A stretch of DNA of 56,770 bases. It comes from a bacterium (GTDB lineage: Bacteria > Hydrothermota > Tepidihabitantia > SM23-42 > JAOAFX01). Under the pieces are notes generated by a model. It saw nothing but the letters and a program-made list of their open reading frames with translations. It searched no databases and was not told the DNA's origin. The position numbers and the translations under genes were made by a program. Of the stretch, positions 1-56,770 are shown in pieces; within the stretch, counting starts at the first letter, position 1, and the number at the start of each line of letters is the position of its first letter. Location of the stretch: the NCBI GenBank assembly GCA_036382775.1, contig DASVHD010000045.1:1-56770 (forward strand), given 5' to 3'.

Positions 1-1515
1 TGCTACGTGCATCGAACCCAGGGAACCCAGGATCGAGGCCCTGACCAGGGATGGCTCTTTGGGGCAGGTCGACAGGGCTTTCAGAAGCCAGCGCTGTCCG
101 TTCTTGAGATCACCGTCATTAAGGTATATGCCGGCGAGCCGGTACATCATGTCGCCTGACTGGCGGCGGTTTGACTGTGCCGGCAGAATGCGTATTGCCC
201 GGCGCAGGTATTTTTTCGCGTCACCGGGCCTGCCAAGATAAACCAGTGATTGCGCATACTCCTTCATCAATTGATGATCTTTCAAAAAGTAATTCCTGGG
301 TATTCGTTCAATATACGAACAGAGGGCCAGGTTCTTGCCCTGTTCGATCAGACGGCCAGCGATCTCTCCAAGAATCACCGCGGCTTTCTCATGATCATCC
401 GACTGCAGGTACATCCTCATGGCTTCTTCCTTGCGCCCGGATCCCAGGTACATATCGCCTGCGTCATGGAGTATTTTCTTTGTTCTTTGAGGATCGTCCA
501 CTTTGGCGCGCAGAAAATCGCGGTAAAGGTTGTGCATGCGATAGCCTATGCCAGGGATACTGAAGATAAAGGAATTCCTTGATGCCAGGTCAGCCAGAAC
601 TGTCTTCGAGTTCTTGTTCTTGGTTACATGATCGCAGAGATCCGGACTTAGCCAGTCAAGCACTGAACAATCGATCAGAAATCGCTTGACGGCAGGCGTT
701 TCCTTTTCAAACACTTCTTGTGAGAGAAACTCGAATATATTGTCCTGGACAATCTGGAAGCGAGGATTTAGGCGGGATAGCCATGAACGCACGCTCTGAA
801 CATTTTTGTGCTGGAATGTCTGGATCAGCATCCGCAGGTTTGTGGGCCAGCCTTCGGATCGCTCAGACAGCCATTCAAGGTCCTTCGGGTCTACGGGCAG
901 GGAATAGATCTCCTGGAAAAAGGCGCGGATCTCGTCTTTGGTAAATTTCAAAAGGTCCGTATCCAATTCGAACAATTCATCGCGCGCGCGCAGCAGGGCG
1001 CTTGCAAACGGCGGTCTGGTACGTGATGTGATGATGAAATGGGCATTGGGCGGCATGTACCGGATAAGTTTTGTCATGATCTCGTCGATTATATCCTGAG
1101 GCGCAAGCTGATGAAAGTCCTCAAGGATGAAAAAAAGATCACTGTTGCCGAAGGCCTGGAGTTCATTAGCGAATACCGTCACGATCTGGGTGACATACTG
1201 CGTCGAATAATTGAAAAGATGCAGCAGGGAACGTGTTTTCTTGCCGCTGCCAGGGTAGATCCTTTCCAGTCCTTCGAGGAGGTAATTGAAGAAAACCGCG
1301 GGATCAGCGTCTTCTTTTTCCAGGTGGTAAAAGACATAAGACTGCTTCAGATCGGCTAGAAGATGCGACAATAAAGTGGTTTTCCCGTATCCGGCGCCGG
1401 CCTGCAGCAATATTATTTTTTTATCCAGGTTTTTCCGGAGGAGTTCGACCAGCCTGCGGCGGCGCAGGGTTTTTGTCTTGATCTGCGGCGGTTGCAGTTT
1501 GCTCAGGATTATCAT
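1..1515 (-). CDS. MalT/LuxR-type STAND ATPase regulator (3' part beyond window)
   Basis: The frame is open from an ATG at 1515 to the left edge (505 codons), so the C-terminus is missing. The N-terminus resembles MalT-like and BTAD-type regulators: a short basic segment, then a P-loop GAGYGKTT at about residues 40-47 and a Walker-B-like FFILEDFH at about 128-135. The 380-505 region is helical and TPR-like. Family knowledge: these STAND proteins bind an inducer and ATP, oligomerise and activate transcription through a C-terminal LuxR helix-turn-helix. That domain would lie outside the window, so DNA binding is inferred. A GGGTGG sequence sits 8-10 nt before the ATG, and a good promoter lies just upstream. 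It is separated from ahcY by a strong terminator, so it is a separate unit. The target genes cannot be told from the sequence. A non-transcriptional NTPase scaffold is the main alternative. Confidence 0.75.
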   Translation of the reverse strand, partial: MIILSKLQPPQIKTKTLRRRRLVELLRKNLDKKIILLQAGAGYGKTTLLSHLLADLKQSYVFYHLEKEDADPAVFFNYLLEGLERIYPGSGKKTRSLLHLFNYSTQYVTQIVTVFANELQAFGNSDLFFILEDFHQLAPQDIIDEIMTKLIRYMPPNAHFIITSRTRPPFASALLRARDELFELDTDLLKFTKDEIRAFFQEIYSLPVDPKDLEWLSERSEGWPTNLRMLIQTFQHKNVQSVRSWLSRLNPRFQIVQDNIFEFLSQEVFEKETPAVKRFLIDCSVLDWLSPDLCDHVTKNKNSKTVLADLASRNSFIFSIPGIGYRMHNLYRDFLRAKVDDPQRTKKILHDAGDMYLGSGRKEEAMRMYLQSDDHEKAAVILGEIAGRLIEQGKNLALCSYIERIPRNYFLKDHQLMKEYAQSLVYLGRPGDAKKYLRRAIRILPAQSNRRQSGDMMYRLAGIYLNDGDLKNGQRWLLKALSTCPKEPSLVRASILGSLGSMHVA

Positions 1516-1539
1516 ATGATACCACCCTACCTTAGTGAT

Positions 1540-1567
1540 ATAATAGCAAAATGGGCTTACATGTCAA
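1540..1567 (-). promoter_or_regulatory. Sigma70-type promoter for the MalT-like regulator
   Basis: On the minus strand TTGACA (1567-1562) and TATTAT (1545-1540) are separated by 16 bp. The start codon is at 1515, leaving a leader of about 18 nt that contains a GGGTGG ribosome-binding site. Confidence 0.7.
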
Positions 1568-1581
1568 GTTTGTGTAAATGA

Positions 1582-1611
1582 AAAACCCCGCCGGTTATCC
1601 AGCGGGGTTTT
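1582..1611 (-). terminator. Rho-independent terminator after ahcY
   Basis: A perfect 10-bp stem, AAAACCCCGC with GCGGGGTTTT, has a 10-nt loop. It is followed on the minus strand by a T-rich run. It lies about 60 nt past the ahcY stop and ahead of the next promoter, so it ends the metK-ahcY transcript. Confidence 0.85.
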
Positions 1612-1613
1612 AT

Positions 1614-1665
1614 TGTCTTTAATTCCTTAGCTTCTCAGCTTCTCTTCACATCTTCATCCCTGCAT
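1614..1665. repeat. Degenerate 8-bp-period intergenic tract
   Basis: Pyrimidine-rich sequence with an imperfect period of eight (TTAGCTTC, TCAGCTTC, TCTTCACA, TCTTCATC). It resembles tracts near 27.0, 43.2, 55.6 and 56.6 kb. No gene is visible in it. Confidence 0.45.
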
Positions 1666-1671
1666 TCATTA

Positions 1672-2916
1672 TCACGTTCCCATTTCCCAGGACGAGAGGT
1701 ATTTGATCTGCTCGGGCGTGAGTTTGTCGATCTTGATACCCATGGACTTCAGCTTAAGGCTGGCGATTTCGTTGTCGATGGCAGGGGGCAGGGAATGCAC
1801 ACGCTTTTTCAGTTTAGGATTATTGAAAAGGTATTCCGCGGCCAGCGCCTGGTTCGCGAACGACATGTCCATGACCATTGCCGGGTGGCCTTCGGCCGCG
1901 GCAAGGTTCACGAGCCTTCCTTCGGCCAGCAGGTAAATGCGTTTTTTATTCTTCAGCGTGTATTCTTCGCAGGAAGTCCTGATCAACCGTTTCTTGCGGG
2001 ATATCTTTTTGAGCCCGACCTTGTCGATCTCCACGTCGAAATGCCCCGAGTTGCTGATTATGGCGCCGTCCTTCATTTTCAGCATGTGGTCTTTTCTGAT
2101 TACGTTGATGTCGCCCGTGACCGTGACGAACACGTCGCCGGTCCTTGCTGCCTCGGCCATGGGCATGACCAGGTAGCCATCCATCCTTGCTTCCAGGGCT
2201 TTTACCGGATCGACCTCAGTGACCATGACAGTGGCGCCATGCCCCTTGGCCCTCATCGCCAGGCCGCGGCCACACCAGCCGTAACCGGCCACGACGAAGT
2301 TGCACCCGCTGATCAGGATATTGGTCGCGCGCAGGATACCGTCAATGGTCGACTGGCCCGTGCCGTACCGGTTGTCGAACAGGTGCTTGGTCAGGGAATC
2401 GTTGACCGCGACGATCGGGAACTGCAGGACTTTGTCCGCTTCCATCTGTTTTAGCCTGATCACGCCGGTGGTCGTTTCCTCGGTGCCGCCGACGACGCCG
2501 GGCAATCTTTTCTTGTGGACGGTCGAGATCAGGTCGGCGCCGTCGTCAATAAGTATATGGGGCCGCCGATTCATAACCTGCGCCATGTTCGCGTAGTAGT
2601 GGCTGCGAGATTCACCCTTGACCGCAAAAACTCCGATACCCTGTATTGCCAGCGCTGCCGCCACGTCGTCCTGGGTCGACAGGGGATTGGACGCGGTTAG
2701 GTAGACATCGGCGCCGCCGGCGCGCAGAGTGATGATAAGGTTCGCGGTCTCGGTCGTGACATGGAGGCAGCAGCCGATCCGTTTATTCTTCAAGGGACGC
2801 TCTTTTTTGAAGCGCTCGCGGATCAAACGCAGGACCGGCATTTTGGACTCGGCCCATTCAATCCGTTTCAATCCTTCAGAAGCCAGGGATTTGTTCTTAA
2901 TGTTGTATTTCATCAT
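1672..2916 (-). CDS. ahcY: Adenosylhomocysteinase (S-adenosylhomocysteine hydrolase)
   Basis: Cytosolic NAD-dependent enzyme that splits S-adenosylhomocysteine into adenosine and homocysteine, relieving product inhibition of methyltransferases. The 414-residue protein has the Rossmann dinucleotide motif GYGWCGRG near residue 211 and the family signature region [10 protein letters not shown] at about 141-150. It also has the C-terminal block [15 protein letters not shown]. At 414 residues it matches the short, Thermotoga/archaeal-like form that lacks the internal insertion of long eukaryotic and proteobacterial enzymes. The first ATG of a tandem ATG-ATG pair overlaps the metK stop by 4 nt (ATGA), so the gene is probably translationally coupled to metK. 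Together the two genes make and recycle the methyl donor. Identity is secure. Confidence 0.96.
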
Positions 2917-4055
2917 AGACCCGCTTCCCGTTTTATCGCATCGGCCATATCGCAGATCTCCCAGGTAAAGCCCTCTTCTTCGCGGCCGAAATGGCCGTAA
3001 CAGGCGGTCTTTTTATAGATCGGCCGGCGCAGGTTCAGCTTGTCGATGATACCCTGCGGCGTGAAGTCGAAAAGTTTTTTCAAGATGCCGGCGATCTTGT
3101 CTTCATTGATCTTATTGGTGCCGTGGGTATCGACATTGATCGCCACCGGTTCGGCGACGCCGATGGAATAGGCGAGCGCCACCTCGATCTTGGCGCAGAC
3201 GCCCGCGGCTACCAGGTTTTTCGCCACGTAACGCGCCATGTATGCCGCCGAGCGGTCGACCTTGGTCGGGTCCTTGCCGGAGAAACAGCCCCCGCCGTTG
3301 CGTCCGGCCCCGCCGTAGGTGTCGACTATGATCTTACGGCCGGTGACACCGGTATCTCCCTGAGGCCCGCCGATCACGAACCGGCCGGTCGGATTAATGA
3401 ATATTTTTGTCTTGTCATCGATGAACTTCTGAGGGATGATCTCGTCGATGATGATCTTTTTCAACTCTGCGTGGAGTTTTTCGTTCTTGACGTCGGGATG
3501 GTGTTGAGCAGAAAGCACGACCGTGTCCACGCGTACCGGTGTATGCCCGTCGTACTCGACCGTAACCTGCGCTTTGCCGTCGGGGCGCAGATAATTGACG
3601 ACATTCGTCTTCCTGACCTCAGCCAGCCTGCGTACGATCTTATGCGCCAGCATGACGGGGAGGGGCATAAGTTCCTTGGTTTCATTCACGGCATAGCCAA
3701 ACATCATGCCCTGGTCGCCCGCGCCGCCGATATTCACGCCCATCGCGATATCATGCGACTGTTCCTGGATCGCGGATATGATCGCGCACGTGTGGGCATC
3801 GATGCCCATGTCAGTGTCCGTATAGCCGATCTCAAACAGCAAGGCACGGATAGTGTCCGCTATGTCGACGTAGCACGCGGTCGAGATCTCGCCGGCGACA
3901 AAGATCATACCACGGGTAGTAAGCGCTTCGCACGCGACCCGTCCAAAAGGATCTTTTTCAAGTATGGCATCGAGGATCGAATCGGCGCTCTGGTCGCAGA
4001 TCTTGTCCGGATGCCCTTCAGTCACGGATTCCGATGTTATGAAATGGCGTCCCAT
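2913..4055 (-). CDS. metK: S-adenosylmethionine synthetase
   Basis: Makes S-adenosylmethionine from methionine and ATP, releasing phosphate and pyrophosphate; a cytosolic homotetramer in characterised bacteria. The 380-residue protein starts with the MetK block [18 protein letters not shown]. It carries the signature [12 protein letters not shown] near residues 112-123 and the phosphate-binding block [19 protein letters not shown] near 250-268 (usually GGGAFSGKD). Length is normal for bacterial MetK. The ATG is preceded by AAGGAGG and by its own promoter, whose -35 box lies inside the end of the upstream cyclase gene. I looked for a SAM riboswitch in the roughly 50-nt gap to the cyclase gene; there is no room for one. 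It is the first gene of a two-gene operon with ahcY. Confidence 0.97.
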
Positions 4056-4083
4056 TTGCCTCCTTACACGATAATTGTCATTA

Positions 4084-4111
4084 ATTATATGGATTTACGG
4101 GAAAAAATCAA
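4084..4111 (-). promoter_or_regulatory. Promoter of metK-ahcY
   Basis: Minus-strand TTGATT (4111-4106) and a perfect TATAAT (4089-4084) with a 16-bp spacer. They are followed by an AAGGAGG ribosome-binding site 3 nt before the metK ATG at 4055. The -35 box overlaps the last codons of the cyclase gene. Confidence 0.8.
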
Positions 4112-6879
4112 GATTTGATCTCCGCTAATACTTTCTTCATGAGATCGGGGAGCATACCGGCCTTGTCCATGCGGTCCAGAATCTCGAGGGATCGGTCATA
4201 ATGCGCCAGCGCTTCCAGATTAGCGTAGCTTTTCTTGGCGCGATCGCCGGCCTCGATCGAATAGCTGAAAGCCTTTTCCCAGGCTTCGCCCTTGTAAAAA
4301 TGGTGCGCCAGGATGGCAAAGGACGATTCCGGGTCTGCCTGCACTTTTTCTTCGATATAATCACCGATGGTCCGATGGAGCATCTTGCGGGTGTCAAAAG
4401 ACAGGCTTTCGTACGCCACTTCCTGGGTAATGACATGCTTGAAGCCATAGCCTTCTTTTGTCGGGATCAGGAGATCATGCTCGTTCAAAGCGCGCAGGCT
4501 TTGCTGGAGGATTTCCGGGTTGGGGAATATGGACTGGATCGTGTCGCCGGTGAATTCTTTCCCGATCACCGAGGCATACTGGATGGTGTTTTTGATATCC
4601 TCACCCAGATTGTCGATCCTGCTCATGATCAGGCTTTCCAGGCGGTCCGGCACCGAGATCCGCGAGAGGTCTTCCTGGACCTTCAGCTTGCTTTCCTCGA
4701 TGCTCAAAACGTCGTTTTCGATCAGCACTTTCGTCATTTCCTCGATGAACAGGGGATTGCCGTGGGTCCGGTCTGCCATGAACTGCAGTAAAGCGGTCGG
4801 GACCTCGGTGATATCAAGGAGCGATTTGACCAGGTCGGCAGTGATGTCGCTCGAGAATTCGGCGAGTTTCATCTCGGTGTGGAATTCATGCTCGGTGAAA
4901 GCCAGGGGTGTATCAAACGGACGGTACGCGCAGCACAGGAGTACCGCGTGCTCTTTGATATTACGCGCCAGATAATTGATAAGCAAGAGCGAAGCGTTAT
5001 CGGCCCAGTGAATGTCTTCGATAATGACCGCCACCGGTTGCTTCTTCGTTTCGCTTGTGAGAAGGTCGACCGTCAGGTCAAAAAACCTCTGCTGGCGCAA
5101 CTTGGCATCGAGGGATCTGGTGAAGGGCGTTTCGTCGATGGTCACGCCGATATTTTCGCCGATTATAGGCGTCCACTCTCTGAGCGATGGGTCGATGCCG
5201 GTCATTATATTCGAGATCTTTTCGACGCGGAGCTCGCGCGTATCATTCTTGTCAAAGCCGAAATAATCCGCCAGTACGGCCTGCAGGGGATAGTACGACA
5301 TATCCTTACCGAAAGATTCGCAGTTGCCGACGAAGATCTTGAAGCCGCGCTGGCTGCAGGATTGGAACACTTCGCGCACCAGGCGCGATTTACCGATGCC
5401 GGCTTCGCCGACGATCGATAAAATGCGTCCGCTTCGGTCCCGGACCGCGGCGATGGTGCTGTCGATGAGCTTTCTTTCTTCATGCCGTCCCACGATCGCC
5501 TCGCTATGGCTGAGCCATGAGGTTTTGGCCTCGGCCCGGGCGATCTTCTTAAGGACCATCGACGTGTTGACCGTCAGTTCTTTGCCTTTCACGCGGACCG
5601 GTTTTACCGGCGTGAGCTCAAAATATCCGCGGACCCGGGAACGCACGCTGTCACTGATGGTGATCTCCTGCGTACGCGCAAGATCCATGAGCCTGGCCGC
5701 CAGATTGACCTCATCGCCCATGACCGTGTATTCGCGGCGCTTGCTCGAACCGACGTCGCCGGCGAAGACCGACCCGCTGTTGATGCCGATCCGCAGGGAG
5801 ATCTTATACGGTTCGGCCACAGGCAGGATCTCGAGCGCGGTATTGACGGCGCGCTGTTCGTCATCCTCGTGAGCGACGGGGGCTCCGTACACGACCATCA
5901 GGCGCTCCCCTGTGGTGCTGAAATCGATCTTAGCGATTATGCCGTCGTACTTCTTGACGATCTGCTGCAGACGCGCGAAGAACGCCCGCAATTTGCCAGT
6001 GGCCGAAGGATCCTGGTAATAATCCAGCCCCGAGATATTCAAAAATATCGTGGCCGCATGCCGGTGCTCACCGCTGATCCGCGACAGGGTTGGGTCGGCC
6101 TTGATTTTATTGATCAGACCGTGCGGCAGGTACAGGGCAAGGTGATCGAGGCGGGCGCTTTCGGAGGTCAAGGACTGCAGGACATCTTGAACCGGTGCTG
6201 TTTTGATGCCGGTGGCCGTTTTCCGCGGATGCTTGACAAGGTGCATCCCTGCTTTTTTCCTTATTGCCGATATCCCCGACCCTGCCTCTTTCAGGAATTC
6301 GTCGCTGACAAAAGTCTCACCGGATTCCGCTTCCTCGGTAAGTTCGTAAACGCGGTTGAGGATCGGACCGAGCATCGCGAGTTTATGCCCGATCGATCCA
6401 TCGCCGAGCTCGAGCAGGATGATCTCACCGCAGTGCAGGCCGACGTGCAGTCCGAGATTGAACACGCCGACCAGCGTGTGGATCTCGCCAAAGCTTTCGA
6501 TGATCCGGTGCATTTCCTGAACCGCTGCCAACGCCCTCATTTCCTTGGAACTGGCATTGCGGTCAGCCGTGAATATGACATTCATCGCGTCGCCGGAAAA
6601 ATTTATCAGGTCGCCGCCATATTTGAAAATTATGCTTAGAAAGGGTGCAAAATAACTATTGACCACCTTGGTGACTTCCTCGGAACCCTGACGGCCCATG
6701 CCCTTGAGTTTCTCGGAAAAAGCCGTGAACCCCGATATGTCGGCCATCAGGACCGCGGCCTGGATCTTCTTGCCCATTTTGAGTTCGTCTTTATCAGCCT
6801 GGGTGACCAGGATGCGGGGTAGATAGCTCGCGATGGCATTTATTAGCACGTCATTTGTGATCGTGTCTTTCTTGGTCAT
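4108..6879 (-). CDS. Soluble adenylyl cyclase-like protein: two class III cyclase domains, NTPase, TPR-like tail
   Basis: A 923-residue protein with the architecture of mammalian soluble adenylyl cyclase. The order is C1 cyclase domain (about 38-200), C2 cyclase domain (about 272-435), an AAA/STAND NTPase with P-loop GEAGIGKS at 491-498 and a Walker-B-like VAVIIEDIHWAD, then a helical TPR-like end. C1 keeps both metal-binding Asp (D47 in ADISGF, D97 in FSGDAM) but lacks the transition-state Arg (E at the expected place in GPILNRVYEL). C2 has lost the metal Asp (N281, E325). It keeps an adenine-type Lys (K317), T385, N392 and R396, in the same 7- and 4-residue spacing as the sAC T/N/R set. This predicts one composite ATP-cyclising site and a cAMP product (inference). 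No membrane segment is seen. The start is 10 nt after a perfect -10 box and lacks a Shine-Dalgarno. It has its own transcription unit. Confidence 0.9.
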   Translation of the reverse strand: MTKKDTITNDVLINAIASYLPRILVTQADKDELKMGKKIQAAVLMADISGFTAFSEKLKGMGRQGSEEVTKVVNSYFAPFLSIIFKYGGDLINFSGDAMNVIFTADRNASSKEMRALAAVQEMHRIIESFGEIHTLVGVFNLGLHVGLHCGEIILLELGDGSIGHKLAMLGPILNRVYELTEEAESGETFVSDEFLKEAGSGISAIRKKAGMHLVKHPRKTATGIKTAPVQDVLQSLTSESARLDHLALYLPHGLINKIKADPTLSRISGEHRHAATIFLNISGLDYYQDPSATGKLRAFFARLQQIVKKYDGIIAKIDFSTTGERLMVVYGAPVAHEDDEQRAVNTALEILPVAEPYKISLRIGINSGSVFAGDVGSSKRREYTVMGDEVNLAARLMDLARTQEITISDSVRSRVRGYFELTPVKPVRVKGKELTVNTSMVLKKIARAEAKTSWLSHSEAIVGRHEERKLIDSTIAAVRDRSGRILSIVGEAGIGKSRLVREVFQSCSQRGFKIFVGNCESFGKDMSYYPLQAVLADYFGFDKNDTRELRVEKISNIMTGIDPSLREWTPIIGENIGVTIDETPFTRSLDAKLRQQRFFDLTVDLLTSETKKQPVAVIIEDIHWADNASLLLINYLARNIKEHAVLLCCAYRPFDTPLAFTEHEFHTEMKLAEFSSDITADLVKSLLDITEVPTALLQFMADRTHGNPLFIEEMTKVLIENDVLSIEESKLKVQEDLSRISVPDRLESLIMSRIDNLGEDIKNTIQYASVIGKEFTGDTIQSIFPNPEILQQSLRALNEHDLLIPTKEGYGFKHVITQEVAYESLSFDTRKMLHRTIGDYIEEKVQADPESSFAILAHHFYKGEAWEKAFSYSIEAGDRAKKSYANLEALAHYDRSLEILDRMDKAGMLPDLMKKVLAEIKS

Positions 6880-6889
6880 AGAGGGTCAT

Positions 6890-6917
6890 ATTATAGTAAT
6901 AATTATGTTATTGTCAA
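6890..6917 (-). promoter_or_regulatory. Consensus promoter of the cyclase gene, nearly leaderless
   Basis: Minus-strand TTGACA (6917-6912), 16-bp spacer, TATAAT (6895-6890). The ATG at 6879 begins only 10 nt after the -10 box, leaving about 3-4 nt of leader and no ribosome-binding site. Confidence 0.85.
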
Positions 6918-6976
6918 TGAAACGCTGAGAGAGATTTCTGGAAAAGCCCAGAAATCTTCGATTTCACTTTGATAGA

Positions 6977-7004
6977 TTGACATGATTTTTTTTACGTTTA
7001 TAAT
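6977..7004 (+). promoter_or_regulatory. Consensus promoter of copA, apparently leaderless
   Basis: TTGACA (6977-6982), 16-bp spacer, TATAAT (6999-7004). The copA ATG starts at 7010, only 5 nt after the -10 box, so the A of the start codon is a likely +1. No Shine-Dalgarno can fit. Confidence 0.85.
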
Positions 7005-7009
7005 AGCGT

Positions 7010-9451
7010 ATGATTGACGCCAAGCCAGATAAGCCGGTCTTGCATCGCGATCCGGTTTGCGGAATGGAGATAACAGAAGCAGACGAAGCCGGGCGCTACG
7101 AGTATCATGGTGTTACCTATCATTTTTGCAACCAGAACTGCCTGGACCGTTTCAAGGCGGATCCGGAAAGGTTCCTCGCAAAGCCCAAGCTGATCCTGGA
7201 TGAAAGTCTGGTGAAGAAGATCCCGGGAAGAACCGAGACCGTCATAATGCCGGTATCAGGCATGTCGTGCGCGAGCTGCGTGCTGACCATTGAAAAGACC
7301 ATCAATAGCCTCCCCGGAGTCGCTAATGTCGCGGTCAATTTCGCGGCTGAAAAGGCCGTCATCGAATACGACAAGAAGATCACCACGTTGACGGATATCA
7401 AGAAAGCGATCAAGGATGTCGGGTATGACGTACCTGAAGAACATGAGGCCGGAGAGGACCGCTCGGCAAGCGAATGGCGGAAAGCGAAAGCAAGACTTAT
7501 CACGGCCTGGGCCATAACGCTGCCGATCATTGTGTTGATGCTGCTGGAGATGGGTTTTGGCGTGATGATCCATGGCATGGACATGATCATGCTGGTTCTT
7601 GGAGCCCTGGTGGTCGCGGTACCAGGTTTTGCGACGCTGCGTTCTGCGGTGAACGCGCTTCGCAATGGCGCGGCTTCGATGGATGTGTTGATCGGCATGG
7701 GCACGGTAACCGCTCTTGCGACCGGCGTCTTGCGTATTTTTCACGTGCCGATCGAGAACTACGCCGGGATCTCCGGTATGATCATGGCGTTTCACCTGAC
7801 CGGACGCTATATCGAGACCGTGTCCAGGGGACGGGCATCCCAGGCGATCCAGCGCCTCGTCCAGCTGGGCGCCAAGACCGCGAGGATCCAAAGCGAGGGG
7901 CAGGAAAAAGAGGTCCCGGTCGCCCAGCTCAAGATCGGCGACGTCATGATCGTGAAACCCGGGGAAAAGATACCGACGGACGGCGTGGTCGCTAATGGTG
8001 AATCCAGCGTTGACGAGTCGATGGCGACCGGCGAGTCCATGCCCGTGAAAAAGGGTGTTGGGGATCAAGTTATCGGCGCGACCCTGAACCAGCAGGGGTT
8101 GTTGTCGATCAAGGCGACCAAGGTCGGCAAAGACACATTCCTCGCGCAGGTGATCAAACTGGTCGAGGAATGTCAGGGCACCAAGATCCCGATCCAGGCA
8201 TTCGCCGACCAGGTCACGGCTCGGTTCGTGCCGGTCATTCTCGCCTTGGCACTGCTCGTGTTCGCCGTGTGGGTCTTCGGGGGACAGCATCTACGGCCGG
8301 TCCTGTTCTGGGCTCGGTATTTTTTGCCCTGGGTCAACCCGCAGCTTAATCCTTTGTCCCTGGCCGTGTTCGCCGCCGTCGCGGTCCTGGTCATCGCTTG
8401 TCCCTGCGCGCTGGGTTTAGCAACACCGACCGCCCTGATGGTCGGTACCGGGATCGGCGCCGAGAAAGGCATCTTGTTCCGCTCGGGCGAAGCGGTCCAG
8501 ACATTGAAGGACATTAAGGCGGTTGTATTTGACAAGACCGGCACGATAACGAAAGGCCGGCCCGAGGTGACCGATATCATCAGCACGGGCGAGGGGATGA
8601 CCGAAAATGATGTTCTTGCCTATGCCGCTGCGCTGGAGTCGGGTTCTGAACACCCGCTGGCAAGCGCGATCGTCGAATGGGCACGCGTGCACGGCATCCG
8701 GTTCGATCCACCCGGACATTTCGCGGCGCATTCAGGGAAAGGCGCCAGCGGTATCGTGCGGGGTAAGGAAGTCGTTATCGGCGGCGGCAAATTCATGGAG
8801 GAAATGAGAATAGATCAAGGTTTGTTCCATAAAAAGGCATTGGCGCTCGAGCAGGAAGCAAAAACCGCGGTCCTCGTGGCGGTCGGGGGAAAATTGGCCG
8901 GTATTATCGGCGTCGCCGATACGATCAAGGATGATTCAGCCGCTGCGTTGTCGGCGCTGAAAGCGATGGGTATCGAACTGGTGATGCTGACCGGCGACAA
9001 CGAGCTGACCGGCAGGGCGATCGCGGCCAAGGTCGGGATCGAACGCGTGGTCGCCAATGTCCTGCCCGGCGACAAACAAATGGAGATCGAAAGGCTGCAG
9101 AAGGAATTGGGGTTGGTAGCGATGGTCGGCGATGGTATTAACGATGCGCCCGCCCTGAAGCAGGCGAACGTCGGCATTGCCATCGGCACCGGGACCGATA
9201 TCGCTATCGAATCGTCGGACGTGACGCTGGTCAGGGGTAGCCTGACGGCCGTGGTCACAGCGATTAAGCTGTCGCGCGCTACTTTTAAGAAAATAAAACA
9301 GAACTTGTTCTGGGCGCTGTTCTACAACGTCATCGCGGTACCGCTCGCCATGCTCGGCATGATGCATCCGCTCATCGCCGAGATCGCCATGGCGTTCAGT
9401 TCGATCAACGTGGTGACCAATTCCATCAGCCTGCGCCGGGTCCGGTTATGA
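7010..9451 (+). CDS. copA: Copper-type P1B ATPase with N-terminal YHS and HMA domains
   Basis: An inner-membrane ATPase predicted to export Cu+ from the cytoplasm. The 813 residues run as follows: a YHS domain (about 11-56, with C17, C40 and C44); an HMA metal-binding domain (about 77-141, with GMSCASC giving C87 and C90); two transmembrane pairs; the actuator TGES; the CPC membrane motif [12 protein letters not shown] at about 461-472; the phosphorylation site DKTGT near 507; the SEHPLA motif; and the hinge GDGINDAP near 706. CPC plus an HMA CxxC is typical of the Cu+/Ag+ subgroup, but the metal is inferred rather than shown. YHS domains occur N-terminally in some Cu ATPases and may deliver or sense metal. 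fhs follows 12 nt after the stop and is probably co-transcribed. Translation is apparently leaderless. Confidence 0.93.
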
Positions 9452-9463
9452 AAGGATGTGATA

Positions 9464-11134
<1,671 letters not shown>

Positions 11135-11136
11135 AT

Positions 11137-11236
11137 GTGGGGTCAAATCTCAACAATATAACATGCCGCAATTAGTAATTCTATAACAGTGTAAAAACTT
11201 AATTGTTATAATGTTGAGATTTGATCCCAGGAGTAC
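11137..11236 (+). repeat. 100-bp palindromic element, copy 1 (REP/MITE-like)
   Basis: The ends are inverted repeats of about 25 bp with two mismatches. The left arm begins GGGGTCAAATCTCAACA; the right arm is its complement ending TTGATCCC. It starts 3 nt after the fhs stop. A second copy at 14122-14221 has 7 differences in 100 positions by eye and the same orientation. Short terminally inverted elements like this are often mobilised in trans by REP-associated (IS200-like) transposases. None is encoded in this window. Confidence 0.85.
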
Positions 11237-11238
11237 CC

Positions 11239-11267
11239 AAGGGGAGTGACTAAAAATCACTCCCCTT
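11239..11267 (+). terminator. Rho-independent terminator after fhs
   Basis: A perfect 11-bp stem, AAGGGGAGTGA with TCACTCCCCTT, with a 7-nt A-rich loop, followed by GTTCTATT. It lies between the convergent fhs and beta-propeller genes and could serve both directions. Confidence 0.8.
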
Positions 11268-11299
11268 GTTCTATTACTACGATAATGTCTAACAGATTT

Positions 11300-13603
11300 C
11301 TATCTAACTTTTACTGCTTTGTGTACAATATTTCCATCTACTTCTATGAAATAAATCCCTGGTTTTATCTGCTCTGACATGACAACCTGACCGATGATGT
11401 TAAAAACCTTGTACTTTTTATCCTTTGGTAATCGCAGAAAATCGCTAACGATCGTAGCACCAGATTTGCTGATTTTTATGAAATTGGAATTATTTTCCAC
11501 TATCCCAACCACATCCTTCAAGATCGATACGCTTGAACTGTAATAATTAGCTGCGTAAACGCGGTTTTGAATCGGATTCCAGGCGAAAACCCGGGGACCG
11601 CTCCCCACATTAATATATCCGATTATGCCGTTACTGACACCATTAATAATTGAAACGTAATCATCCGCATAGTTAGCGCAGTAGATTTTGTTGTTATTAG
11701 GATCATGGATCAGCGCCTCAGGGTATTCCCCAACAAACTTGGTAGTTATAATAGAATCTCCTTCGCCATCGATTATGGTTACGCTATAACTGAGCTCATT
11801 AGCGCAATAGACTTTATTGCTGTTTGGATTGTAAATTATGGCACGAGGTTGTATGCCAACTGCAATCGTGGTAATTACCACATCTGTCTCTCCATCAATG
11901 ATCGTTACATTCGTGCCCAGCCAATTAACACAATAGATCTTATTATTGATCGGATTGAAGGCCATTGAAACAGGGCAGTTATCAACAGTGATCAAGTTTA
12001 TCACTGAATCGGTATTGCCGTCAAATACTGTTATATTGTTGTCACCGCTATTAGCACAGTAAACCTTATTGTTGGTTGGATTAAAAACAAATGCACGAGG
12101 GCCATCACCAACGGTGATGGTTATGATAATATCATTAGTGGCGCCGTCGATTATCGTGATATTGTCATTATCGCTGTTTGCGCAATAAACTTTATTGTTG
12201 ATTGGATTGTGCAGCAAGGATGTTGGACTGTATCTAATATCGATTGTCGTAATAACGCTATCAGCCACGCCGTCGATCACGGTTACGTTATTACTTTCCT
12301 CGTTGGCGCAATAAATTGCATTGTTATTGGAATTGTAAGCCAAAGCCACGGGAAAATCACCGACCGGAACCGAAGTGATAACCGAATTAGTTGCTCCGTT
12401 AATAATCGTTGTATTATTGCGCCTCCGATTAGCGCAATAAATCTTATTATTGTATGTATTATATGCCAAAGCGCAGGGCATAGATTGCCCCAAAGCAATC
12501 GTTGCTGTCACAACATTATTGACACCATCGATGACCATAACATTATCGCTGCCCCAGTTCCCGCAAAATACTTTCATATTCGCTGGATTGTAAACTAAAG
12601 CCAAGGGATTATATCCAAGGGCGACTGTAGCGATGACATTATTGCTTGCACCATCAATCACGGTCACACTCTGGCTGTTGCTATTAGCGCAGTAAATTTT
12701 GTTATTGGTTGAATTGTAGATCAGTTCACATGGATTGGAACCCACAGGGATCGTTGCGATGATTCCGTTGGTTGCACCATCGATCACGGTTACATTATTA
12801 CTCCCCGTATTTGCACAGTAAATTTTGCTATTAGTTGAATTGTACGCCAGGGCATGCGGACCAGATCCAACAGGGACCGTGGTGATGACCGCATTGGTCG
12901 CGCCATCGATTACGGTGATATCACCACTTCCTTCATTGGTGCAATAGATCTTATTATTAATCGGGTTGTAAACCAGCGCAGACGGCCATGTTCCTGCCGA
13001 AATTGTCACGATGACCGAATCGGACGCGCCATCAATCACAGTGATATCATCACTTAAATAATTTGTGTTATAAACTCTATTATTAGTTGAATTATATGCC
13101 AGAGCCCTTGGTGCGGTCCCGACTGCAACCCATCTGATAACATTATTGGTAGCGCCATCAATTATTGTGATATTATCACTCCATTGATTGGTACAATATA
13201 TTTTATTATTGGTGCGATTGTGAGTTAACGCATATGGATAACCTCCTACTGACACAGTGGTGATCAAAGAATTAGTTGCACCATCAATGACCATGACATC
13301 ATGGTTGCTTATGCGAGTGCAATAAACTTTATTATCTATAGAATTATGGATCAATGCGCAAACATAATAACCAGTGTCAGATGCTATCCTGGCAATCCCC
13401 TTATCGGTTGCACCATCAATTGCAATCACATAATATTTACCACCGACATATATCGTATTATTTATGTCATTATAGGCAAGGGAGTATGGTCCCTGTAGTC
13501 CGCAATAGGAATCGGGCACACAAATCGTTGTTTCCAGCCACTGAGCACTGGTTACACTTATGAATATAAAGAATATACCTATATAAAATTTTGTCGTATT
13601 CAT
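11300..13603 (-). CDS. Secreted YVTN-type beta-propeller protein with Por/T9SS-type sorting domain
   Basis: A 767-residue secreted protein. The ATG at 13603 is preferred over an upstream in-frame start because AGAGGG precedes it and a signal peptide follows at once (MNTTKFYIGIFFIFISVTSAQ region). Residues about 40-690 are 15 full and one partial repeat of about 42 residues. Each carries a core like VIDGATNxVI, then VGxxPxAL, then YNxxNNKIYCAN, i.e. YVTN/NHL-like propeller blades, enough for two propellers. The last 75 residues (YKVFNIIGQVV, then GIYFIEVDG, ending KAVKVR) match the type-A C-terminal sorting domain that directs T9SS export in Bacteroidetes. The gene is much more AT-rich than fhs and lies between two copies of a palindromic element, suggesting transfer. 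Ligand unknown; an extracellular or surface role is inferred. Confidence 0.85.
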   Translation of the reverse strand: MNTTKFYIGIFFIFISVTSAQWLETTICVPDSYCGLQGPYSLAYNDINNTIYVGGKYYVIAIDGATDKGIARIASDTGYYVCALIHNSIDNKVYCTRISNHDVMVIDGATNSLITTVSVGGYPYALTHNRTNNKIYCTNQWSDNITIIDGATNNVIRWVAVGTAPRALAYNSTNNRVYNTNYLSDDITVIDGASDSVIVTISAGTWPSALVYNPINNKIYCTNEGSGDITVIDGATNAVITTVPVGSGPHALAYNSTNSKIYCANTGSNNVTVIDGATNGIIATIPVGSNPCELIYNSTNNKIYCANSNSQSVTVIDGASNNVIATVALGYNPLALVYNPANMKVFCGNWGSDNVMVIDGVNNVVTATIALGQSMPCALAYNTYNNKIYCANRRRNNTTIINGATNSVITSVPVGDFPVALAYNSNNNAIYCANEESNNVTVIDGVADSVITTIDIRYSPTSLLHNPINNKVYCANSDNDNITIIDGATNDIIITITVGDGPRAFVFNPTNNKVYCANSGDNNITVFDGNTDSVINLITVDNCPVSMAFNPINNKIYCVNWLGTNVTIIDGETDVVITTIAVGIQPRAIIYNPNSNKVYCANELSYSVTIIDGEGDSIITTKFVGEYPEALIHDPNNNKIYCANYADDYVSIINGVSNGIIGYINVGSGPRVFAWNPIQNRVYAANYYSSSVSILKDVVGIVENNSNFIKISKSGATIVSDFLRLPKDKKYKVFNIIGQVVMSEQIKPGIYFIEVDGNIVHKAVKVR

Positions 13604-13617
13604 AAACCCTCTAGTAA

Positions 13618-13645
13618 ATTGTATACCAAACGATTCCGATGTCAA
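13618..13645 (-). promoter_or_regulatory. Promoter of the beta-propeller gene
   Basis: Minus-strand TTGACA (13645-13640), 16-bp spacer, TACAAT (13623-13618), then AGAGGG and the ATG at 13603. Confidence 0.75.
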
Positions 13646-13709
13646 GGCATTCCTGAGGACTGTTAGGCCACTACGCGGTGTTATGCAGGTTGACCCTGCC
13701 TTGATGATC

Positions 13710-14118
13710 AGCTTTTTACTAGATACCCGAGATCGGTCAACGTTTCAATGAATTCGTTAAAATCCCGGTCAGCGTACGCGCGGACCGGTGAAGAGCGTGA
13801 CCCCGGGCGCGACCTTTTCCGGCGCGCCGCCTGTGAAGATGATCACTTGCACCCGGTTGAGCTTGGTATAAACGTTGATCTAATTAACCTGCCCCTTTAA
13901 GATCCGGGTGCTGACAAGATCTTTGCCCCGGCGCAGGGTTATGCCCTGGGCATCTACCGTCACCGAACGGATCACGTTTTTCTGCCACAGCATGTAATCA
14001 ACCAGCATGTAAAGCCGATAAAAATGCTGCCGATTATGAACAGCCCGAGCGTGAAGATCGTCCGTATGAAAAGCAGCAACAGCAATAAAATGATCCCAAT
14101 GATTACGCCGCCCGCGCA
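13710..14118 (-). pseudogene. Truncated, frameshifted paralogue of the PH-like membrane protein at 18008-18721
   Basis: Nucleotide similarity to the 3' two-thirds of 18008-18721 is obvious by eye. Long stretches such as CCCGAGCGTGAAGATCGTCC are identical, and the segment coding YMLVDYMLWQKN aligns with YMLVDYLMWHKN of the intact gene. Relative to the paralogue there is a deletion of about 26 nt near 13775 (the part coding FTGPRVRLTNDAFA), an in-frame stop after KGQVN, and a small indel near 14008. The homology stops abruptly next to palindromic element copy 2 at 14122, so the N-terminal third is missing. It cannot make the full protein. Confidence 0.85.
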
Positions 14119-14121
14119 AAA

Positions 14122-14221
14122 GTGGGGTCAAATCTCAACAATATAACATACTGCGATTAGTAATTCTGTAACAGTATATAAACTTAATTGTTATAATGTT
14201 GAGATTTGACCCCAGGAGTAC
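14122..14221 (+). repeat. 100-bp palindromic element, copy 2 (REP/MITE-like)
   Basis: Same length, orientation and inverted ends as the copy at 11137-11236, with 7 differences by eye, mainly in the centre. It abuts the broken end of the pseudogene on its left. On its right it is followed within 50 nt by the end of a GWxTD gene. Confidence 0.85.
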
Positions 14222-14269
14222 ATTAATAACAACGGATCAAAAATCGTTTTTTGGGTATCCTGATCGCAG

Positions 14270-15571
14270 CTACTTGCCCGTCAGCTCGAATTCAAAAATT
14301 GCCGCGCATTCCTTGCGGGCCATGATATCCGTGTCGTGGGAAATTATCATGTATTTTCCCGCGGGCAGGTCCATGGGGTGATATTTTGTGGTCAGGTAGG
14401 CGGTCCGCCCCTTTCCGATCTCTTCCTGGATCATGACATCAACGATCTCCTTTTTCATTTTGACCTTATTATACACTTCATAGGTGGTCCGCAGCTGGTG
14501 CAGACTATCATCGGTCTCCAAATTATAGACTTCATGATACAGATAAAAGGGTTTATGCACAGAAAACGTATTTTTAGCCAGAGGGATGAACCGGCCCGGT
14601 GGCTTGCGGAATTTTTCAACCGTAGCGAAATTATCGATCAGTATCGCGGGTACAAGGTCGCTAATCTTTTTCGCCTCCTCGGCATATTCCAGGAGATTTA
14701 AATTAAGATCTTTTTTACCCACCTTACGGTTCTTTAGATCATACAGGCGATAAACAGCGCGATACTGTCTTGGCTCAAGCCATAAATTCAGTTCATCATA
14801 ATATATGCCCGCGCCTTCTCCAACGGACTTTAATGATCTTCGTGATTCGTAGACCAGACTATCATTGCGGCGGTCATAAACCTCGGTCACCTGGAGAAAT
14901 AGCAGTGACGTATCGGCGATTTCAATATTCAGGTACAGCTCTACGCGAGTCAAACCTTTTTCCTGGATGAACCGCCCGAATGTCAGATCAAAATCTAAAA
15001 CCCCGGTTGATTCTGCGGTCATGTTGCTTTCGGTCGTATCTTCATTCAGGTAGTTGATCTTTGCCTGTTCCCCAAATTCGGTCATCGCGATATTTTTAAA
15101 TGCCCGGAATTCCTGGACAAAATCGAATTCGATGCCAATACTTTTGTAGGTCCAGATCTCGGCCGGTTTTACGATCTCTTTTGATGCGCTCATCATCATC
15201 TTCTGCTGGTTGTATACGGTCCGGTCAGTGGGCATCCCGTATTTTATATAGACCGGCAGCCGGTCGTCATTCAGGGGTTCATACCGGCCGAATTCCCGAA
15301 AGGCAAAGTCAGTCCGTTCCTCGAATTCGCTTCTTTTCTCCTCGTTACCCTGCCAGTACGCGTCACAGAACGAGGCTCTTTCGCTCGCTGATGTCAGGTC
15401 CAGGTACGTCGCTGCCAGGCTGGAATCGGTCGCCTTGAATCCAAGGAACGTTTTTTTCTCTTTATCGGTCAGGCGATAATACCGCGCGGCCAGGCGATGC
15501 ATGTAGCTAAGGCTGCACCCCGCGACGATCACGGCCAGCAGTACAATTTTAATACAACGGCTCTTTATCAT
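14270..15571 (-). CDS. GWxTD-domain lipoprotein
   Basis: A 433-residue predicted lipoprotein. The ATG at 15571 gives a clean N-terminus: basic residues, the hydrophobic stretch IVLLAVIVAG, then Cys in a VAGC lipobox. An in-frame ATG at 15598 is a weaker alternative that puts nine extra residues before the signal. The middle holds the GWxTD-type region: a DAYWQGNEEK segment, then EFEERTDFAFREFGRY, then LPVYIKYGMPTDR and an EIWTYKS strand. The C-terminal half is rich in beta strands. GWxTD proteins are common in Acidobacteria and FCB-related lineages; their function is not established. It lies 29 nt downstream of the LVIVD gene on the same strand, so the two are probably one operon with the promoter at 16682. 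A second GWxTD gene is at 16779. Confidence 0.75.
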   Translation of the reverse strand: MIKSRCIKIVLLAVIVAGCSLSYMHRLAARYYRLTDKEKKTFLGFKATDSSLAATYLDLTSASERASFCDAYWQGNEEKRSEFEERTDFAFREFGRYEPLNDDRLPVYIKYGMPTDRTVYNQQKMMMSASKEIVKPAEIWTYKSIGIEFDFVQEFRAFKNIAMTEFGEQAKINYLNEDTTESNMTAESTGVLDFDLTFGRFIQEKGLTRVELYLNIEIADTSLLFLQVTEVYDRRNDSLVYESRRSLKSVGEGAGIYYDELNLWLEPRQYRAVYRLYDLKNRKVGKKDLNLNLLEYAEEAKKISDLVPAILIDNFATVEKFRKPPGRFIPLAKNTFSVHKPFYLYHEVYNLETDDSLHQLRTTYEVYNKVKMKKEIVDVMIQEEIGKGRTAYLTTKYHPMDLPAGKYMIISHDTDIMARKECAAIFEFELTGK

Positions 15572-15600
15572 GATGCGACCGGCCTTTGGACTATCCATGT

Positions 15601-16653
15601 TCAATGCAGCAATACCGGTATCCAGAACAGAAACAGGATCACGGGAAGAAGCAGCAGCAGCTTTTGATTGGATGATCTTGAGATATTCTGAACAAAAAGC
15701 CCGCTGTCGCCGGCTATGTATGCATAAACATCGACCAAACTGACCGCGCAGGCACGACCGGGGGTGTAATGGAACCCCGCTTCTTCCAGGTTCGCCGGTC
15801 GATTGATATTTATGATGCGCAGGCCCGCGGCGTGATCCGCAATATAAGCATATGGCACGCGCACGCAAACACCGCGGGCGATGCCGATCGTTTTGTAATA
15901 ACCGGTCATTACCGGTTTGAAAATATCCCTGACATCGACGATGCAGAGACCTTTATAGTCCGCCACATAGGCATAGTACCCTGCGACATCGATATCGAGG
16001 GCATAACCGGGCGTATCACAAAAACCGACTTCGCAAGGGGATCCTGGATCGGCCACGTTCACGATCCGCAGCCCGGCATCATGATCCGCGATGTATGCCT
16101 GATACCCTTTGACACGGACGCTCAAAGCCGGGCCCGGCGTTCGATGACGGCCGGTCATCACGGGGACCGCAGGATCTGATATGTCAATGATCATCAACCC
16201 CGAATCTCCAGCCGCTACATAGGCGTGGATATTGGCCATATCAACGGCATAGGCATAACCCGGGATTGCGAGCGAGCTTAATTTACGCGGAATTGCCGGA
16301 TCCTTGACATCCCAGATCTCGAATCCGCCGGCACCGCAGGCAACGCAAAGGATATACGAAGAACAATCCAGATCATGGATCAGGCCCGAGGCCACTATGC
16401 TTTCCGACAATTGGCGGGGTTTACCGGGTCTTGAAATATCATATATGACAACGCGGTTGTCCAGACCGGCGAACGCCAGGCTGTGATACTCATCGCAGGA
16501 TGCCGCGTAGGATACCCCATGAACTTTCTCTTTCTGCGATGATGATGCCGCCGGGAATAATTGCAGCAATACGGAATCAGCCGGGTTATTCAGGCTTTGT
16601 GCCAGGCCTGCGGACAACGCCGCGGTCATGAAGAATAACATGAAAGATCGCAT
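15601..16653 (-). CDS. LVIVD-repeat beta-propeller protein with C-terminal membrane anchor
   Basis: A 350-residue exported protein. A signal peptide (MRSFMLFFMTAALSAGLAQ) is followed by about seven blades of about 41 residues. Each has a strand like AYVADxxGLxIVDV and then DPxxPxxxGxxxTPGxA, the LVIVD repeat pattern found in extracellular or periplasmic propellers. The end is a strongly hydrophobic run (LLLLLPVILFLFWIPVLLH) that should anchor it in a membrane, so it is surface- or periplasm-facing. There is no T9SS-type sorting domain, unlike the other propeller at 11300. AAAAAGG precedes the ATG and a promoter lies just upstream, divergent from the GWxTD gene at 16779. The partner or ligand is unknown. 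Confidence 0.8.
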   Translation of the reverse strand: MRSFMLFFMTAALSAGLAQSLNNPADSVLLQLFPAASSSQKEKVHGVSYAASCDEYHSLAFAGLDNRVVIYDISRPGKPRQLSESIVASGLIHDLDCSSYILCVACGAGGFEIWDVKDPAIPRKLSSLAIPGYAYAVDMANIHAYVAAGDSGLMIIDISDPAVPVMTGRHRTPGPALSVRVKGYQAYIADHDAGLRIVNVADPGSPCEVGFCDTPGYALDIDVAGYYAYVADYKGLCIVDVRDIFKPVMTGYYKTIGIARGVCVRVPYAYIADHAAGLRIININRPANLEEAGFHYTPGRACAVSLVDVYAYIAGDSGLFVQNISRSSNQKLLLLLPVILFLFWIPVLLH

Positions 16654-16681
16654 GGTACCTTTTTATTCTATGGCTAAGCCT

Positions 16682-16709
16682 AGGATATTGAATTATGATT
16701 GTTTGTCAA
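16682..16709 (-). promoter_or_regulatory. Promoter of the LVIVD/GWxTD operon
   Basis: Minus-strand TTGACA (16709-16704), 16-bp spacer, TATCCT (16687-16682). Divergent from the promoter at 16733, whose -10 box has the same TATCCT sequence. Confidence 0.7.
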
Positions 16710-16732
16710 CACTCCGTGCAGATCAATGTCAC

Positions 16733-16760
16733 TTGACATTCCCCGGACAATCGTTATCCT
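16733..16760 (+). promoter_or_regulatory. Promoter of the second GWxTD gene
   Basis: TTGACA (16733-16738), 16-bp spacer, TATCCT (16755-16760), then AGAAGGA and the ATG at 16779. The leader is about 12 nt. Confidence 0.7.
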
Positions 16761-16778
16761 TGTTAAGAAGGAAAACCC

Positions 16779-18011
16779 ATGCTGGCGTTAATGCTTTTTC
16801 AGGTTTTGCCCCTTGAAGTCGATTGTTATCGGTTCGGACAGAACCAGGTGGAATGCTGGTACCAGATCGACCTGGCTGCCATTCGCACAGCCACTGGACA
16901 GGATACGGCTTTCAAGAGTTATTCATACCGTTTCGTGGTACGATCAGTGACAAATCAGGATTCGATCGTCCGAGAAGGCAGAAAAGTCGCCAGCACCGCC
17001 GGCCTTGGCGCCGGCAGTTACATTCTTGATTTTGTGCAGCTACACCTCTTCCCCGGAACGTTCACCTATCGGTTGGAAATCACCGCCGGGGATAGCACGG
17101 CAACAAAAGAAGACACTATCATGGTGGAATCCGACACCGTAGTTTTTAGTGCCAGCGATATTATTCTTTCTAAGAAAAATCTTGCAGGTTCCAGGCCTTC
17201 CAGCAGTGGTCATGAATTTATCCCCATGGTCGCGCCAGAGTACACTTTTACCGATACGCTTGTTTCTTACATGGAAATCTACGGGCTTGTGCCCGACAGC
17301 CTGTTTTACGAAGTCATATATGAGATAATTGACCGTGACGACAGATCAATCTGCGGAAAAAGCGTGAAACGGACCAAATATGCCTATAATCAGGTCGACA
17401 CGTTGAATGTTCCTTTGCGGGATCTGGACAACGGTGATTTTGAGCTTAGCTTGACTATCATTGATCCGGCACAGGATCAAAAACTCAATAGAAGCGCGCC
17501 GTTTGTGGTCAGACCGGGTCCGGATTCGCTGGTTTTGAAAAACATGGCGTACTGCCATGAGATCCAGTATCTCGTTTCAGACGCTGAATACAAAAAATTC
17601 AGCAAACTGGATGAAAAAGAGAAAGCCGGCTATCTCGTTAAGTTCTGGCTGAAGAACGATTATCATCTTTTTGAGCAGAGAATGCTATTGGCCGACGAAA
17701 AATTTTCGACCTCAAGATGCCAGGGGAAAGATAGTTACCGGGGCCGGTTCTATATATTAAAAGGACCGCCGGATGAAATTGAATCAATGCCCATGCTGAA
17801 CTGGGCAAGACCGCTAGAATTGTGGCATTATTACGCGCTGGGATTTTCGGCGCTCTTTTGCGATAAAAAACAGGACGGTAATCCGCTCCTGATCAAGGTC
17901 TTAAAAAGCGGTGAAAGTTACGATGAAGAAAGCGTCTTGAGGGATATCGCACCGGGGACCTTTAAAGCAGAGCGCACGCCTGAAGACGAAGAGTGGGATA
18001 AAACGCGCTAA
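16779..18011 (+). CDS. GWxTD-domain protein
   Basis: A 410-residue protein with a beta-rich N-terminal two-thirds and a C-terminal GWxTD-type domain. The domain reads SDAEYKKFSKLDEKEK, then a FWLKNDYHLFEQRM segment, then SYRGRFYILKGPPDEIES with RPLELWHYY. The RGxxYIxxGPPDEIE signature is closer to the family consensus than in the paralogue at 14270. Only a weak hydrophobic N-terminus (MLALMLFQVLPL) is seen; export is likely but not certain. AGAAGGA precedes the ATG. Its stop codon overlaps the stop of the convergent membrane-protein gene at 18008. The function of GWxTD proteins is not known; surface or cell-envelope roles are usually assumed. Confidence 0.75.
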   Translation: MLALMLFQVLPLEVDCYRFGQNQVECWYQIDLAAIRTATGQDTAFKSYSYRFVVRSVTNQDSIVREGRKVASTAGLGAGSYILDFVQLHLFPGTFTYRLEITAGDSTATKEDTIMVESDTVVFSASDIILSKKNLAGSRPSSSGHEFIPMVAPEYTFTDTLVSYMEIYGLVPDSLFYEVIYEIIDRDDRSICGKSVKRTKYAYNQVDTLNVPLRDLDNGDFELSLTIIDPAQDQKLNRSAPFVVRPGPDSLVLKNMAYCHEIQYLVSDAEYKKFSKLDEKEKAGYLVKFWLKNDYHLFEQRMLLADEKFSTSRCQGKDSYRGRFYILKGPPDEIESMPMLNWARPLELWHYYALGFSALFCDKKQDGNPLLIKVLKSGESYDEESVLRDIAPGTFKAERTPEDEEWDKTR

Positions 18012-18721
18012 CTATTTTTTACGGGATATCCTAACCCTTTCAGTGTCTTGATAAATTCGTCAAAATCGCGATCGGCGAACGCGTCGTTCGTCAGACGGAC
18101 CCGCGGTCCGGTGAAGAGCGTGACGCCGGGCGCGACTTTTTCCGGCGTGCCGCCCGTGAAGATCACGATCTGCGCGCGGTTGAGCTTATAGTAAACGTTC
18201 ACCTGGCTGACCTGTTCTTTCAGGATCCGGCTTGAGATAAGGGCTTCACCGCGTCGCAGGGCGATGCCCTGTCCATCGACCGTCACCATCCGCACGCCAT
18301 TTTTGTGCCACATCAGATAATCAACCAGCATGTAAAGCGCGATAATAAAACTTCCGATGATGAAAAGCCCGAGCGTGAAGATCGTCCGTATGAAAAGCAG
18401 CAACAACAGCAAAATGATTCCAACGATCACGCCGCCCAGGTTTACGATCAGGAGCGAGCCGCGAGAGGCGGTCATGGAAAAAAATGCATTTTTGTCTTTT
18501 TGCTCTTTTATCTGCTGTATTTCATAACGGTCAGGGCGATAACGGCTTTCCATGACCCTGACGGTCAACTGCTGAAGGATCTGCAGTTCGTCATCCAGCT
18601 TACTCCCCGGCGTCGTTTCATCGATGCGGATCCTTTCCACTTCTTTGCCGGTAGTTTTTTCCCGGACGACCACGAAATAATCGAAGCCGTTACAAATACC
18701 CGGTTGTTTTATTTCGGTCAT
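18008..18721 (-). CDS. Membrane protein with C-terminal PH-like domain
   Basis: A 237-residue protein of unknown function. Residues 1-85 are soluble and charged. Residues about 88-133 form two close transmembrane helices (VNLGGVIVGIILLLLLLF; FTLGLFIIGSFIIALYMLV). The remainder looks like a small beta-rich bacterial PH-type domain (VRMVTVDGQGIALRRGEAL, then QVSQVNVYYKLN) ending in a helix. The architecture resembles membrane PH-domain proteins, but I do not recognise a named family. A broken paralogue lies at 13710. Translation is apparently leaderless: the ATG is 6 nt after the -10 box and no Shine-Dalgarno is present. The stop codon overlaps that of the convergent GWxTD gene. Confidence 0.75.
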   Translation of the reverse strand: MTEIKQPGICNGFDYFVVVREKTTGKEVERIRIDETTPGSKLDDELQILQQLTVRVMESRYRPDRYEIQQIKEQKDKNAFFSMTASRGSLLIVNLGGVIVGIILLLLLLFIRTIFTLGLFIIGSFIIALYMLVDYLMWHKNGVRMVTVDGQGIALRRGEALISSRILKEQVSQVNVYYKLNRAQIVIFTGGTPEKVAPGVTLFTGPRVRLTNDAFADRDFDEFIKTLKGLGYPVKNS

Positions 18722-18727
18722 TGATTC

Positions 18728-18756
18728 AGAATATAAAATTAGTTGTGCAATGTCAA
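18728..18756 (-). promoter_or_regulatory. Promoter of the PH-like membrane protein, leaderless layout
   Basis: Minus-strand TTGACA (18756-18751), 17-bp spacer, TATTCT (18733-18728). The ATG at 18721 starts after 6 further bases, exactly where transcription should begin. Confidence 0.75.
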
Positions 18757-18760
18757 GTAT

Positions 18761-18805
18761 GAGATTGCTTCGTCCCGCATAGGTGGCACGGGATTCGCAA
18801 TGACA
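18761..18805. repeat. Dispersed repeat, GAGATTGC...CGCAATGACA type
   Basis: One of four copies in the window (others at 32778, 40315 and 40411). The constant ends GAGATTGC and CGCAATGACA enclose a variable palindromic middle. It lies between porX and the PH-like gene. Confidence 0.65.
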
Positions 18806-18823
18806 GGATGGGAACCATGGGTT

Positions 18824-20332
18824 TTAGCGCGGCATCATTGTGCCGATGGGCAGGATCATTTCCTCCATCGATATGCCGCCGTGCTGGAACGTGTATTTGA
18901 ATTCCTTTTCGTACTCGGAAGGTTTGGTGGCATAAATAAAATAATAGTCTTCCTTGGCAATGGCGAACCTTACCGACGAGTTCTCGGCCGGCAGTGCGAC
19001 ATCGCCCGGGTTGTTGAGCATATATGCGGTTTTTTCATCGACCCGCAGGGCGGGTCCGTACTTGTAACGCAAATTTGGGGAAATCTCCCGGCCACCGTAG
19101 ATGATCGAAGGTCGTCGTACATGAATGAAGCCGTGATCGGTCGTCAGGATGACGGGTCTTTTTCTTTTGGCGATCAGCCGGAAGAGCTCCTGGATCGGGG
19201 AGAGCGGGAACCAGTAGCTCAGGAGGTTCAACAGGACGCGCTCGTCATCGAGCAGGCCTTTCATGTCACCGCGGCCCGGTATGGAATGGAGCAGCAGGTC
19301 GAAGAAGTTGATGATGATGATGGCGATATCGCTGGTATCGCCGGCGATCTTCTGGACATTTTTTTCGATCTCATCGATCGTCGATAATTTATGGAAGGAA
19401 AAATTGAGCCGCAGCCCGCTGCGGTTCAGCAGTTCGGTAAAGAGCTCTTTTTCAAAGCGGTTCTGGCCCTTTTCCTCGAACAGCCAGTACTGCGGGTATT
19501 TCCGGACAATATCGAGCGGCAGAAGGCCGGAAAAAATGGCATTCCGTGAATAGGGCGTGGCACTGGGGAGTATGGAATAGAAGTATTGCGTCTGGATCTC
19601 GTAATAGTCACGGAAAAAAGGCTGGAGCCGTATGTACTGGTCAAGCCGCATCGAGTCGAAGATCACGAAGAACACCGGACCTTCCTTAAGATGAGGGAAA
19701 ATGACCTGGGGGAATACGTTATGGGACATCAAGACGCTGTCTTTTTTTATGAAATTCTTATAATTGTACTCGATATACTTGGTGAAACCGGCGTTGGCTT
19801 CCCGTTTTCTCTCGTCGTGGATCTCCTTGAGTTCCTTGCTGCCGAATTCCAGGAACTTGGTATCCCAGGCCACCAGGCTGCGGTAGTATTCGATCCATTC
19901 ATGGTGGTCACTGGGCTGGCCCAGGTCCCGAAACTGCGTGGCATAATCCTCCGCCATTTTTTCTATGATCAGCGACCTGCGTTTGAGGATGCGGTTGAGC
20001 ACGGAAAGCAGCTGGTTGAAGCTGAACGGTTTTGTGATATAGTCGTCGACCCAGCCGCCGTACGCCTGTTTCATAAGGCTTTCCTCTTCGCTCTTGGTGA
20101 CCATGACGACGAGCTGCTGGGGATTGTCGGTTTTCACTTTCTTCAGAACTTCCAGGCCGTCGACCCCGGGCATGATCTCATCGAGAAAGATAAGGTCAAA
20201 GACCTCTTTGGAAGCAAGGTTGACGCCGTCCTCGCCGGAAGTGGCGGTTTTCACTTCATATCCTTCCTGGTTCAATAAATAAATGAAAGGTTTTAAAAGA
20301 TCGATCTCATCGTCTATCCATAAAAGCTTCAT
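18824..20332 (-). CDS. porX: PorX-type response regulator with PglZ effector domain
   Basis: A 502-residue cytosolic response regulator. Residues 1-120 are a receiver domain: acidic D7/D8, phospho-acceptor D51 in IFLDEIMPG, and K101 in ITKPFS. A helical linker follows, then an alkaline-phosphatase-fold PglZ domain with metal-ligand candidates D226 (FVIFDSMRLD), T259 (LPSATPYSRNAIFSG) and the TTDHGF motif. Receiver-PglZ fusions of this kind are PorX, the T9SS regulator of Porphyromonas and relatives, and the SATPYSRNAIFSG block is typical. In Bacteroidetes PorX acts with PorY and a sigma factor on T9SS genes, and its PglZ domain has nuclease/phosphodiesterase activity on nucleotide substrates. 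All apparent active-site residues are present here. It is the last gene of a seven-gene overlapping operon, with a 4-nt overlap with porY. Confidence 0.9.
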   Translation of the reverse strand: MKLLWIDDEIDLLKPFIYLLNQEGYEVKTATSGEDGVNLASKEVFDLIFLDEIMPGVDGLEVLKKVKTDNPQQLVVMVTKSEEESLMKQAYGGWVDDYITKPFSFNQLLSVLNRILKRRSLIIEKMAEDYATQFRDLGQPSDHHEWIEYYRSLVAWDTKFLEFGSKELKEIHDERKREANAGFTKYIEYNYKNFIKKDSVLMSHNVFPQVIFPHLKEGPVFFVIFDSMRLDQYIRLQPFFRDYYEIQTQYFYSILPSATPYSRNAIFSGLLPLDIVRKYPQYWLFEEKGQNRFEKELFTELLNRSGLRLNFSFHKLSTIDEIEKNVQKIAGDTSDIAIIIINFFDLLLHSIPGRGDMKGLLDDERVLLNLLSYWFPLSPIQELFRLIAKRKRPVILTTDHGFIHVRRPSIIYGGREISPNLRYKYGPALRVDEKTAYMLNNPGDVALPAENSSVRFAIAKEDYYFIYATKPSEYEKEFKYTFQHGGISMEEMILPIGTMMPR

Positions 20333-21486
20333 TTCTTTTTCCTCTCCGGCTGAGATGCCGCCGCTGGGATCACGATCTGAAAGGTCGTGCCTTTGGGTCC
20401 GGTTTTTTTCAGGATCAGCTTACCTTCATGGTAATCCTCAATGATCCTTCTGGTCAGGACCAAGCCCAGTCCCCAGCCGTACTTTTTAGTAGTATAACCG
20501 GGTTTAAAAATTTCTTTTTCTTTCTTGATGCCGCCGCCGGTGTCCGATATCTCGATGACCGCTCCTTCGTTCGCATACGTCTTGATCGAGATAACGCCTT
20601 TTCTCGATCCCATCGCGTCCAGCGCGTTCTTCAAGATGTTCTCCACCGCCCAGCCGAGGAGGACATCGTCAAATAACGCCGGTGGGAGCGGTTCGTAGTT
20701 TTCAACGAACTCGATCTGGGCATGCGCGCGACGTTTGATGTAGTCAACGCTCCGTGTGACCATGGGCATCATGTCTTTTTCCACGAGCCGGGGCGGAAGG
20801 CCGATGCGCGAGAATTTCTCCAGCACTTCCTTCATCCGCTCGGTGTCCTCGGCGATGCCGGTGTAGATATCTTTCGGCAGGTTGCCTTTCAGCGTCTCAA
20901 GCCAACCGCCCAACGAACTGAGCGGGGTCGCCAGCTGGTGAGCGGTCTCCTTGGCGAGACTGTTCCAGATCTTTTCCTCCTCGCTCTTGCGGTATATCAA
21001 ATAACCCCAGAAACCGAGGAACAGGAAGGCGATCAGAAAAGCGGTCTCGATAAAAGGGAGGATCTGCAGCAGACGGGTGAACGGCGAAAGACCGTAGTGT
21101 ACGTAACCGACGACCGTGGAATCTGCGCCCTGACGGATCACGATGGGGATCGGGATCTGGTTCCGGTCGAGTTTTTTTACGACCGTTGCGAGGCTGGTAT
21201 CCGCGACATTCCGGGACGAGTACGGGACGCCCTTTTCGGTCGTGAGGATGACCGGGAAATCGATCCGCTGGATCACTTCCTGGAACAGGATCTCAAGGAG
21301 GACTTCTTCGTCCATGCCCGGTCCGGAAGCATATTTGGCGAAGATCCGGGAAGTGGTCTCGGTTTCGCGCCGGATCCGCTGGATGAGAAAATTGGAATAG
21401 ATGTAGGTGACGATACCCATGAGTCCGATACCGATCAGAAAATATATCGCCAGCGTACGGGAGGTGAATTTATGGCCGAGCTTCAT
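20329..21486 (-). CDS. porY: PorY-type sensor histidine kinase
   Basis: A 385-residue inner-membrane kinase. TM1 spans about 11-31, an extracytoplasmic sensor domain spans 35-140, and TM2 spans about 143-165. The phospho-acceptor block is AKETAHQLATPLSSL with H183. The ATP-binding domain has an N-box (VENILKNALDAMG), a G1 box (ISDTGGGI) and a G2 box (GWGLGLVLTRRII). The AHQL(A/G)TPLSSL H-box is that of Bacteroidetes PorY-like kinases. Its overlap with porX makes the assignment strong. It should phosphorylate PorX D51 in response to an envelope signal (inference). It overlaps the upstream diguanylate cyclase gene by 17 nt, and its AAAGAGA ribosome-binding site lies inside that gene. Confidence 0.85.
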   Translation of the reverse strand: MKLGHKFTSRTLAIYFLIGIGLMGIVTYIYSNFLIQRIRRETETTSRIFAKYASGPGMDEEVLLEILFQEVIQRIDFPVILTTEKGVPYSSRNVADTSLATVVKKLDRNQIPIPIVIRQGADSTVVGYVHYGLSPFTRLLQILPFIETAFLIAFLFLGFWGYLIYRKSEEEKIWNSLAKETAHQLATPLSSLGGWLETLKGNLPKDIYTGIAEDTERMKEVLEKFSRIGLPPRLVEKDMMPMVTRSVDYIKRRAHAQIEFVENYEPLPPALFDDVLLGWAVENILKNALDAMGSRKGVISIKTYANEGAVIEISDTGGGIKKEKEIFKPGYTTKKYGWGLGLVLTRRIIEDYHEGKLILKKTGPKGTTFQIVIPAAASQPERKKK

Positions 21487-23161
21487 GGCGTCTCTTTGAT
21501 TTTTCGCGATACACGATCTGGTCCGCGTGATCGATCAGTTCGCCGAAATTCCTGCCGTCAACCGGGTACGTGGCGATGCCGAAGGAAAAATCAACGGTCA
21601 CGTTCCGCGCCGTATCTTTTTTCAGGTGGCGGATGATGTTTTGCACGGTCAATCGCGCCGCCCTGGCGCCCGCACCGGGGAGGAGGATGATGAACTCATC
21701 ACCGCCATAGCGCGTGACAAAACCGGTCTTGCCGACCGCAACCGCGAAGATGCCGGATATCTCCCTTAAGATCCTGTCGCCGCGCAGATGGCCGTACTTG
21801 TCGTTGAACTGCTTGAAATTATCCAGGTCGATCATGATTATGGAAAAAGGTGACGCATCGCGCGTCACCAGGTCCGCCATCCGGTCTCTCAAGAAGCGGT
21901 AGTTATAAATGCCGGTCAATTCGTCGGTGTTGGAGAGCCCCTCGACCTTGGCAAACAACTGGTTGTTCTCGATCGCCAGCCCGAGAAAATCCCCGAAAGT
22001 TTCCAGAAGCTTGATCTTTTCCAATGACGGCGCCAGGTTGTTGACGGGAGCATCCAGTGACAGGTAACCAAGCAATTCCCGGTTCTTGGAATAGATCGGT
22101 GAGATCAGGATATCGCCCTTGTGCCAGAAGTTGGCAATGCGCTCCTTGGTCTTGAGCGGGTGTTTATATACCTCGTACTCGTGAATGGTGTCCGGCGTTT
22201 TGCTCACCGGTATGTAAAACGAATTGGATATCCGGAAGCGGTTTTGAAGCAGCGTGTTGATCATGCTCAACGGCGGGTGGATGTCCCGGGCCTTGCGGTA
22301 TTTGTCCGCCGAGATGCCGACCTGACTCACCCGGTTGAACGTTTCGGTGCGCTGGTCATACAGCGACAGCAGGATCCGGTCGAAACCGAGTATTTTCTGC
22401 ACCTGGTTCAGCAGGCTGCTGAAGAACGAGCGCAGCTCCAGCGTCGACATCATCATCTTGGTCAGCGTCTGCAGGCCCTGGCTTTCGTTCAGCGCCCGGT
22501 TCAATTCATGGATCAATTGGACGCGCTCCAGCGCGATCGACGCCTGGTTGACCAGGAATTTGAGTCGGGTGATCGCGGTATTCCAGCTGAATTTCTGCGG
22601 ATCTTCGAACAGCAAAAAGAAACCATGAACTTCATTCTTTATCGTAAGCGGCACAAACGTTACCTGCTGGGTTTTGGTCTTGAGAACCTTGTTAAGAAAG
22701 CGGTGCTTGGGGTAGTCGGAAGTGAATATATGACGGTAATTGAAGATCTGATAATAGAATTCGGCGGGGATCTTTTCCAGGCTCAGCGTTCGCTCCGTGC
22801 CGATCAGGTTATCCTCGGCCAGGTAGAACATCAGCACCTGCTTGGTCGCCAGCATTTTCTGGGCGGCGGATTCGATCTGCTGGATGATCTTTTTCTCATC
22901 CAGAGTGGTAATGATGTGCAGGTTGAGTTCGTTTATGATCTGTGATTCAATGATCCGGTCCTTCGAGACCTTGCGGATCGAGACCGCTTTGGTTATCAGC
23001 CCGAGCAGGGTCAGGATCGTCTTTTGCTCGACCGGGGAGATAGGGCTCTTGGCCAGCAGCTGGTTGACGATCGCCGTCACCGTGGCCAGGTCCGTGTCCC
23101 ACAGGTCAAGGGAATCGATAACGGTCAAGATCGTGTCAAAATGCTGCCGCTGACTTATCAT
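21470..23161 (-). CDS. GAF-GAF-GGDEF diguanylate cyclase
   Basis: A 563-residue cytosolic protein with no transmembrane segments. Two GAF-like sensor domains lie at about 65-210 and 230-395. A GGDEF domain follows at about 400-560, with the intact active-site motif YGGDEF at 485-490 and DLDNFKQFNDKYGHLRGD for metal and GTP binding. It should make cyclic di-GMP from two GTP. The inhibitory I-site (RxxD) expected just before the active site is replaced by GKTG, so classic product inhibition is unlikely. The gene sits between a glycosyltransferase-like gene (4-nt overlap) and porY (17-nt overlap). That places a c-di-GMP synthase in the same mRNA as the PorXY system. Signal ligands are unknown. 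Identity as a diguanylate cyclase is firm; activity is inferred from intact motifs. Confidence 0.9.
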   Translation of the reverse strand: MISQRQHFDTILTVIDSLDLWDTDLATVTAIVNQLLAKSPISPVEQKTILTLLGLITKAVSIRKVSKDRIIESQIINELNLHIITTLDEKKIIQQIESAAQKMLATKQVLMFYLAEDNLIGTERTLSLEKIPAEFYYQIFNYRHIFTSDYPKHRFLNKVLKTKTQQVTFVPLTIKNEVHGFFLLFEDPQKFSWNTAITRLKFLVNQASIALERVQLIHELNRALNESQGLQTLTKMMMSTLELRSFFSSLLNQVQKILGFDRILLSLYDQRTETFNRVSQVGISADKYRKARDIHPPLSMINTLLQNRFRISNSFYIPVSKTPDTIHEYEVYKHPLKTKERIANFWHKGDILISPIYSKNRELLGYLSLDAPVNNLAPSLEKIKLLETFGDFLGLAIENNQLFAKVEGLSNTDELTGIYNYRFLRDRMADLVTRDASPFSIIMIDLDNFKQFNDKYGHLRGDRILREISGIFAVAVGKTGFVTRYGGDEFIILLPGAGARAARLTVQNIIRHLKKDTARNVTVDFSFGIATYPVDGRNFGELIDHADQIVYREKSKRRHEARP

Positions 23162-23898
23162 GGCGTTACTATCGGTTTGCTAAGTATCCTCGCCAAATGG
23201 CCGAGCTCGTCATCGGCACCGCAATATGCGTCGCTGATACAGAGCAGCCTGTAGATATCGGTCATGGATGTGAGTTTCCGGTCGGGAACGATCATATCGC
23301 CGTCCCACGACGCGGGAGCGCGGCCGTTTACGAAAAGCAGCGGATGTCTTTTGTTGATCTCCTTGCTCATTTTTTTCAGTTCCGCGACCGGCAGCTTCAG
23401 ATAGTGGACCGGCTCTTCGATCTTTACGGGGAAATAGCTGATAAACCCTTTTATATCGTCCTTGAACAGTATATTGTAATACGGGAAACAACCGGTGCCG
23501 AAGAAGGTCATCCGGCGTTCCACGTCGGTCAAGAACGGCAGGCTCAGGTTGACAGGGCTGTTTAGTTCGATCAGATATATGAATGTCCTGCCGGCCAGGC
23601 TCGCTTTAGCGCGATCGAATTCCTTGGTCAGGACGGTCAAGGATTTTTCATAGAAGATGATCTCGAACAGGTTCGGCTTGGCGATCTTGAGGATGGGTTC
23701 CAGGTTTCTGGAAGCAAGCATGACGATGTGACCAAGCGAATGCAGTTCGCCCAGAAAGGGCAGCCATGTTAAAAATCCAGTGGTCGCAGCCGGCGGGGAA
23801 ACCAGGTAATTTACCCTTTTCTTAATGCCGATCGGCTTGAAGTTCTTCACAAACCGTTTTTTGTTGGCGCGGATGTACAGTGATTGTGCGATGTTCAT
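23158..23898 (-). CDS. Small glycosyltransferase family 9-like protein
   Basis: A 246-residue protein without signal or membrane segments. The N-terminal PFLGELHSLGHIVMLASRN and the C-terminal CISDAYCGADDELGHLARIL resemble the two halves of heptosyltransferase-type GT9 folds. In those folds a donor-site loop holds an Asp/His pair near the end. It is shorter than usual GT9 enzymes (about 330-350 residues) and the match is loose, so the family call is tentative. It could equally be a degenerate, non-catalytic GT-B domain. It overlaps clpX and the diguanylate cyclase gene by 4 nt on each side, an arrangement that implies coupled translation. Being so short and so tightly embedded, it may have a regulatory rather than a biosynthetic role, but nothing in the sequence proves that. 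Confidence 0.45.
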   Translation of the reverse strand: MNIAQSLYIRANKKRFVKNFKPIGIKKRVNYLVSPPAATTGFLTWLPFLGELHSLGHIVMLASRNLEPILKIAKPNLFEIIFYEKSLTVLTKEFDRAKASLAGRTFIYLIELNSPVNLSLPFLTDVERRMTFFGTGCFPYYNILFKDDIKGFISYFPVKIEEPVHYLKLPVAELKKMSKEINKRHPLLFVNGRAPASWDGDMIVPDRKLTSMTDIYRLLCISDAYCGADDELGHLARILSKPIVTP

Positions 23899-25109
23899 TG
23901 GGCCAATTTTTTCTGGCTTTCAATATATTCGGGCGGTTTGCCGCGAGCGATGACATCCTTGGTTATCACGCACCGCTCGATCGCTTTTAACGAAGGAAGG
24001 TTGAACATGATATCCAGCATGTGATGCTCTATGATCGACCTCAGCGCGCGCGCGCCGGTATTGTATTTCATGGCTTGCTCGACGATTTCTTCCTTGGCAT
24101 CGGGCGTGAATTCAAGCTTGACGCCTTCCATTTCAAAATACTTGCCGTACTGCTTGAGCAAGGCATTGCGGGGTGTCTCCAGCACTTCCATCATGACTTC
24201 TTTGGAAAGCTTGTGGACCGGCGCAATGACCGGGACGCGGCCGACAAACTCCGGGATCAAGCCGTACTTGATCAGGTCTTCCGGCGCCACCCGTGCGATC
24301 AGTTCGTCATGGGAAAGGTCGGCCAGGGAGCGGTCGGTAACGAACCCGATCGTCACTTTTTTAAGACGGCGGGCAATGATCTCCTCGATCCCGCTGAACG
24401 TGCCACCCAGGATAAAAAGAATGTTCCGCGTATTGATCTTCAGATATTCCTGCTCCGGGTGCTTGCGGCCGCCGTGCGGCGGGCAGTTGGCTTCCGTGCC
24501 TTCCAGGATCTTCAGCAGCGCTTGCTGGACGCCTTCGCCAGATACATCCCTGGTGATGGAAGGCGAATCGCTCTTGCGGGCGATCTTGTCGATCTCATCA
24601 AGATAAATGATGCCCATCTCCGCGTTTGGAATATGGTAATTGGCCGCCTGGATAAGACGCAGTAAAATATTCTCGACGTCTTCGCCCACGTAACCGGCCT
24701 CGGTCAGCGGCGTAGCGTCGGAAATGGAAAAGGGAACGTGCAGGAGCCGCGAAAGCGTTTCCGCCAGCAGGGTCTTGCCGGTGCCGGTCGGTCCCAACAG
24801 CAGGATATTGCTTTTCTGGAGCTCGACATCGCTGTTCTTGGTCGTGATCCGCTTGTAATGATTGTAGACGGACACCGAGATGACCTTCTTCGCCCGTTCC
24901 TGACCGATGACATACTGGTCAAGGAATGTTTTTATTTCCAATGGTTTGGGCAGCACGAAGGGTTGCAGCGGGGGCGGTTCTTTTTCGTCTTTGAGCAGGT
25001 CGTGGCACAGCTGGATGCAGTCCGAACAGATGTAGGCTTGTTTGCCGCGGAACAGCCGTTTTACGGATGCTCGCGGCCGCTGGCAGAATGAGCAGACCGT
25101 CTTTTTCAC
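23895..25109 (-). CDS. clpX: ATP-dependent Clp protease ATP-binding subunit ClpX
   Basis: AAA+ unfoldase that recognises, unfolds and feeds substrates to ClpP. The 404-residue protein has the N-terminal zinc-binding domain (C6, C9, C28, C31) and Walker A GPTGTGKT at 106-113. It has the pore loop GYVG at about 139-142, the Walker [11 protein letters not shown], and the sensor region [11 protein letters not shown]. The IGF tripeptide ([10 protein letters not shown]) docks into ClpP. Length is slightly under the E. coli form (424). It overlaps clpP by 4 nt upstream and the GT9-like gene by 4 nt downstream. The presence of the IGF loop means the unfoldase should pair with the ClpP encoded next to it, even though that ClpP has an unusual catalytic residue. 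Identity is secure. Confidence 0.97.
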
Positions 25110-25723
25110 GATTCCTTGGTTTCCTTCGTTTCTTTTGTTTCTTTCCTGGTCACGATCACGCTGTCGATTATTCCGTACTCATTTGCTTCTTGCGCGGACA
25201 TAAAATAGTTGCGGTCCGTGTCCTTCGCGATTTTTTCCACGCTCTGTCCCGTGTGTTTGGACAGAAGTTTGTTGAGCGTTTCGCGGATCGTGAGCACCTC
25301 GCGCGCATGGATAGCGATATCTGATGCCTGGCCCTGGTAAGCGCCTTCGGGCTGGTGGATCATGATGCGGCAGTGGGGAAGACCGTAACGTTTGCCCGCT
25401 GCCCCTGCGGAAATAAGCAGGGCGGCCATGCTGGCGGCCATGCCGATGCAGATCGTGGAAACCGGGGATTTTATGTACTGCATCGTGTCATAGATGGCGA
25501 GGCCGGATGACACGATACCCCCCGGCGAATTGACATACAGGAATATTTCTTTGTTCGAATCCTCGGCATCAAGGAACAGAAGCTGCGCGATCGCAAGGTT
25601 GGCAACGTTATCATCGATCGGCGTGCCGATGAATACGATCCGGTCTTTCAGTAGTCGCGAGTAGATATCATATGCCCGTTCTCCGCGACCGCTTTGCTCA
25701 ATGACGAACGGTACGGTTAGCAT
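25106..25723 (-). CDS. clpP: ATP-dependent Clp protease proteolytic subunit with Ser-His-Asn triad
   Basis: Barrel-shaped serine protease that degrades substrates delivered by ClpX. The 205-residue protein aligns end to end with E. coli ClpP. It has the nucleophile S98 in [11 protein letters not shown]123 in IMIHQPEG, and the third-triad region KDTDRNYF. At the position of the catalytic Asp (E. coli D171, in ERDRF) there is Asn, N172, encoded by AAC. Asn at this place is known from Listeria ClpP1, where it changes activity and assembly. The residue after SM is Ala rather than Gly. The C-terminus carries a KET-KET-KET repeat. AAGGAGG lies 6-7 nt before the ATG, inside the end of tig, which overlaps by 26 nt. 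It is the only ClpP visible here, so it may still be the main one. Confidence 0.95.
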
Positions 25724-26912
25724 CGCTTGCCTCCTTGGGCGAAAGGATCCGCCCCTTTTCGCTGATCTTGCCGTTCTTCAAAAGATGCTCAATGGTTTTT
25801 TGACGCGTCATGATCCGCCGGAAATACGTAATGATGTCAAGGCGGTTATCGTCGTCCAGTTTCATGCCCATATGCTCTATGAGGGTAAGGATCTCTGATT
25901 CATCGATCGCGATATTGTCTAAAACGGCGATCTTGTCGAGGATGAGATTGAACCTGACCCTTTTTTCCGCCATGTCCCAGAATCTTTCCTTGGTCGCGTC
26001 GGAATCCGGGAGATTATTCCTCTTTATCATGTCCTGATACTCGTTGTTGATCATTGATTTGGGCGTATTGAAACGGACCCGTTCCAGGAGCACCTGGGCG
26101 ATGGACTCTTTCATTTCCTCTTCGATCCTTATTTCCTCGCGTTTCTGCAGGTCTTCGGTCAGCTGTTTTTTCAAGGTTTCCAGGCTCTCGAACCCGAGAT
26201 TCTTAGCAAACGCTTCGTCTATGTTCGGCAGGACCTTTTCTTCGACCTTTTTTATTGTCATTTTATAGATCTGGTTCGCGGCCTGGGCTTCTTTATACTG
26301 GCCCTTTTGCACGCCGACCAGCGTGCGGTTGATCTCGTCCGGAAAGTTCCGGTCGCCGATCCTGATCATGACGTCCTTTTCAGAACTCTTGACCTGGTTA
26401 TTCTCGATGATCTCAAGATCCATGGTGACGAAGTTGTCGACCGCGGCTTGTCCCGTCACCTCCTGGATCAAAGCTGCCCTTTCCCTCATGTTGTTCAGCG
26501 TTTCATTCATTAGGTGTTCAGGCGGTAGCGGCTTTTCCTTGATTATCTCAAGCCCGATGTAGTTTTCCACCGTGAATGCAGGCACGATCTCAAGCCGCAT
26601 CTGAAATTTGATCTTATCGCCTTCTTCGATGTTCAGGAGCTGGACCGGAGCCGCGGGTTGCCATTTCTTTTCCGTGAGCAGTTCAATGTAGTATTTGGTG
26701 ATCAGGTCGTTAAGGGCCTGTGCTTTGATCGTGTCCTTGAATTTGGTTTTAATTATCTCCCTGGGCACCCGGCCTTTGCGAAAGCCCTTGACCGACGTAT
26801 CTTTTCGCAATTTGTCCGTCTCGTGTTCCATGAAAACAGCAAGTTCTTCGACAGGGACAAGTATCTCCACTTCCTTTTCAGATTCATTGTCGACTTTCAA
26901 CTCATATTCCAA
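25698..26912 (-). CDS. tig: Trigger factor
   Basis: Ribosome-bound chaperone that shields nascent chains at the exit tunnel. The 404-residue protein has the ribosome-docking signature GFRKGRVP at about 43-50 and an N-domain to about 115. A shortened, divergent FKBP-type segment (about 150-225) and a helical C-domain with clustered charges follow. Length is below the usual 430-450, the loss lying mainly in the PPIase part, so isomerase activity is doubtful. The start is TTG at 26912, chosen because a perfect AAGGAGG is 6 nt upstream and no in-frame ATG precedes the conserved N-terminus. It heads the tig-clpP-clpX part of the overlapping operon. No promoter is obvious right upstream, so it may be co-transcribed with tRNA-Leu. 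Confidence 0.95.
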
Positions 26913-26944
26913 AAAAGACCTCCTTGGTCAAAAGACAGAAGTTG

Positions 26945-27102
26945 GGATGTTAAGAAGTTAAGAGGGTATGAAATAAATGAAAAACAGTTTTTTTGTTTAA
27001 ATATTTTCTTTATTCTCAACTTCATAACTTCCCATCTTCATTTTATCATTTTTTCTGCTATTCCCAGCCTCATAACTTCATAACCTCATATCTTCATTAC
27101 TT
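26945..27102. repeat. 8-bp-period inverted repeat tract
   Basis: A left part reads GATGTTAA, GAAGTTAA, GAGGGTAT. Right parts read CATAACTT, CCCATCTT and then CATAACTT, CATAACCT, CATATCTT, CATTACTT. The arms are roughly complementary and could fold. It fills the gap between tig and tRNA-Leu; no gene is seen in it. Confidence 0.6.
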
Positions 27103-27105
27103 TAA

Positions 27106-27187
27106 TGCGAGGAGGGGGAGTTGAACCCCCATCCCTTACGGGGCTGGATCCTAAATCCAGTGCGTCTGCCAGTTCCGCCACCCTCGC
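27106..27187 (-). tRNA. tRNA-Leu (anticodon UAG)
   Basis: Class II tRNA of 82 nt. The acceptor GCGAGGG pairs with TCCTCGC (one G-U), with discriminator A. The anticodon stem is CTGGA/TCCAG with loop TTTAGGA, there is a variable arm (CCCCGTAAGGGAT), and the T arm is GGGGG-TTCAACT-CCCCC. CCA is not encoded. A consensus promoter lies about 95 nt upstream, and tig follows on the same strand. Confidence 0.95.
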
Positions 27188-27282
27188 GTAAAACCATCAG
27201 CTCAAGATTTAAGCGCCAGATCAGAACGCTAAAAACCATGTAGAACTGATCATCAAACGCAGAGTATAACGATCTTATGCTA

Positions 27283-27310
27283 ATTATACCCTAAATGATT
27301 GTAATGTCAA
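27283..27310 (-). promoter_or_regulatory. Consensus promoter of tRNA-Leu, possibly also tig operon
   Basis: Minus-strand TTGACA (27310-27305), 16-bp spacer, TATAAT (27288-27283). The start would be near 27276, about 90 nt before the tRNA. No other convincing promoter or terminator lies between the tRNA and tig. Confidence 0.85.
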
Positions 27311-27422
27311 GTAAACCGAATTTCGGGGTTTTTGCTGAAATCTCGGCAGTTTTCATCACTGTAATCATCAGTGAATCGCTGTAATCGAAGATTTCTTGTA
27401 TTATACAGAAATCTCGGCAGAA

Positions 27423-28409
27423 TTATCTGAGGGTTACTCCTATAATACCATTATGCGTAGGATATTCCTGAAGGAAATTGTAGTCATAGTGAAGATAAAA
27501 TATGCCTAACTTAAGGGTGAAACCGGCCATTGCCCGGTGTTCATTCTGGGCTGACATTGTGACGTTTATTTCCTCGGTTTGAGGTACGGAACCTCCCCCG
27601 GATTCCGGGATCTCATACTCAAAATTATAATGGAAGTAGATCTTTGTCCCTTCCAGGCCGACCCCGATAAAAGGCTCAAAGACGATCAGGTTCTTTGATA
27701 CCAGGAATTGAAGGTTCCAGGTTTGGCTGCTTAGGATATCTGTTCCGGTGGAGTCGATCAAGTGGAACCACTGCATGGCGCCGCCGATCGCCAGGTCAAT
27801 GGGAAGCGGGATGGTTTTCATGAACGGCAGTGAATTTAGGTTCTGCTTGAGCCCAATACCCAGGAAATGTATCCGGGTGTCCTGATAAGTATAAGGAATG
27901 TATCGGATCGCTGCTTCGGTACCGAACATAAGGCCGACATTGAGCTGAGGCATGACAAGGGGAACACCGGAAACGTTAAAGCCGCCGGGTATAAACGGGG
28001 GGATACCGCGGGCATTTTCAGATGCCGGTACATCGGTCCGGTTATCCGGTCCGACTATCGTGCTCACGCTGTCAAGAAAGAGCGTGTCGTATACGAGCAC
28101 ACCACTTTCAAGCGAACATACGACAACTTCGGCTTGATTGAATATCTTTGCCATCTCGGGGATCTGGATCCACATGGCGCGGACGCCGAGATCGAACCCG
28201 AGCAAACTGTGGCTGGTTGCGGAATGGAACAAACCAGTTGAGATCCCGGTTCCAAATGCGGTAACTATGGGTTGGGTATAACCTTCAAGCAGGTTCTGGC
28301 TTACGCTCTTGATCTTTTCGGCAAGCGAGGACTGCGCCTGGATGACCGGCGTCAGGCAGAAAAAGCCAATGACCAGCAATGTAACTGATAATGATGCGCG
28401 AGTTTTCAT
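27423..28409 (-). CDS. Exported barrel-like protein of unknown function
   Basis: A 328-residue protein with a signal peptide (MKTRASLSVTLLVIGFFCLTPVIQAQ). It is followed by alternating hydrophobic/aromatic strands (WNLQFLVSKNLIVFEPFIGVGLEG, given here only as a region near 230-255) that suggest an outer-membrane or periplasmic beta-barrel. A proline-rich loop lies near 130-145. It recalls DUF6588-type proteins of Bacteroidetes-like genomes, but I cannot confirm that. It ends in Arg, not the usual terminal aromatic. The ATG has AAAGGAGG 5-6 nt upstream and lies only 22 nt after the end of tRNA-Asp on the same strand. It is therefore probably released from a tRNA-mRNA co-transcript by tRNA 3' processing. 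Confidence 0.6.
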   Translation of the reverse strand: MKTRASLSVTLLVIGFFCLTPVIQAQSSLAEKIKSVSQNLLEGYTQPIVTAFGTGISTGLFHSATSHSLLGFDLGVRAMWIQIPEMAKIFNQAEVVVCSLESGVLVYDTLFLDSVSTIVGPDNRTDVPASENARGIPPFIPGGFNVSGVPLVMPQLNVGLMFGTEAAIRYIPYTYQDTRIHFLGIGLKQNLNSLPFMKTIPLPIDLAIGGAMQWFHLIDSTGTDILSSQTWNLQFLVSKNLIVFEPFIGVGLEGTKIYFHYNFEYEIPESGGGSVPQTEEINVTMSAQNEHRAMAGFTLKLGIFYLHYDYNFLQEYPTHNGIIGVTLR

Positions 28410-28431
28410 TTCATACCTCCTTTAAAAGCTG

Positions 28432-28506
28432 CGGGGCCGACGAGACTCGAACTCGCGACCTCCTGCGTGACAGGCAGGCGTTCTAACCAAACTGAACTAC
28501 GGCCCC
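28432..28506 (-). tRNA. tRNA-Asp (anticodon GUC)
   Basis: 75 nt. The acceptor GGGGCCG pairs with CGGCCCC, with discriminator G. The anticodon arm is CCTGC-CTGTCAC-GCAGG and the T arm is GCGAG-TTCGAGT-CTCGT. CCA is not encoded. The first base of the tRNA is only 8 nt past a perfect -10 box, so the primary transcript should begin at or 1-2 nt before the mature 5' end. Confidence 0.95.
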
Positions 28507-28513
28507 TGTCGCA

Positions 28514-28541
28514 ATTATATTCATTATCGAATATTAGTCAA
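28514..28541 (-). promoter_or_regulatory. Promoter of tRNA-Asp and the barrel-like gene
   Basis: Minus-strand TTGACT (28541-28536), 16-bp spacer, TATAAT (28519-28514). Seven bases separate the -10 box from the tRNA 5' end. Confidence 0.85.
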
Positions 28542-28562
28542 GGGGAGTCGATTCTTTGACCT

Positions 28563-28589
28563 TGACTACGCCTGTGATTTTATTATATT
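28563..28589 (+). promoter_or_regulatory. Probable promoter of the Cys-cluster protein gene
   Basis: TTGACT (28563-28568) and TATATT (28584-28589) with a 15-bp spacer. The ATG at 28601 follows after 11 nt, with no Shine-Dalgarno. Weaker than the other promoters listed. Confidence 0.5.
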
Positions 28590-28600
28590 ATTTAAATAAA

Positions 28601-29305
28601 ATGACAAAGAAAATAAAAAAGAAAAAAGCAACGGGAAAAAAGTCCAGGTCACCGCCATTCAATTACTGCGACTACCGCTGTGAACGGTGCGCCGAGCAGG
28701 AAAACTGCCGCGTCTACAAGGACGACCGTGACCGCATGCTTGAACACTATGTCAAGGGCGAGGACCCGTATGATCCCAAGGTCTTTGCCGATGATCTGAA
28801 AGAGATCTTTGAAAAAACCAGTAAAATGATATCCAGAATGGCAGAAGAGGAAAATATCGACCTCGGCGCGGTCCCTGAGGAAGAGGTCCCTAAAGCCGAT
28901 CCTGATTCGTATATCATATACCGCCTGGCCCATCAGTACTGCATGGACGCCCACGCGCTGGTAAAGAAAAAGCGGCACGAAGGGATCCCCCAGTGCATCG
29001 AAGAGGAATGGGGCGATTTCGTTTGGTATCATACGCTGCTGCCAGCCAAAACAGCAAGGCTGGTTTCCGGCTTTATCGATGATGACCTGGAAAGGGAATG
29101 GCGCAAGGCTGAAGAGGACGGTACGATCAGCGTCATCGTGAAAAGCATCACTCTTTCCCGACAGGCATTGCAGGTCATGCTTGACGAACTGCCCGATGAT
29201 CTCCATGATATCGCGGATCTCCTTGAGCTGCTGGGCCGGTTCGAAAAACAACTGCAGACCGATATGCGACAAAAGGTCGGCGGGGAAACCTTAAAAAATA
29301 AGTGA
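28601..29305 (+). CDS. Hypothetical protein with N-terminal Cys cluster
   Basis: A 234-residue cytosolic protein I do not recognise. A lysine-rich start (residues 2-15) is followed by a compact Cys motif, CDYRCERCAEQENC (C-x3-C-x2-C-x5-C, about 23-36). This could bind zinc or an Fe-S cluster. The rest is acidic and helical, with conserved-looking EEEWGDFVWYH and DDLHDIADLLELL segments. I chose the ATG at 28601 over an upstream in-frame TTG at 28556, which lies within the promoter. It is followed after 7 nt by the metallo-hydrolase gene, so the two are probably one transcript. The Cys spacing resembles proteins of anaerobes annotated only as hypothetical. Function unknown. Confidence 0.7.
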   Translation: MTKKIKKKKATGKKSRSPPFNYCDYRCERCAEQENCRVYKDDRDRMLEHYVKGEDPYDPKVFADDLKEIFEKTSKMISRMAEEENIDLGAVPEEEVPKADPDSYIIYRLAHQYCMDAHALVKKKRHEGIPQCIEEEWGDFVWYHTLLPAKTARLVSGFIDDDLEREWRKAEEDGTISVIVKSITLSRQALQVMLDELPDDLHDIADLLELLGRFEKQLQTDMRQKVGGETLKNK

Positions 29306-29312
29306 CCGATCA

Positions 29313-30143
29313 TTGAAGAAACAATTTTCTTCGCAGCCGCGCAAAGCCAAAGTGAAAGGTAAGCTCAAAGCGCCCGACGGAATAACATTCCTGGGGACGG
29401 GCGGCGCGCGTTTTGTCATCGCCAAGCAGCTGCGGGCGACCGGCGGCATGTTGTTCAGGATCGGCGGCAAGAACGTGCTGGTCGATCCGGGACCGGAGTC
29501 GCTGTGCCGGTTGCTTTCATACGTGCCGGGAGTGACGCCTGATAAGCTTGACTGCATAATTTTGTCGCACAAGCACATTGACCATTCGGCCGATGTCAAT
29601 GTCTACCTGGACGCGCTATCCGAGGGTGGCTTTAAGAAGCGAGGGCTACTGGTGGCTCCGCAGGACGCGTTCGGGCAAGACGGCGTGATCTATAATTACC
29701 TGCTGGATTTCATGAAGGAAATAAAGATCATAAAACCGGGTTTGTCATTCACGCTCGACGGTTTGGAATTCACATTTCCTGTCCGGCACGATCACCGCGT
29801 CGAAACGTATGGTTTTAAACTGGGATACGCCGGATATGCGGTGTCATACATAACGGATACGCGTTTTTTTAAGGAATTGATCGATGCTTACCGGGCGGAT
29901 ATCATTATCATGAACTTGATCAAGCTTGAGCCGTCCGATATCGATCATCTGTCCGTGCCAGACTGCGTCGAACTGATAAAAGGCATAAGACCAAAAGCCG
30001 CCATCATCACGCATTTTGGCATGACCATTATCAGGGCTGGTCCATGGAACATCGCGCGTCAGCTGACGAAAGAAACCGGGGTCAAAGTGCTTGCGGCCGA
30101 GGACGGCAGACACTACGAGATAAGCAAGCTGTTAGCTACCTAA
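29313..30143 (+). CDS. Metallo-beta-lactamase-fold hydrolase
   Basis: A 276-residue cytosolic enzyme of the MBL superfamily. It begins with the strand ITFLGTGGARF (about residue 24), has the Zn-binding motif SHKHIDH near 89-95 (HxHxDH), further ligand candidates PVRHDHRVE and YITDTR, and a late ITHFGM. The pattern is that of RNase Z-like/UlaG-like hydrolases; the substrate is unknown. The start is TTG at 29313, because no ATG lies between the previous stop and the conserved first strand. There is no clear Shine-Dalgarno, so translation probably depends on termination of the gene 7 nt upstream. A long hairpin follows the stop. Confidence 0.8.
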   Translation: MKKQFSSQPRKAKVKGKLKAPDGITFLGTGGARFVIAKQLRATGGMLFRIGGKNVLVDPGPESLCRLLSYVPGVTPDKLDCIILSHKHIDHSADVNVYLDALSEGGFKKRGLLVAPQDAFGQDGVIYNYLLDFMKEIKIIKPGLSFTLDGLEFTFPVRHDHRVETYGFKLGYAGYAVSYITDTRFFKELIDAYRADIIIMNLIKLEPSDIDHLSVPDCVELIKGIRPKAAIITHFGMTIIRAGPWNIARQLTKETGVKVLAAEDGRHYEISKLLAT

Positions 30144-30148
30144 TCAAA

Positions 30149-30202
30149 ATCCCCCTTCGTCCCCCTTTTTAAAGGGGGATAAGAGGGGGATAAGATTTTT
30201 TA
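30149..30202 (+). terminator. Bidirectional hairpin terminator
   Basis: The outer stem ATCCCCCTT pairs with AGGGGGAT. The inner stem CCCCCTTT pairs with AAAGGGGG. It is followed on the plus strand by AAGATTTTTTA. It sits between convergent genes ending at 30143 and 30221. The CCCCCTT/AAGGGGG core also looks like a dispersed-repeat unit. Confidence 0.7.
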
Positions 30203-30220
30203 GGATGTGAGTATATTAAA

Positions 30221-31768
30221 TTATATTTTCACGACCTTGACCGTGTGCGTTTTCCCACTACAGTCGGCTTTCAATATATAAGCGCCGTTAGGCAGCGGCC
30301 GGCCGGCATCGTCCTTGAAATCCCACTGAATTATTCTGTTCCCGGTCGTTGAGATCCCCGACCATAATGTCCTGACCGATTGGCCCAAGCTGTTGTAGGC
30401 GACAAGGTTGACCGGTGAGCGTATCGATACATTCATTTCGATCACTACGGAATTACCAGACGGGTTGCCCCGGACAACGAGCCGGTTATTAACCGCCGCC
30501 TGTTGTCGCTGTTCAGCGACCGCGTAATTATGGCCCGTCGGTTTGAGGAACGGGTCGCTAAGCAGGGTCATGCCGTAATGCCAGCATAGCTCATCGAAAG
30601 TCACGCCGTCCGATGTGATATATGTGAACCAGTCCTTGAACGCTTCTCCCAACGTCTTTTGCTGTGAAAGCGGTTCATAGAAGTAATAAAATTCAAGCAT
30701 GCTGCCGGTTTTTGTCGAACCCACTTCGCCCAGACCATAGCTTTGGTTGAACATCGACTGGCCGCCGCCATACCCACTTGTGGTGTAGCGCGAGAAGGAG
30801 CATGCAAAATGGTTGTAGAAATTAGCCGGGGGGTTCTGCGACGCGTACTCAGAGGAATAGTAGTAGTCATAGCTGCCGCCGTTATTGTAGACGAACTGAT
30901 GCAGGTTGGGCGACGAGTGGGCAAAGAGCGCGACCCAGGCCATGGGCGTGTTGAGCTTGACACGGTAGATCGCCGCGCGCGTGGTCTCTTTATCCCAGTA
31001 ATTCATTGTATCAGGATAGAGCAGAGAGACGTTTGCCGACCATTCGGGCCCCCAGTAGTTCCAGTCATCGTCGCAAAAGACTAAAGCCTGATGCTGGAGC
31101 GCTAGAGTATCATAGCGATAAGCGTTGTTCTTTCGGAAATAATTTTTTAAAGTCACGGTATCCGTGCCGATCCCGGTAGGTGTCAAGCGTCCGATAAAGA
31201 TCTCGGGGTTGATCTCGCCTTCATGACCGTCGAATTTACCGTTACCTGCCGCCATCGTGTCCAGCCACGTGCCGTTGAGGTCCATGTAATACAGGTCCAT
31301 GGGAAAATCCGCGTATCCATAGGTGTTGAAGTCATCGGCGACCTCGAACCATGCGACCGGCAGACTTCCGACCAACAACGCGCCTTCGATGTTATTTGTA
31401 TTATACTGGCTCTGCAGGAAAGTGCGGAGCGATTCGGGCGTGCCTCCCGTCATCTGGAAACTGTAGATCGTGTAGCCTTCATACTGAAGGTTGTCAGTAA
31501 GCTGGTCGAGCGCGCCGATCAGCGCCGCGGCGATGCTCTGCTGGCAGATGATAACAACATTGCCCTGCCGTCCGTCGCCCTGAACAAATCGGTCCTGTAA
31601 CCACGAGAAGGTTGTATAAGGGTGCTGGTTGATCCAGTCTTCATACGTTTCCGGATGCGAGCCTGGCGGGCCTGCCCAACGAAGCAGTGGGATCCGGGAA
31701 TAATCAGCGGCAAAAGACAATGTAATTGCTGCTGTTAACAAAATCAAAATTGATGGTTTAGTATTCAT
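30221..31768 (-). CDS. Secreted C25 (gingipain)-like peptidase with T9SS-type sorting domain
   Basis: A 515-residue secreted protein. The ATG at 31768 has AAGGAG upstream and opens a signal peptide (MNTKPSILILLTAAITLSFA). The body resembles the C25/caspase-fold family: an early GALLVGSLPVAWF strand, a candidate catalytic His in ALFAHSSPNLHQF (about residue 290), and Cys in NHFACSFSRYT (about 324). The canonical HGS is HSS here, so catalysis is likely but not proven. The last 85 residues (SVVIEMNVSIRSPVNLVAYN region, then PNGAYILKADCSGKTHTVKVVKI) form an FlgD-like/type-A sorting domain as in T9SS cargo. It follows another cargo gene after 13 nt, so the two form an operon. Gingipains are the classic T9SS cargo, which fits the nearby PorXY. 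Confidence 0.75.
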   Translation of the reverse strand: MNTKPSILILLTAAITLSFAADYSRIPLLRWAGPPGSHPETYEDWINQHPYTTFSWLQDRFVQGDGRQGNVVIICQQSIAAALIGALDQLTDNLQYEGYTIYSFQMTGGTPESLRTFLQSQYNTNNIEGALLVGSLPVAWFEVADDFNTYGYADFPMDLYYMDLNGTWLDTMAAGNGKFDGHEGEINPEIFIGRLTPTGIGTDTVTLKNYFRKNNAYRYDTLALQHQALVFCDDDWNYWGPEWSANVSLLYPDTMNYWDKETTRAAIYRVKLNTPMAWVALFAHSSPNLHQFVYNNGGSYDYYYSSEYASQNPPANFYNHFACSFSRYTTSGYGGGQSMFNQSYGLGEVGSTKTGSMLEFYYFYEPLSQQKTLGEAFKDWFTYITSDGVTFDELCWHYGMTLLSDPFLKPTGHNYAVAEQRQQAAVNNRLVVRGNPSGNSVVIEMNVSIRSPVNLVAYNSLGQSVRTLWSGISTTGNRIIQWDFKDDAGRPLPNGAYILKADCSGKTHTVKVVKI

Positions 31769-31781
31769 GCAATCTCCTTTT

Positions 31782-32645
31782 TTAGCGAATATATTTAATG
31801 TTTTGAACATGGTCTTTATTGCCTTTTAAAATATGCACGAAATAACTGCCTGAAGAGACCTGGATACTTTTTTCATCTGAGCCGTCCCAAACAAGCTGAT
31901 ACTTGCCCTGGGCTGCTGTGGTATTATCGAGCAATGTTCTTACCAGACGACCCGCCGCGTCATAGATAGTTACCTTGAGCGGAGCGGAGATTTCTTCGGC
32001 AGCTACATTAAAGGGGATCGTGACATTGGTATTGCCCGAGGCAGGATTAGGGTAGATTCTGCCGGCGGATTTTATCGCATAAGTGCCTTTTTGATCCTCG
32101 ACCCCCGAGGTATAAGCGTAAACCACCACGTAGGAATCGCTCGAGCTGCCGTAACGTACGATAATGATCTCATCACGGCCGTCGCCGTCCAGGTCCTCAA
32201 GGGTCCCGTTTCCGTAGAATCCGGTTATCAGCGGGCTTTCGTATTCCTGGGTATGCGTTGACGCATCGTAGACCCTGAATCTGCCGTAATAAGAAGGACT
32301 GGAATAATAATAACCTGCGATGACAAGTTCGCCCGCGGCATCATTATCAGTAGTCAAGGGAACGAGCATGCCGTTGCCGTCGATATCGCGGGGGTGGAAC
32401 ACATTGAGGTAGTCATACCCGGGAAATGATATTGTCCAGGCGGAAGTGTAATTGCCATTGTAGAACATGAAGGCGCTGCTGGAACGCGCTTCCAGTTCGA
32501 CCAGGTTATCTGCGTCAATATCAAAGCCATAGGCACCGCCCCATCCGTATTGCCCGAGGTTCGGGCTGGTCCATTCAGCGGTGTACTGGGCAAAGCAAAG
32601 GTTGGTAAATATTAATACTACCATAGTTTTTATATTGAATTTCAT
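31782..32645 (-). CDS. Secreted FG-GAP-type protein with T9SS-type sorting domain
   Basis: A 287-residue secreted protein. The ATG at 32645 (AGAGG upstream) opens a signal peptide (MKFNIKTMVVLIFTNLCFAQ). Residues about 35-185 hold FG-GAP/VCBS-like calcium-binding loops such as DIDADNLVELE, DIDGNGM and DLDGDGRDEIIIV. The C-terminus, from GRIYPNPASGNTNV through KVTIYDAAGRLVRTL to YFVHILKGNK, is a clear type-A sorting domain with an FlgD-like core. It lies 13 nt upstream of the C25-like peptidase gene. Its first motif regions resemble the decayed gene at 36234, which may be a related family member. Likely surface-exposed or released; ligand unknown. Confidence 0.8.
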   Translation of the reverse strand: MKFNIKTMVVLIFTNLCFAQYTAEWTSPNLGQYGWGGAYGFDIDADNLVELEARSSSAFMFYNGNYTSAWTISFPGYDYLNVFHPRDIDGNGMLVPLTTDNDAAGELVIAGYYYSSPSYYGRFRVYDASTHTQEYESPLITGFYGNGTLEDLDGDGRDEIIIVRYGSSSDSYVVVYAYTSGVEDQKGTYAIKSAGRIYPNPASGNTNVTIPFNVAAEEISAPLKVTIYDAAGRLVRTLLDNTTAAQGKYQLVWDGSDEKSIQVSSGSYFVHILKGNKDHVQNIKYIR

Positions 32646-32706
32646 ATAACCTCTTTTTTGTTTAATCGATCTCAGCATATATTGTTTACAGCAATAAACA
32701 AATTTA

Positions 32707-32814
32707 GATTCTTCGCTTCATTCAGAATGACAGATTCAAGTGTCATTCTGAGTTTCGTGAAGCTAAACGAAGAATCTGAGATTGCCACGCGACCTGCGGT
32801 CGCTCGCAATGACA
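32707..32814. repeat. Dispersed palindromic repeats in the 32646-32997 gap
   Basis: An inverted pair (GATTCTTCGCTTCATTCAG ... CGTGAAGCTAAACGAAGAATC region, 32707-32777) encloses facing AGAATGACA and TGTCATTCT. It is followed by a GAGATTGC...CGCAATGACA unit (32778-32814). The rest of this 350-nt gap shows no gene and only a weak promoter-like TTGTTT/TATGCT before the gene starting at 32645. Confidence 0.65.
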
Positions 32815-32997
32815 GAACGGTGGTAATCCCGTTTGCTGCAAACAACAGCAGCATCGGGGCGGAGGGATTTGTCGAGTTCCGCACGACTTGTGCGGGACGC
32901 AGATCCTGTTTCTACCTTCATTAGATAAAAGAAACAGGGAACCCGCGACTACCCTAACTTATCCCCGTACGACTTCTGTAATCCATACGCCTTCAAT

Positions 32998-33071
32998 TCG
33001 GGGCGGAGGGATTTGAACCCACGACCCCATGGTCCCAAACCATGTGCGCTAAGCCGCTGCGCTACGCCCCG
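32998..33071 (-). tRNA. tRNA-Pro (anticodon UGG)
   Basis: 74 nt. The acceptor CGGGGCG pairs with CGCCCCG, giving the C1-G72 pair typical of bacterial tRNA-Pro, with discriminator A. The anticodon arm is CATGG-TTTGGGA-CCATG and the T loop is TTCAAAT. The T stem has one T-T mismatch. CCA is not encoded. Confidence 0.93.
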
Positions 33072-33104
33072 TAAACTTCAGGTTACAGATCCAGTACCTT
33101 GATT

Positions 33105-33132
33105 ATTATATACCTAATTCAGCATGTGTCAA
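33105..33132 (-). promoter_or_regulatory. Promoter of tRNA-Pro
   Basis: Minus-strand TTGACA (33132-33127), 16-bp spacer, TATAAT (33110-33105). The start near 33098 leaves about 27 nt of 5' leader. Confidence 0.85.
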
Positions 33133-33141
33133 GGAAAGGAA

Positions 33142-33390
33142 GTTCTCGACTCTCTCGACTACGCTCGAGACAAGTCCGCTCGAACGGTATTCAGTTTTAT
33201 AGACACCCCTCACCCTTACCCTCTCCCACAAGGGGAGAGGTAATATTATGGAAGATTGGGAGGCAAAATACATGGACTCCCGTTGGAATTGATCCCGTAC
33301 CATGATATGGAATAGGAATGACAGGTGAAAAAAAATGGATTCCCGCTGGAGTTTACCCCGTACTCTGTCTGATACGGGGCGGGAATGACA
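33142..33390. repeat. Cluster of dispersed repeats
   Basis: Fills the gap from tRNA-Pro to the M1 gene. In order: a GTTCTCGAC...CTCGACTACGCTCGAGACA...CGAACGGT unit (33142-33188); a CCCCTCACCC...GGGGAGAGG unit (33206-33240); and two GGATTCCCG...GGAATGACA units (33272-33323, degenerate, and 33336-33390). The same families recur at 40.1-40.5 kb. No gene is seen here. Confidence 0.7.
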
Positions 33391-33401
33391 GCACCGTGGA
33401 A

Positions 33402-36131
33402 TTAAAAACCGATGGACCAGTCGATGGTCCAGTGCGGCTGGCTGGTCGCGAGGTCTTTGTACAGGAACGGAAAATTAACAGAGACCGGACCGATTGCGAT
33501 CTTCAACCCCGCGTCGTAAGCGTCGCGCAGACTTCCGTCGCCTGCGGTTTGATCACGATATATGCCGTAATCTCCGAATAAACGGAACGGGATGTTCCGC
33601 GGTAGTTCCAAACCAATGCAGTACAGTTCGCTGGTCTTGATATGCTGCGTCTGATAGCCGTTCATGTTGCCATCGCCGGTAATATGTACGTGTTCCTGGG
33701 GCGAGAGGTAGCCCTCTTGGCTGAACACGAGGTCTGCCAGCTGCGATATCCTTAGTTTCCCGGCCAGGAAAAACTGCTCCTGGCGGGGAGCCGTGCCAAA
33801 TATCTTTCCGCAGAACAGGCGGGCCTGGACCGGTATCGGGACCGATTTTATTGTCGATACTTCAAGAAAAGCCTTCGCGTAGGTGTAATCGCCGTTCACG
33901 GACCGGTCGGTCAGTGATAAAGAGACAACTACGGACAGATCTTTCGCGATGACCTTCACAGAATTGTCCAGGATCATATTCTCGCCCAGATCCCAGTCCA
34001 GAGAATCCACAAAATCGAACGAATTCAGACGGTAGTAAGCCAGGTTATTTTCTATCGCGATCGATCTCTGGGTTGAGAAAGGGATGCCCAGGTTGGTCAT
34101 AAAACCGCCTTTTATCTTGTCCTCATTATGGGAATTAGAATACTGGGCAAAGATCCGCGAGCGCAAGCCCTTTTTAAATATCACCGGTGTCTGGTAGCTG
34201 AAATTGGGATAGAATCTTCTACTTTTTGTGCCGTAAATAAGACCCGCGATCCACTGGTGACGACCCTTGACAAAGTCAAAATCAATGAATTCGGCACCCG
34301 CCAGGTACAGACCGGGCGTGAAGCCGTTGTCATCGCTGTACCACAGGTAAGGGCAATAAAAGATCTGGTAGGCATCGAACGACGGCAGGGCAAGGATCGG
34401 TTTTATTTCAATACGCCGGGGATAATAGTTATTGTAGTAATTCGTCTCGAGCGCGTAGCCGTAGGGATCGATGTGGACGCGCTTGACTTTTTTTGCGGGT
34501 GCGCAGTCGATGATCATTGTCTTATCGTGCCCATCGACGTGGTAGATCTGGCCGCCAAGCTCGGTCTCAATGAATACATCGACCGGCACGGGGACGTCGC
34601 CGCGGTTGACGATCTCGACCGTGCCTCCGCTTACGCTTTTTATATACCAGTCGCAGAACTCGGTCGTATTGAGAAAACCATGAAAGAACGGCTGCAGGTC
34701 CTGCTGGCTGACCGATTCGCACACGGCGATAAAATCAGCGCTCGATGGATGTTTGTACGCGTACTGCCCGTAATATGTCCGCATGATGCTGTCGAACATC
34801 GGGCGTCCGAGCATGCCCTCGAGATTTTTCAGCATCAGACCGGGTTTGGCATACGCGGCATTAACGTAAGCCAGCGGGAGTTCAGTGAACTCGTAGCTGG
34901 GTGTGAGTACCGGTTTCTCAAGGCCGTTCGTTTGAGTGAGGTAATAAAATAAACGCTGATAATATGGTTCGGTGAGCGGCGGCAGGAAAGGCGATTTCAA
35001 CAACGATCCCTGCTCGCCATATTTATCTTCAAAATAGCGCATTTCGACGTAAGTGGTGAAGCCTTCGTCGAGCCAGGCTTCGTCGGTCTCGTTATTGCCG
35101 ATCACACCGTAGAACCACTGGTGGCCGATCTCGTGGGCAATGGCCTGTTCGAAAACGCGCGTGATAGGATCTTCGTCTAAGCCAATGATGACCAGTTGGG
35201 GATATTCCATGCCGCCGCCACTGGAGGCGTATCCATCCACGATACTCAAGGTTTTGTACGGGTAAGGACCGAACCATCTTTCGTAACGCTGGACCGCGTC
35301 GACCGCATACGTGGACGCGTTCTTCCATTTTTTACGGTCCTTAGCCGTAAAAAAAACGTCGATCGAAATATCACCGACCATCGTCTGCTCGACGTGAAAA
35401 TCAGGGTCGCACACCCAGGCGAAATCATGGACATTCTCGGCGCTGAACCGCACGGTCTTGCGACCGGCCGAAGGTGGTTTTATATCATCACGGATCAGTG
35501 AACGCGTGAATTCCACGTCGGCTGAATCCACCCGTTCACCCGTGACCGCGATCACGTAATTGCCGGGCAGCTCGATCGATACGTCAAACTGGCCGTACTC
35601 ACCGTAAAATTCGCCCAGCGCGTGATATGGGTCATTATGCCATCCGGCCTGGTCATAAACACACGGTTTTGGATACCATTGGGACATCTCAAAGTGATCC
35701 TTGCGGTAGCCCATCCGCGATGTAATGCGCGGAATCTTAACGCCGCAATCTATACGCATGGTCAAAGAATCGCCGGGCATCAGCGTTCCGGACAGGGCTA
35801 CGGCCATGATCGTTTCATTGATCAAGCAGGACAGGGACTCATCGTTTGCGGTGATGCCGTAGATGTCTATGAAGCTGCGATCCCTGACCGGTACATCCAT
35901 TATCGTTGAGAAGGAGATCTTTTTCATTTCCCGGGCGAATGTGGTGTTATCATCGCGAAAAGCGTTAGGGTACAGGTGGAAGTATATCGTGTCCAGGGGA
36001 GAGGGTGAATTATTGTGATATGTGACATACTCTATACAATTCAAAAACTTGCGCTCGGTGTCGAGGTCTGCGCTGATCGCATAAGAGACGTACTGCTGCC
36101 ACGCCGCGGCCAGTACCAGGATCAGGATCAT
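33402..36131 (-). CDS. M1-family metallopeptidase with C-terminal barrel-like domain
   Basis: A 909-residue envelope protein. A short signal-like N-terminus is followed by an M1 aminopeptidase fold to about residue 560. The exopeptidase-type motif SGGGMEYPQ lies near 305, the zinc site is HEIGHQW with a downstream E in DEAWLDEGFT (about 325-350), and a catalytic-type Tyr region follows. Residues about 580-909 are not the usual M1 C-terminal helical domain. They are alternating aromatic/polar strands ending WTIDWSIGF, whose terminal Phe is the outer-membrane beta-barrel insertion signal. I infer a peptidase tethered to an outer-membrane barrel. Translation is apparently leaderless: the ATG follows the -10 box by 7 nt with no Shine-Dalgarno. 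Divergent from the decayed FG-GAP gene. Confidence 0.85.
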   Translation of the reverse strand: MILILVLAAAWQQYVSYAISADLDTERKFLNCIEYVTYHNNSPSPLDTIYFHLYPNAFRDDNTTFAREMKKISFSTIMDVPVRDRSFIDIYGITANDESLSCLINETIMAVALSGTLMPGDSLTMRIDCGVKIPRITSRMGYRKDHFEMSQWYPKPCVYDQAGWHNDPYHALGEFYGEYGQFDVSIELPGNYVIAVTGERVDSADVEFTRSLIRDDIKPPSAGRKTVRFSAENVHDFAWVCDPDFHVEQTMVGDISIDVFFTAKDRKKWKNASTYAVDAVQRYERWFGPYPYKTLSIVDGYASSGGGMEYPQLVIIGLDEDPITRVFEQAIAHEIGHQWFYGVIGNNETDEAWLDEGFTTYVEMRYFEDKYGEQGSLLKSPFLPPLTEPYYQRLFYYLTQTNGLEKPVLTPSYEFTELPLAYVNAAYAKPGLMLKNLEGMLGRPMFDSIMRTYYGQYAYKHPSSADFIAVCESVSQQDLQPFFHGFLNTTEFCDWYIKSVSGGTVEIVNRGDVPVPVDVFIETELGGQIYHVDGHDKTMIIDCAPAKKVKRVHIDPYGYALETNYYNNYYPRRIEIKPILALPSFDAYQIFYCPYLWYSDDNGFTPGLYLAGAEFIDFDFVKGRHQWIAGLIYGTKSRRFYPNFSYQTPVIFKKGLRSRIFAQYSNSHNEDKIKGGFMTNLGIPFSTQRSIAIENNLAYYRLNSFDFVDSLDWDLGENMILDNSVKVIAKDLSVVVSLSLTDRSVNGDYTYAKAFLEVSTIKSVPIPVQARLFCGKIFGTAPRQEQFFLAGKLRISQLADLVFSQEGYLSPQEHVHITGDGNMNGYQTQHIKTSELYCIGLELPRNIPFRLFGDYGIYRDQTAGDGSLRDAYDAGLKIAIGPVSVNFPFLYKDLATSQPHWTIDWSIGF

Positions 36132-36138
36132 CGCGTTA

Positions 36139-36166
36139 ATTATACGGATTTGATTGGAATATTCAA
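36139..36166 (-). promoter_or_regulatory. Promoter of the M1-barrel gene, leaderless layout
   Basis: Minus-strand TTGAAT (36166-36161), 16-bp spacer, TATAAT (36144-36139), then 7 nt (TAACGCG) and the ATG at 36131. Confidence 0.75.
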
Positions 36167-36185
36167 GGGTATCCCGCCGCAGGAC

Positions 36186-36214
36186 TTGACATCCCGTGAA
36201 TCAGTGGTTATAAT
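36186..36214 (+). promoter_or_regulatory. Perfect consensus promoter of the FG-GAP remnant
   Basis: TTGACA (36186-36191), 17-bp spacer, TATAAT (36209-36214), then AAGGAGG (36221-36227) and the ATG at 36234. Confidence 0.9.
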
Positions 36215-36233
36215 CCGGAAAAGGAGGCAATTC

Positions 36234-36575
36234 ATGAATAAAAACATCGGTATTAACGCATGCGCGCTGTTGTTCATTGTTATATGCTCGGTAAACCTAT
36301 CCTTTGCCCAGTGGATCCCTCAAAACCTTCTGGTAATGCCCGGCCAAAGTTATTATCCGGAGATCGTTGACGTGAACAACGACAGCATTTATGACATCGT
36401 CTCGCACTGCAATCCTGGCGGAGTATGGTTATGGGCGAGCGACGGCGGTTACTTGCCAAGCTGGACGCCGCTGGATACGATCACCATGCCGGGTATCTAT
36501 ATGTTTTGCGCTGCGGCCGGTGATTTCAACCAGATCTGTTGTTCTGGTCAGGTAAGGATGGCGCTTAAGGCCTGA
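36234..36575 (+). pseudogene. Truncated, frameshifted secreted FG-GAP-repeat protein
   Basis: The front end is intact: perfect promoter, AAGGAGG, ATG and a signal peptide (MNKNIGINACALLFIVICSV region ending SFAQ). One full FG-GAP-type repeat (PEIVDVNNDSIYDIV) and the start of a second (AAAGDFN) follow. After GDFN the open frame reads nonsense (QICCSGQVRMALKA). The neighbouring frame reads DLLFWSGKDGA, exactly what a continuing FG-GAP repeat should say, before its own stop. An internal deletion and frameshift with loss of the remainder is the simplest explanation. A 113-residue secreted stub may still be made. It is convergent with the PPIase operon, whose stop lies 7 nt away. An upstream in-frame extension to 36015 is not used, since it would cross the promoter. 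Confidence 0.8.
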
Positions 36576-36581
36576 GTCCGG

Positions 36582-37829
36582 TTACTGGAGCGGGAATATC
36601 TTTACGTAAGTTTTTTGTTTGAGTTCTTCAATGAGCCGGTCGTAGTGTTTTTGCAGTTCCTGTTCATACAGGTATTGGTAGATCCGTTCCCGCAGTTCGT
36701 CGAATTCAAGATGCTTCTCCGGCGTCTTTTCCCGGGCATAAAGCAGGTGATAACCGTAGGGCGTTAGGATCGGTTCGCTGACCTGACCCTGGGCCAGGTC
36801 TTTTACCACTTCGTCGAACGGCGGGGTCAGCTGGTTCACATAAAAATCGCCCAGGTCAACGTTAGGATCCATTGAATTGATCTTTGCCAGGCTGTCGAAA
36901 TTCGCGCCTTGTTCGATCTGTTCCTTGATCCGGCGGGCCAGGTTGGCGACACGGATAGTGTCGGCTTTTGTCGTCTCGACCGTGAGCAGGATCTGCCGTG
37001 CCAGGACCCAGTCTGGTCCTTTGTTCAGCACTTCCACGATATGGTACCCGAGGCGAGTGGGGAACGGCTGCGAAACGACCCCGGGTTTGAGCGAGAAAAT
37101 GACCTTTTCAAATTCCTCGAGCGTTTCGCCTTTCTTGATCCTGCCAAGCATGCCGCCCTGCCGCTTGGAATTTTCATCTTCGGAAAATTCCTGGGCTATG
37201 ACGCTGAAATCTCCGCCGGCCAAGATCAGTTTGTATACTTCGATAGCCCGGTCGAACTGCTTTTTCAGGGCATCCTCGCCCGGTCTGATGACAAGGAGGA
37301 TATGGGCGAGCTTTATCCGGCCCGGCATGAACGCGATCGAATCTTTGTTCTGGTCGTAGAACCGGCGGACCGCGATCGGCGATATCATGATCTTGGTGCC
37401 CCATTTTTTCATGATCAGTTCCTGCATTAGCATCTTTGTCCGCTGGCTTTCCTCGGCGTTCTTTTTGATCTCCTCAAGGGTAATCCCGCGTTCTGCAAGC
37501 CACTTATAAAAATCGGCCTCCGACGGGAAATTCTGCTTGATGTTCTCGATGATCGTCTTTACGCGGCTTTGCAGCTCATCGTTGGAGATCCCGATCGATT
37601 CCACTTCCGCCTGCACGACCATGAGCCGGCTGGCGATGAGCTCGTTGAGGACATAGGTCCTGATCTCCTCATCGGTCCCGAACATGGTCTTTGCGGCCGG
37701 ATCGCTGGCGATGTACGCCGAGTTGGCGGCGACCTCGCTTTCCAGAATGACATCATCACCGACAATGGCGGCGACCTGGTCGGCGAGCGCGCCAAAAACA
37801 ATAGACAGGAGTGCGATCAGCATCGGCAT
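36582..37829 (-). CDS. surA: SurA-like periplasmic peptidyl-prolyl isomerase with two parvulin domains
   Basis: A 415-residue periplasmic chaperone. A signal peptide (MPMLIALLSIVFGALA) is followed by the SurA N-terminal helical domain (AAIVGDDVILESEV). Two rotamase domains lie at about 170-275 (IKLAHILL, GGMLGRIKKGE, LGYHIVEVL) and about 280-380 (ARQILL, VDLGDFYV, YGYHLLYARE), with a C-terminal helix. The domain order is that of SurA. In Gram-negative bacteria SurA escorts outer-membrane proteins to the BAM machinery. It is the third gene of a run of three isomerases, 25 nt after the middle gene. The ribosome-binding site is weak (GGGGGA). The gene symbol is by family architecture, not proven orthology. 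Confidence 0.85.
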   Translation of the reverse strand: MPMLIALLSIVFGALADQVAAIVGDDVILESEVAANSAYIASDPAAKTMFGTDEEIRTYVLNELIASRLMVVQAEVESIGISNDELQSRVKTIIENIKQNFPSEADFYKWLAERGITLEEIKKNAEESQRTKMLMQELIMKKWGTKIMISPIAVRRFYDQNKDSIAFMPGRIKLAHILLVIRPGEDALKKQFDRAIEVYKLILAGGDFSVIAQEFSEDENSKRQGGMLGRIKKGETLEEFEKVIFSLKPGVVSQPFPTRLGYHIVEVLNKGPDWVLARQILLTVETTKADTIRVANLARRIKEQIEQGANFDSLAKINSMDPNVDLGDFYVNQLTPPFDEVVKDLAQGQVSEPILTPYGYHLLYAREKTPEKHLEFDELRERIYQYLYEQELQKHYDRLIEELKQKTYVKIFPLQ

Positions 37830-37854
37830 CGCTGGATCCCCCGGTGTTGTATCC

Positions 37855-38694
37855 TTATTTCTTGAGCGGCGCCAGGTCGACCGTGATCTTGTATTTTGTC
37901 TTAAGACTGTCTACATAGGAGCGCAGGAATTCCTGGTATTTCTGCGACATCAGGTAATTGTAGATCTGGGAACTGTACGTGTTGAAATCGACCTTGGAAA
38001 ACATTTTTTTCCTGTCGACCATCTTCACGATAAGAAAGGTTCCCTGGACATAAGGGATGATGCCGGACAATTCGCCGGGCTGCATCTTGAAGATCTGCTC
38101 CTCGACGGCAAAATCACCAAGACTGCCGCGCGGGATGTAATCGGTGACCACTCTCGGGTCGGCAGGGTTCTCAAGCCTGGTCAGGGAGCGTTCCCTGGCG
38201 ATCTTGAAGAAATCCGCACCTGATTTGATCTCCGCCAAAGTCCGCGCTGCAAGCTCATAGTTCTGAAGGACGATCTGACCGAGCTTGACCGCGTACAGGA
38301 ATTCGTCATTATGCAGGTCGAAGTAGTTCCTGACGTCCTGTTCGCCCACGGCCGAGCCGCCGAACTCCCGGCGGACGATCTCCATTGCCAGCAGGTTCTT
38401 GCGATACTGGCTAATGACCAGTTTCACCGAATCTTCCTTATCAATGCCTTTTTTCAGGGCCTCGAGATACAGTATTTCCTGTTCTGCCCAGTTGTCAAGA
38501 AAGGCCTTGATATTGTCGTCCGAAAGCTTGCTGAGCTCTGATTCGGGAACGTATTTTCTAAGTTCATCAACGGTCAGGACCGAACCGTTGATCCGGACCA
38601 GTATGTCGGTGCTCTTTTTTGTGCATGTCGTGATGACCGCGCAGAGCATCAGGCAGGCAATGAGCCCGGTACGCACAAAAGATCTCGGTGTCAT
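37855..38694 (-). CDS. Parvulin-type peptidyl-prolyl isomerase, probably exported
   Basis: A 279-residue PrsA/SurA-like protein. The N-terminus has a basic start and hydrophobic stretch (LIACLMLCAVITTC) that could be a lipoprotein signal, but ITTC is a poor lipobox. A helical chaperone domain (VRINGSVLTVDELRKYV) and one parvulin domain (about 130-235) follow. The latter is degenerate around VKLGQIVLQNYE, PRGSLGDFAVEEQIF and GTFLIVKMVDRKK. A C-terminal helix follows. AAGGAGG precedes the ATG, which overlaps the stop of the upstream isomerase gene by 4 nt. Probably a chaperone for envelope proteins; isomerase activity is uncertain given the diverged core. Confidence 0.75.
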   Translation of the reverse strand: MTPRSFVRTGLIACLMLCAVITTCTKKSTDILVRINGSVLTVDELRKYVPESELSKLSDDNIKAFLDNWAEQEILYLEALKKGIDKEDSVKLVISQYRKNLLAMEIVRREFGGSAVGEQDVRNYFDLHNDEFLYAVKLGQIVLQNYELAARTLAEIKSGADFFKIARERSLTRLENPADPRVVTDYIPRGSLGDFAVEEQIFKMQPGELSGIIPYVQGTFLIVKMVDRKKMFSKVDFNTYSSQIYNYLMSQKYQEFLRSYVDSLKTKYKITVDLAPLKK

Positions 38695-39998
38695 TTTTCC
38701 TCCTTCTTTGACATCAATTCGCTGACCGCTTTTTCGTTCAACTGGGGATTGTACTTCGCCCGCAGTTCGGTAAAGAGCGTCTCGCGCAGGGATGCGATCG
38801 TATTTTCACGGATCTTTGACGAGACTTGAGTGTATACGTCCTGGAGTTTTTTATCCTTGTAGGTTTCCGGATGATCTTTGAAGTATTTAGTGACCATCGC
38901 GGAATCGATAACGATCTTTTCAAGAACATTGTCAGAATAGAACTTCTGGTAAAGCAGCGTGTTCAGGGCGCTGCGCAGGTCGTTCTTGATCTTGGGCAGA
39001 TTTTCGGCTTTCGTTCGGACGGCTTCTTCGTAGAGCAGGTCCGGAAGAAGAGCGCGCTGGACAAGGATCTTGGGGTCGATGCTGGAACGCTGGTATTGGT
39101 AACGGACCGCGTCAATGATCGAACGGACCCTGACGATGTTCGTATCCTTGCCGGTCACTTTTTTCACGATCCAGGTATCGAGGTCCTTGTCGGTGATCAA
39201 CGAATCTGGTTTTAAAAGACTCGCGAACCCTTCATCATTATATTCCACGTGGGCCTTGTCGATGAGCGCCGTCGTAAATTTCTCGCCCAGTTCCAGGGCT
39301 TTTTCGCGCAAAAGTGAGCTCTTGATGCTTTCTTTGACGTCATCGAATTTCGGGGTATCAGCCTTCTTGTGTTCGATAACCTTCAGGATATAGAAGTACT
39401 CGCCGAAGAGGATGGGTTCGGTCGTAGTACCGAGCTTTGCTTTCTTCACCGCTTCGAATATCTCGGGCGGCAGCGACAGCGCGGAAAAAGAGCCGATGTC
39501 GCCGTTCGCCGTTAAAGTGTCCAGCGAATATTTCAGGAGCGAATCGAATTCGATCCCGCGCTTGAGTTCCTTCCCCAGGAACGTTGCCAGCGATTCACTG
39601 GGCAGCACTATCTGCGCAAGGTGGTACTGGTCCATGTACTGGTTATACAATTTCTTCGCGTCGTAATCCGAGATCTTGATCTTGTCGATGACCTGTGCCT
39701 CGTAAAAACCGCGGGTGATGATATCTTTGCGGTTCGTTTCATAAGCCGCGGTCACAACCGGGTCTTTTTCATACCCCTGTTCCCGCGCCGCGTAGATCAC
39801 AAGCATCTGATTGACGAATTCATTGATCTTTTCGGTCCTTTTTATCGAATCGTCGGTAGGAGCGAACTGGATACGGCTGTTAAAATCATCGACCGTGTAT
39901 TGCTCTTTATTGATCGTAAGCAGGACCTTATTGTCGACACAACTGGCAAAAATCGATAATGCCAAACACAGTGCGAAAACGTATTTTAAGTATTTCAT
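38691..39998 (-). CDS. Parvulin-type isomerase lipoprotein
   Basis: A 435-residue lipoprotein. The ATG at 39998 has AAGGAGG upstream and gives a good signal with lipobox FASC (MKYLKYVFALCLALSIFASC). A SurA-N-like helical domain is followed by a parvulin-like domain (about 130-235, with YHLAQIVLPSES, GDIGSFSAL and EYFYILKVIEHKKAD). A long helical C-terminal region (about 240-435) is larger than in usual PrsA-type proteins and may be a second chaperone lobe. It is the first gene of the three-isomerase operon, behind a consensus promoter. It faces a TonB-dependent receptor gene across 554 nt of repeat-rich DNA. Likely membrane-anchored and periplasm-facing. Confidence 0.8.
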   Translation of the reverse strand: MKYLKYVFALCLALSIFASCVDNKVLLTINKEQYTVDDFNSRIQFAPTDDSIKRTEKINEFVNQMLVIYAAREQGYEKDPVVTAAYETNRKDIITRGFYEAQVIDKIKISDYDAKKLYNQYMDQYHLAQIVLPSESLATFLGKELKRGIEFDSLLKYSLDTLTANGDIGSFSALSLPPEIFEAVKKAKLGTTTEPILFGEYFYILKVIEHKKADTPKFDDVKESIKSSLLREKALELGEKFTTALIDKAHVEYNDEGFASLLKPDSLITDKDLDTWIVKKVTGKDTNIVRVRSIIDAVRYQYQRSSIDPKILVQRALLPDLLYEEAVRTKAENLPKIKNDLRSALNTLLYQKFYSDNVLEKIVIDSAMVTKYFKDHPETYKDKKLQDVYTQVSSKIRENTIASLRETLFTELRAKYNPQLNEKAVSELMSKKEEK

Positions 39999-40020
39999 GA
40001 TGTAAGCCTCCTTGACCGAA

Positions 40021-40048
40021 ATTATACACAATCTCGGCATAAAGTCAA
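40021..40048 (-). promoter_or_regulatory. Promoter of the three-isomerase operon
   Basis: Minus-strand TTGACT (40048-40043), 16-bp spacer, TATAAT (40026-40021), then AAGGAGG ahead of the ATG at 39998. Confidence 0.85.
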
Positions 40049-40097
40049 CCCCGTCTTCCAATTCCCCTCCCCCTTGATGGCAGCATTAAAGATTAAA

Positions 40098-40494
40098 CCC
40101 TCACCTTATTCCTCTCCCTTAAAAATGGAGAGGGTAGGGGTGAGGGATAACTGGTGTCCCTGTGGGAGGGAGGATAAAGGTGGGGGTGATTTGTAAATAC
40201 TCGACTTTCACAAGTCTATAAATTCGAATTTTTGCACTAGTTAAGGTGGTTCTCGACGCTCTCGACTACGCTCTAGACAGGTCCGCTCGAACGGTAAACC
40301 ACTGATGAACGGCTGAGATTGCTTCGCACGAAGATCACTCGCAATGACACCCCCCACCCTAACCCTCCCCCTCAAGGGGGGAGGATAAAGGTGGGGGTGA
40401 AAGGCCCATAAGATTGCTTCGTCTCCCTCGATAAACTCGGGATTCCTCGCAATGACGGAAAAAAGTCTGGATTCCCGTTTGCACGGGAATGACA
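40098..40494. repeat. Large cluster of dispersed repeats between divergent genes
   Basis: Fills most of the 554-nt gap. Units: a CCCTCACC...GGTGAGGG-type palindrome (40098-40146), a related half-unit (about 40167-40190), a TTCTCGAC...CGAACGGT unit (40248-40295), GAGATTGC...CGCAATGACA (40315-40349), another CCCCACCCT...GGTGGGGG palindrome (40350-40400), a second GATTGC...CGCAATGAC unit (40411-40456), and GGATTCCCG...CGGGAATGACA (40468-40494). No gene is seen in it. Confidence 0.7.
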
Positions 40495-40507
40495 TAGGGC
40501 TGAGCTC

Positions 40508-40535
40508 TTGACAATGGAAGCGTTGATATTATAAT
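40508..40535 (+). promoter_or_regulatory. Consensus promoter of the TonB-dependent receptor
   Basis: TTGACA (40508-40513), 16-bp spacer, TATAAT (40530-40535), then AGAGGG and the ATG at 40553. Confidence 0.88.
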
Positions 40536-40552
40536 GTAAGCAGAGGGTAAAG

Positions 40553-43099
40553 ATGGTTAACCTGCTCATGCTTGTCATATTCGCCGGGACCACCGGTAAG
40601 ATCCAGGGCGTGGTCAATGACGCGGATTCCGGCGAACCCATTCCCGAAGCGAACATTGTCATCACGGGCACGGGTATCGGCGCGGCCGCGGATGATAAAG
40701 GCTATTTCGCCATTTTAAACCTTGTGCCCGGCTCCTACGATGTGGAAGTATCCTGCATCGGATACGAAACCAAGCATATAAAAAAGGTCATGGTTCAGGT
40801 CGATAAAACTTCCAGGCTGTCGGTCAGCTTACAGCCGGCGCTGATCGAGATGCCGCCGGTGAGCGTTATTTATAAGCAAAAAGACATTGAAAAGGACTGG
40901 ACCGGCACGACCTATATTATCAGAAACGAGGAGATTCGCACCCTGCCCATCGATTACACGACCGGCCTGATCCAGTTCCAGCCGTCGGTCGCCCTCATGG
41001 ATACGTCATTGCACGTGCGGGGCGGCAGGCCGACCGAAGTCGCGTACCTTATCGACAATGTCTCGATCATTGATCCGCTCACCGGCGAACCGGCGATCAA
41101 CCTTTCAAAGAGCGTCGTCGAGGAGATAATTTTTTTACCGGGCGGCTTTGACGCCGAGTACGGTCGTGCCATGTCCGGCGTCGTCAATGTGATCACGCAG
41201 AACCCGATCGGTAGATTAAAAGCGGAAGCATCGGGCAAGAGCGAGCGGGTCATGCCGCTATATTATGATTTCGGCTATGAGAACGCGCAGGCAATCATGC
41301 ATCTACCATCATTCTTGCGATCGAAAGCGCTGATTTCACTGGACATGATGCACACGGATGACTGGCAGCCCAGGCTGGTATTATTACCGCACAAACAGCG
41401 GGATGATTACGCTTTGTATGGCAAGTGGGTAATGGCACCTTCGGGCAAACTTAGGGTGAGTTTGAGCGGAGCACAATCCCATTCCCAGTTTGATTTGTAT
41501 AACGGGTATCACTGGCGTATGCATCTTGAGCGTTTCCGCTCAGATCTGAAAAAAGGGAATTTGCAGGCTTTTAATTTGAATTATCTGCCGGATTCGCGCA
41601 AACTCTTCAACCTGACCTTGAGCCGGCTGTACTCCAGATATGTTTACGGTGTCAGGTTATACAAAGATTACGGTTTGTTCGAAGATTTTGAGTTTAAGGA
41701 TTACCGCGACCTGGAGTTTTTCATCGGAGCCGGCAGCATAAATAACCCCTTCGGAGTGCGTCGGGCATATGTACCTTATGACGCTGATTATTATGAGTAC
41801 CGCGACCGGTCATCGCAGGTCTTTAAAGCCAATGCCAGCACAGTGCTGGATATCCACGAGTATCATGAGATCAAAGGAGGCTTGGAATATACCTGCAATA
41901 TCTTCGATAATTTCACTTATTGGGTCAGCAATGATACGCTTGATCCGATCGTTGATGTATGGAATTACAAACCCGAAGAAGTTTCGGTTTATCTTCAAGA
42001 TAACATTGACTATAAAGGATTGTATGCGAAGATCGGGTGCCGATATGATTATTTTTCCAGCAAGATCCCAGGTGTGAATCCAAAATCCAATATTTCACCG
42101 AGGCTGGGATTCTCTTTTTTAGTTACCGAAAAATTCTTGTTCCGGGCAAATGTCGGCAGGTATACCCAGCCGCCATTGTATGACTGCATGTATAGGTATT
42201 ATTTGCAGCTGCCATATCCTGATTGGGTGTGGTATTACATGAAAATCATCGGTAATCCCAATCTGGAGCCGGAAAAAACAACAAGTTATGAAGTCGGATG
42301 TCAGGGCGCGATCCGCAAAAATATGAACATCACATGCAACGCGTTTTATAAAGACATAACCGGTTTGACCGGGACAAGAGCAATAGAAAATGAAGCTCAT
42401 ATCTACTGGTCTTACTTCAATGTCGAATATGGCAGCGCCAAGGGCATCGAAACAATCCTTGATTATTCCAATTCCGTGTTCACCGGCAAGATATCGTACA
42501 CGTTATCCTGGGCAAAGGGCACGAGTTCCTATGCCGCTGAAGTCCATGACGATTACTGGCGCGATACGACATATATCCCTTCGGCCGACGAGTATGACCT
42601 GGACTTTGACCAGCGCCACCGGTTCCTGGCGCAGGGCACGTTCAGTCTGCCCATGGCGGTCAAACTGCACCTTTTTGGTTATGTCGGTTTTGGTTTTCCC
42701 TATGCCGAGCCAAACGCCGAAAACAAGGTTTCAAACGCCCCGCGTTCAGAACTGCAGAAACAAATCGACTGCGTCGTGACCGCGCCCATAAGGATCGGCC
42801 GGTTCACGGTGAACGCGCTGGCCGAGGTCATTAATATTTTGGATATCAGGTACCAGAAGACTCCGTACAGTTCGATCTATATGTATTCACCTCCCAGGGC
42901 CGAGGAACTTGATGATTACATGACCATGGATGCGCCCTATTATCACCCGGCCGTGGATTTTAACCATGACGGCGTGATCACTCCCCGGGAAGAATATACT
43001 GCGCATCAAGACATGTGGAGATTTTATAACCAACAAGCCTGGATTAACGTTAATTCCGCGCCGCGGCGGGCAAGGGTGGGGATAACGCTGAATTTTTGA
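40553..43099 (+). CDS. TonB-dependent receptor with carboxypeptidase-like N-terminal domain
   Basis: An 848-residue outer-membrane protein. A short signal-like start (MVNLLMLVIFAGTTG) is followed by a carboxypeptidase-regulatory-like beta-sandwich (about 15-95: GVVNDADSGEPIPEANIVI, NLVPGSYDVEVSCIGYE). A plug domain spans about 110-225 (LHVRGGRPTEVAYLIDNVSI, GGFDAEYGRAMSGVVNVIT). A 22-strand-type barrel continues to the end and finishes RVGITLNF with the terminal Phe. The architecture is that of CarboxypepD_reg-like TonB receptors of FCB-type bacteria. No SusD partner is adjacent, so a role in glycan uptake is not supported. A DHDG-like loop (DFNHDGVITP) near the C-terminus suggests Ca2+ binding. 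Divergent from the isomerases that help fold such barrels. Confidence 0.9.
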   Translation: MVNLLMLVIFAGTTGKIQGVVNDADSGEPIPEANIVITGTGIGAAADDKGYFAILNLVPGSYDVEVSCIGYETKHIKKVMVQVDKTSRLSVSLQPALIEMPPVSVIYKQKDIEKDWTGTTYIIRNEEIRTLPIDYTTGLIQFQPSVALMDTSLHVRGGRPTEVAYLIDNVSIIDPLTGEPAINLSKSVVEEIIFLPGGFDAEYGRAMSGVVNVITQNPIGRLKAEASGKSERVMPLYYDFGYENAQAIMHLPSFLRSKALISLDMMHTDDWQPRLVLLPHKQRDDYALYGKWVMAPSGKLRVSLSGAQSHSQFDLYNGYHWRMHLERFRSDLKKGNLQAFNLNYLPDSRKLFNLTLSRLYSRYVYGVRLYKDYGLFEDFEFKDYRDLEFFIGAGSINNPFGVRRAYVPYDADYYEYRDRSSQVFKANASTVLDIHEYHEIKGGLEYTCNIFDNFTYWVSNDTLDPIVDVWNYKPEEVSVYLQDNIDYKGLYAKIGCRYDYFSSKIPGVNPKSNISPRLGFSFLVTEKFLFRANVGRYTQPPLYDCMYRYYLQLPYPDWVWYYMKIIGNPNLEPEKTTSYEVGCQGAIRKNMNITCNAFYKDITGLTGTRAIENEAHIYWSYFNVEYGSAKGIETILDYSNSVFTGKISYTLSWAKGTSSYAAEVHDDYWRDTTYIPSADEYDLDFDQRHRFLAQGTFSLPMAVKLHLFGYVGFGFPYAEPNAENKVSNAPRSELQKQIDCVVTAPIRIGRFTVNALAEVINILDIRYQKTPYSSIYMYSPPRAEELDDYMTMDAPYYHPAVDFNHDGVITPREEYTAHQDMWRFYNQQAWINVNSAPRRARVGITLNF

Positions 43100-43142
43100 T
43101 CCATCTGGACTGGAAGACATAAGCCATTCGGCATGGATGCAG

Positions 43143-43225
43143 TTATGGTTATTGGTAATTGGTTAATGGTTAAATATTTAACTATATTATTTTCGATTAT
43201 TTAACCATTTAACGATTTAGCCAAG
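43143..43225. repeat. 8-bp-period inverted repeat tract
   Basis: The left arm has TGGTTATT, GGTAATTG, GTTAATGG, TTAAATAT. The right arm has ATTTAACC, ATTTAACG, ATTTAGCC. The arms are complementary around a TATTTTCGATT centre. It lies between the TonB receptor and AI-2E-family genes. Confidence 0.6.
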
Positions 43226-43247
43226 AATTCTTTTTCATGCGTGGTTC

Positions 43248-43275
43248 TTGATTTAATATAGAGATTGTATATATT
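43248..43275 (+). promoter_or_regulatory. Promoter of the AI-2E-family gene, leaderless layout
   Basis: TTGATT (43248-43253), 16-bp spacer, TATATT (43270-43275). The ATG at 43281 follows after 5 nt; no Shine-Dalgarno is present. Confidence 0.65.
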
Positions 43276-43280
43276 TATTC

Positions 43281-44432
43281 ATGGAAAGGATCATCCTCTA
43301 CATCACCATTCTGATCACCGCGGCTTTCATTATTATTTCAAAGATCTTCGATCCGATCTGGCTGATCGTGCTCGTACTGACGATACTCTGGTATCACCGT
43401 GAAGAAAGCAATATCCGGCCGTTTTTCATTATCAACCTTCTGCTCTTTCTCTGTTATTTCGTTTTTCATTATTTTTCCCTGCTCGTTCCTTTCATAATCG
43501 GTATGGGGCTTTCGTATATACTGGCGCCGGCCGTGAACTGGCTGGAAAGGCGGCGCGTGCCCAATGCGGTCGCGATCCTGGCGGTACTCATTCCTTTCAT
43601 TGTCGTGATCCCGCTGGTCATCTTCATGGTCATATTCGGGCTGGTCGACGAGGTCCAGGTCATGATCAGCAGGATCCCAGATGTCATCCAGTACGTGCAG
43701 GACCTTCTGGGGCTTATCATCGCTAAATTATCCAACATTGGGATCAGCATAGATCCGGACCTGATCGCGAATACCGTCACTGACCAGCTGACCAATATCC
43801 TGAGCGGTTTTTTCATCACGATCGGGCAGATCGGCAAGGGCATCCGGGATCTGGTCATCATTTTGTATAATCTGGTATTGATACCGCTCTCCGGATACCT
43901 GTTCCTTGCCGACCGCAAGAGGATCGCGCTCTGGTTTAAAGAACTGTTCCCCGCGGACGAGCAGGCGCAGGTCAGTGAATTCATCGGCCGGTTGAACATA
44001 TCGTTCGCCAAGTTTTTCCGGGGACAGCTCCTGCTGATGCTCGTGGTCGGCGTGATCGTCGGGTTTTGCCTGTGGATCCTGGGGATAAGATATTACCTCT
44101 TGCTGGCGATCGTGGCCGCGCTGGCAAATATCATTCCGAACGTGGGTTTTATCCTGAGTTTCCTGCCCGCGATCCTGATCGGCGCTTTGAGCCCTTCTCC
44201 TTGGGCTGCCTTGATGAAAATATGCGCGGTCTACCTGGGCGAACAGCTCCTGGAAAATTTCCTGCTGGGACCCTTGATCGTCGGCCGGGCATCGCGCCTT
44301 AACCCGGTCGTGGTTATGATCGTGCTCGTGCTGGGCGGCGCGGTCTTCGGGATCTGGGGCGTGATCATCGCCGTACCGGTCGCGATCTTCCTGCGCGAAT
44401 ACTTGAATTATTTTTTGGGCCTGAATCTGTAA
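43281..44432 (+). CDS. AI-2E/PerM-family membrane transporter
   Basis: A 383-residue inner-membrane protein with about eight transmembrane segments. A pair lies at 5-45, one near 50-78 follows, then PFIIGMGLSYILAPAVNWLERRRVPNA is split between TM and loop. A long amphipathic loop (about 130-190, IPDVIQYVQDLLG) follows, then the C-terminal TM group with the family's GPLIVGRASRLNPVVV near 330-345. The PerM/AI-2E family exports diverse small molecules or ions; the autoinducer label is historical and the substrate cannot be predicted. It is followed by repeat DNA and then a cargo gene. Translation is apparently leaderless. Confidence 0.85.
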   Translation: MERIILYITILITAAFIIISKIFDPIWLIVLVLTILWYHREESNIRPFFIINLLLFLCYFVFHYFSLLVPFIIGMGLSYILAPAVNWLERRRVPNAVAILAVLIPFIVVIPLVIFMVIFGLVDEVQVMISRIPDVIQYVQDLLGLIIAKLSNIGISIDPDLIANTVTDQLTNILSGFFITIGQIGKGIRDLVIILYNLVLIPLSGYLFLADRKRIALWFKELFPADEQAQVSEFIGRLNISFAKFFRGQLLLMLVVGVIVGFCLWILGIRYYLLLAIVAALANIIPNVGFILSFLPAILIGALSPSPWAALMKICAVYLGEQLLENFLLGPLIVGRASRLNPVVVMIVLVLGGAVFGIWGVIIAVPVAIFLREYLNYFLGLNL

Positions 44433-44437
44433 GATTT

Positions 44438-44556
44438 TGTCATTCCCGCCCCTGCTTCCGCAGGAGTAAACTTGTCCCCGCATAAGCGGGAAGAAGGAAT
44501 CCAGAAGATAAAAGAAAATGAAAAAGCCTGGATTCCGCATCAAGTGCGGAATGACA
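44438..44556. repeat. Inverted pair of GGATTCCGC...GGAATGACA repeats
   Basis: A minus-oriented unit (44438-44503: GTCATTCCCGC ... GGAATCCA) faces a plus-oriented unit (44529-44556: TGGATTCCGC ... GCGGAATGACA) across 25 nt. Together they form a large hairpin between two plus-strand genes. It may act as a terminator of the AI-2E-family gene. Confidence 0.7.
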
Positions 44557-44615
44557 TATAAGGATAACGAAAAAAAGAAGGTTCATCGAGAATGCCGAGC
44601 CAAAAGGAGAACAAT

Positions 44616-45482
44616 ATGAAAAACATGCCCAATCTTACTGGTATCGTAGTTACGTTTTTTTTATCGATAACCGCATCATTACATGCGCAGGTTTTTTTCC
44701 CGGTGCAGGACGCGTACGTATCTCAGTACAATCCCACAAGTAATTTCGGTGACGTCGGATGGCTCTGGGTATATAGTGATCTATGGTATGATGGCACGAT
44801 CGCCCGTAGTCTCATCGAGTTTGACCTCACCAGTATCCCGCCCGGTTCTCCGGTTCAGGCGGCAATGCTCAATATCTATATGTTCAACCAGGCCGGGAGC
44901 GACATGATCGTAGAGCTGCATTCGGTGCTGCAGCCCTGGAGCGAAATGACCGTCACCTGGAATAACCAGCCGGTGCATGACACCAACATCGTCGCTCTCC
45001 TGCCTTACCAGGATTATGGCTGGTGGCATTTCCCGGTCACCGGGATCGTGCAAGACTGGATAAATAATCCCGTCATCAATAACGGCCTTAAGATGAAACA
45101 TCAGGTTGAACAGTATCCTGACAGCCTGGGCTACGCCGTTTATTTTTATTCGCGCGATACGACCCTGGAACAACCGAATCTCGAAGTGATCCTGATGGAT
45201 GTCGAAGAGCAAGAAGCCGCGGCTATACGGCCGCTGAAGGTTTTTCCCAACCCCGCGCGCGGGCAGTTGATCCTGGAAACGAGCACCGCCCTGGATGCGC
45301 CATTTCGGTTCGCCTGGTATGACCAGACCGGCAGAAAAATCCGGAATGCGACAAGCCAGGCGTTCAGAGCAGGAAACCACAGGTGCATATTATCAACTCA
45401 TAATCTGATCCCGGGAGTATATTTTCTTAAAGTTGAAGATGATAAAGGTGCCTATTTTAAACGGGTAGTCATAGTGGAGTAA
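44616..45482 (+). CDS. Secreted DNRLRE-type protein with T9SS-type sorting domain
   Basis: A 288-residue secreted protein. The ATG at 44616 is preferred to an upstream in-frame ATG because AAAAGGAGA is 5-6 nt ahead and a signal peptide follows (MKNMPNLTGIVVTFFLSITA region ending HAQ). The body (about 25-185) matches DNRLRE-type beta-sandwiches: DAYVSQYNPTSNFGDVGW, RSLIEFDLTSIPPGSPVQAA, EMTVTWNNQP and GIVQDWINNP. These are typical of cell-surface or carbohydrate-related modules. The last 75 residues (LKVFPNPARGQLILE, then PGVYFLKVEDDKG) are a type-A sorting domain. It has its own terminator, shared with convergent rpoC. Likely T9SS cargo; ligand unknown. Confidence 0.8.
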   Translation: MKNMPNLTGIVVTFFLSITASLHAQVFFPVQDAYVSQYNPTSNFGDVGWLWVYSDLWYDGTIARSLIEFDLTSIPPGSPVQAAMLNIYMFNQAGSDMIVELHSVLQPWSEMTVTWNNQPVHDTNIVALLPYQDYGWWHFPVTGIVQDWINNPVINNGLKMKHQVEQYPDSLGYAVYFYSRDTTLEQPNLEVILMDVEEQEAAAIRPLKVFPNPARGQLILETSTALDAPFRFAWYDQTGRKIRNATSQAFRAGNHRCILSTHNLIPGVYFLKVEDDKGAYFKRVVIVE

Positions 45483-45535
45483 TCACAAAAAGTATCGGTT
45501 ACTCAAGTTCCCTCCGCCGAAGAGATCTTAAAACA

Positions 45536-45566
45536 AAAGGGCACCGGTATTATGCCGGTGCCCTTT
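45536..45566. terminator. Bidirectional terminator between cargo gene and rpoC
   Basis: A 12-bp perfect stem, AAAGGGCACCGG with CCGGTGCCCTTT, with a 7-nt loop. Toward rpoC's downstream side (minus strand) it is followed by TTTTGTTTT. It ends the ribosomal-rpoBC operon and the convergent cargo gene. Confidence 0.9.
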
Positions 45567-45586
45567 ATCATTGAAAGTGATGCCTG

Positions 45587-48500
45587 TTATTCTTTTCCTT
45601 TTGCCGCAGGTTCTGCCTTAACTTCGGTTTCGGCCTCAGCCTCGGCAGGTTTTACCGCCTCGAGGTCCAGAGCTAATTTCTGATATTCCCGGATGCCGGT
45701 ACCCGCCGGAATGATCCGGCCCACGATCACGTTCTCCTTTAGTCCTTCGAGCCGGTCGAGCTTACCTTCGACCGCGGCGTCGGCCAGGACCTTTGCTGTT
45801 TCCTGGAAGCTCGAAGCCGAGAAGAACGATTCGCTGGAAAGCGCGGCCCGCGTGATACCCAGTAGTATCGGTCTATAGGTCGCCGGTTTCTTGCCGTCCA
45901 CCAGCGCCTGCTGGTTGATAATGATGACGCGGCGCTTGTCGACGATCTCGCCGCCGACGAACGGCGTGTTGCCCGGGTCCTCGATCTTGACCTTTTGGAG
46001 CATCTGGCGGACGATGACCTCGATATGCTTGTCGTCGATCTTCACGTCCTGGATGCGGTACACTTCGAGGATCTCGTTGACCAGGAACCGCTGGGTTTCC
46101 ATCGGCCCTTTGATTTTAAGGATATCATGCGGGTCAATAGCTCCCTCGCACAGCGGGTCGCCGGCGCGCACGTGCTCGCCGGAGTGGACTTTCAGGTACC
46201 GCGTGGTCGGGATCTTGTACGCGCGGACATCGCCGACATCGGGCGTAACCGCGATGTTCCAGATACCTTTTTCCTCGTCAATGTCGCTTACGCCGTCGAT
46301 CTCAGATACGATCGCCGGGTCTTTCACGAATTTGGCTTCCAGCAGTTCTTCCACGCGCGGCAATCCACCGGTGATATCCTTGCTCTTGCCGATCTCCTTT
46401 GGTATTCTGGCGATCAGGGTGCCGCCACTGATCTCGTCGCCGTCCTTGACCAGCAGGTACGCGCCCGCCGGAATGGAAAAAGTCTTAAGGTTTTTACCCT
46501 TCTTATCCTGGAGATGGACTTTGGGATGGTGTTTGCGCAGACGGTCTTCCACGATAATAAGCTGCTTGCCGCCCGACCGCTCGTCGACCCAGTTCTCCTG
46601 GAGCGTGACCCCGGGGATGATGTCCGCGAACTTGATGACGCCAACGGCCGGTGACACGATCGGGATCGAGTACGGGTCCCACTCGAACAGGATGGCGCCG
46701 ACATCCACCTTGGTTCTGGGCTTAATGTAGATCACGGCGCCGATCGGTATATTGTAATTGTAACCCATCTTGCGACCTTCGCTTTTGATGACAAGGCGGG
46801 CTTTGTCGTTAAGACTGACGATCAGTCCGTCCGGCCGTTCCGCACCCGAGAGGTTCTCAAAACTCACCTCGCCTGAGTACTCCGCGAATTTTGACGTGCT
46901 CTCCGCGATACGCAGAGCCGCGCCGCCGCCGTGGAAGGTCCTCAACGTGAGCTGAGTGCCGGGTTCGCCGATCGACTGCGCGGCAATGATGCCCACGGCT
47001 TCGCCGATCTCGACCATCTTGCCTGTCGCCAGGTTCCGGCCGTAGCATTTCGCGCACAGACCGACTGGTGCTTCGCAGGTCAGGATCGAGCGGACTTTCA
47101 CCCGTTCAATCCCGGCCTTTTCGATCTTCATGGCCGTGTCGTCCGATATCTCCTGTCCCGCTTTCACCAGGACTTCCTCGGTGACCGGATCGATGATGTC
47201 GACCAGGGCAACGCGGCCGGTGATGCGTTCGCTCAGGGGTTCCACGATCTTTTCACCTTCCTTAAGCGCGCCGATCTCCTGGCCCATGATCGTACCGCAG
47301 TCGTCGTGCGTGATCGTGACGTTCTGGGCGACATCGACTAGGCGCCGCGTCAGGTACCCGGCGTCAGCGGTTTTCAATGCCGTGTCCGCAAGACCTTTGC
47401 GCGCACCGTGGGTCGATATAAAGTACTCCAGCACGGTCAGACCATCCTTGCATGATGATTTGATCGGTGTTTCGATGATCTGCACCGCAGTGACCTTGCG
47501 CTGGGGTTTGGACATGAGACCCCGGAGGCCGCAGATCTGGCATGCCTGGTTTCGGGAACCGCGGGCACCCGATTCAACCATCATGAACAGGGGATTGAAT
47601 CCATTCTGGTCTTTGCTGAGTTCGCTGATAAGCTCTTCCTCGATCTCCATGCCGACCTTGGTCCAGGTGTCGATGACCTTGTTGTACCGCTCGCTCTCGG
47701 ATATCAGACCGCTCTTGTGCGCGCGGTTGATATCGGTGATCTCTTTGGTGCCCCGCGCCCAGATCTTATCCTTGTTCCGGGGGCTGATCATATCGTCGAT
47801 GCCGATCGTCAAGCCTGACCTCGTCGCGTATTCAAAACCGAACTTCTTGAGGTTGTCGAGCAGTTCCACCGTCTTTTCCGTGCCGAACCGGTGCAGGCTG
47901 TCGTCGACGATCCCGGCCAGGGCTTTCTTGTTGATGGTGATATTCTTGAACCGCATTTCCGGCGGTATCAGGTCGTTGAAAATGACTCTGCCGGCTGTGG
48001 TGTCGATGATCTTCTTGTTGTAAAGGTACTTGATCGGCTGGTGCAGCGTGATGGCTTCGTTGAACAGGGCGTGGTTTATCTCATCGATCGAAGAGAGTAT
48101 TTTGGGCTTGCCGGTTCCGGCTCTTTCCTTGGTAAGAAAGTGCAAACCAATGACCATATCCTGGGTCGGGGTCATGACCGCTCGGCCGTCAGCCGGTTTG
48201 CGGATATTGTGGATGGACAGCAGGAGCAGATAGCATTCCATTATCGCTTCGGGCGACAGGGGAACATGAACGCTCATCGTATCGCCGTCAAAGTCGGCAT
48301 TGTAAGGAACGCAGACCATCGGATGAATGGCGATCGCCCGGCCTTCCTTGAGCACGGGGAGGAATGCCTGGATCGAGATCCGGTGCAGGGTCGGCGCGCG
48401 GTTGAGCATGACCGGATGGTCCCTGATCACATCTTCGAGGATCTCGTAGACCTCGGTCGAACGCGCCCGGACTAGACGGCGGGCGTTCCGCTCGGAATCG

Positions 48501-49666
48501 ACCACGCCGCGCTCCTCGAGTTTCCGCGCGATCATGGGCTTGAAAAGTTCGAGTGCCATTTCCTTGGGGATGCCACACTGGTAGAGCTTAAGCGATGGGT
48601 CGACGACAATGACCGACCGGCCTGAATAATCAACGCGCTTGCCCAGCAGGTTCCTGCGGAACCGTCCTTGTTTTCCCTTGAGGGCGTCGGCCAGTGATTT
48701 CAGAGGACGGTTGCCCCGGCCCTTGATCGGCCGCGAGCGCCGCGAATTGTCCAGGAGCGCGTCGATCGCGTCCTGGAGCATACGCTTTTCATTGCGGACA
48801 ATGACTTCCGGCGTTTTGATCCCTGAGATCAGGGATTTTACCCGGTTGTTCCTCGTGATAACCCGTTTGTAAAGGTCGTTCAGGTCCGACGTCGCGTACC
48901 GGCCACCCTCGAGCGCCACCAAAGGCCTCAGGTCAGGCGGTATAACGGGGATCTTGGTCAGGACCATCCATTCCGGCCGGTTGCCGGAAAGACGCAGGGC
49001 TTCCACGAGCTTTAGCTTGTTCAGCAGCTTCGTGCGCCGCGCCGGCAGAGTTTCTTTTTCCAGTCGGATCCGCAGGTCGCTCGACAGGTTTTCCAGGTCG
49101 ATCTCCTTGAGTAATTCATACACCGGGCTTCCGCCCATGTCGGCCTTGAACCCTTCGTATTTGGCTTCCCGGGCCGCCTGGAATTCCTCTTCGTTCAATA
49201 TCTCACCCTTGGAGTGCGGGGAATTGCCTGGTTCCAGTACGACATAAGCTTCGTAATTGAGGATGGTTTCCAGCTGGTTGATGGAAAGGTCGAGCAGGAG
49301 TCCGATCTTGCTGGGCGGGATTTTGTAAAAGAAGATATGGGCGACGGGAACGGCAAGGTCAATATGCCCCATCCGGTCGCGCCGCACCGAGGCCGCAGAG
49401 ACCTCGACCCCGCACCGGTCGCAGATCGTGCCCCGGTATTTTGCTTTCTTGTACTTGCCGCAGGCACATTCAAAATCCTTTACCGGTCCGAAGATCCTTT
49501 CGCAGAAAAGGCCATCTTTTTCGGGCCGCTGCGTGCGGTAATTGATCGTGTCGGCGCGCGTCACTTCTCCTTTTGACCAGGAAAGGATCGTTTCAGGGGA
49601 AGCCAGGCTGAGCCTGATTCCGTTGTAACCCATCTGATCGGGTTCGTCATGCGAGCTACTTCTCAT
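45587..49666 (-). CDS. rpoC: DNA-directed RNA polymerase subunit beta'
   Basis: Largest catalytic subunit of RNA polymerase. The 1359-residue protein has the N-terminal zinc ribbon (CACGKYKKAKYRGTICDRCG) and the active-site motif NADFDGD near residue 455, whose three Asp bind Mg2+. It has the second zinc region (LTCEAPVGLCAKCYGRN) and the trigger-loop segment IAAQSIGEPGTQLTLRTFH. A low-complexity Ala/Glu/Lys tail follows. I chose the ATG at 49666 because GGGAGG lies 7-8 nt upstream; a TTG at 49687 would add seven residues without support. It overlaps rpoB by 11 nt. Standard gene; no unusual insertions were noticed. Confidence 0.98.
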   Translation of the reverse strand: MRSSSHDEPDQMGYNGIRLSLASPETILSWSKGEVTRADTINYRTQRPEKDGLFCERIFGPVKDFECACGKYKKAKYRGTICDRCGVEVSAASVRRDRMGHIDLAVPVAHIFFYKIPPSKIGLLLDLSINQLETILNYEAYVVLEPGNSPHSKGEILNEEEFQAAREAKYEGFKADMGGSPVYELLKEIDLENLSSDLRIRLEKETLPARRTKLLNKLKLVEALRLSGNRPEWMVLTKIPVIPPDLRPLVALEGGRYATSDLNDLYKRVITRNNRVKSLISGIKTPEVIVRNEKRMLQDAIDALLDNSRRSRPIKGRGNRPLKSLADALKGKQGRFRRNLLGKRVDYSGRSVIVVDPSLKLYQCGIPKEMALELFKPMIARKLEERGVVDSERNARRLVRARSTEVYEILEDVIRDHPVMLNRAPTLHRISIQAFLPVLKEGRAIAIHPMVCVPYNADFDGDTMSVHVPLSPEAIMECYLLLLSIHNIRKPADGRAVMTPTQDMVIGLHFLTKERAGTGKPKILSSIDEINHALFNEAITLHQPIKYLYNKKIIDTTAGRVIFNDLIPPEMRFKNITINKKALAGIVDDSLHRFGTEKTVELLDNLKKFGFEYATRSGLTIGIDDMISPRNKDKIWARGTKEITDINRAHKSGLISESERYNKVIDTWTKVGMEIEEELISELSKDQNGFNPLFMMVESGARGSRNQACQICGLRGLMSKPQRKVTAVQIIETPIKSSCKDGLTVLEYFISTHGARKGLADTALKTADAGYLTRRLVDVAQNVTITHDDCGTIMGQEIGALKEGEKIVEPLSERITGRVALVDIIDPVTEEVLVKAGQEISDDTAMKIEKAGIERVKVRSILTCEAPVGLCAKCYGRNLATGKMVEIGEAVGIIAAQSIGEPGTQLTLRTFHGGGAALRIAESTSKFAEYSGEVSFENLSGAERPDGLIVSLNDKARLVIKSEGRKMGYNYNIPIGAVIYIKPRTKVDVGAILFEWDPYSIPIVSPAVGVIKFADIIPGVTLQENWVDERSGGKQLIIVEDRLRKHHPKVHLQDKKGKNLKTFSIPAGAYLLVKDGDEISGGTLIARIPKEIGKSKDITGGLPRVEELLEAKFVKDPAIVSEIDGVSDIDEEKGIWNIAVTPDVGDVRAYKIPTTRYLKVHSGEHVRAGDPLCEGAIDPHDILKIKGPMETQRFLVNEILEVYRIQDVKIDDKHIEVIVRQMLQKVKIEDPGNTPFVGGEIVDKRRVIIINQQALVDGKKPATYRPILLGITRAALSSESFFSASSFQETAKVLADAAVEGKLDRLEGLKENVIVGRIIPAGTGIREYQKLALDLEAVKPAEAEAETEVKAEPAAKGKE

Positions 49667-52600
49667 CGGATTCCTCCCCTCTTTCAAATATCACGTTAAA
49701 GCAAAGTCCCTGGAGTTCTTTCAGGAGCACGTTGAACGAAGCCGGAGCACGGGGCCGTGGCGGGTTCTTGCCCCGGATCAGGGCTTCGTACATGGCCGCG
49801 CGGCCTTCGACGTCATCGGATTTGACGGTCAGCATTTCCTGCAGTGTATATGCAGCGCCGTAGGCTTCAAGGGCCCAGACTTCCATCTCTCCCAGACGCT
49901 GGCCGCCAAACTGCGCTTTTCCGCCCAGCGGCTGCTGCGTGATGAGCGAGTAAGGTCCGCTTGAGCGGGCGTGCATTTTTTCGTCGACCATGTGGATGAG
50001 CTTGAGCATGTACATCTGACCCACAGTGACCTTGGATCCAAAGGGCAGGCCGGTCTTACCGTCCCGCAGCATGACCTGGCCGTCTTCCGGTAGGTTCGCT
50101 TCCTTTAATTTATTCTTTATCTCACCAACGGTCGCGCCGTTGAACACCGGTGTGACCGCGTAAAATTTCAGCTTGTCGGCCGCCCAGCCAAGATGGGTTT
50201 CCAGGATCTGTCCCACGTTCATACGCGATGGCACTCCCAGCGGGTTCAAGACGATATCGATCGGCGTGCCGTCGGCTAGGAACGGCATGTCCTCCTCGGG
50301 CATGATCTTGGCCACGACGCCCTTGTTACCGTGCCGGCCGGCCATTTTGTCGCCGACCGCGATCTTTCTTTTCTGGGCGATGAATATCTTGACGACCATG
50401 AGCATGCCGTACGGGAGTTCGTCGCCGCGCGTAAGCTTGTCGTCCTCGGTCTTTTCATCCGCGAAGATCCTCAGGAGGTTCTCCTCGCCTTCCAGCACGA
50501 TCTTCTCCACTTTTTCGTTGATCTTGGCGTTATCCGTGAACTTCTCGTCCGCTACGACTTTGGTCGCATTAAGGGTGCCGAAAAATTCTTCATTAAACGT
50601 GCTGCCCTTTCTCAAAAGTACCCTGCCTTTGTCGTCCCGGATCGTGGATGCGGCGGTCTCGCCGTCGATAGTGCTCTTCAGCAGATCGTTGCGCAGGGTT
50701 AGCGCTTCATCCTTGAGCAGCTTGAATTCGTCCTTGAACTTTTTCGTGCGTTCTTTGATCACAAACTCGGCCAGCGGATCAGTGGTCCGCCGGGTGAGGA
50801 CCTTGACATCGATGACCACGCCTTCGACGCCAGCCTCGACCCGCAGCGATGTGTCCCTGACATTGGTGGCTTTCTCCACGAAGATCGCCCGCATGAGCCG
50901 TTCTTCGGGGGTCAGCTCGGTCTCGCCTTTGGGCGTGATCTTGCCGACTAAGATGTCGTCGGGACCGACTTCCGCACCGATCCTGACGATCCCAAACTCG
51001 TCGAGGTCCTTGATGAGGAAGTCAGGCACACCGGGGATATCCCTGGTGATCTCTTCGGGGCCCAATTTCGTCTCCCGAACCTCGCAGTCTGATTCCAGGA
51101 CATGCACCGATGTAAAAGCATCGTTCTTGACCATCCGTTCGCTGACCACGATCGCATCTTCAAAATTGAATCCCAAAAACGGCATGAACGCGACGAGGAT
51201 GTTCTTGCCCAGCGCCAGAACGCCTTCCTTGGTGGCGTATCCATCGGTCAGGACGTCGCCTTTCTTGGTTTTCTGCCCGGGCTGGACCAGCGGTTTCTGG
51301 TGGATGCACGTGTTCTGGTTGGATCGCAGGAATTTGGCGAGTTGATATCTCTTTTTTATGCCCTTGCTGTTCTCGATGATGATTTTGTTCGCGTCAACGT
51401 ATTCGACCTTGCCTTCCTCGTCGGCCAGCAGCAGGTTGCCGGAATTACGGGCGACCCGTTCTTCCATGCCGGTCCCGACCAGCGGAATATCCGGATTGAT
51501 CAACGGGACCGCCTGGCGCTGCATGTTGGATCCCATCAGCGCCCGGTCGGCATCGTCGTTCTCAAGGAAGGGGATAAGCGCGGCCGTGGGACTGAAAACC
51601 TGTTCCGGCGAAACGTCCATTAGATCGACGTCCTTGGGCGAAGCCATGGGAAAATCGCCTTTTTGACGGCACAGGACCTGGTCCGTGACTATTTTTTGCG
51701 CTTTATCCAGGGGCGTGTTCGCCTGGGCGATGGTATGGAGGTCTTCTTCGTCAGGCCGCAGAAAAACCACCTTGTCCTTGACATTGCCATTCTCCACGAT
51801 CCAGTACGGCGCGACAATGAATCCGTATTTATCTATCTTGGCAAAACTCGCAAGGCTGGAAATGAGACCGATATTCGGTCCTTCCGGCGTTTCAATGGGA
51901 CAGATCCGCGAATAGTGGGAATAATGGACGTCCCGAACTTCGAATCCAGCGGTTTGCCGGGTCAGGCCGCCCAGACCAAGAGACGAGATCCTTCGTTTGT
52001 GCGTCATCTCGGATATCGGGTTGGTCTGTTCCATGAACTGCGACAGCTGGGAAGTTGTGAAGAACTTATTAATGATGTTGGAAACCAGGTGCGGATTGAG
52101 CAGGTCTTGAGGCGAGAGCGCCGATTCTTCCATCAGGGAAGCGCGCTCCTTGATATTTTGGATCAGCTGGGTGATCGCCAATTTAAACTGCGTTTCCAGC
52201 AGTTCACCGACCCGGCGTACCCGCCGGTTGCCAAGGTGATCAATATCGTCGGATGGGAGATCGCCGCTGACAAATTTAAAAAGTTTACGGAGGATCTGGA
52301 TAAGGTCATCGACCTCGAACTTCGTGTCATGGGCGTGCTTGGTCGTGCCCAGGCAGGCGTTCAGTTTGAACCGGCCGACCTCGCCGAGGTCAAAGTGATT
52401 TTTGTCAAAGAGCAGGTTGTTGATATATGTCGTCGCGATCTCCAGGGTCGGCGGTGGCATCGAGCGGAGTAAAGTGTAGATCTTCCTCGAAGCCTCTTCC
52501 TTGCTGGTCGTCTTGTCTTTTTTAAAGGTGTTGGTCAATATGGTCACGCCGATATCATGGGAATCAATGATCTTGACCTTCTTGATCCCCTTGTGGGACA

Positions 52601-53321
52601 GGAATTCATAGTTCGAATCATCGATGAGCTCGCCGCAAGCCAGGCTATTCTCACCGTCCTCGACCGTTTCGGCAAGGAAAAAATTCTTGGCATCTTTGAG
52701 GTCAACTTCCTTTATGGGGAAGAACAGCTTAATGATATCCTCGTTCTTTTCATAACCCAGGCTTTTCAGGAAGGTCGTGCCGAGGAGCCGGCGACGGCGG
52801 TCCAGGATCGCATAAAAGATGTTCAGGTGGTCGACGATATATTCGATCCACTGCCCATGATAAGGGATGATCATGGTCGAGTACTCGGCGCTCTCCTCGC
52901 TGAAATAGACCCCGGGCGAGCGGTGGATCTGGTTGACGACGACTCGTTCTACGCCATTGATGATGAAAGTCCCGCGGTGAGTCATGAGCGGCAGGTCGCA
53001 GAGGTAGATCTCCTCTTCGACCACGGGCCTGAGCTCGCCACTTTCTTCTTTGCTAACCAGGCGGAAACTGACCTTTAGGGGCGCTGCGAATGTAACGCCT
53101 TTTTCGATCGCTTCCTGGACCGAGTATTTTGCAGCGCTCAACCGGTGCGAAACATAAACCAGCCGGTATTTATTATGAATATCGGATACCGGGAACTGTT
53201 CGTCAAAAATGCGCTTGACCGAATAACGCATGAACTGATCATACGACTCGGTCTGGATCTCAAGTAGATGCGGCATTTCAAAGGACGTTTTGCGCTTTGA
53301 GAAATCAATGATATTTCTCAT
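49656..53321 (-). CDS. rpoB: DNA-directed RNA polymerase subunit beta
   Basis: Second catalytic subunit of RNA polymerase. The 1221-residue protein has the N-terminal block SFEMPHLLEIQTESYDQF and the rifampicin-pocket region (SQFMEQTNPISEMTHKRR; sensitive-type QFMEQTNP). It also has DGYATKEGVLALGKNILVAF and the switch region MAGRHGNKGVVA (KMAGRHGNKG type). The C-terminal block KAQFGGQRLGEMEVWALEAYGA completes it. The ATG has AGGAGG closely upstream. A 150-nt spacer separates it from rplL, and the gene overlaps rpoC. Length is within the normal range for compact bacterial beta. Confidence 0.98.
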   Translation of the reverse strand: MRNIIDFSKRKTSFEMPHLLEIQTESYDQFMRYSVKRIFDEQFPVSDIHNKYRLVYVSHRLSAAKYSVQEAIEKGVTFAAPLKVSFRLVSKEESGELRPVVEEEIYLCDLPLMTHRGTFIINGVERVVVNQIHRSPGVYFSEESAEYSTMIIPYHGQWIEYIVDHLNIFYAILDRRRRLLGTTFLKSLGYEKNEDIIKLFFPIKEVDLKDAKNFFLAETVEDGENSLACGELIDDSNYEFLSHKGIKKVKIIDSHDIGVTILTNTFKKDKTTSKEEASRKIYTLLRSMPPPTLEIATTYINNLLFDKNHFDLGEVGRFKLNACLGTTKHAHDTKFEVDDLIQILRKLFKFVSGDLPSDDIDHLGNRRVRRVGELLETQFKLAITQLIQNIKERASLMEESALSPQDLLNPHLVSNIINKFFTTSQLSQFMEQTNPISEMTHKRRISSLGLGGLTRQTAGFEVRDVHYSHYSRICPIETPEGPNIGLISSLASFAKIDKYGFIVAPYWIVENGNVKDKVVFLRPDEEDLHTIAQANTPLDKAQKIVTDQVLCRQKGDFPMASPKDVDLMDVSPEQVFSPTAALIPFLENDDADRALMGSNMQRQAVPLINPDIPLVGTGMEERVARNSGNLLLADEEGKVEYVDANKIIIENSKGIKKRYQLAKFLRSNQNTCIHQKPLVQPGQKTKKGDVLTDGYATKEGVLALGKNILVAFMPFLGFNFEDAIVVSERMVKNDAFTSVHVLESDCEVRETKLGPEEITRDIPGVPDFLIKDLDEFGIVRIGAEVGPDDILVGKITPKGETELTPEERLMRAIFVEKATNVRDTSLRVEAGVEGVVIDVKVLTRRTTDPLAEFVIKERTKKFKDEFKLLKDEALTLRNDLLKSTIDGETAASTIRDDKGRVLLRKGSTFNEEFFGTLNATKVVADEKFTDNAKINEKVEKIVLEGEENLLRIFADEKTEDDKLTRGDELPYGMLMVVKIFIAQKRKIAVGDKMAGRHGNKGVVAKIMPEEDMPFLADGTPIDIVLNPLGVPSRMNVGQILETHLGWAADKLKFYAVTPVFNGATVGEIKNKLKEANLPEDGQVMLRDGKTGLPFGSKVTVGQMYMLKLIHMVDEKMHARSSGPYSLITQQPLGGKAQFGGQRLGEMEVWALEAYGAAYTLQEMLTVKSDDVEGRAAMYEALIRGKNPPRPRAPASFNVLLKELQGLCFNVIFERGEESDEK

Positions 53322-53471
53322 AAACCTCCTAAAGCAGTGCGGATAATGATCCGCAGTACCGTATCACTTTTGGTTCGCAGGGTGCGTTTCCTGCGAAATC
53401 GAGCCTTTAAGCGATGATGATCCTGCGGTTCCTGCGAGTGCAGCGATGCTGCAATTCATTATGTCGTAAAA
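53322..53471 (-). other. rplL-rpoB intergenic spacer with small hairpin
   Basis: 150 nt with no gene. TGCGGAT-AATG-ATCCGCA (53338-53355) is a perfect 7-bp hairpin close to the rpoB ribosome-binding site. In other bacteria this spacer holds an attenuator or RNase processing site; here that is only a possibility. Confidence 0.5.
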
Positions 53472-53867
53472 TTACTTCAGTTCAACCGTCGCGCCGACTT
53501 CTTCCAACTTGCTTTTCATGTTCTGCGCTTCTTCTTTTGTCGCTCCTTCTTTCAAAGCCTTAGGCAGATTATCCACGATGTCCTTGGCTTCCTTCAATCC
53601 GAGACCGGTAAGCTCCCGAACCACTTTGAGGACCTGGATCTTCTTGTCGCCGCAGGCGGTCATTACGACCGAGAAATCCGTCTTTTCCTCGGCTGCAGGC
53701 TGCGCTGCACCAGCCTGGCCCTGGGCGGCGACGACCTGGACCGGAGCGGCTGCGGACACGCCGAATTTTTCCTGCAGAGTTTTTACTAATTCCGAGAGTT
53801 CCAGAACTGATAAAGCGCTGATGTCTTCGACTAATTCTTCAACAGATCGCTTTGTTTTGGTTGTCAT
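53472..53867 (-). CDS. rplL: Ribosomal protein L7/L12
   Basis: Stalk protein of the 50S subunit that recruits translation GTPases; acts as dimers bound to L10. 131 residues: N-terminal dimerisation domain, a hinge rich in Ala/Gln/Pro ([20 protein letters not shown]), and the globular C-domain with [21 protein letters not shown] and [19 protein letters not shown]. It overlaps rplJ by 4 nt. Confidence 0.98.
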
Positions 53868-54385
53868 TTTGCCTCCTTACCTTTCATGTTAGTGCTTACT
53901 GCATCAAGCGTGTAGATGAGATTCCTGATAGTCCCCTGCAGGACGCCCACCAGATTCCCCGCGATGTTCATGGATCCGAGAAGCTGAGCGATCAATACTA
54001 GCCTGGAGGGGATCCGGGACAGCTGGGTCACCGCCTGGGTATCATAAAACGAACCTTCGATATACCCGCCTTTGATCTTTAGATTAGATGTTTCCTTAAG
54101 AATTTTTGCCAGCACCACCGGGTCATCGTAAGCGATCGCGATCCCGGTTGATCCCACGAAAACGGACTTGAGGGTCGTTTCTTCAAGACCAAGATCCCGG
54201 AACGCGATACTGCCCAGGGTGTTTTTTATGACCAGATATTCACCCTTGTGTTTTTTTAATTCGCGGCGCAGTCCTTCCAGGGTATGCACGGTCAGTCCGG
54301 TGAAATCAGTGAAGTAGAATCCTTTTCCTTCTTTGATGATATCCCGGCTCTTCTGTAGTATTTCGTTGTTCTTGGCTGACGGCAT
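53864..54385 (-). CDS. rplJ: Ribosomal protein L10
   Basis: Stalk base protein that binds 23S rRNA and carries the L7/L12 dimers. 173 residues. The start at 54385 ([11 protein letters not shown]) is set by AAAGGAGG upstream and by overlap of the A of ATG with the rplA stop (TAATG). A long in-frame upstream extension inside rplA is not real. The core [20 protein letters not shown] and [10 protein letters not shown] segments are typical. It overlaps rplL by 4 nt. Confidence 0.97.
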
Positions 54386-55095
54386 TACGCGCCTCCTTTG
54401 TTCTTCAGAAGTTCTTTTTCGTCTACCCTGACGGCCGGTCCGATCGTGGATGACAGCGTGACGGACCTGACGAACTGCCCCTTTACGCTGGCCGGCTTGA
54501 CCGCCAGCAGGTCTTCGATAAAGGTCGAGACATTCTCGCACAGTTTTTCGGCGTCGAACGATATTCTGCCGACCGAACTGTGGATGCATCCGCCCTTATC
54601 GGTCTTGAATTCGATCTTTCCTTTTTTCAAGGCCTTGACCTGGCTGCCGACATCAAAGGTTACCGTACCCGATTTAGGGGAAGGCATAAGTCCCTTGGGG
54701 CCCAGGATCTTTCCCAGCTTACCGACCTCTGACATGGAATCCGGCGTGGCGATCATGATGTCGAAATCGAACCACCCGCCCTTTATTTTTTCGATGAATT
54801 CCTCGAACCCCACGAAATCGGCACCCGCGTCCTTCGCTTCTTTTTCTTTTTCACCCTTGGTCAGGACCAGGATCTTTTTCTGGCGTCCCGTGCCGTGCGG
54901 CATATTGGAGATACCGCGCACCTGCTGGTCTTGTTTCTTGATGTCAATGTTCAACTTGATCGAGATATCGACCGACTCGTCGTATTTCGCGTTAGCGATG
55001 GATTTGACTTTTTCGATCGCTTCCTTCAGGGGATATGGTTTGGCTTCGACCTTGGTCTTCTGTTCGCGGAATCGCTTAGAATGTTTTTGTTTCAT
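54385..55095 (-). CDS. rplA: Ribosomal protein L1
   Basis: Protein of the 50S L1 stalk that helps release E-site tRNA; in many bacteria it represses its own operon. 236 residues, with [14 protein letters not shown], the L1 signature region [14 protein letters not shown], and [13 protein letters not shown]. It overlaps rplK by 4 nt and rplJ by 1 nt. Confidence 0.98.
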
Positions 55096-55520
55096 CCTTC
55101 CTCCACCGTAATGCCCATGCTGCGCGCCGTTCCGGCGATTATCTTGATGGCCTGTTCCAATGACTGCGCGTTAAGATCTTTCATCTTCCGCTGGGCGATA
55201 TCCTCGACCTGTTTCTTGGTCACTTTGCCGACCTTCTCCCGGTTAGGTATCGCCGAACCTTTGGCAATGCCCGCCGCCTGCTTAAGAAGAACTGCGGCCG
55301 GGGGGCTCTTAAGGATAAAGGTGAAGGTTCGGTCATTATAGATCGTCACGACCGCGGGGATGATCAGTCCCGCGAGGTTCTTGGTATCGGCATTGAAGGC
55401 CTTGCAGAATTCCATTATATTCACGCCGTGCTGGCCCAGAGCAGGACCGACCGGAGGCGCAGGCGTGGCGCTGCCGGCGGCGAGCTGCAATTTAACGATA
55501 GCGATAACTTTTTTAGCCAT
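55092..55520 (-). CDS. rplK: Ribosomal protein L11
   Basis: Binds the GTPase-associated region of 23S rRNA; needed for RelA-type stringent signalling in characterised bacteria. 142 residues with [20 protein letters not shown] and the [12 protein letters not shown] block. AAAGGAG lies 6 nt before the ATG. A repeat-bearing 102-nt gap separates it from nusG, so a promoter or processing site could lie there, though I see no consensus. Confidence 0.98.
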
Positions 55521-55542
55521 GCCTAAACTCCTTTAGCTGCCC

Positions 55543-55620
55543 AAATGGTAACTGGTTAAAAGGTTAAATGGTAAAATCTGTGTTTCATTTAACCAATTGT
55601 TATTTAACAATTTAACCATA
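55543..55620. repeat. 8-bp-period inverted repeat tract inside the ribosomal operon
   Basis: The left arm is TGGTAACT, GGTTAAAA, GGTTAAAT, GGTAAAAT. The right arm is CATTTAAC, CAATTGTT, ATTTAACA, ATTTAACC. The arms are complementary. It sits between rplK and nusG. Confidence 0.65.
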
Positions 55621-55622
55621 TT

Positions 55623-56147
55623 TTAGAAGCTCTTCAGCTGGTGGAAACCCAACTCGATGGGCGTTGGTCTTCCGAATATAACCACGACGACCTTAACCTT
55701 TTCCCGTTCAGGGTATACGGCTTCGATCGTTCCGATAAAATCGGTGAAAGGACCGTCAATGACCGTGACCCGCTCGCCTTTGGCAAACGGGATCTTGGTG
55801 ATGACCTTTGTTTTGGCTTCTTCCACCTGGGTCAAGAGCGCATCCTTTTCTTCTTCGCTCAACGGTATCGGTTTATTCTTCAGGCCGAGGAAATGCGTGA
55901 CACCCGGGATCGAGTTGACGATCTGAAGCGTTTCATCGGATGGATCCATTTCGATGATGATGTAGCCGGGGTAGAGCCTCCGTTCCTCAACGATCTTTTT
56001 CCCTTTTTTGACCCGCACCAGGTTTTCGATGGGGATGATGATCTTGCCAAAACGCTCGGCCATGTTCTTTTCGTTGATCACGCGTTGTAAGATCCGCTTG
56101 ACTTTCTGCTCGTGCCCGGTCAGGGTATGAACGACGAAGCACTCCAT
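55623..56147 (-). CDS. nusG: Transcription termination/antitermination protein NusG
   Basis: Binds RNA polymerase and couples it to ribosome or Rho. The 174-residue protein has the NGN domain (MECFVVHTLTGHEQKVKR, YPGYIIIEMD) and a C-terminal KOW domain (FAKGERVTVIDGPFTDFIGT). The ATG begins 3 nt after the secE stop. No extra inserted domain. Identity is secure. Confidence 0.98.
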   Translation of the reverse strand: MECFVVHTLTGHEQKVKRILQRVINEKNMAERFGKIIIPIENLVRVKKGKKIVEERRLYPGYIIIEMDPSDETLQIVNSIPGVTHFLGLKNKPIPLSEEEKDALLTQVEEAKTKVITKIPFAKGERVTVIDGPFTDFIGTIEAVYPEREKVKVVVVIFGRPTPIELGFHQLKSF

Positions 56148-56150
56148 GGG

Positions 56151-56336
56151 TTATTTCACCACCAAGCTAAGAGCGGAAGAAAAAATCGTATCCAGGATAA
56201 AAATTATGATGGCCATCAACGCCGATATTATGATCACCACGATCGTGGAGTTCATAAGTTCGCTGCGCGTCGGCCACGCCACTTTCTTCATTTCATTCCA
56301 GATCTCTTTCAAGTAATTGATCAATCTATTTATCAC
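56151..56336 (-). CDS. secE: Preprotein translocase subunit SecE
   Basis: Small essential subunit of SecYEG. 61 residues with the conserved amphipathic segment EMKKVAWPTRSEL and one transmembrane helix (VVIIISALMAIIIFILDTIF), i.e. the minimal one-TM form. The start is GTG at 56336 with a weak ribosome-binding site (GAGA). It lies between tRNA-Trp and nusG, the usual order. Confidence 0.95.
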   Translation of the reverse strand: MINRLINYLKEIWNEMKKVAWPTRSELMNSTIVVIIISALMAIIIFILDTIFSSALSLVVK

Positions 56337-56352
56337 GATTATCTCGATTTGT

Positions 56353-56428
56353 TGGCAGGCCTGGAGGGATTTGAACCCCCAACCCTCCGGTTTGGAGCCG
56401 GATGCTCTGCCGTTAGAGCTACAGGCCT
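56353..56428 (-). tRNA. tRNA-Trp (anticodon CCA)
   Basis: The acceptor AGGCCTG pairs with CAGGCCT, with discriminator G and an encoded 3' CCA. The anticodon arm is TCCGG-CTCCAAA-CCGGA. It lies within the rpmG-secE interval, the conserved place in many bacteria. It is the only one of four tRNAs here with CCA in the DNA. Confidence 0.96.
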
Positions 56429-56439
56429 ACATTTTTCTT

Positions 56440-56586
56440 TTATTTCACCTCTTTATGCTGAGTGTGCTTCCGGCAGAACCGACAGTACTTTTTGACTTCC
56501 AGACGGGCTTGTTTCTTTTTGTCCTTGGTCGTCGTATAATTCCGGTTCTTGCAACTCTGGCAGGCAAGTGTGATTATGATCCTCAT
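56440..56586 (-). CDS. rpmG: Ribosomal protein L33
   Basis: A 48-residue 50S protein. It starts [20 protein letters not shown] and has two CxxC pairs (CQSC and CRFC), so it is the zinc-binding C+ form. [15 protein letters not shown] is the typical end. It lies directly between tuf and tRNA-Trp. Confidence 0.96.
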
Positions 56587-56599
56587 GTTTTATTTAGCC

Positions 56600-56636
56600 C
56601 TTTCAACCATTTTCTATTTAACCATTTAACCATTTA
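56600..56636. repeat. 8-bp-period tract between tuf and rpmG
   Basis: TTTCAACC, ATTTTCTA, TTTAACCA, TTTAACCA, TTTATTC. Same octamer class as the 43.2- and 55.6-kb tracts, but only one arm is present. Confidence 0.5.
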
Positions 56637-56770
56637 TTCTATTATTTTAGTGACGACGCCGGCGCCCACGGTCTTGCCGCCCTCGCGGATGGCGAACCGC
56701 AAACCTTCCTCGATCGCCACCGGCGTGATCAGCTCAACCTCAAAATTGGCATTGTCGCCCGGCATCACCA
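56634..56770 (-). CDS. tuf: Elongation factor Tu, C-terminal end (5' part beyond window)
   Basis: The last 45 codons of EF-Tu: [20 protein letters not shown], then [20 protein letters not shown] and a TAA at 56634. EF-Tu delivers aminoacyl-tRNA to the ribosome. Only domain 3 residues are visible; the rest lies to the right. Confidence 0.97.

Follow-up and report, generated by a model that had tools for sequence, protein, structure and literature searches.

A bacterial twin-domain cyclase of the soluble adenylyl cyclase type, fused to a STAND NTPase and without the bicarbonate-site residues of the human enzyme

Human soluble adenylyl cyclase (sAC, ADCY10) is a fertility enzyme and a drug target, in which a long C-terminal region follows the NTPase. 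Lys95 and Arg176 are named as two important residues of the sAC bicarbonate site, Arg176 being the switch on Asp99 (PMC12250328), a small insertion in the second cyclase domain (C2) is said to make this site and Chloroflexus cyclases are reported to be activated by bicarbonate (PMC11006738), cyanobacterial cyclases are described as bicarbonate-activated through a mechanism reported as different (PMC3918592), and a putative NTPase is placed after C2 in sAC too (PMC6023465). Bacterial sAC homologues, with a conserved domain structure and regulated by bicarbonate, were reportedly described by Kobayashi, Buck and Levin in 2004. Here we describe a protein of this kind encoded in a stretch of bacterial DNA of 56,770 nucleotides (the window). 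Its gene (4108..6879; this and all further coordinates within the gene are window positions on the minus strand) is an ORF of 923 amino acids in which a twin-domain class III cyclase is fused to a STAND NTPase.

Composite site and likeness to human sAC

Pfam assigns two Guanylate_cyc stretches and an AAA_16 domain to the window protein. With 92.7 bits over the 2 PF00211 stretches, against a curated cut-off of 21.9, the protein classifies as a class III nucleotidyl cyclase. The first domain (C1, residues 37-218; 6226..6771, from alignment and model) holds both metal-binding aspartates, while in C2 (residues 271-445; 5545..6069, from Pfam, alignment and model) the substrate residues are present and the metal aspartates absent. 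As judged from sequence, the similarity to human sAC is not due to chance: human sAC is the top phmmer match, with both domains aligned (E 3.7e-24, 88 bits). With a profile built from twelve twin-domain proteins, human sAC is matched over a single stretch, positions 6-411 of 421, that runs across C1, linker and C2 (E 8.9e-56, 193 bits), the second-best protein in this search being CyaB with 101 bits; identity between the window protein and human sAC is 22% over the aligned core. The preliminary description of this DNA had proposed modelling the C1-C2 pair as a check, and the AlphaFold model of residues 1-450 (pLDDT 93.2, pTM 0.92; folding alignment A4, 83 rows) superposes on sAC across both domains. 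Foldseek gives a TM of 0.80-0.83 against sAC, and structural superposition (VIA) gives Z 42.0 and 3.5 A over 428 residues for 4clk and Z 41.9 and 2.7 A over 430 residues for 8co7, followed by human AC9 as the next fold match (Z 36.8). Because the superposition spans both domains at once, D47 and D97 should face K317, N392 and R396 in the model as they do in sAC.

The catalytic residues were placed by alignment. C1 provides metal aspartate 1, D47 (6739..6741; D47 in human sAC), and metal aspartate 2, D97 (6589..6591; human D99). The first metal aspartate of C2 is lost (N281, 6037..6039; human N298). The C2 hairpin (residues 317-332; 5884..5931) contains K317, which aligns with human K334, a four-residue insertion in common with human sAC, and S321, found where C2 has lost its second metal residue and human sAC has F338; D319 lies two residues from this position. 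Further along C2 are the adenine-contact residue T385 (5725..5727; human T405), N392 (5704..5706; human N412) and the transition-state arginine R396 (5692..5694; human R416). All six composite-site residues (D47, D97, K317, T385, N392 and R396) are thus intact. The preliminary description had proposed a C1 with both metal aspartates and a glutamate instead of the catalytic arginine, and a C2 that has lost both aspartates and kept its Lys, Thr, Asn and Arg, and all of this was verified, the numbered residues at their numbers; the glutamate of C1 is E179, and the two aspartate positions of C2 hold N281 and S321.

The further claim that the spacing of these residues is exactly that of sAC holds, though not for sAC alone. 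The distances, 7 from T385 to N392 and 4 from N392 to R396, are indeed those of human sAC, but single-domain cyclases in the same genomes have them too, e.g., L006 (AYTVMGDTVNLAQR). The 7/4 spacing was therefore rejected as sAC-specific evidence and is, on these alignments, a mark of class III cyclases in general. A different distance separates the two groups. From the Lys to the Gly of the FG/YG motif in the C2 hairpin, human sAC has 15 residues, as do 90 of the 92 bacterial twin-domain proteins, and ten of 12 single-domain cyclases have 11, the other two having given no motif. On alignment evidence, it is this four-residue-longer C2 hairpin that is the sAC-specific mark.

The window protein is, in our view, very probably a composite-site sAC-type adenylyl cyclase in which one site works and the other is dead, and cAMP is its predicted product. 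In the proposed mechanism, C1 and C2 would pair head-to-tail within one chain of a cytosolic class III adenylyl cyclase, and a single active site converting ATP to cAMP would be formed by K317, T385, N392 and R396 of C2 and by two metal ions bound to D47 and D97 of C1. The mirror site, made of a C2 without aspartates and a C1 with Glu for Arg, would be non-catalytic and may serve as a structural or regulatory pocket; it is regarded as decayed and has neither the metal ligands nor the arginine. The earlier idea that complementary decay leaves one active site and one pseudo-site, as in sAC, is thereby supported: the domain arrangement is the same, the model superposes, and the asymmetry is family-wide and inherited.

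The bacterial family and its descent

A scan of a genome collection yielded at least 502 confirmed relatives, of which the best 80 were kept and joined to 39 loci from the first searches, giving 119 loci. Proteins with a profile span of more than 330 of 421 positions were counted as twin-domain, which left 92 of the 119 after nine loci at that span were removed by eye as single-domain (L003, L004, L006, L019, L020 and L023-L026), the remainder being too short. All but one of the best 80 scan loci are among the 92 (79; the span of L084 is too short). These best 80 of at least 502 relatives are mostly from Chloroflexota, with other records from WOR-3, Stahlbacteria, Actinomycetota, Cyanobacteriota, Pseudomonadota, Acidobacteriota, Verrucomicrobiota and Wallbacteria; phylum names are those of metagenome bins, and misplaced contigs may be among them. 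A scan of viral contigs with the whole protein returned zero relatives.

The one-site asymmetry recurs throughout these 92 proteins. Both C1 aspartates are found in 91, a figure inflated for D47 by the 70 rows that hold the scan pattern, which includes this residue; of the 22 rows without the pattern, 21 have D47 and 21 the aspartate at the D97 position. The C2 Asn and Arg are kept together in 84 and the full composite set (D, D, K, T/S/D, N, R) in 41. Conversely, none of the 92 has a complete second site or both C2 aspartates, and the C1 Asn and Arg occur together in 5/92. The C1 arginine position is still R in 12/92, so that loss on the C1 side is not universal. Family members need not all be adenylyl cyclases, as their sequences indicate, because the full set occurs in only 41 and because Ala replaces both K317 and T385 in the near relatives L011 and L014.

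Several relatives depart from the common pattern. In the C2 of L011 and L014, both base-recognition positions are the ones changed to Ala, and the metal and Asn/Arg residues are kept, for which a substrate change or a loss of activity is possible. In the twin-domain protein L018, the positions of D47, D97, N392 and R396 are occupied by E, H, E and E; still fused to its NTPase, L018 is likely a pseudo-cyclase. The cyclase frame at L125:4071-6866 (G017:C65) is split into three overlapping frames and represents either a pseudogene or an assembly error. In six proteins near human sAC (L064, L085, L088, L092, L097 and L118), C2 has kept the second metal aspartate and lost the first, which suggests a stepwise decay of the dead site.

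Trees were made from proteins hand-picked for spread (35 of the 92 in a larger quick tree, 49 in another and 23 in the domain tree) together with human sAC. The domain tree, in which each domain is a separate unit and to which 12 single-domain cyclases were added, places all C1s, including the human one, in one group (100/100, bootstrap/SH-aLRT) and all C2s, again with the human one, in another (99/96); the larger quick tree agrees (SH-aLRT 100 for the C1 and 96 for the C2 group). Human C1 and C2 both group with the cyanobacterial and Blastocatellia proteins L064, L097 and L088 (100/98 and 98/80), a placement to be taken with caution as the human rows are long branches. The window protein is placed apart from these, beside L011-L015, the WOR-3 record L040 and L067 (support 93 in the 49-protein tree); going by L040, the window may come from WOR-3 or a phylum close to it. 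Since C1s and C2s each group with their human counterpart and the four-residue C2 hairpin insertion is common to both, the arrangement is inherited, and the two-domain one-site design is, by these trees and alignments, older than the split between the window protein and human sAC. Human sAC itself seems to descend from the bacterial twin-domain family; its origin was reportedly the subject of work by Roelofs and van Haastert in 2002.

The second site and alternative readings

The preliminary description had carried the analogy one step further, to the binding of bicarbonate at the second site. This part does not survive alignment with human sAC. The position of Lys95 is occupied by N93 (6601..6603) and is not conserved, and in Y178-E179 (6343..6348) the switch Arg176 is replaced by Y178, next to E179 at the C1 catalytic-arginine position. 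Lys95 is kept in 44 of the 92 twin-domain proteins, the window protein not being one of them, and Arg176 in none of the 92, including those closest to human sAC. The bicarbonate switch of human sAC, in its known form, is on this alignment absent from the window protein. It is accordingly unlikely that the protein senses bicarbonate as human sAC does, namely by bicarbonate entering the dead site, engaging the arginine and releasing the second metal aspartate, even though the fold and the position of the dead site are the same, the C2 hairpin carries the same insertion, a small C2 insertion is said to make the sAC bicarbonate site, and Chloroflexus cyclases are bicarbonate-activated according to the same source (PMC11006738). 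The protein may nevertheless respond to bicarbonate by another route, of the sort reported for cyanobacterial cyclases (PMC3918592).

The variation within the family also bears on a reading in which nucleotide binding by the twin domain is passed on as a signal to the NTPase and no cAMP is made. Decay of this kind has occurred in some relatives (L018, with its E, H, E, E set, and L011 and L014, without the Lys and Thr), and one fold match of the model, 6yii of P. aeruginosa, is titled a class III cyclase-like ATP-binding protein. Against this, the window protein retains the entire composite site, which makes the loss of catalysis improbable in its case. Least probable of all is a guanylyl or other nucleotidyl cyclase activity: two residues predict base specificity poorly and a protein titled a guanylyl cyclase, cyanobacterial Cya2 (2w01), is moderately related, but K317 and T385 match K334 and T405 of human sAC exactly.

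NTPase switch, TPR partner and known systems

The NTPase that the preliminary description placed after the cyclase domains is there and is of the STAND type. This P-loop domain covers about residues 462-825, its C-terminal boundary being approximate (4405..5496; AAA_16 E 2e-21, and model), with the Walker A motif GEAGIGKS at residues 491-498 (5386..5409) and a Walker B-type stretch, AVIIEDIHW, at residues 617-625 (5005..5031), both read from the sequence. The model of residues 451-923 (pLDDT 90.1) has a STAND NTPase fold and matches the STAND-TPR protein 6mfv (Z 24.1, 4.4 A over 368), MalT (8bob; Z 23.1 over 383) and Apaf-1 (Z 20.8 over 392). By analogy with the NTPases of MalT or Apaf-1 and their effectors, the domain probably gates the cyclase pair in front of it. 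The TPR-like region that was also proposed could not be recovered. A Pfam scan of the last 473 residues at E 0.01 detects no TPR family, and the protein ends in a short helical stub (about residues 828-923; 4111..4398, from Pfam and model) that consists of a few helices in the model.

In most close relatives, TPR repeats are encoded next door. The window clade was counted as nine members (the window protein, L011-L016, L040 and L067; L120-L123 and L125 are L011-L014 and L016 with more flanking DNA, and L124 is L015 likewise). In six of the eight members with readable downstream DNA, a separate TPR-type ORF directly follows the cyclase gene (L120:6117-7670, L121:4611-6038, L122:4233-5603, L123:8359-9804, L125:6909-8291 and L067:7338-8990), identified as TPR by Pfam in five and by eye in L067. 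Gene starts were taken as the first ATG, the L067 frame being given from the stop; the distance from the cyclase stop to this ATG is 0-51 nt in L120-L123 and L125, and in L067 the frame overlaps the cyclase end. An additional ORF after the TPR-type gene of L067 looks helical-repeat-like by eye. The downstream TPR gene is absent at the window locus and at L124, and L040 ends at the contig edge. A search of the window's genome with the L122 companion gave 43 TPR-type matches, of which the top one is the TPR region of another cyclase and none stands out as a companion. As read from these loci, the repeat half has split off in the window clade and is missing at the window locus. Our literature search found no description of a split TPR gene beside an sAC-type cyclase, which is not to claim that print holds none.

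The place of the TPR gene is taken in the window by metK (methionine adenosyltransferase; 2913..4055, minus strand), the next downstream gene, 52 nt from the cyclase gene, which is followed on the same strand by ahcY. Upstream, and divergent, lie genes for a copper-type P-type ATPase and a formate-THF ligase. A functional link between the cyclase and metK/ahcY was considered and dropped, as it had only the shared strand and the 52 nt in its favour and both genes are missing from the relatives' loci (tblastn at E 1e-10, L120-L125 and L040). Elsewhere in the window, a 781-aa protein (11300-13645, minus strand) with repeated YNPTNNKIYCAN-type motifs, beta-propeller-like by eye, adjoins a stretch of lower GC. 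The window's genome contains 17 Guanylate_cyc matches, two of them within the window protein, and six cNMP-binding-domain matches above the Pfam cut-off, one with an internal stop codon. On account of both sets of matches, cAMP signalling is likely in use in this genome, and the six cNMP-binding domains make cAMP receivers plausible. Many of the 17 matches of this genome (G000, 3.06 Mb) are on frames of about 1000-1270 aa and several come with NTPase and TPR regions, these cyclase-STAND-TPR proteins representing an expansion.

The likely sensor of the STAND switch would be the TPR repeats, provided by an adjacent gene in most close relatives and absent from the window locus. We tentatively propose, as one possible history, that an sAC-type lineage in or near candidate division WOR-3 split the enzyme, keeping cyclase and STAND switch in one gene with the TPR sensor in the next, and that in the window copy, which has no bicarbonate residues, the sensor next door was lost or exchanged; a different ligand, or a TPR partner from another locus, would then act on its dead site and switch. 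This history and the lack of Arg176 in all 92 proteins would point to the single-site cyclase as the earlier, bacterial form and to the bicarbonate switch as a later gain on the way to animals. By the family counts and trees, the odd one-site design of human sAC is an old bacterial design found across many phyla, and the Arg176 switch lies outside the common core of sAC-type cyclases. The bacterial relatives differ in whether Lys95 is kept and in whether their TPR repeats are fused, split off or absent, and are natural test material for the roles of the dead site and the NTPase.

Compared with described systems, the window protein belongs to an already partly known kind, the bacterial sAC homologues, from which it departs, in its sequence, by having neither the bicarbonate pair nor a fused TPR region. 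It shares with human sAC (4clf, 4oya, 8co7) the C1-linker-C2 order in one chain, the single composite site, the decayed second site and the C2 hairpin insertion, and in the trees its C1 joins human C1 and its C2 human C2; it differs in the absence of Lys95 and Arg176 and of a long C-terminal region, ending at residue 923. With the bacterial sAC-like cyclase-NTPase-TPR proteins of Chloroflexota, Cyanobacteriota and others it has in common the C1-C2 order, the conserved half-site and the hairpin spacing; however, most of those compared have frames of about 1300-1450 aa, and L066, one such protein that was scanned, has TPR repeats fused, whereas the window protein stops after the NTPase. The single-domain cyclase-NTPase-TPR proteins of the same genome (such as L003, L004 and L006) resemble it in their C2-like cyclase domain and related NTPase, but have one cyclase domain that needs a second chain, a canonical metal aspartate and an 11-residue hairpin where the motif was found. 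Finally, the C2 and NTPase regions align with the TOMM system kinase/cyclase fusion (TIGR03903) at 286.3 bits; since the curated cut-off is 705.75 bits and the best stretch starts at residue 298, leaving out C1, membership in that family was rejected.

Follow-up and report, generated by a model that had tools for sequence, protein, structure and literature searches.

The two short direct repeats studied here are non-autonomous members of the TIRYT/TIRtron family, a known but little-studied group of transposons of the single-strand (HUH/Y1) kind. They lie in a stretch of 56,770 nucleotides, hereafter the window (contig DASVHD010000045.1 of assembly GCA_036382775.1), where they bracket a gene for a secreted beta-propeller protein. 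In the reading that we favour, with a probability of about 0.7, they are transposase-less TIRYT miniatures whose common ancestor was copied locally by a CA-type TIRYT, and which enclose the propeller gene as a resident bystander.

Two TIR dimers between gene ends

The repeated units are 107 bp each, lie in the same orientation 2985 bp apart (start to start) and are 92% identical. This bears out the initial annotation, which had described two direct elements of about 100 bp at this spacing. Its description of them as palindromic holds in that each carries inverted 26-nt arms (92% and 96% complementary) and folds into a long hairpin (z = -6.5 and -8.9, better than any shuffled sequence), but they are TIR dimers with 40 nt between the arms and not perfect 100-bp palindromes. 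The 18-nt core of the arms occurs four times in the window against 0.05 expected, and the differences between the left and right elements fall mostly in the 40-nt loop, not in the arms. The repeat runs past the TIRs by 8 bp on the left (6/8 identical) and 7 bp on the right (7/7), and the outer bases common to both elements read GGAGTAC. Scanned for exact copies of the arms in the window, the GTDB genomes gave no match.

Table 1. Features at and near the paired elements, in window coordinates
Feature	Coordinates	Strand	Remarks
fhs (formate-tetrahydrofolate ligase), host gene left of left element	9458-11134	+	
Left element, 92-bp non-autonomous TIR dimer (MITE)	11138-11229	+	arms 11138-11163 and 11204-11229; repeated unit 11130-11236
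Bracketed secreted YVTN/YncE-type beta-propeller gene	11300-13603	-	ORF from 13645 by TTG; ATG at 13603 likely
Pseudogene, decayed partial copy of gene 18008-18721	13713-14113	-	about 80% identical, stops, frameshifts
Right element, 92-bp non-autonomous TIR dimer (MITE)	14123-14214	+	arms 14123-14148 and 14189-14214; repeated unit 14115-14221
GWxTD-domain-like lipoprotein gene, host gene right of right element	14270-15571	-	NCBIfam match weak, under the cut-off
Intact 237-aa paralog; its family gave rise to the pseudogene	18008-18721	-	

Both elements sit at gene ends (Table 1). Only 3 bp separate the stop codon of fhs from the left TIR, and the left element lies where fhs and the propeller gene converge with their 3' ends; the right element lies just beyond the 3' end of the GWxTD gene at 14270. 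The pseudogene matches 18015-18437, inside an intact gene 4 kb away, and this homology ends abruptly at 14113, which is 9 bp before the right TIR and 2 bp before the repeated unit (14115). The right element thus marks a breakpoint, and the truncated gene copy said to abut it is indeed there. Directly upstream of fhs, 7010-9451 encodes a heavy-metal P-type ATPase with HMA and YHS domains; the same adjacency is seen in G043, from another family of the class.

A family with its own transposase

Searching the 3.06-Mb assembly for the TIR core TGGGGTCAAATCTCAACA with at most 3 mismatches yielded 21 sites, compared with 3 for the reversed sequence used as control. Most of these sites are inverted TGGGGTCAAATCTNNACA pairs 92-220 bp apart, and such dimers occur on C5 (two), C28, C35, C36 and C42 in addition to the two in the window. 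C29:45826-46908 is an intact 1083-bp unit whose identical 27-bp TIRs flank the gene for a 330-aa Y1 (HUH) transposase. The protein matches the Y1_Tnp domain and, below cut-off, the NCBIfam model REP_Tyr_transpos for REP-associated tyrosine transposases (E 1.8e-15); its motifs are HFH within NHFHLLI and YLHLNP, the latter replaced by YLHLNI or YLHLNS in some relatives. About 200 conserved residues extend beyond the transposase core; for these Pfam gives neither a Bac_DnaA_C nor an HTH match, even with E values as high as 5 allowed. The further copies and the IS200-like transposase that the initial annotation proposed to look for are both present in the genome, the transposase gene between matching inverted repeats, supporting the assignment of the window elements to an IS200-like (Y1) transposase system. 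Separately, a second TIRYT-like subfamily is represented at C34:3220-3471 (L028), where 27-bp inverted repeats GGGGTCAGCCCTCGAAATTAGAAATTA enclose the remnant of a Y1 transposase gene interrupted by stops.

The family extends well beyond this genome. Of 65 genomes of the class searched by pattern, 20 contain the TIR, nearly all of them from one order, against 0 for the reversed control, and at least 10 complete units of 1061-1070 bp were found beyond the one on C29 (in G008, G010, G013 (two), G017 (two), G022, G023 (two) and G024), encoding transposases of 328-330 aa. The two ends of an element are matched: 31 of 33 complete elements carry the same variable TIR dinucleotide (NN) at either end, whereas shuffling gives a mean of 6.5 and a maximum of 17. 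There is no consistent target-site duplication across the 33; immediate duplication is absent in 27 and amounts to 2-3 bp in the other six. When a G013 unit was compared with three genomes of the same genus, the match to the right outer flank began only about 300 bp outside the unit and the left flank had none, giving no clean empty site.

Several observations concern how these elements sit in their surroundings. Among the 33 (for example L187-L199), CG-type elements often have AAAG next to one end and TATCC next to the other, which suggests either a target preference or true ends that lie outside the TIR. At an orthologous locus (G013 L195 versus G015 L187), the 103-bp TIR element of G013 carries a nested repeat of about 214 bp with its own inverted ends (CAGGCTGACCGAGAA...), and the same end is found inside TIR sequences at several other loci, suggesting that this repeat targets TIR sequences. 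We set aside ACAGGCTGACCGAGAA, a candidate variant of the TIR right end, which at one locus proved to be a different repeat nested inside a TIR element. At the end of contig G024:C77 (L154), a 171-aa nucleotidyltransferase-like ORF lies between two TIR ends on the same strand, at a spacing of 1047 bp.

Local copying and its alternatives

The arms in the window are of the CA type and those of the resident C29 unit are of the TC type. In a small tree, the CA-type transposases of G008, G023 and G024 make up a clade of their own (support 1.0); no CA-type transposase was found in this assembly. Its other eight Y1 loci include none that closely resembles a CA-type TIRYT, the best match to a CA-type protein being 37% over a 90-residue fragment, from which we infer that the CA-type helper was lost or is unassembled. 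Against 147 genomes of the phylum, the window element gave only TIR-length or weak partial matches outside its own genome, among them the CA-type units G024:C72 and G008:C55.

We suggest that these elements, being DNA bounded by inverted TGGGGTCAAATCTNNACA repeats, depend on a Y1/HUH tyrosine transposase acting in trans, which would copy them by recognising their paired ends as a single strand. Both window elements probably descend from one ancestor, which may have been copied locally by a now-missing CA-type TIRYT, with the copies inserted in non-coding DNA where genes end. A decaying duplicate of gene 18008-18721 would have been truncated by the insertion on the right or by a rearrangement there afterwards. 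Family membership, the autonomous copy in this genome, the matched ends and the lack of a consistent target duplication are observed, whereas we infer single-strand mobilisation, local copying and the role of the propeller as resident bystander. Against this reading count the missing CA-type transposase and the side-by-side placement of the only two copies of the subfamily, which needs either local copying or co-movement.

A similar arrangement at a second locus bears on this choice. At C5:77912-80369 (L035:3913-6370), two direct TIR elements of 213 and 220 bp, from a different subfamily than those of the window, bracket a single gene for a 592-aa TcmP-radical-SAM fusion protein with 30% GC in a setting of 41-46%. 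That protein also matches PADLOC candidate-defence models. With the same layout at two loci and in two subfamilies, direct pairing by chance is unlikely: for 12 randomly placed elements, at least two direct neighbour pairs within 3 kb, a limit chosen after the data were seen, have P ~0.002. The window and C5 subfamilies each occur almost only as their direct pair, a pattern for which local copying and co-movement are equally good explanations. We considered L161 of G015 as a third example and dropped it, since the 220-bp repeats of that direct pair are of another make-up.

A segmental duplication or recombination, in which the element and a few flanking bases were copied by a local rearrangement that also yielded the partial copy of gene 18008-18721, seems to us unlikely. 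It would account for the extension of the window repeat beyond its TIRs, for the closeness of the end of pseudogene homology to the start of the repeated unit, and for the bases shared by the C5 pair outside its TIRs (6 bp on the left, GGTATA, and 3 on the right). Yet the flanks otherwise diverge at once, and identity is higher between the two elements (92%) than between the gene and its partial copy (80%). Moreover, dispersed copies of another subfamily also share flank (AAAG at one end, seen at several loci). Common flank bases can thus be explained by target preference, and the outer GGAGTAC of the window and GGTATA of C5 could reflect either carried flank or target choice.

It is also rather improbable that the direct elements form the outer ends of a composite cassette, inserted as one unit of element, cargo and element and able to move again by Y1 single-strand transposition. 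The occurrence of direct same-subfamily pairs around one AT-rich gene at both loci and the pairing statistic speak for it, as does the sparse distribution of the full-length TcmP-radical-SAM protein, found in only one other of 63 genomes (G015). That relative, 55% identical and with an internal stop, has no TIRs within the flanks examined, which counts against a cassette, and a second copy of the bracketed block of the window was not found. The DNA between the window elements, holding as it does a decayed copy of a gene 4 kb away, suggests resident DNA.

The base composition of the propeller gene had been taken as a sign of foreign cargo. The gene is AT-rich as claimed (GC 0.404 and GC3 0.41, against 0.565 and 0.71 for fhs), but it belongs to a family with multiple copies both in this genome and in the order, and its C-terminal region is common to many other proteins of the same genome. 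Unbracketed paralogs have GC3 of 0.35-0.46, with no TIRs in the flanks examined, so low GC is uninformative about transfer by these elements; we rejected it as a sign of transfer. Nor do relatives show the block coming or going: compared through fhs, the GWxTD gene and gene 18008-18721, they are too distant and synteny is lost. In the closest genomes fhs is only about 70% identical, almost no local gene order is kept (only G043 retains the neighbouring ATPase gene), and no excision or insertion was seen as a presence/absence polymorphism among the genomes compared at this distance. We give still less credence to the broader proposition that direct pairs of TIRYT miniatures, exemplified by the window and C5, are cassettes moved by Y1/HUH as one single-stranded unit.

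Finally, retention of the elements, whatever their origin, as structural RNA or DNA signals at gene ends (bidirectional terminators or mRNA 3' hairpins) is very improbable, since their positions beside 3' ends and their long stems, nearly perfect over 18 bp, are offset by the lack of a T-run after the stem, the presence of only two copies and the fact that the same TIR family encloses transposases.

Relation to known systems

At present the finding amounts to an ordinary, well-anchored annotation of two MITEs. If the paired layout is truly mobile, it would represent a gene-carrying, composite-transposon mode for TIRtrons. Composite transposons built from direct MITEs or ISs likewise place two direct elements around an accessory gene; for the window, in contrast, no second bracketed block was found in its own genome. 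The REPIN/RAYT systems (Nunvar 2010, PMC2817692; Bertels and Rainey 2011, PMC3116915) resemble the present one in that a Y1 transposase is associated with short, palindromic dimers that are not autonomous, but here the arms are not self-complementary, the ends lack a GTAG tag and the copy number is low. We rejected an identity of the arms with REPs because single arms do not fold (0 kcal/mol), whereas the dimers do. With the IS200/IS605 elements the family shares a Y1 HUH transposase and the lack of a consistent target duplication; those elements have subterminal hairpins in place of TIRs, in contrast to the perfect 27-bp TIRs of the C29 unit, and the transposase here matches the REP-associated model.

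The closest likeness is to the TIRYT/TIRtron group described by Di Nocera et al. (2013, PMC3733652), which probably corresponds to TnpAY1 subclass 2.1 (Quentin et al. 2018, PMC6006769) and also to RAYT group 1. In common with that group, the C29 unit and the ten other units have a RAYT-like Y1 gene (about 330 aa) between long TIRs that begin GGGGTCA- and are unrelated to REPs, TIR dimers are dispersed in the genome, and the protein carries the HuH and Y---NP motifs of class 2 TnpAY1. The motif GGGGWSAS, common to some or most TIRYT TIRs though not all (PMC3733652), is fitted by the arms here (GGGGTCAA) at 7 of 8 positions, the eighth being A and not C or G; the C-terminal DnaA-like domain of TIRYTs has no Pfam detection in our protein. 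Very few papers have dealt with TIRYT systems. Here many complete units with matched, subtype-specific ends are spread across one candidate order, which makes that order well suited to studying how TIRs, in place of hairpins, are recognised by a Y1 transposase.
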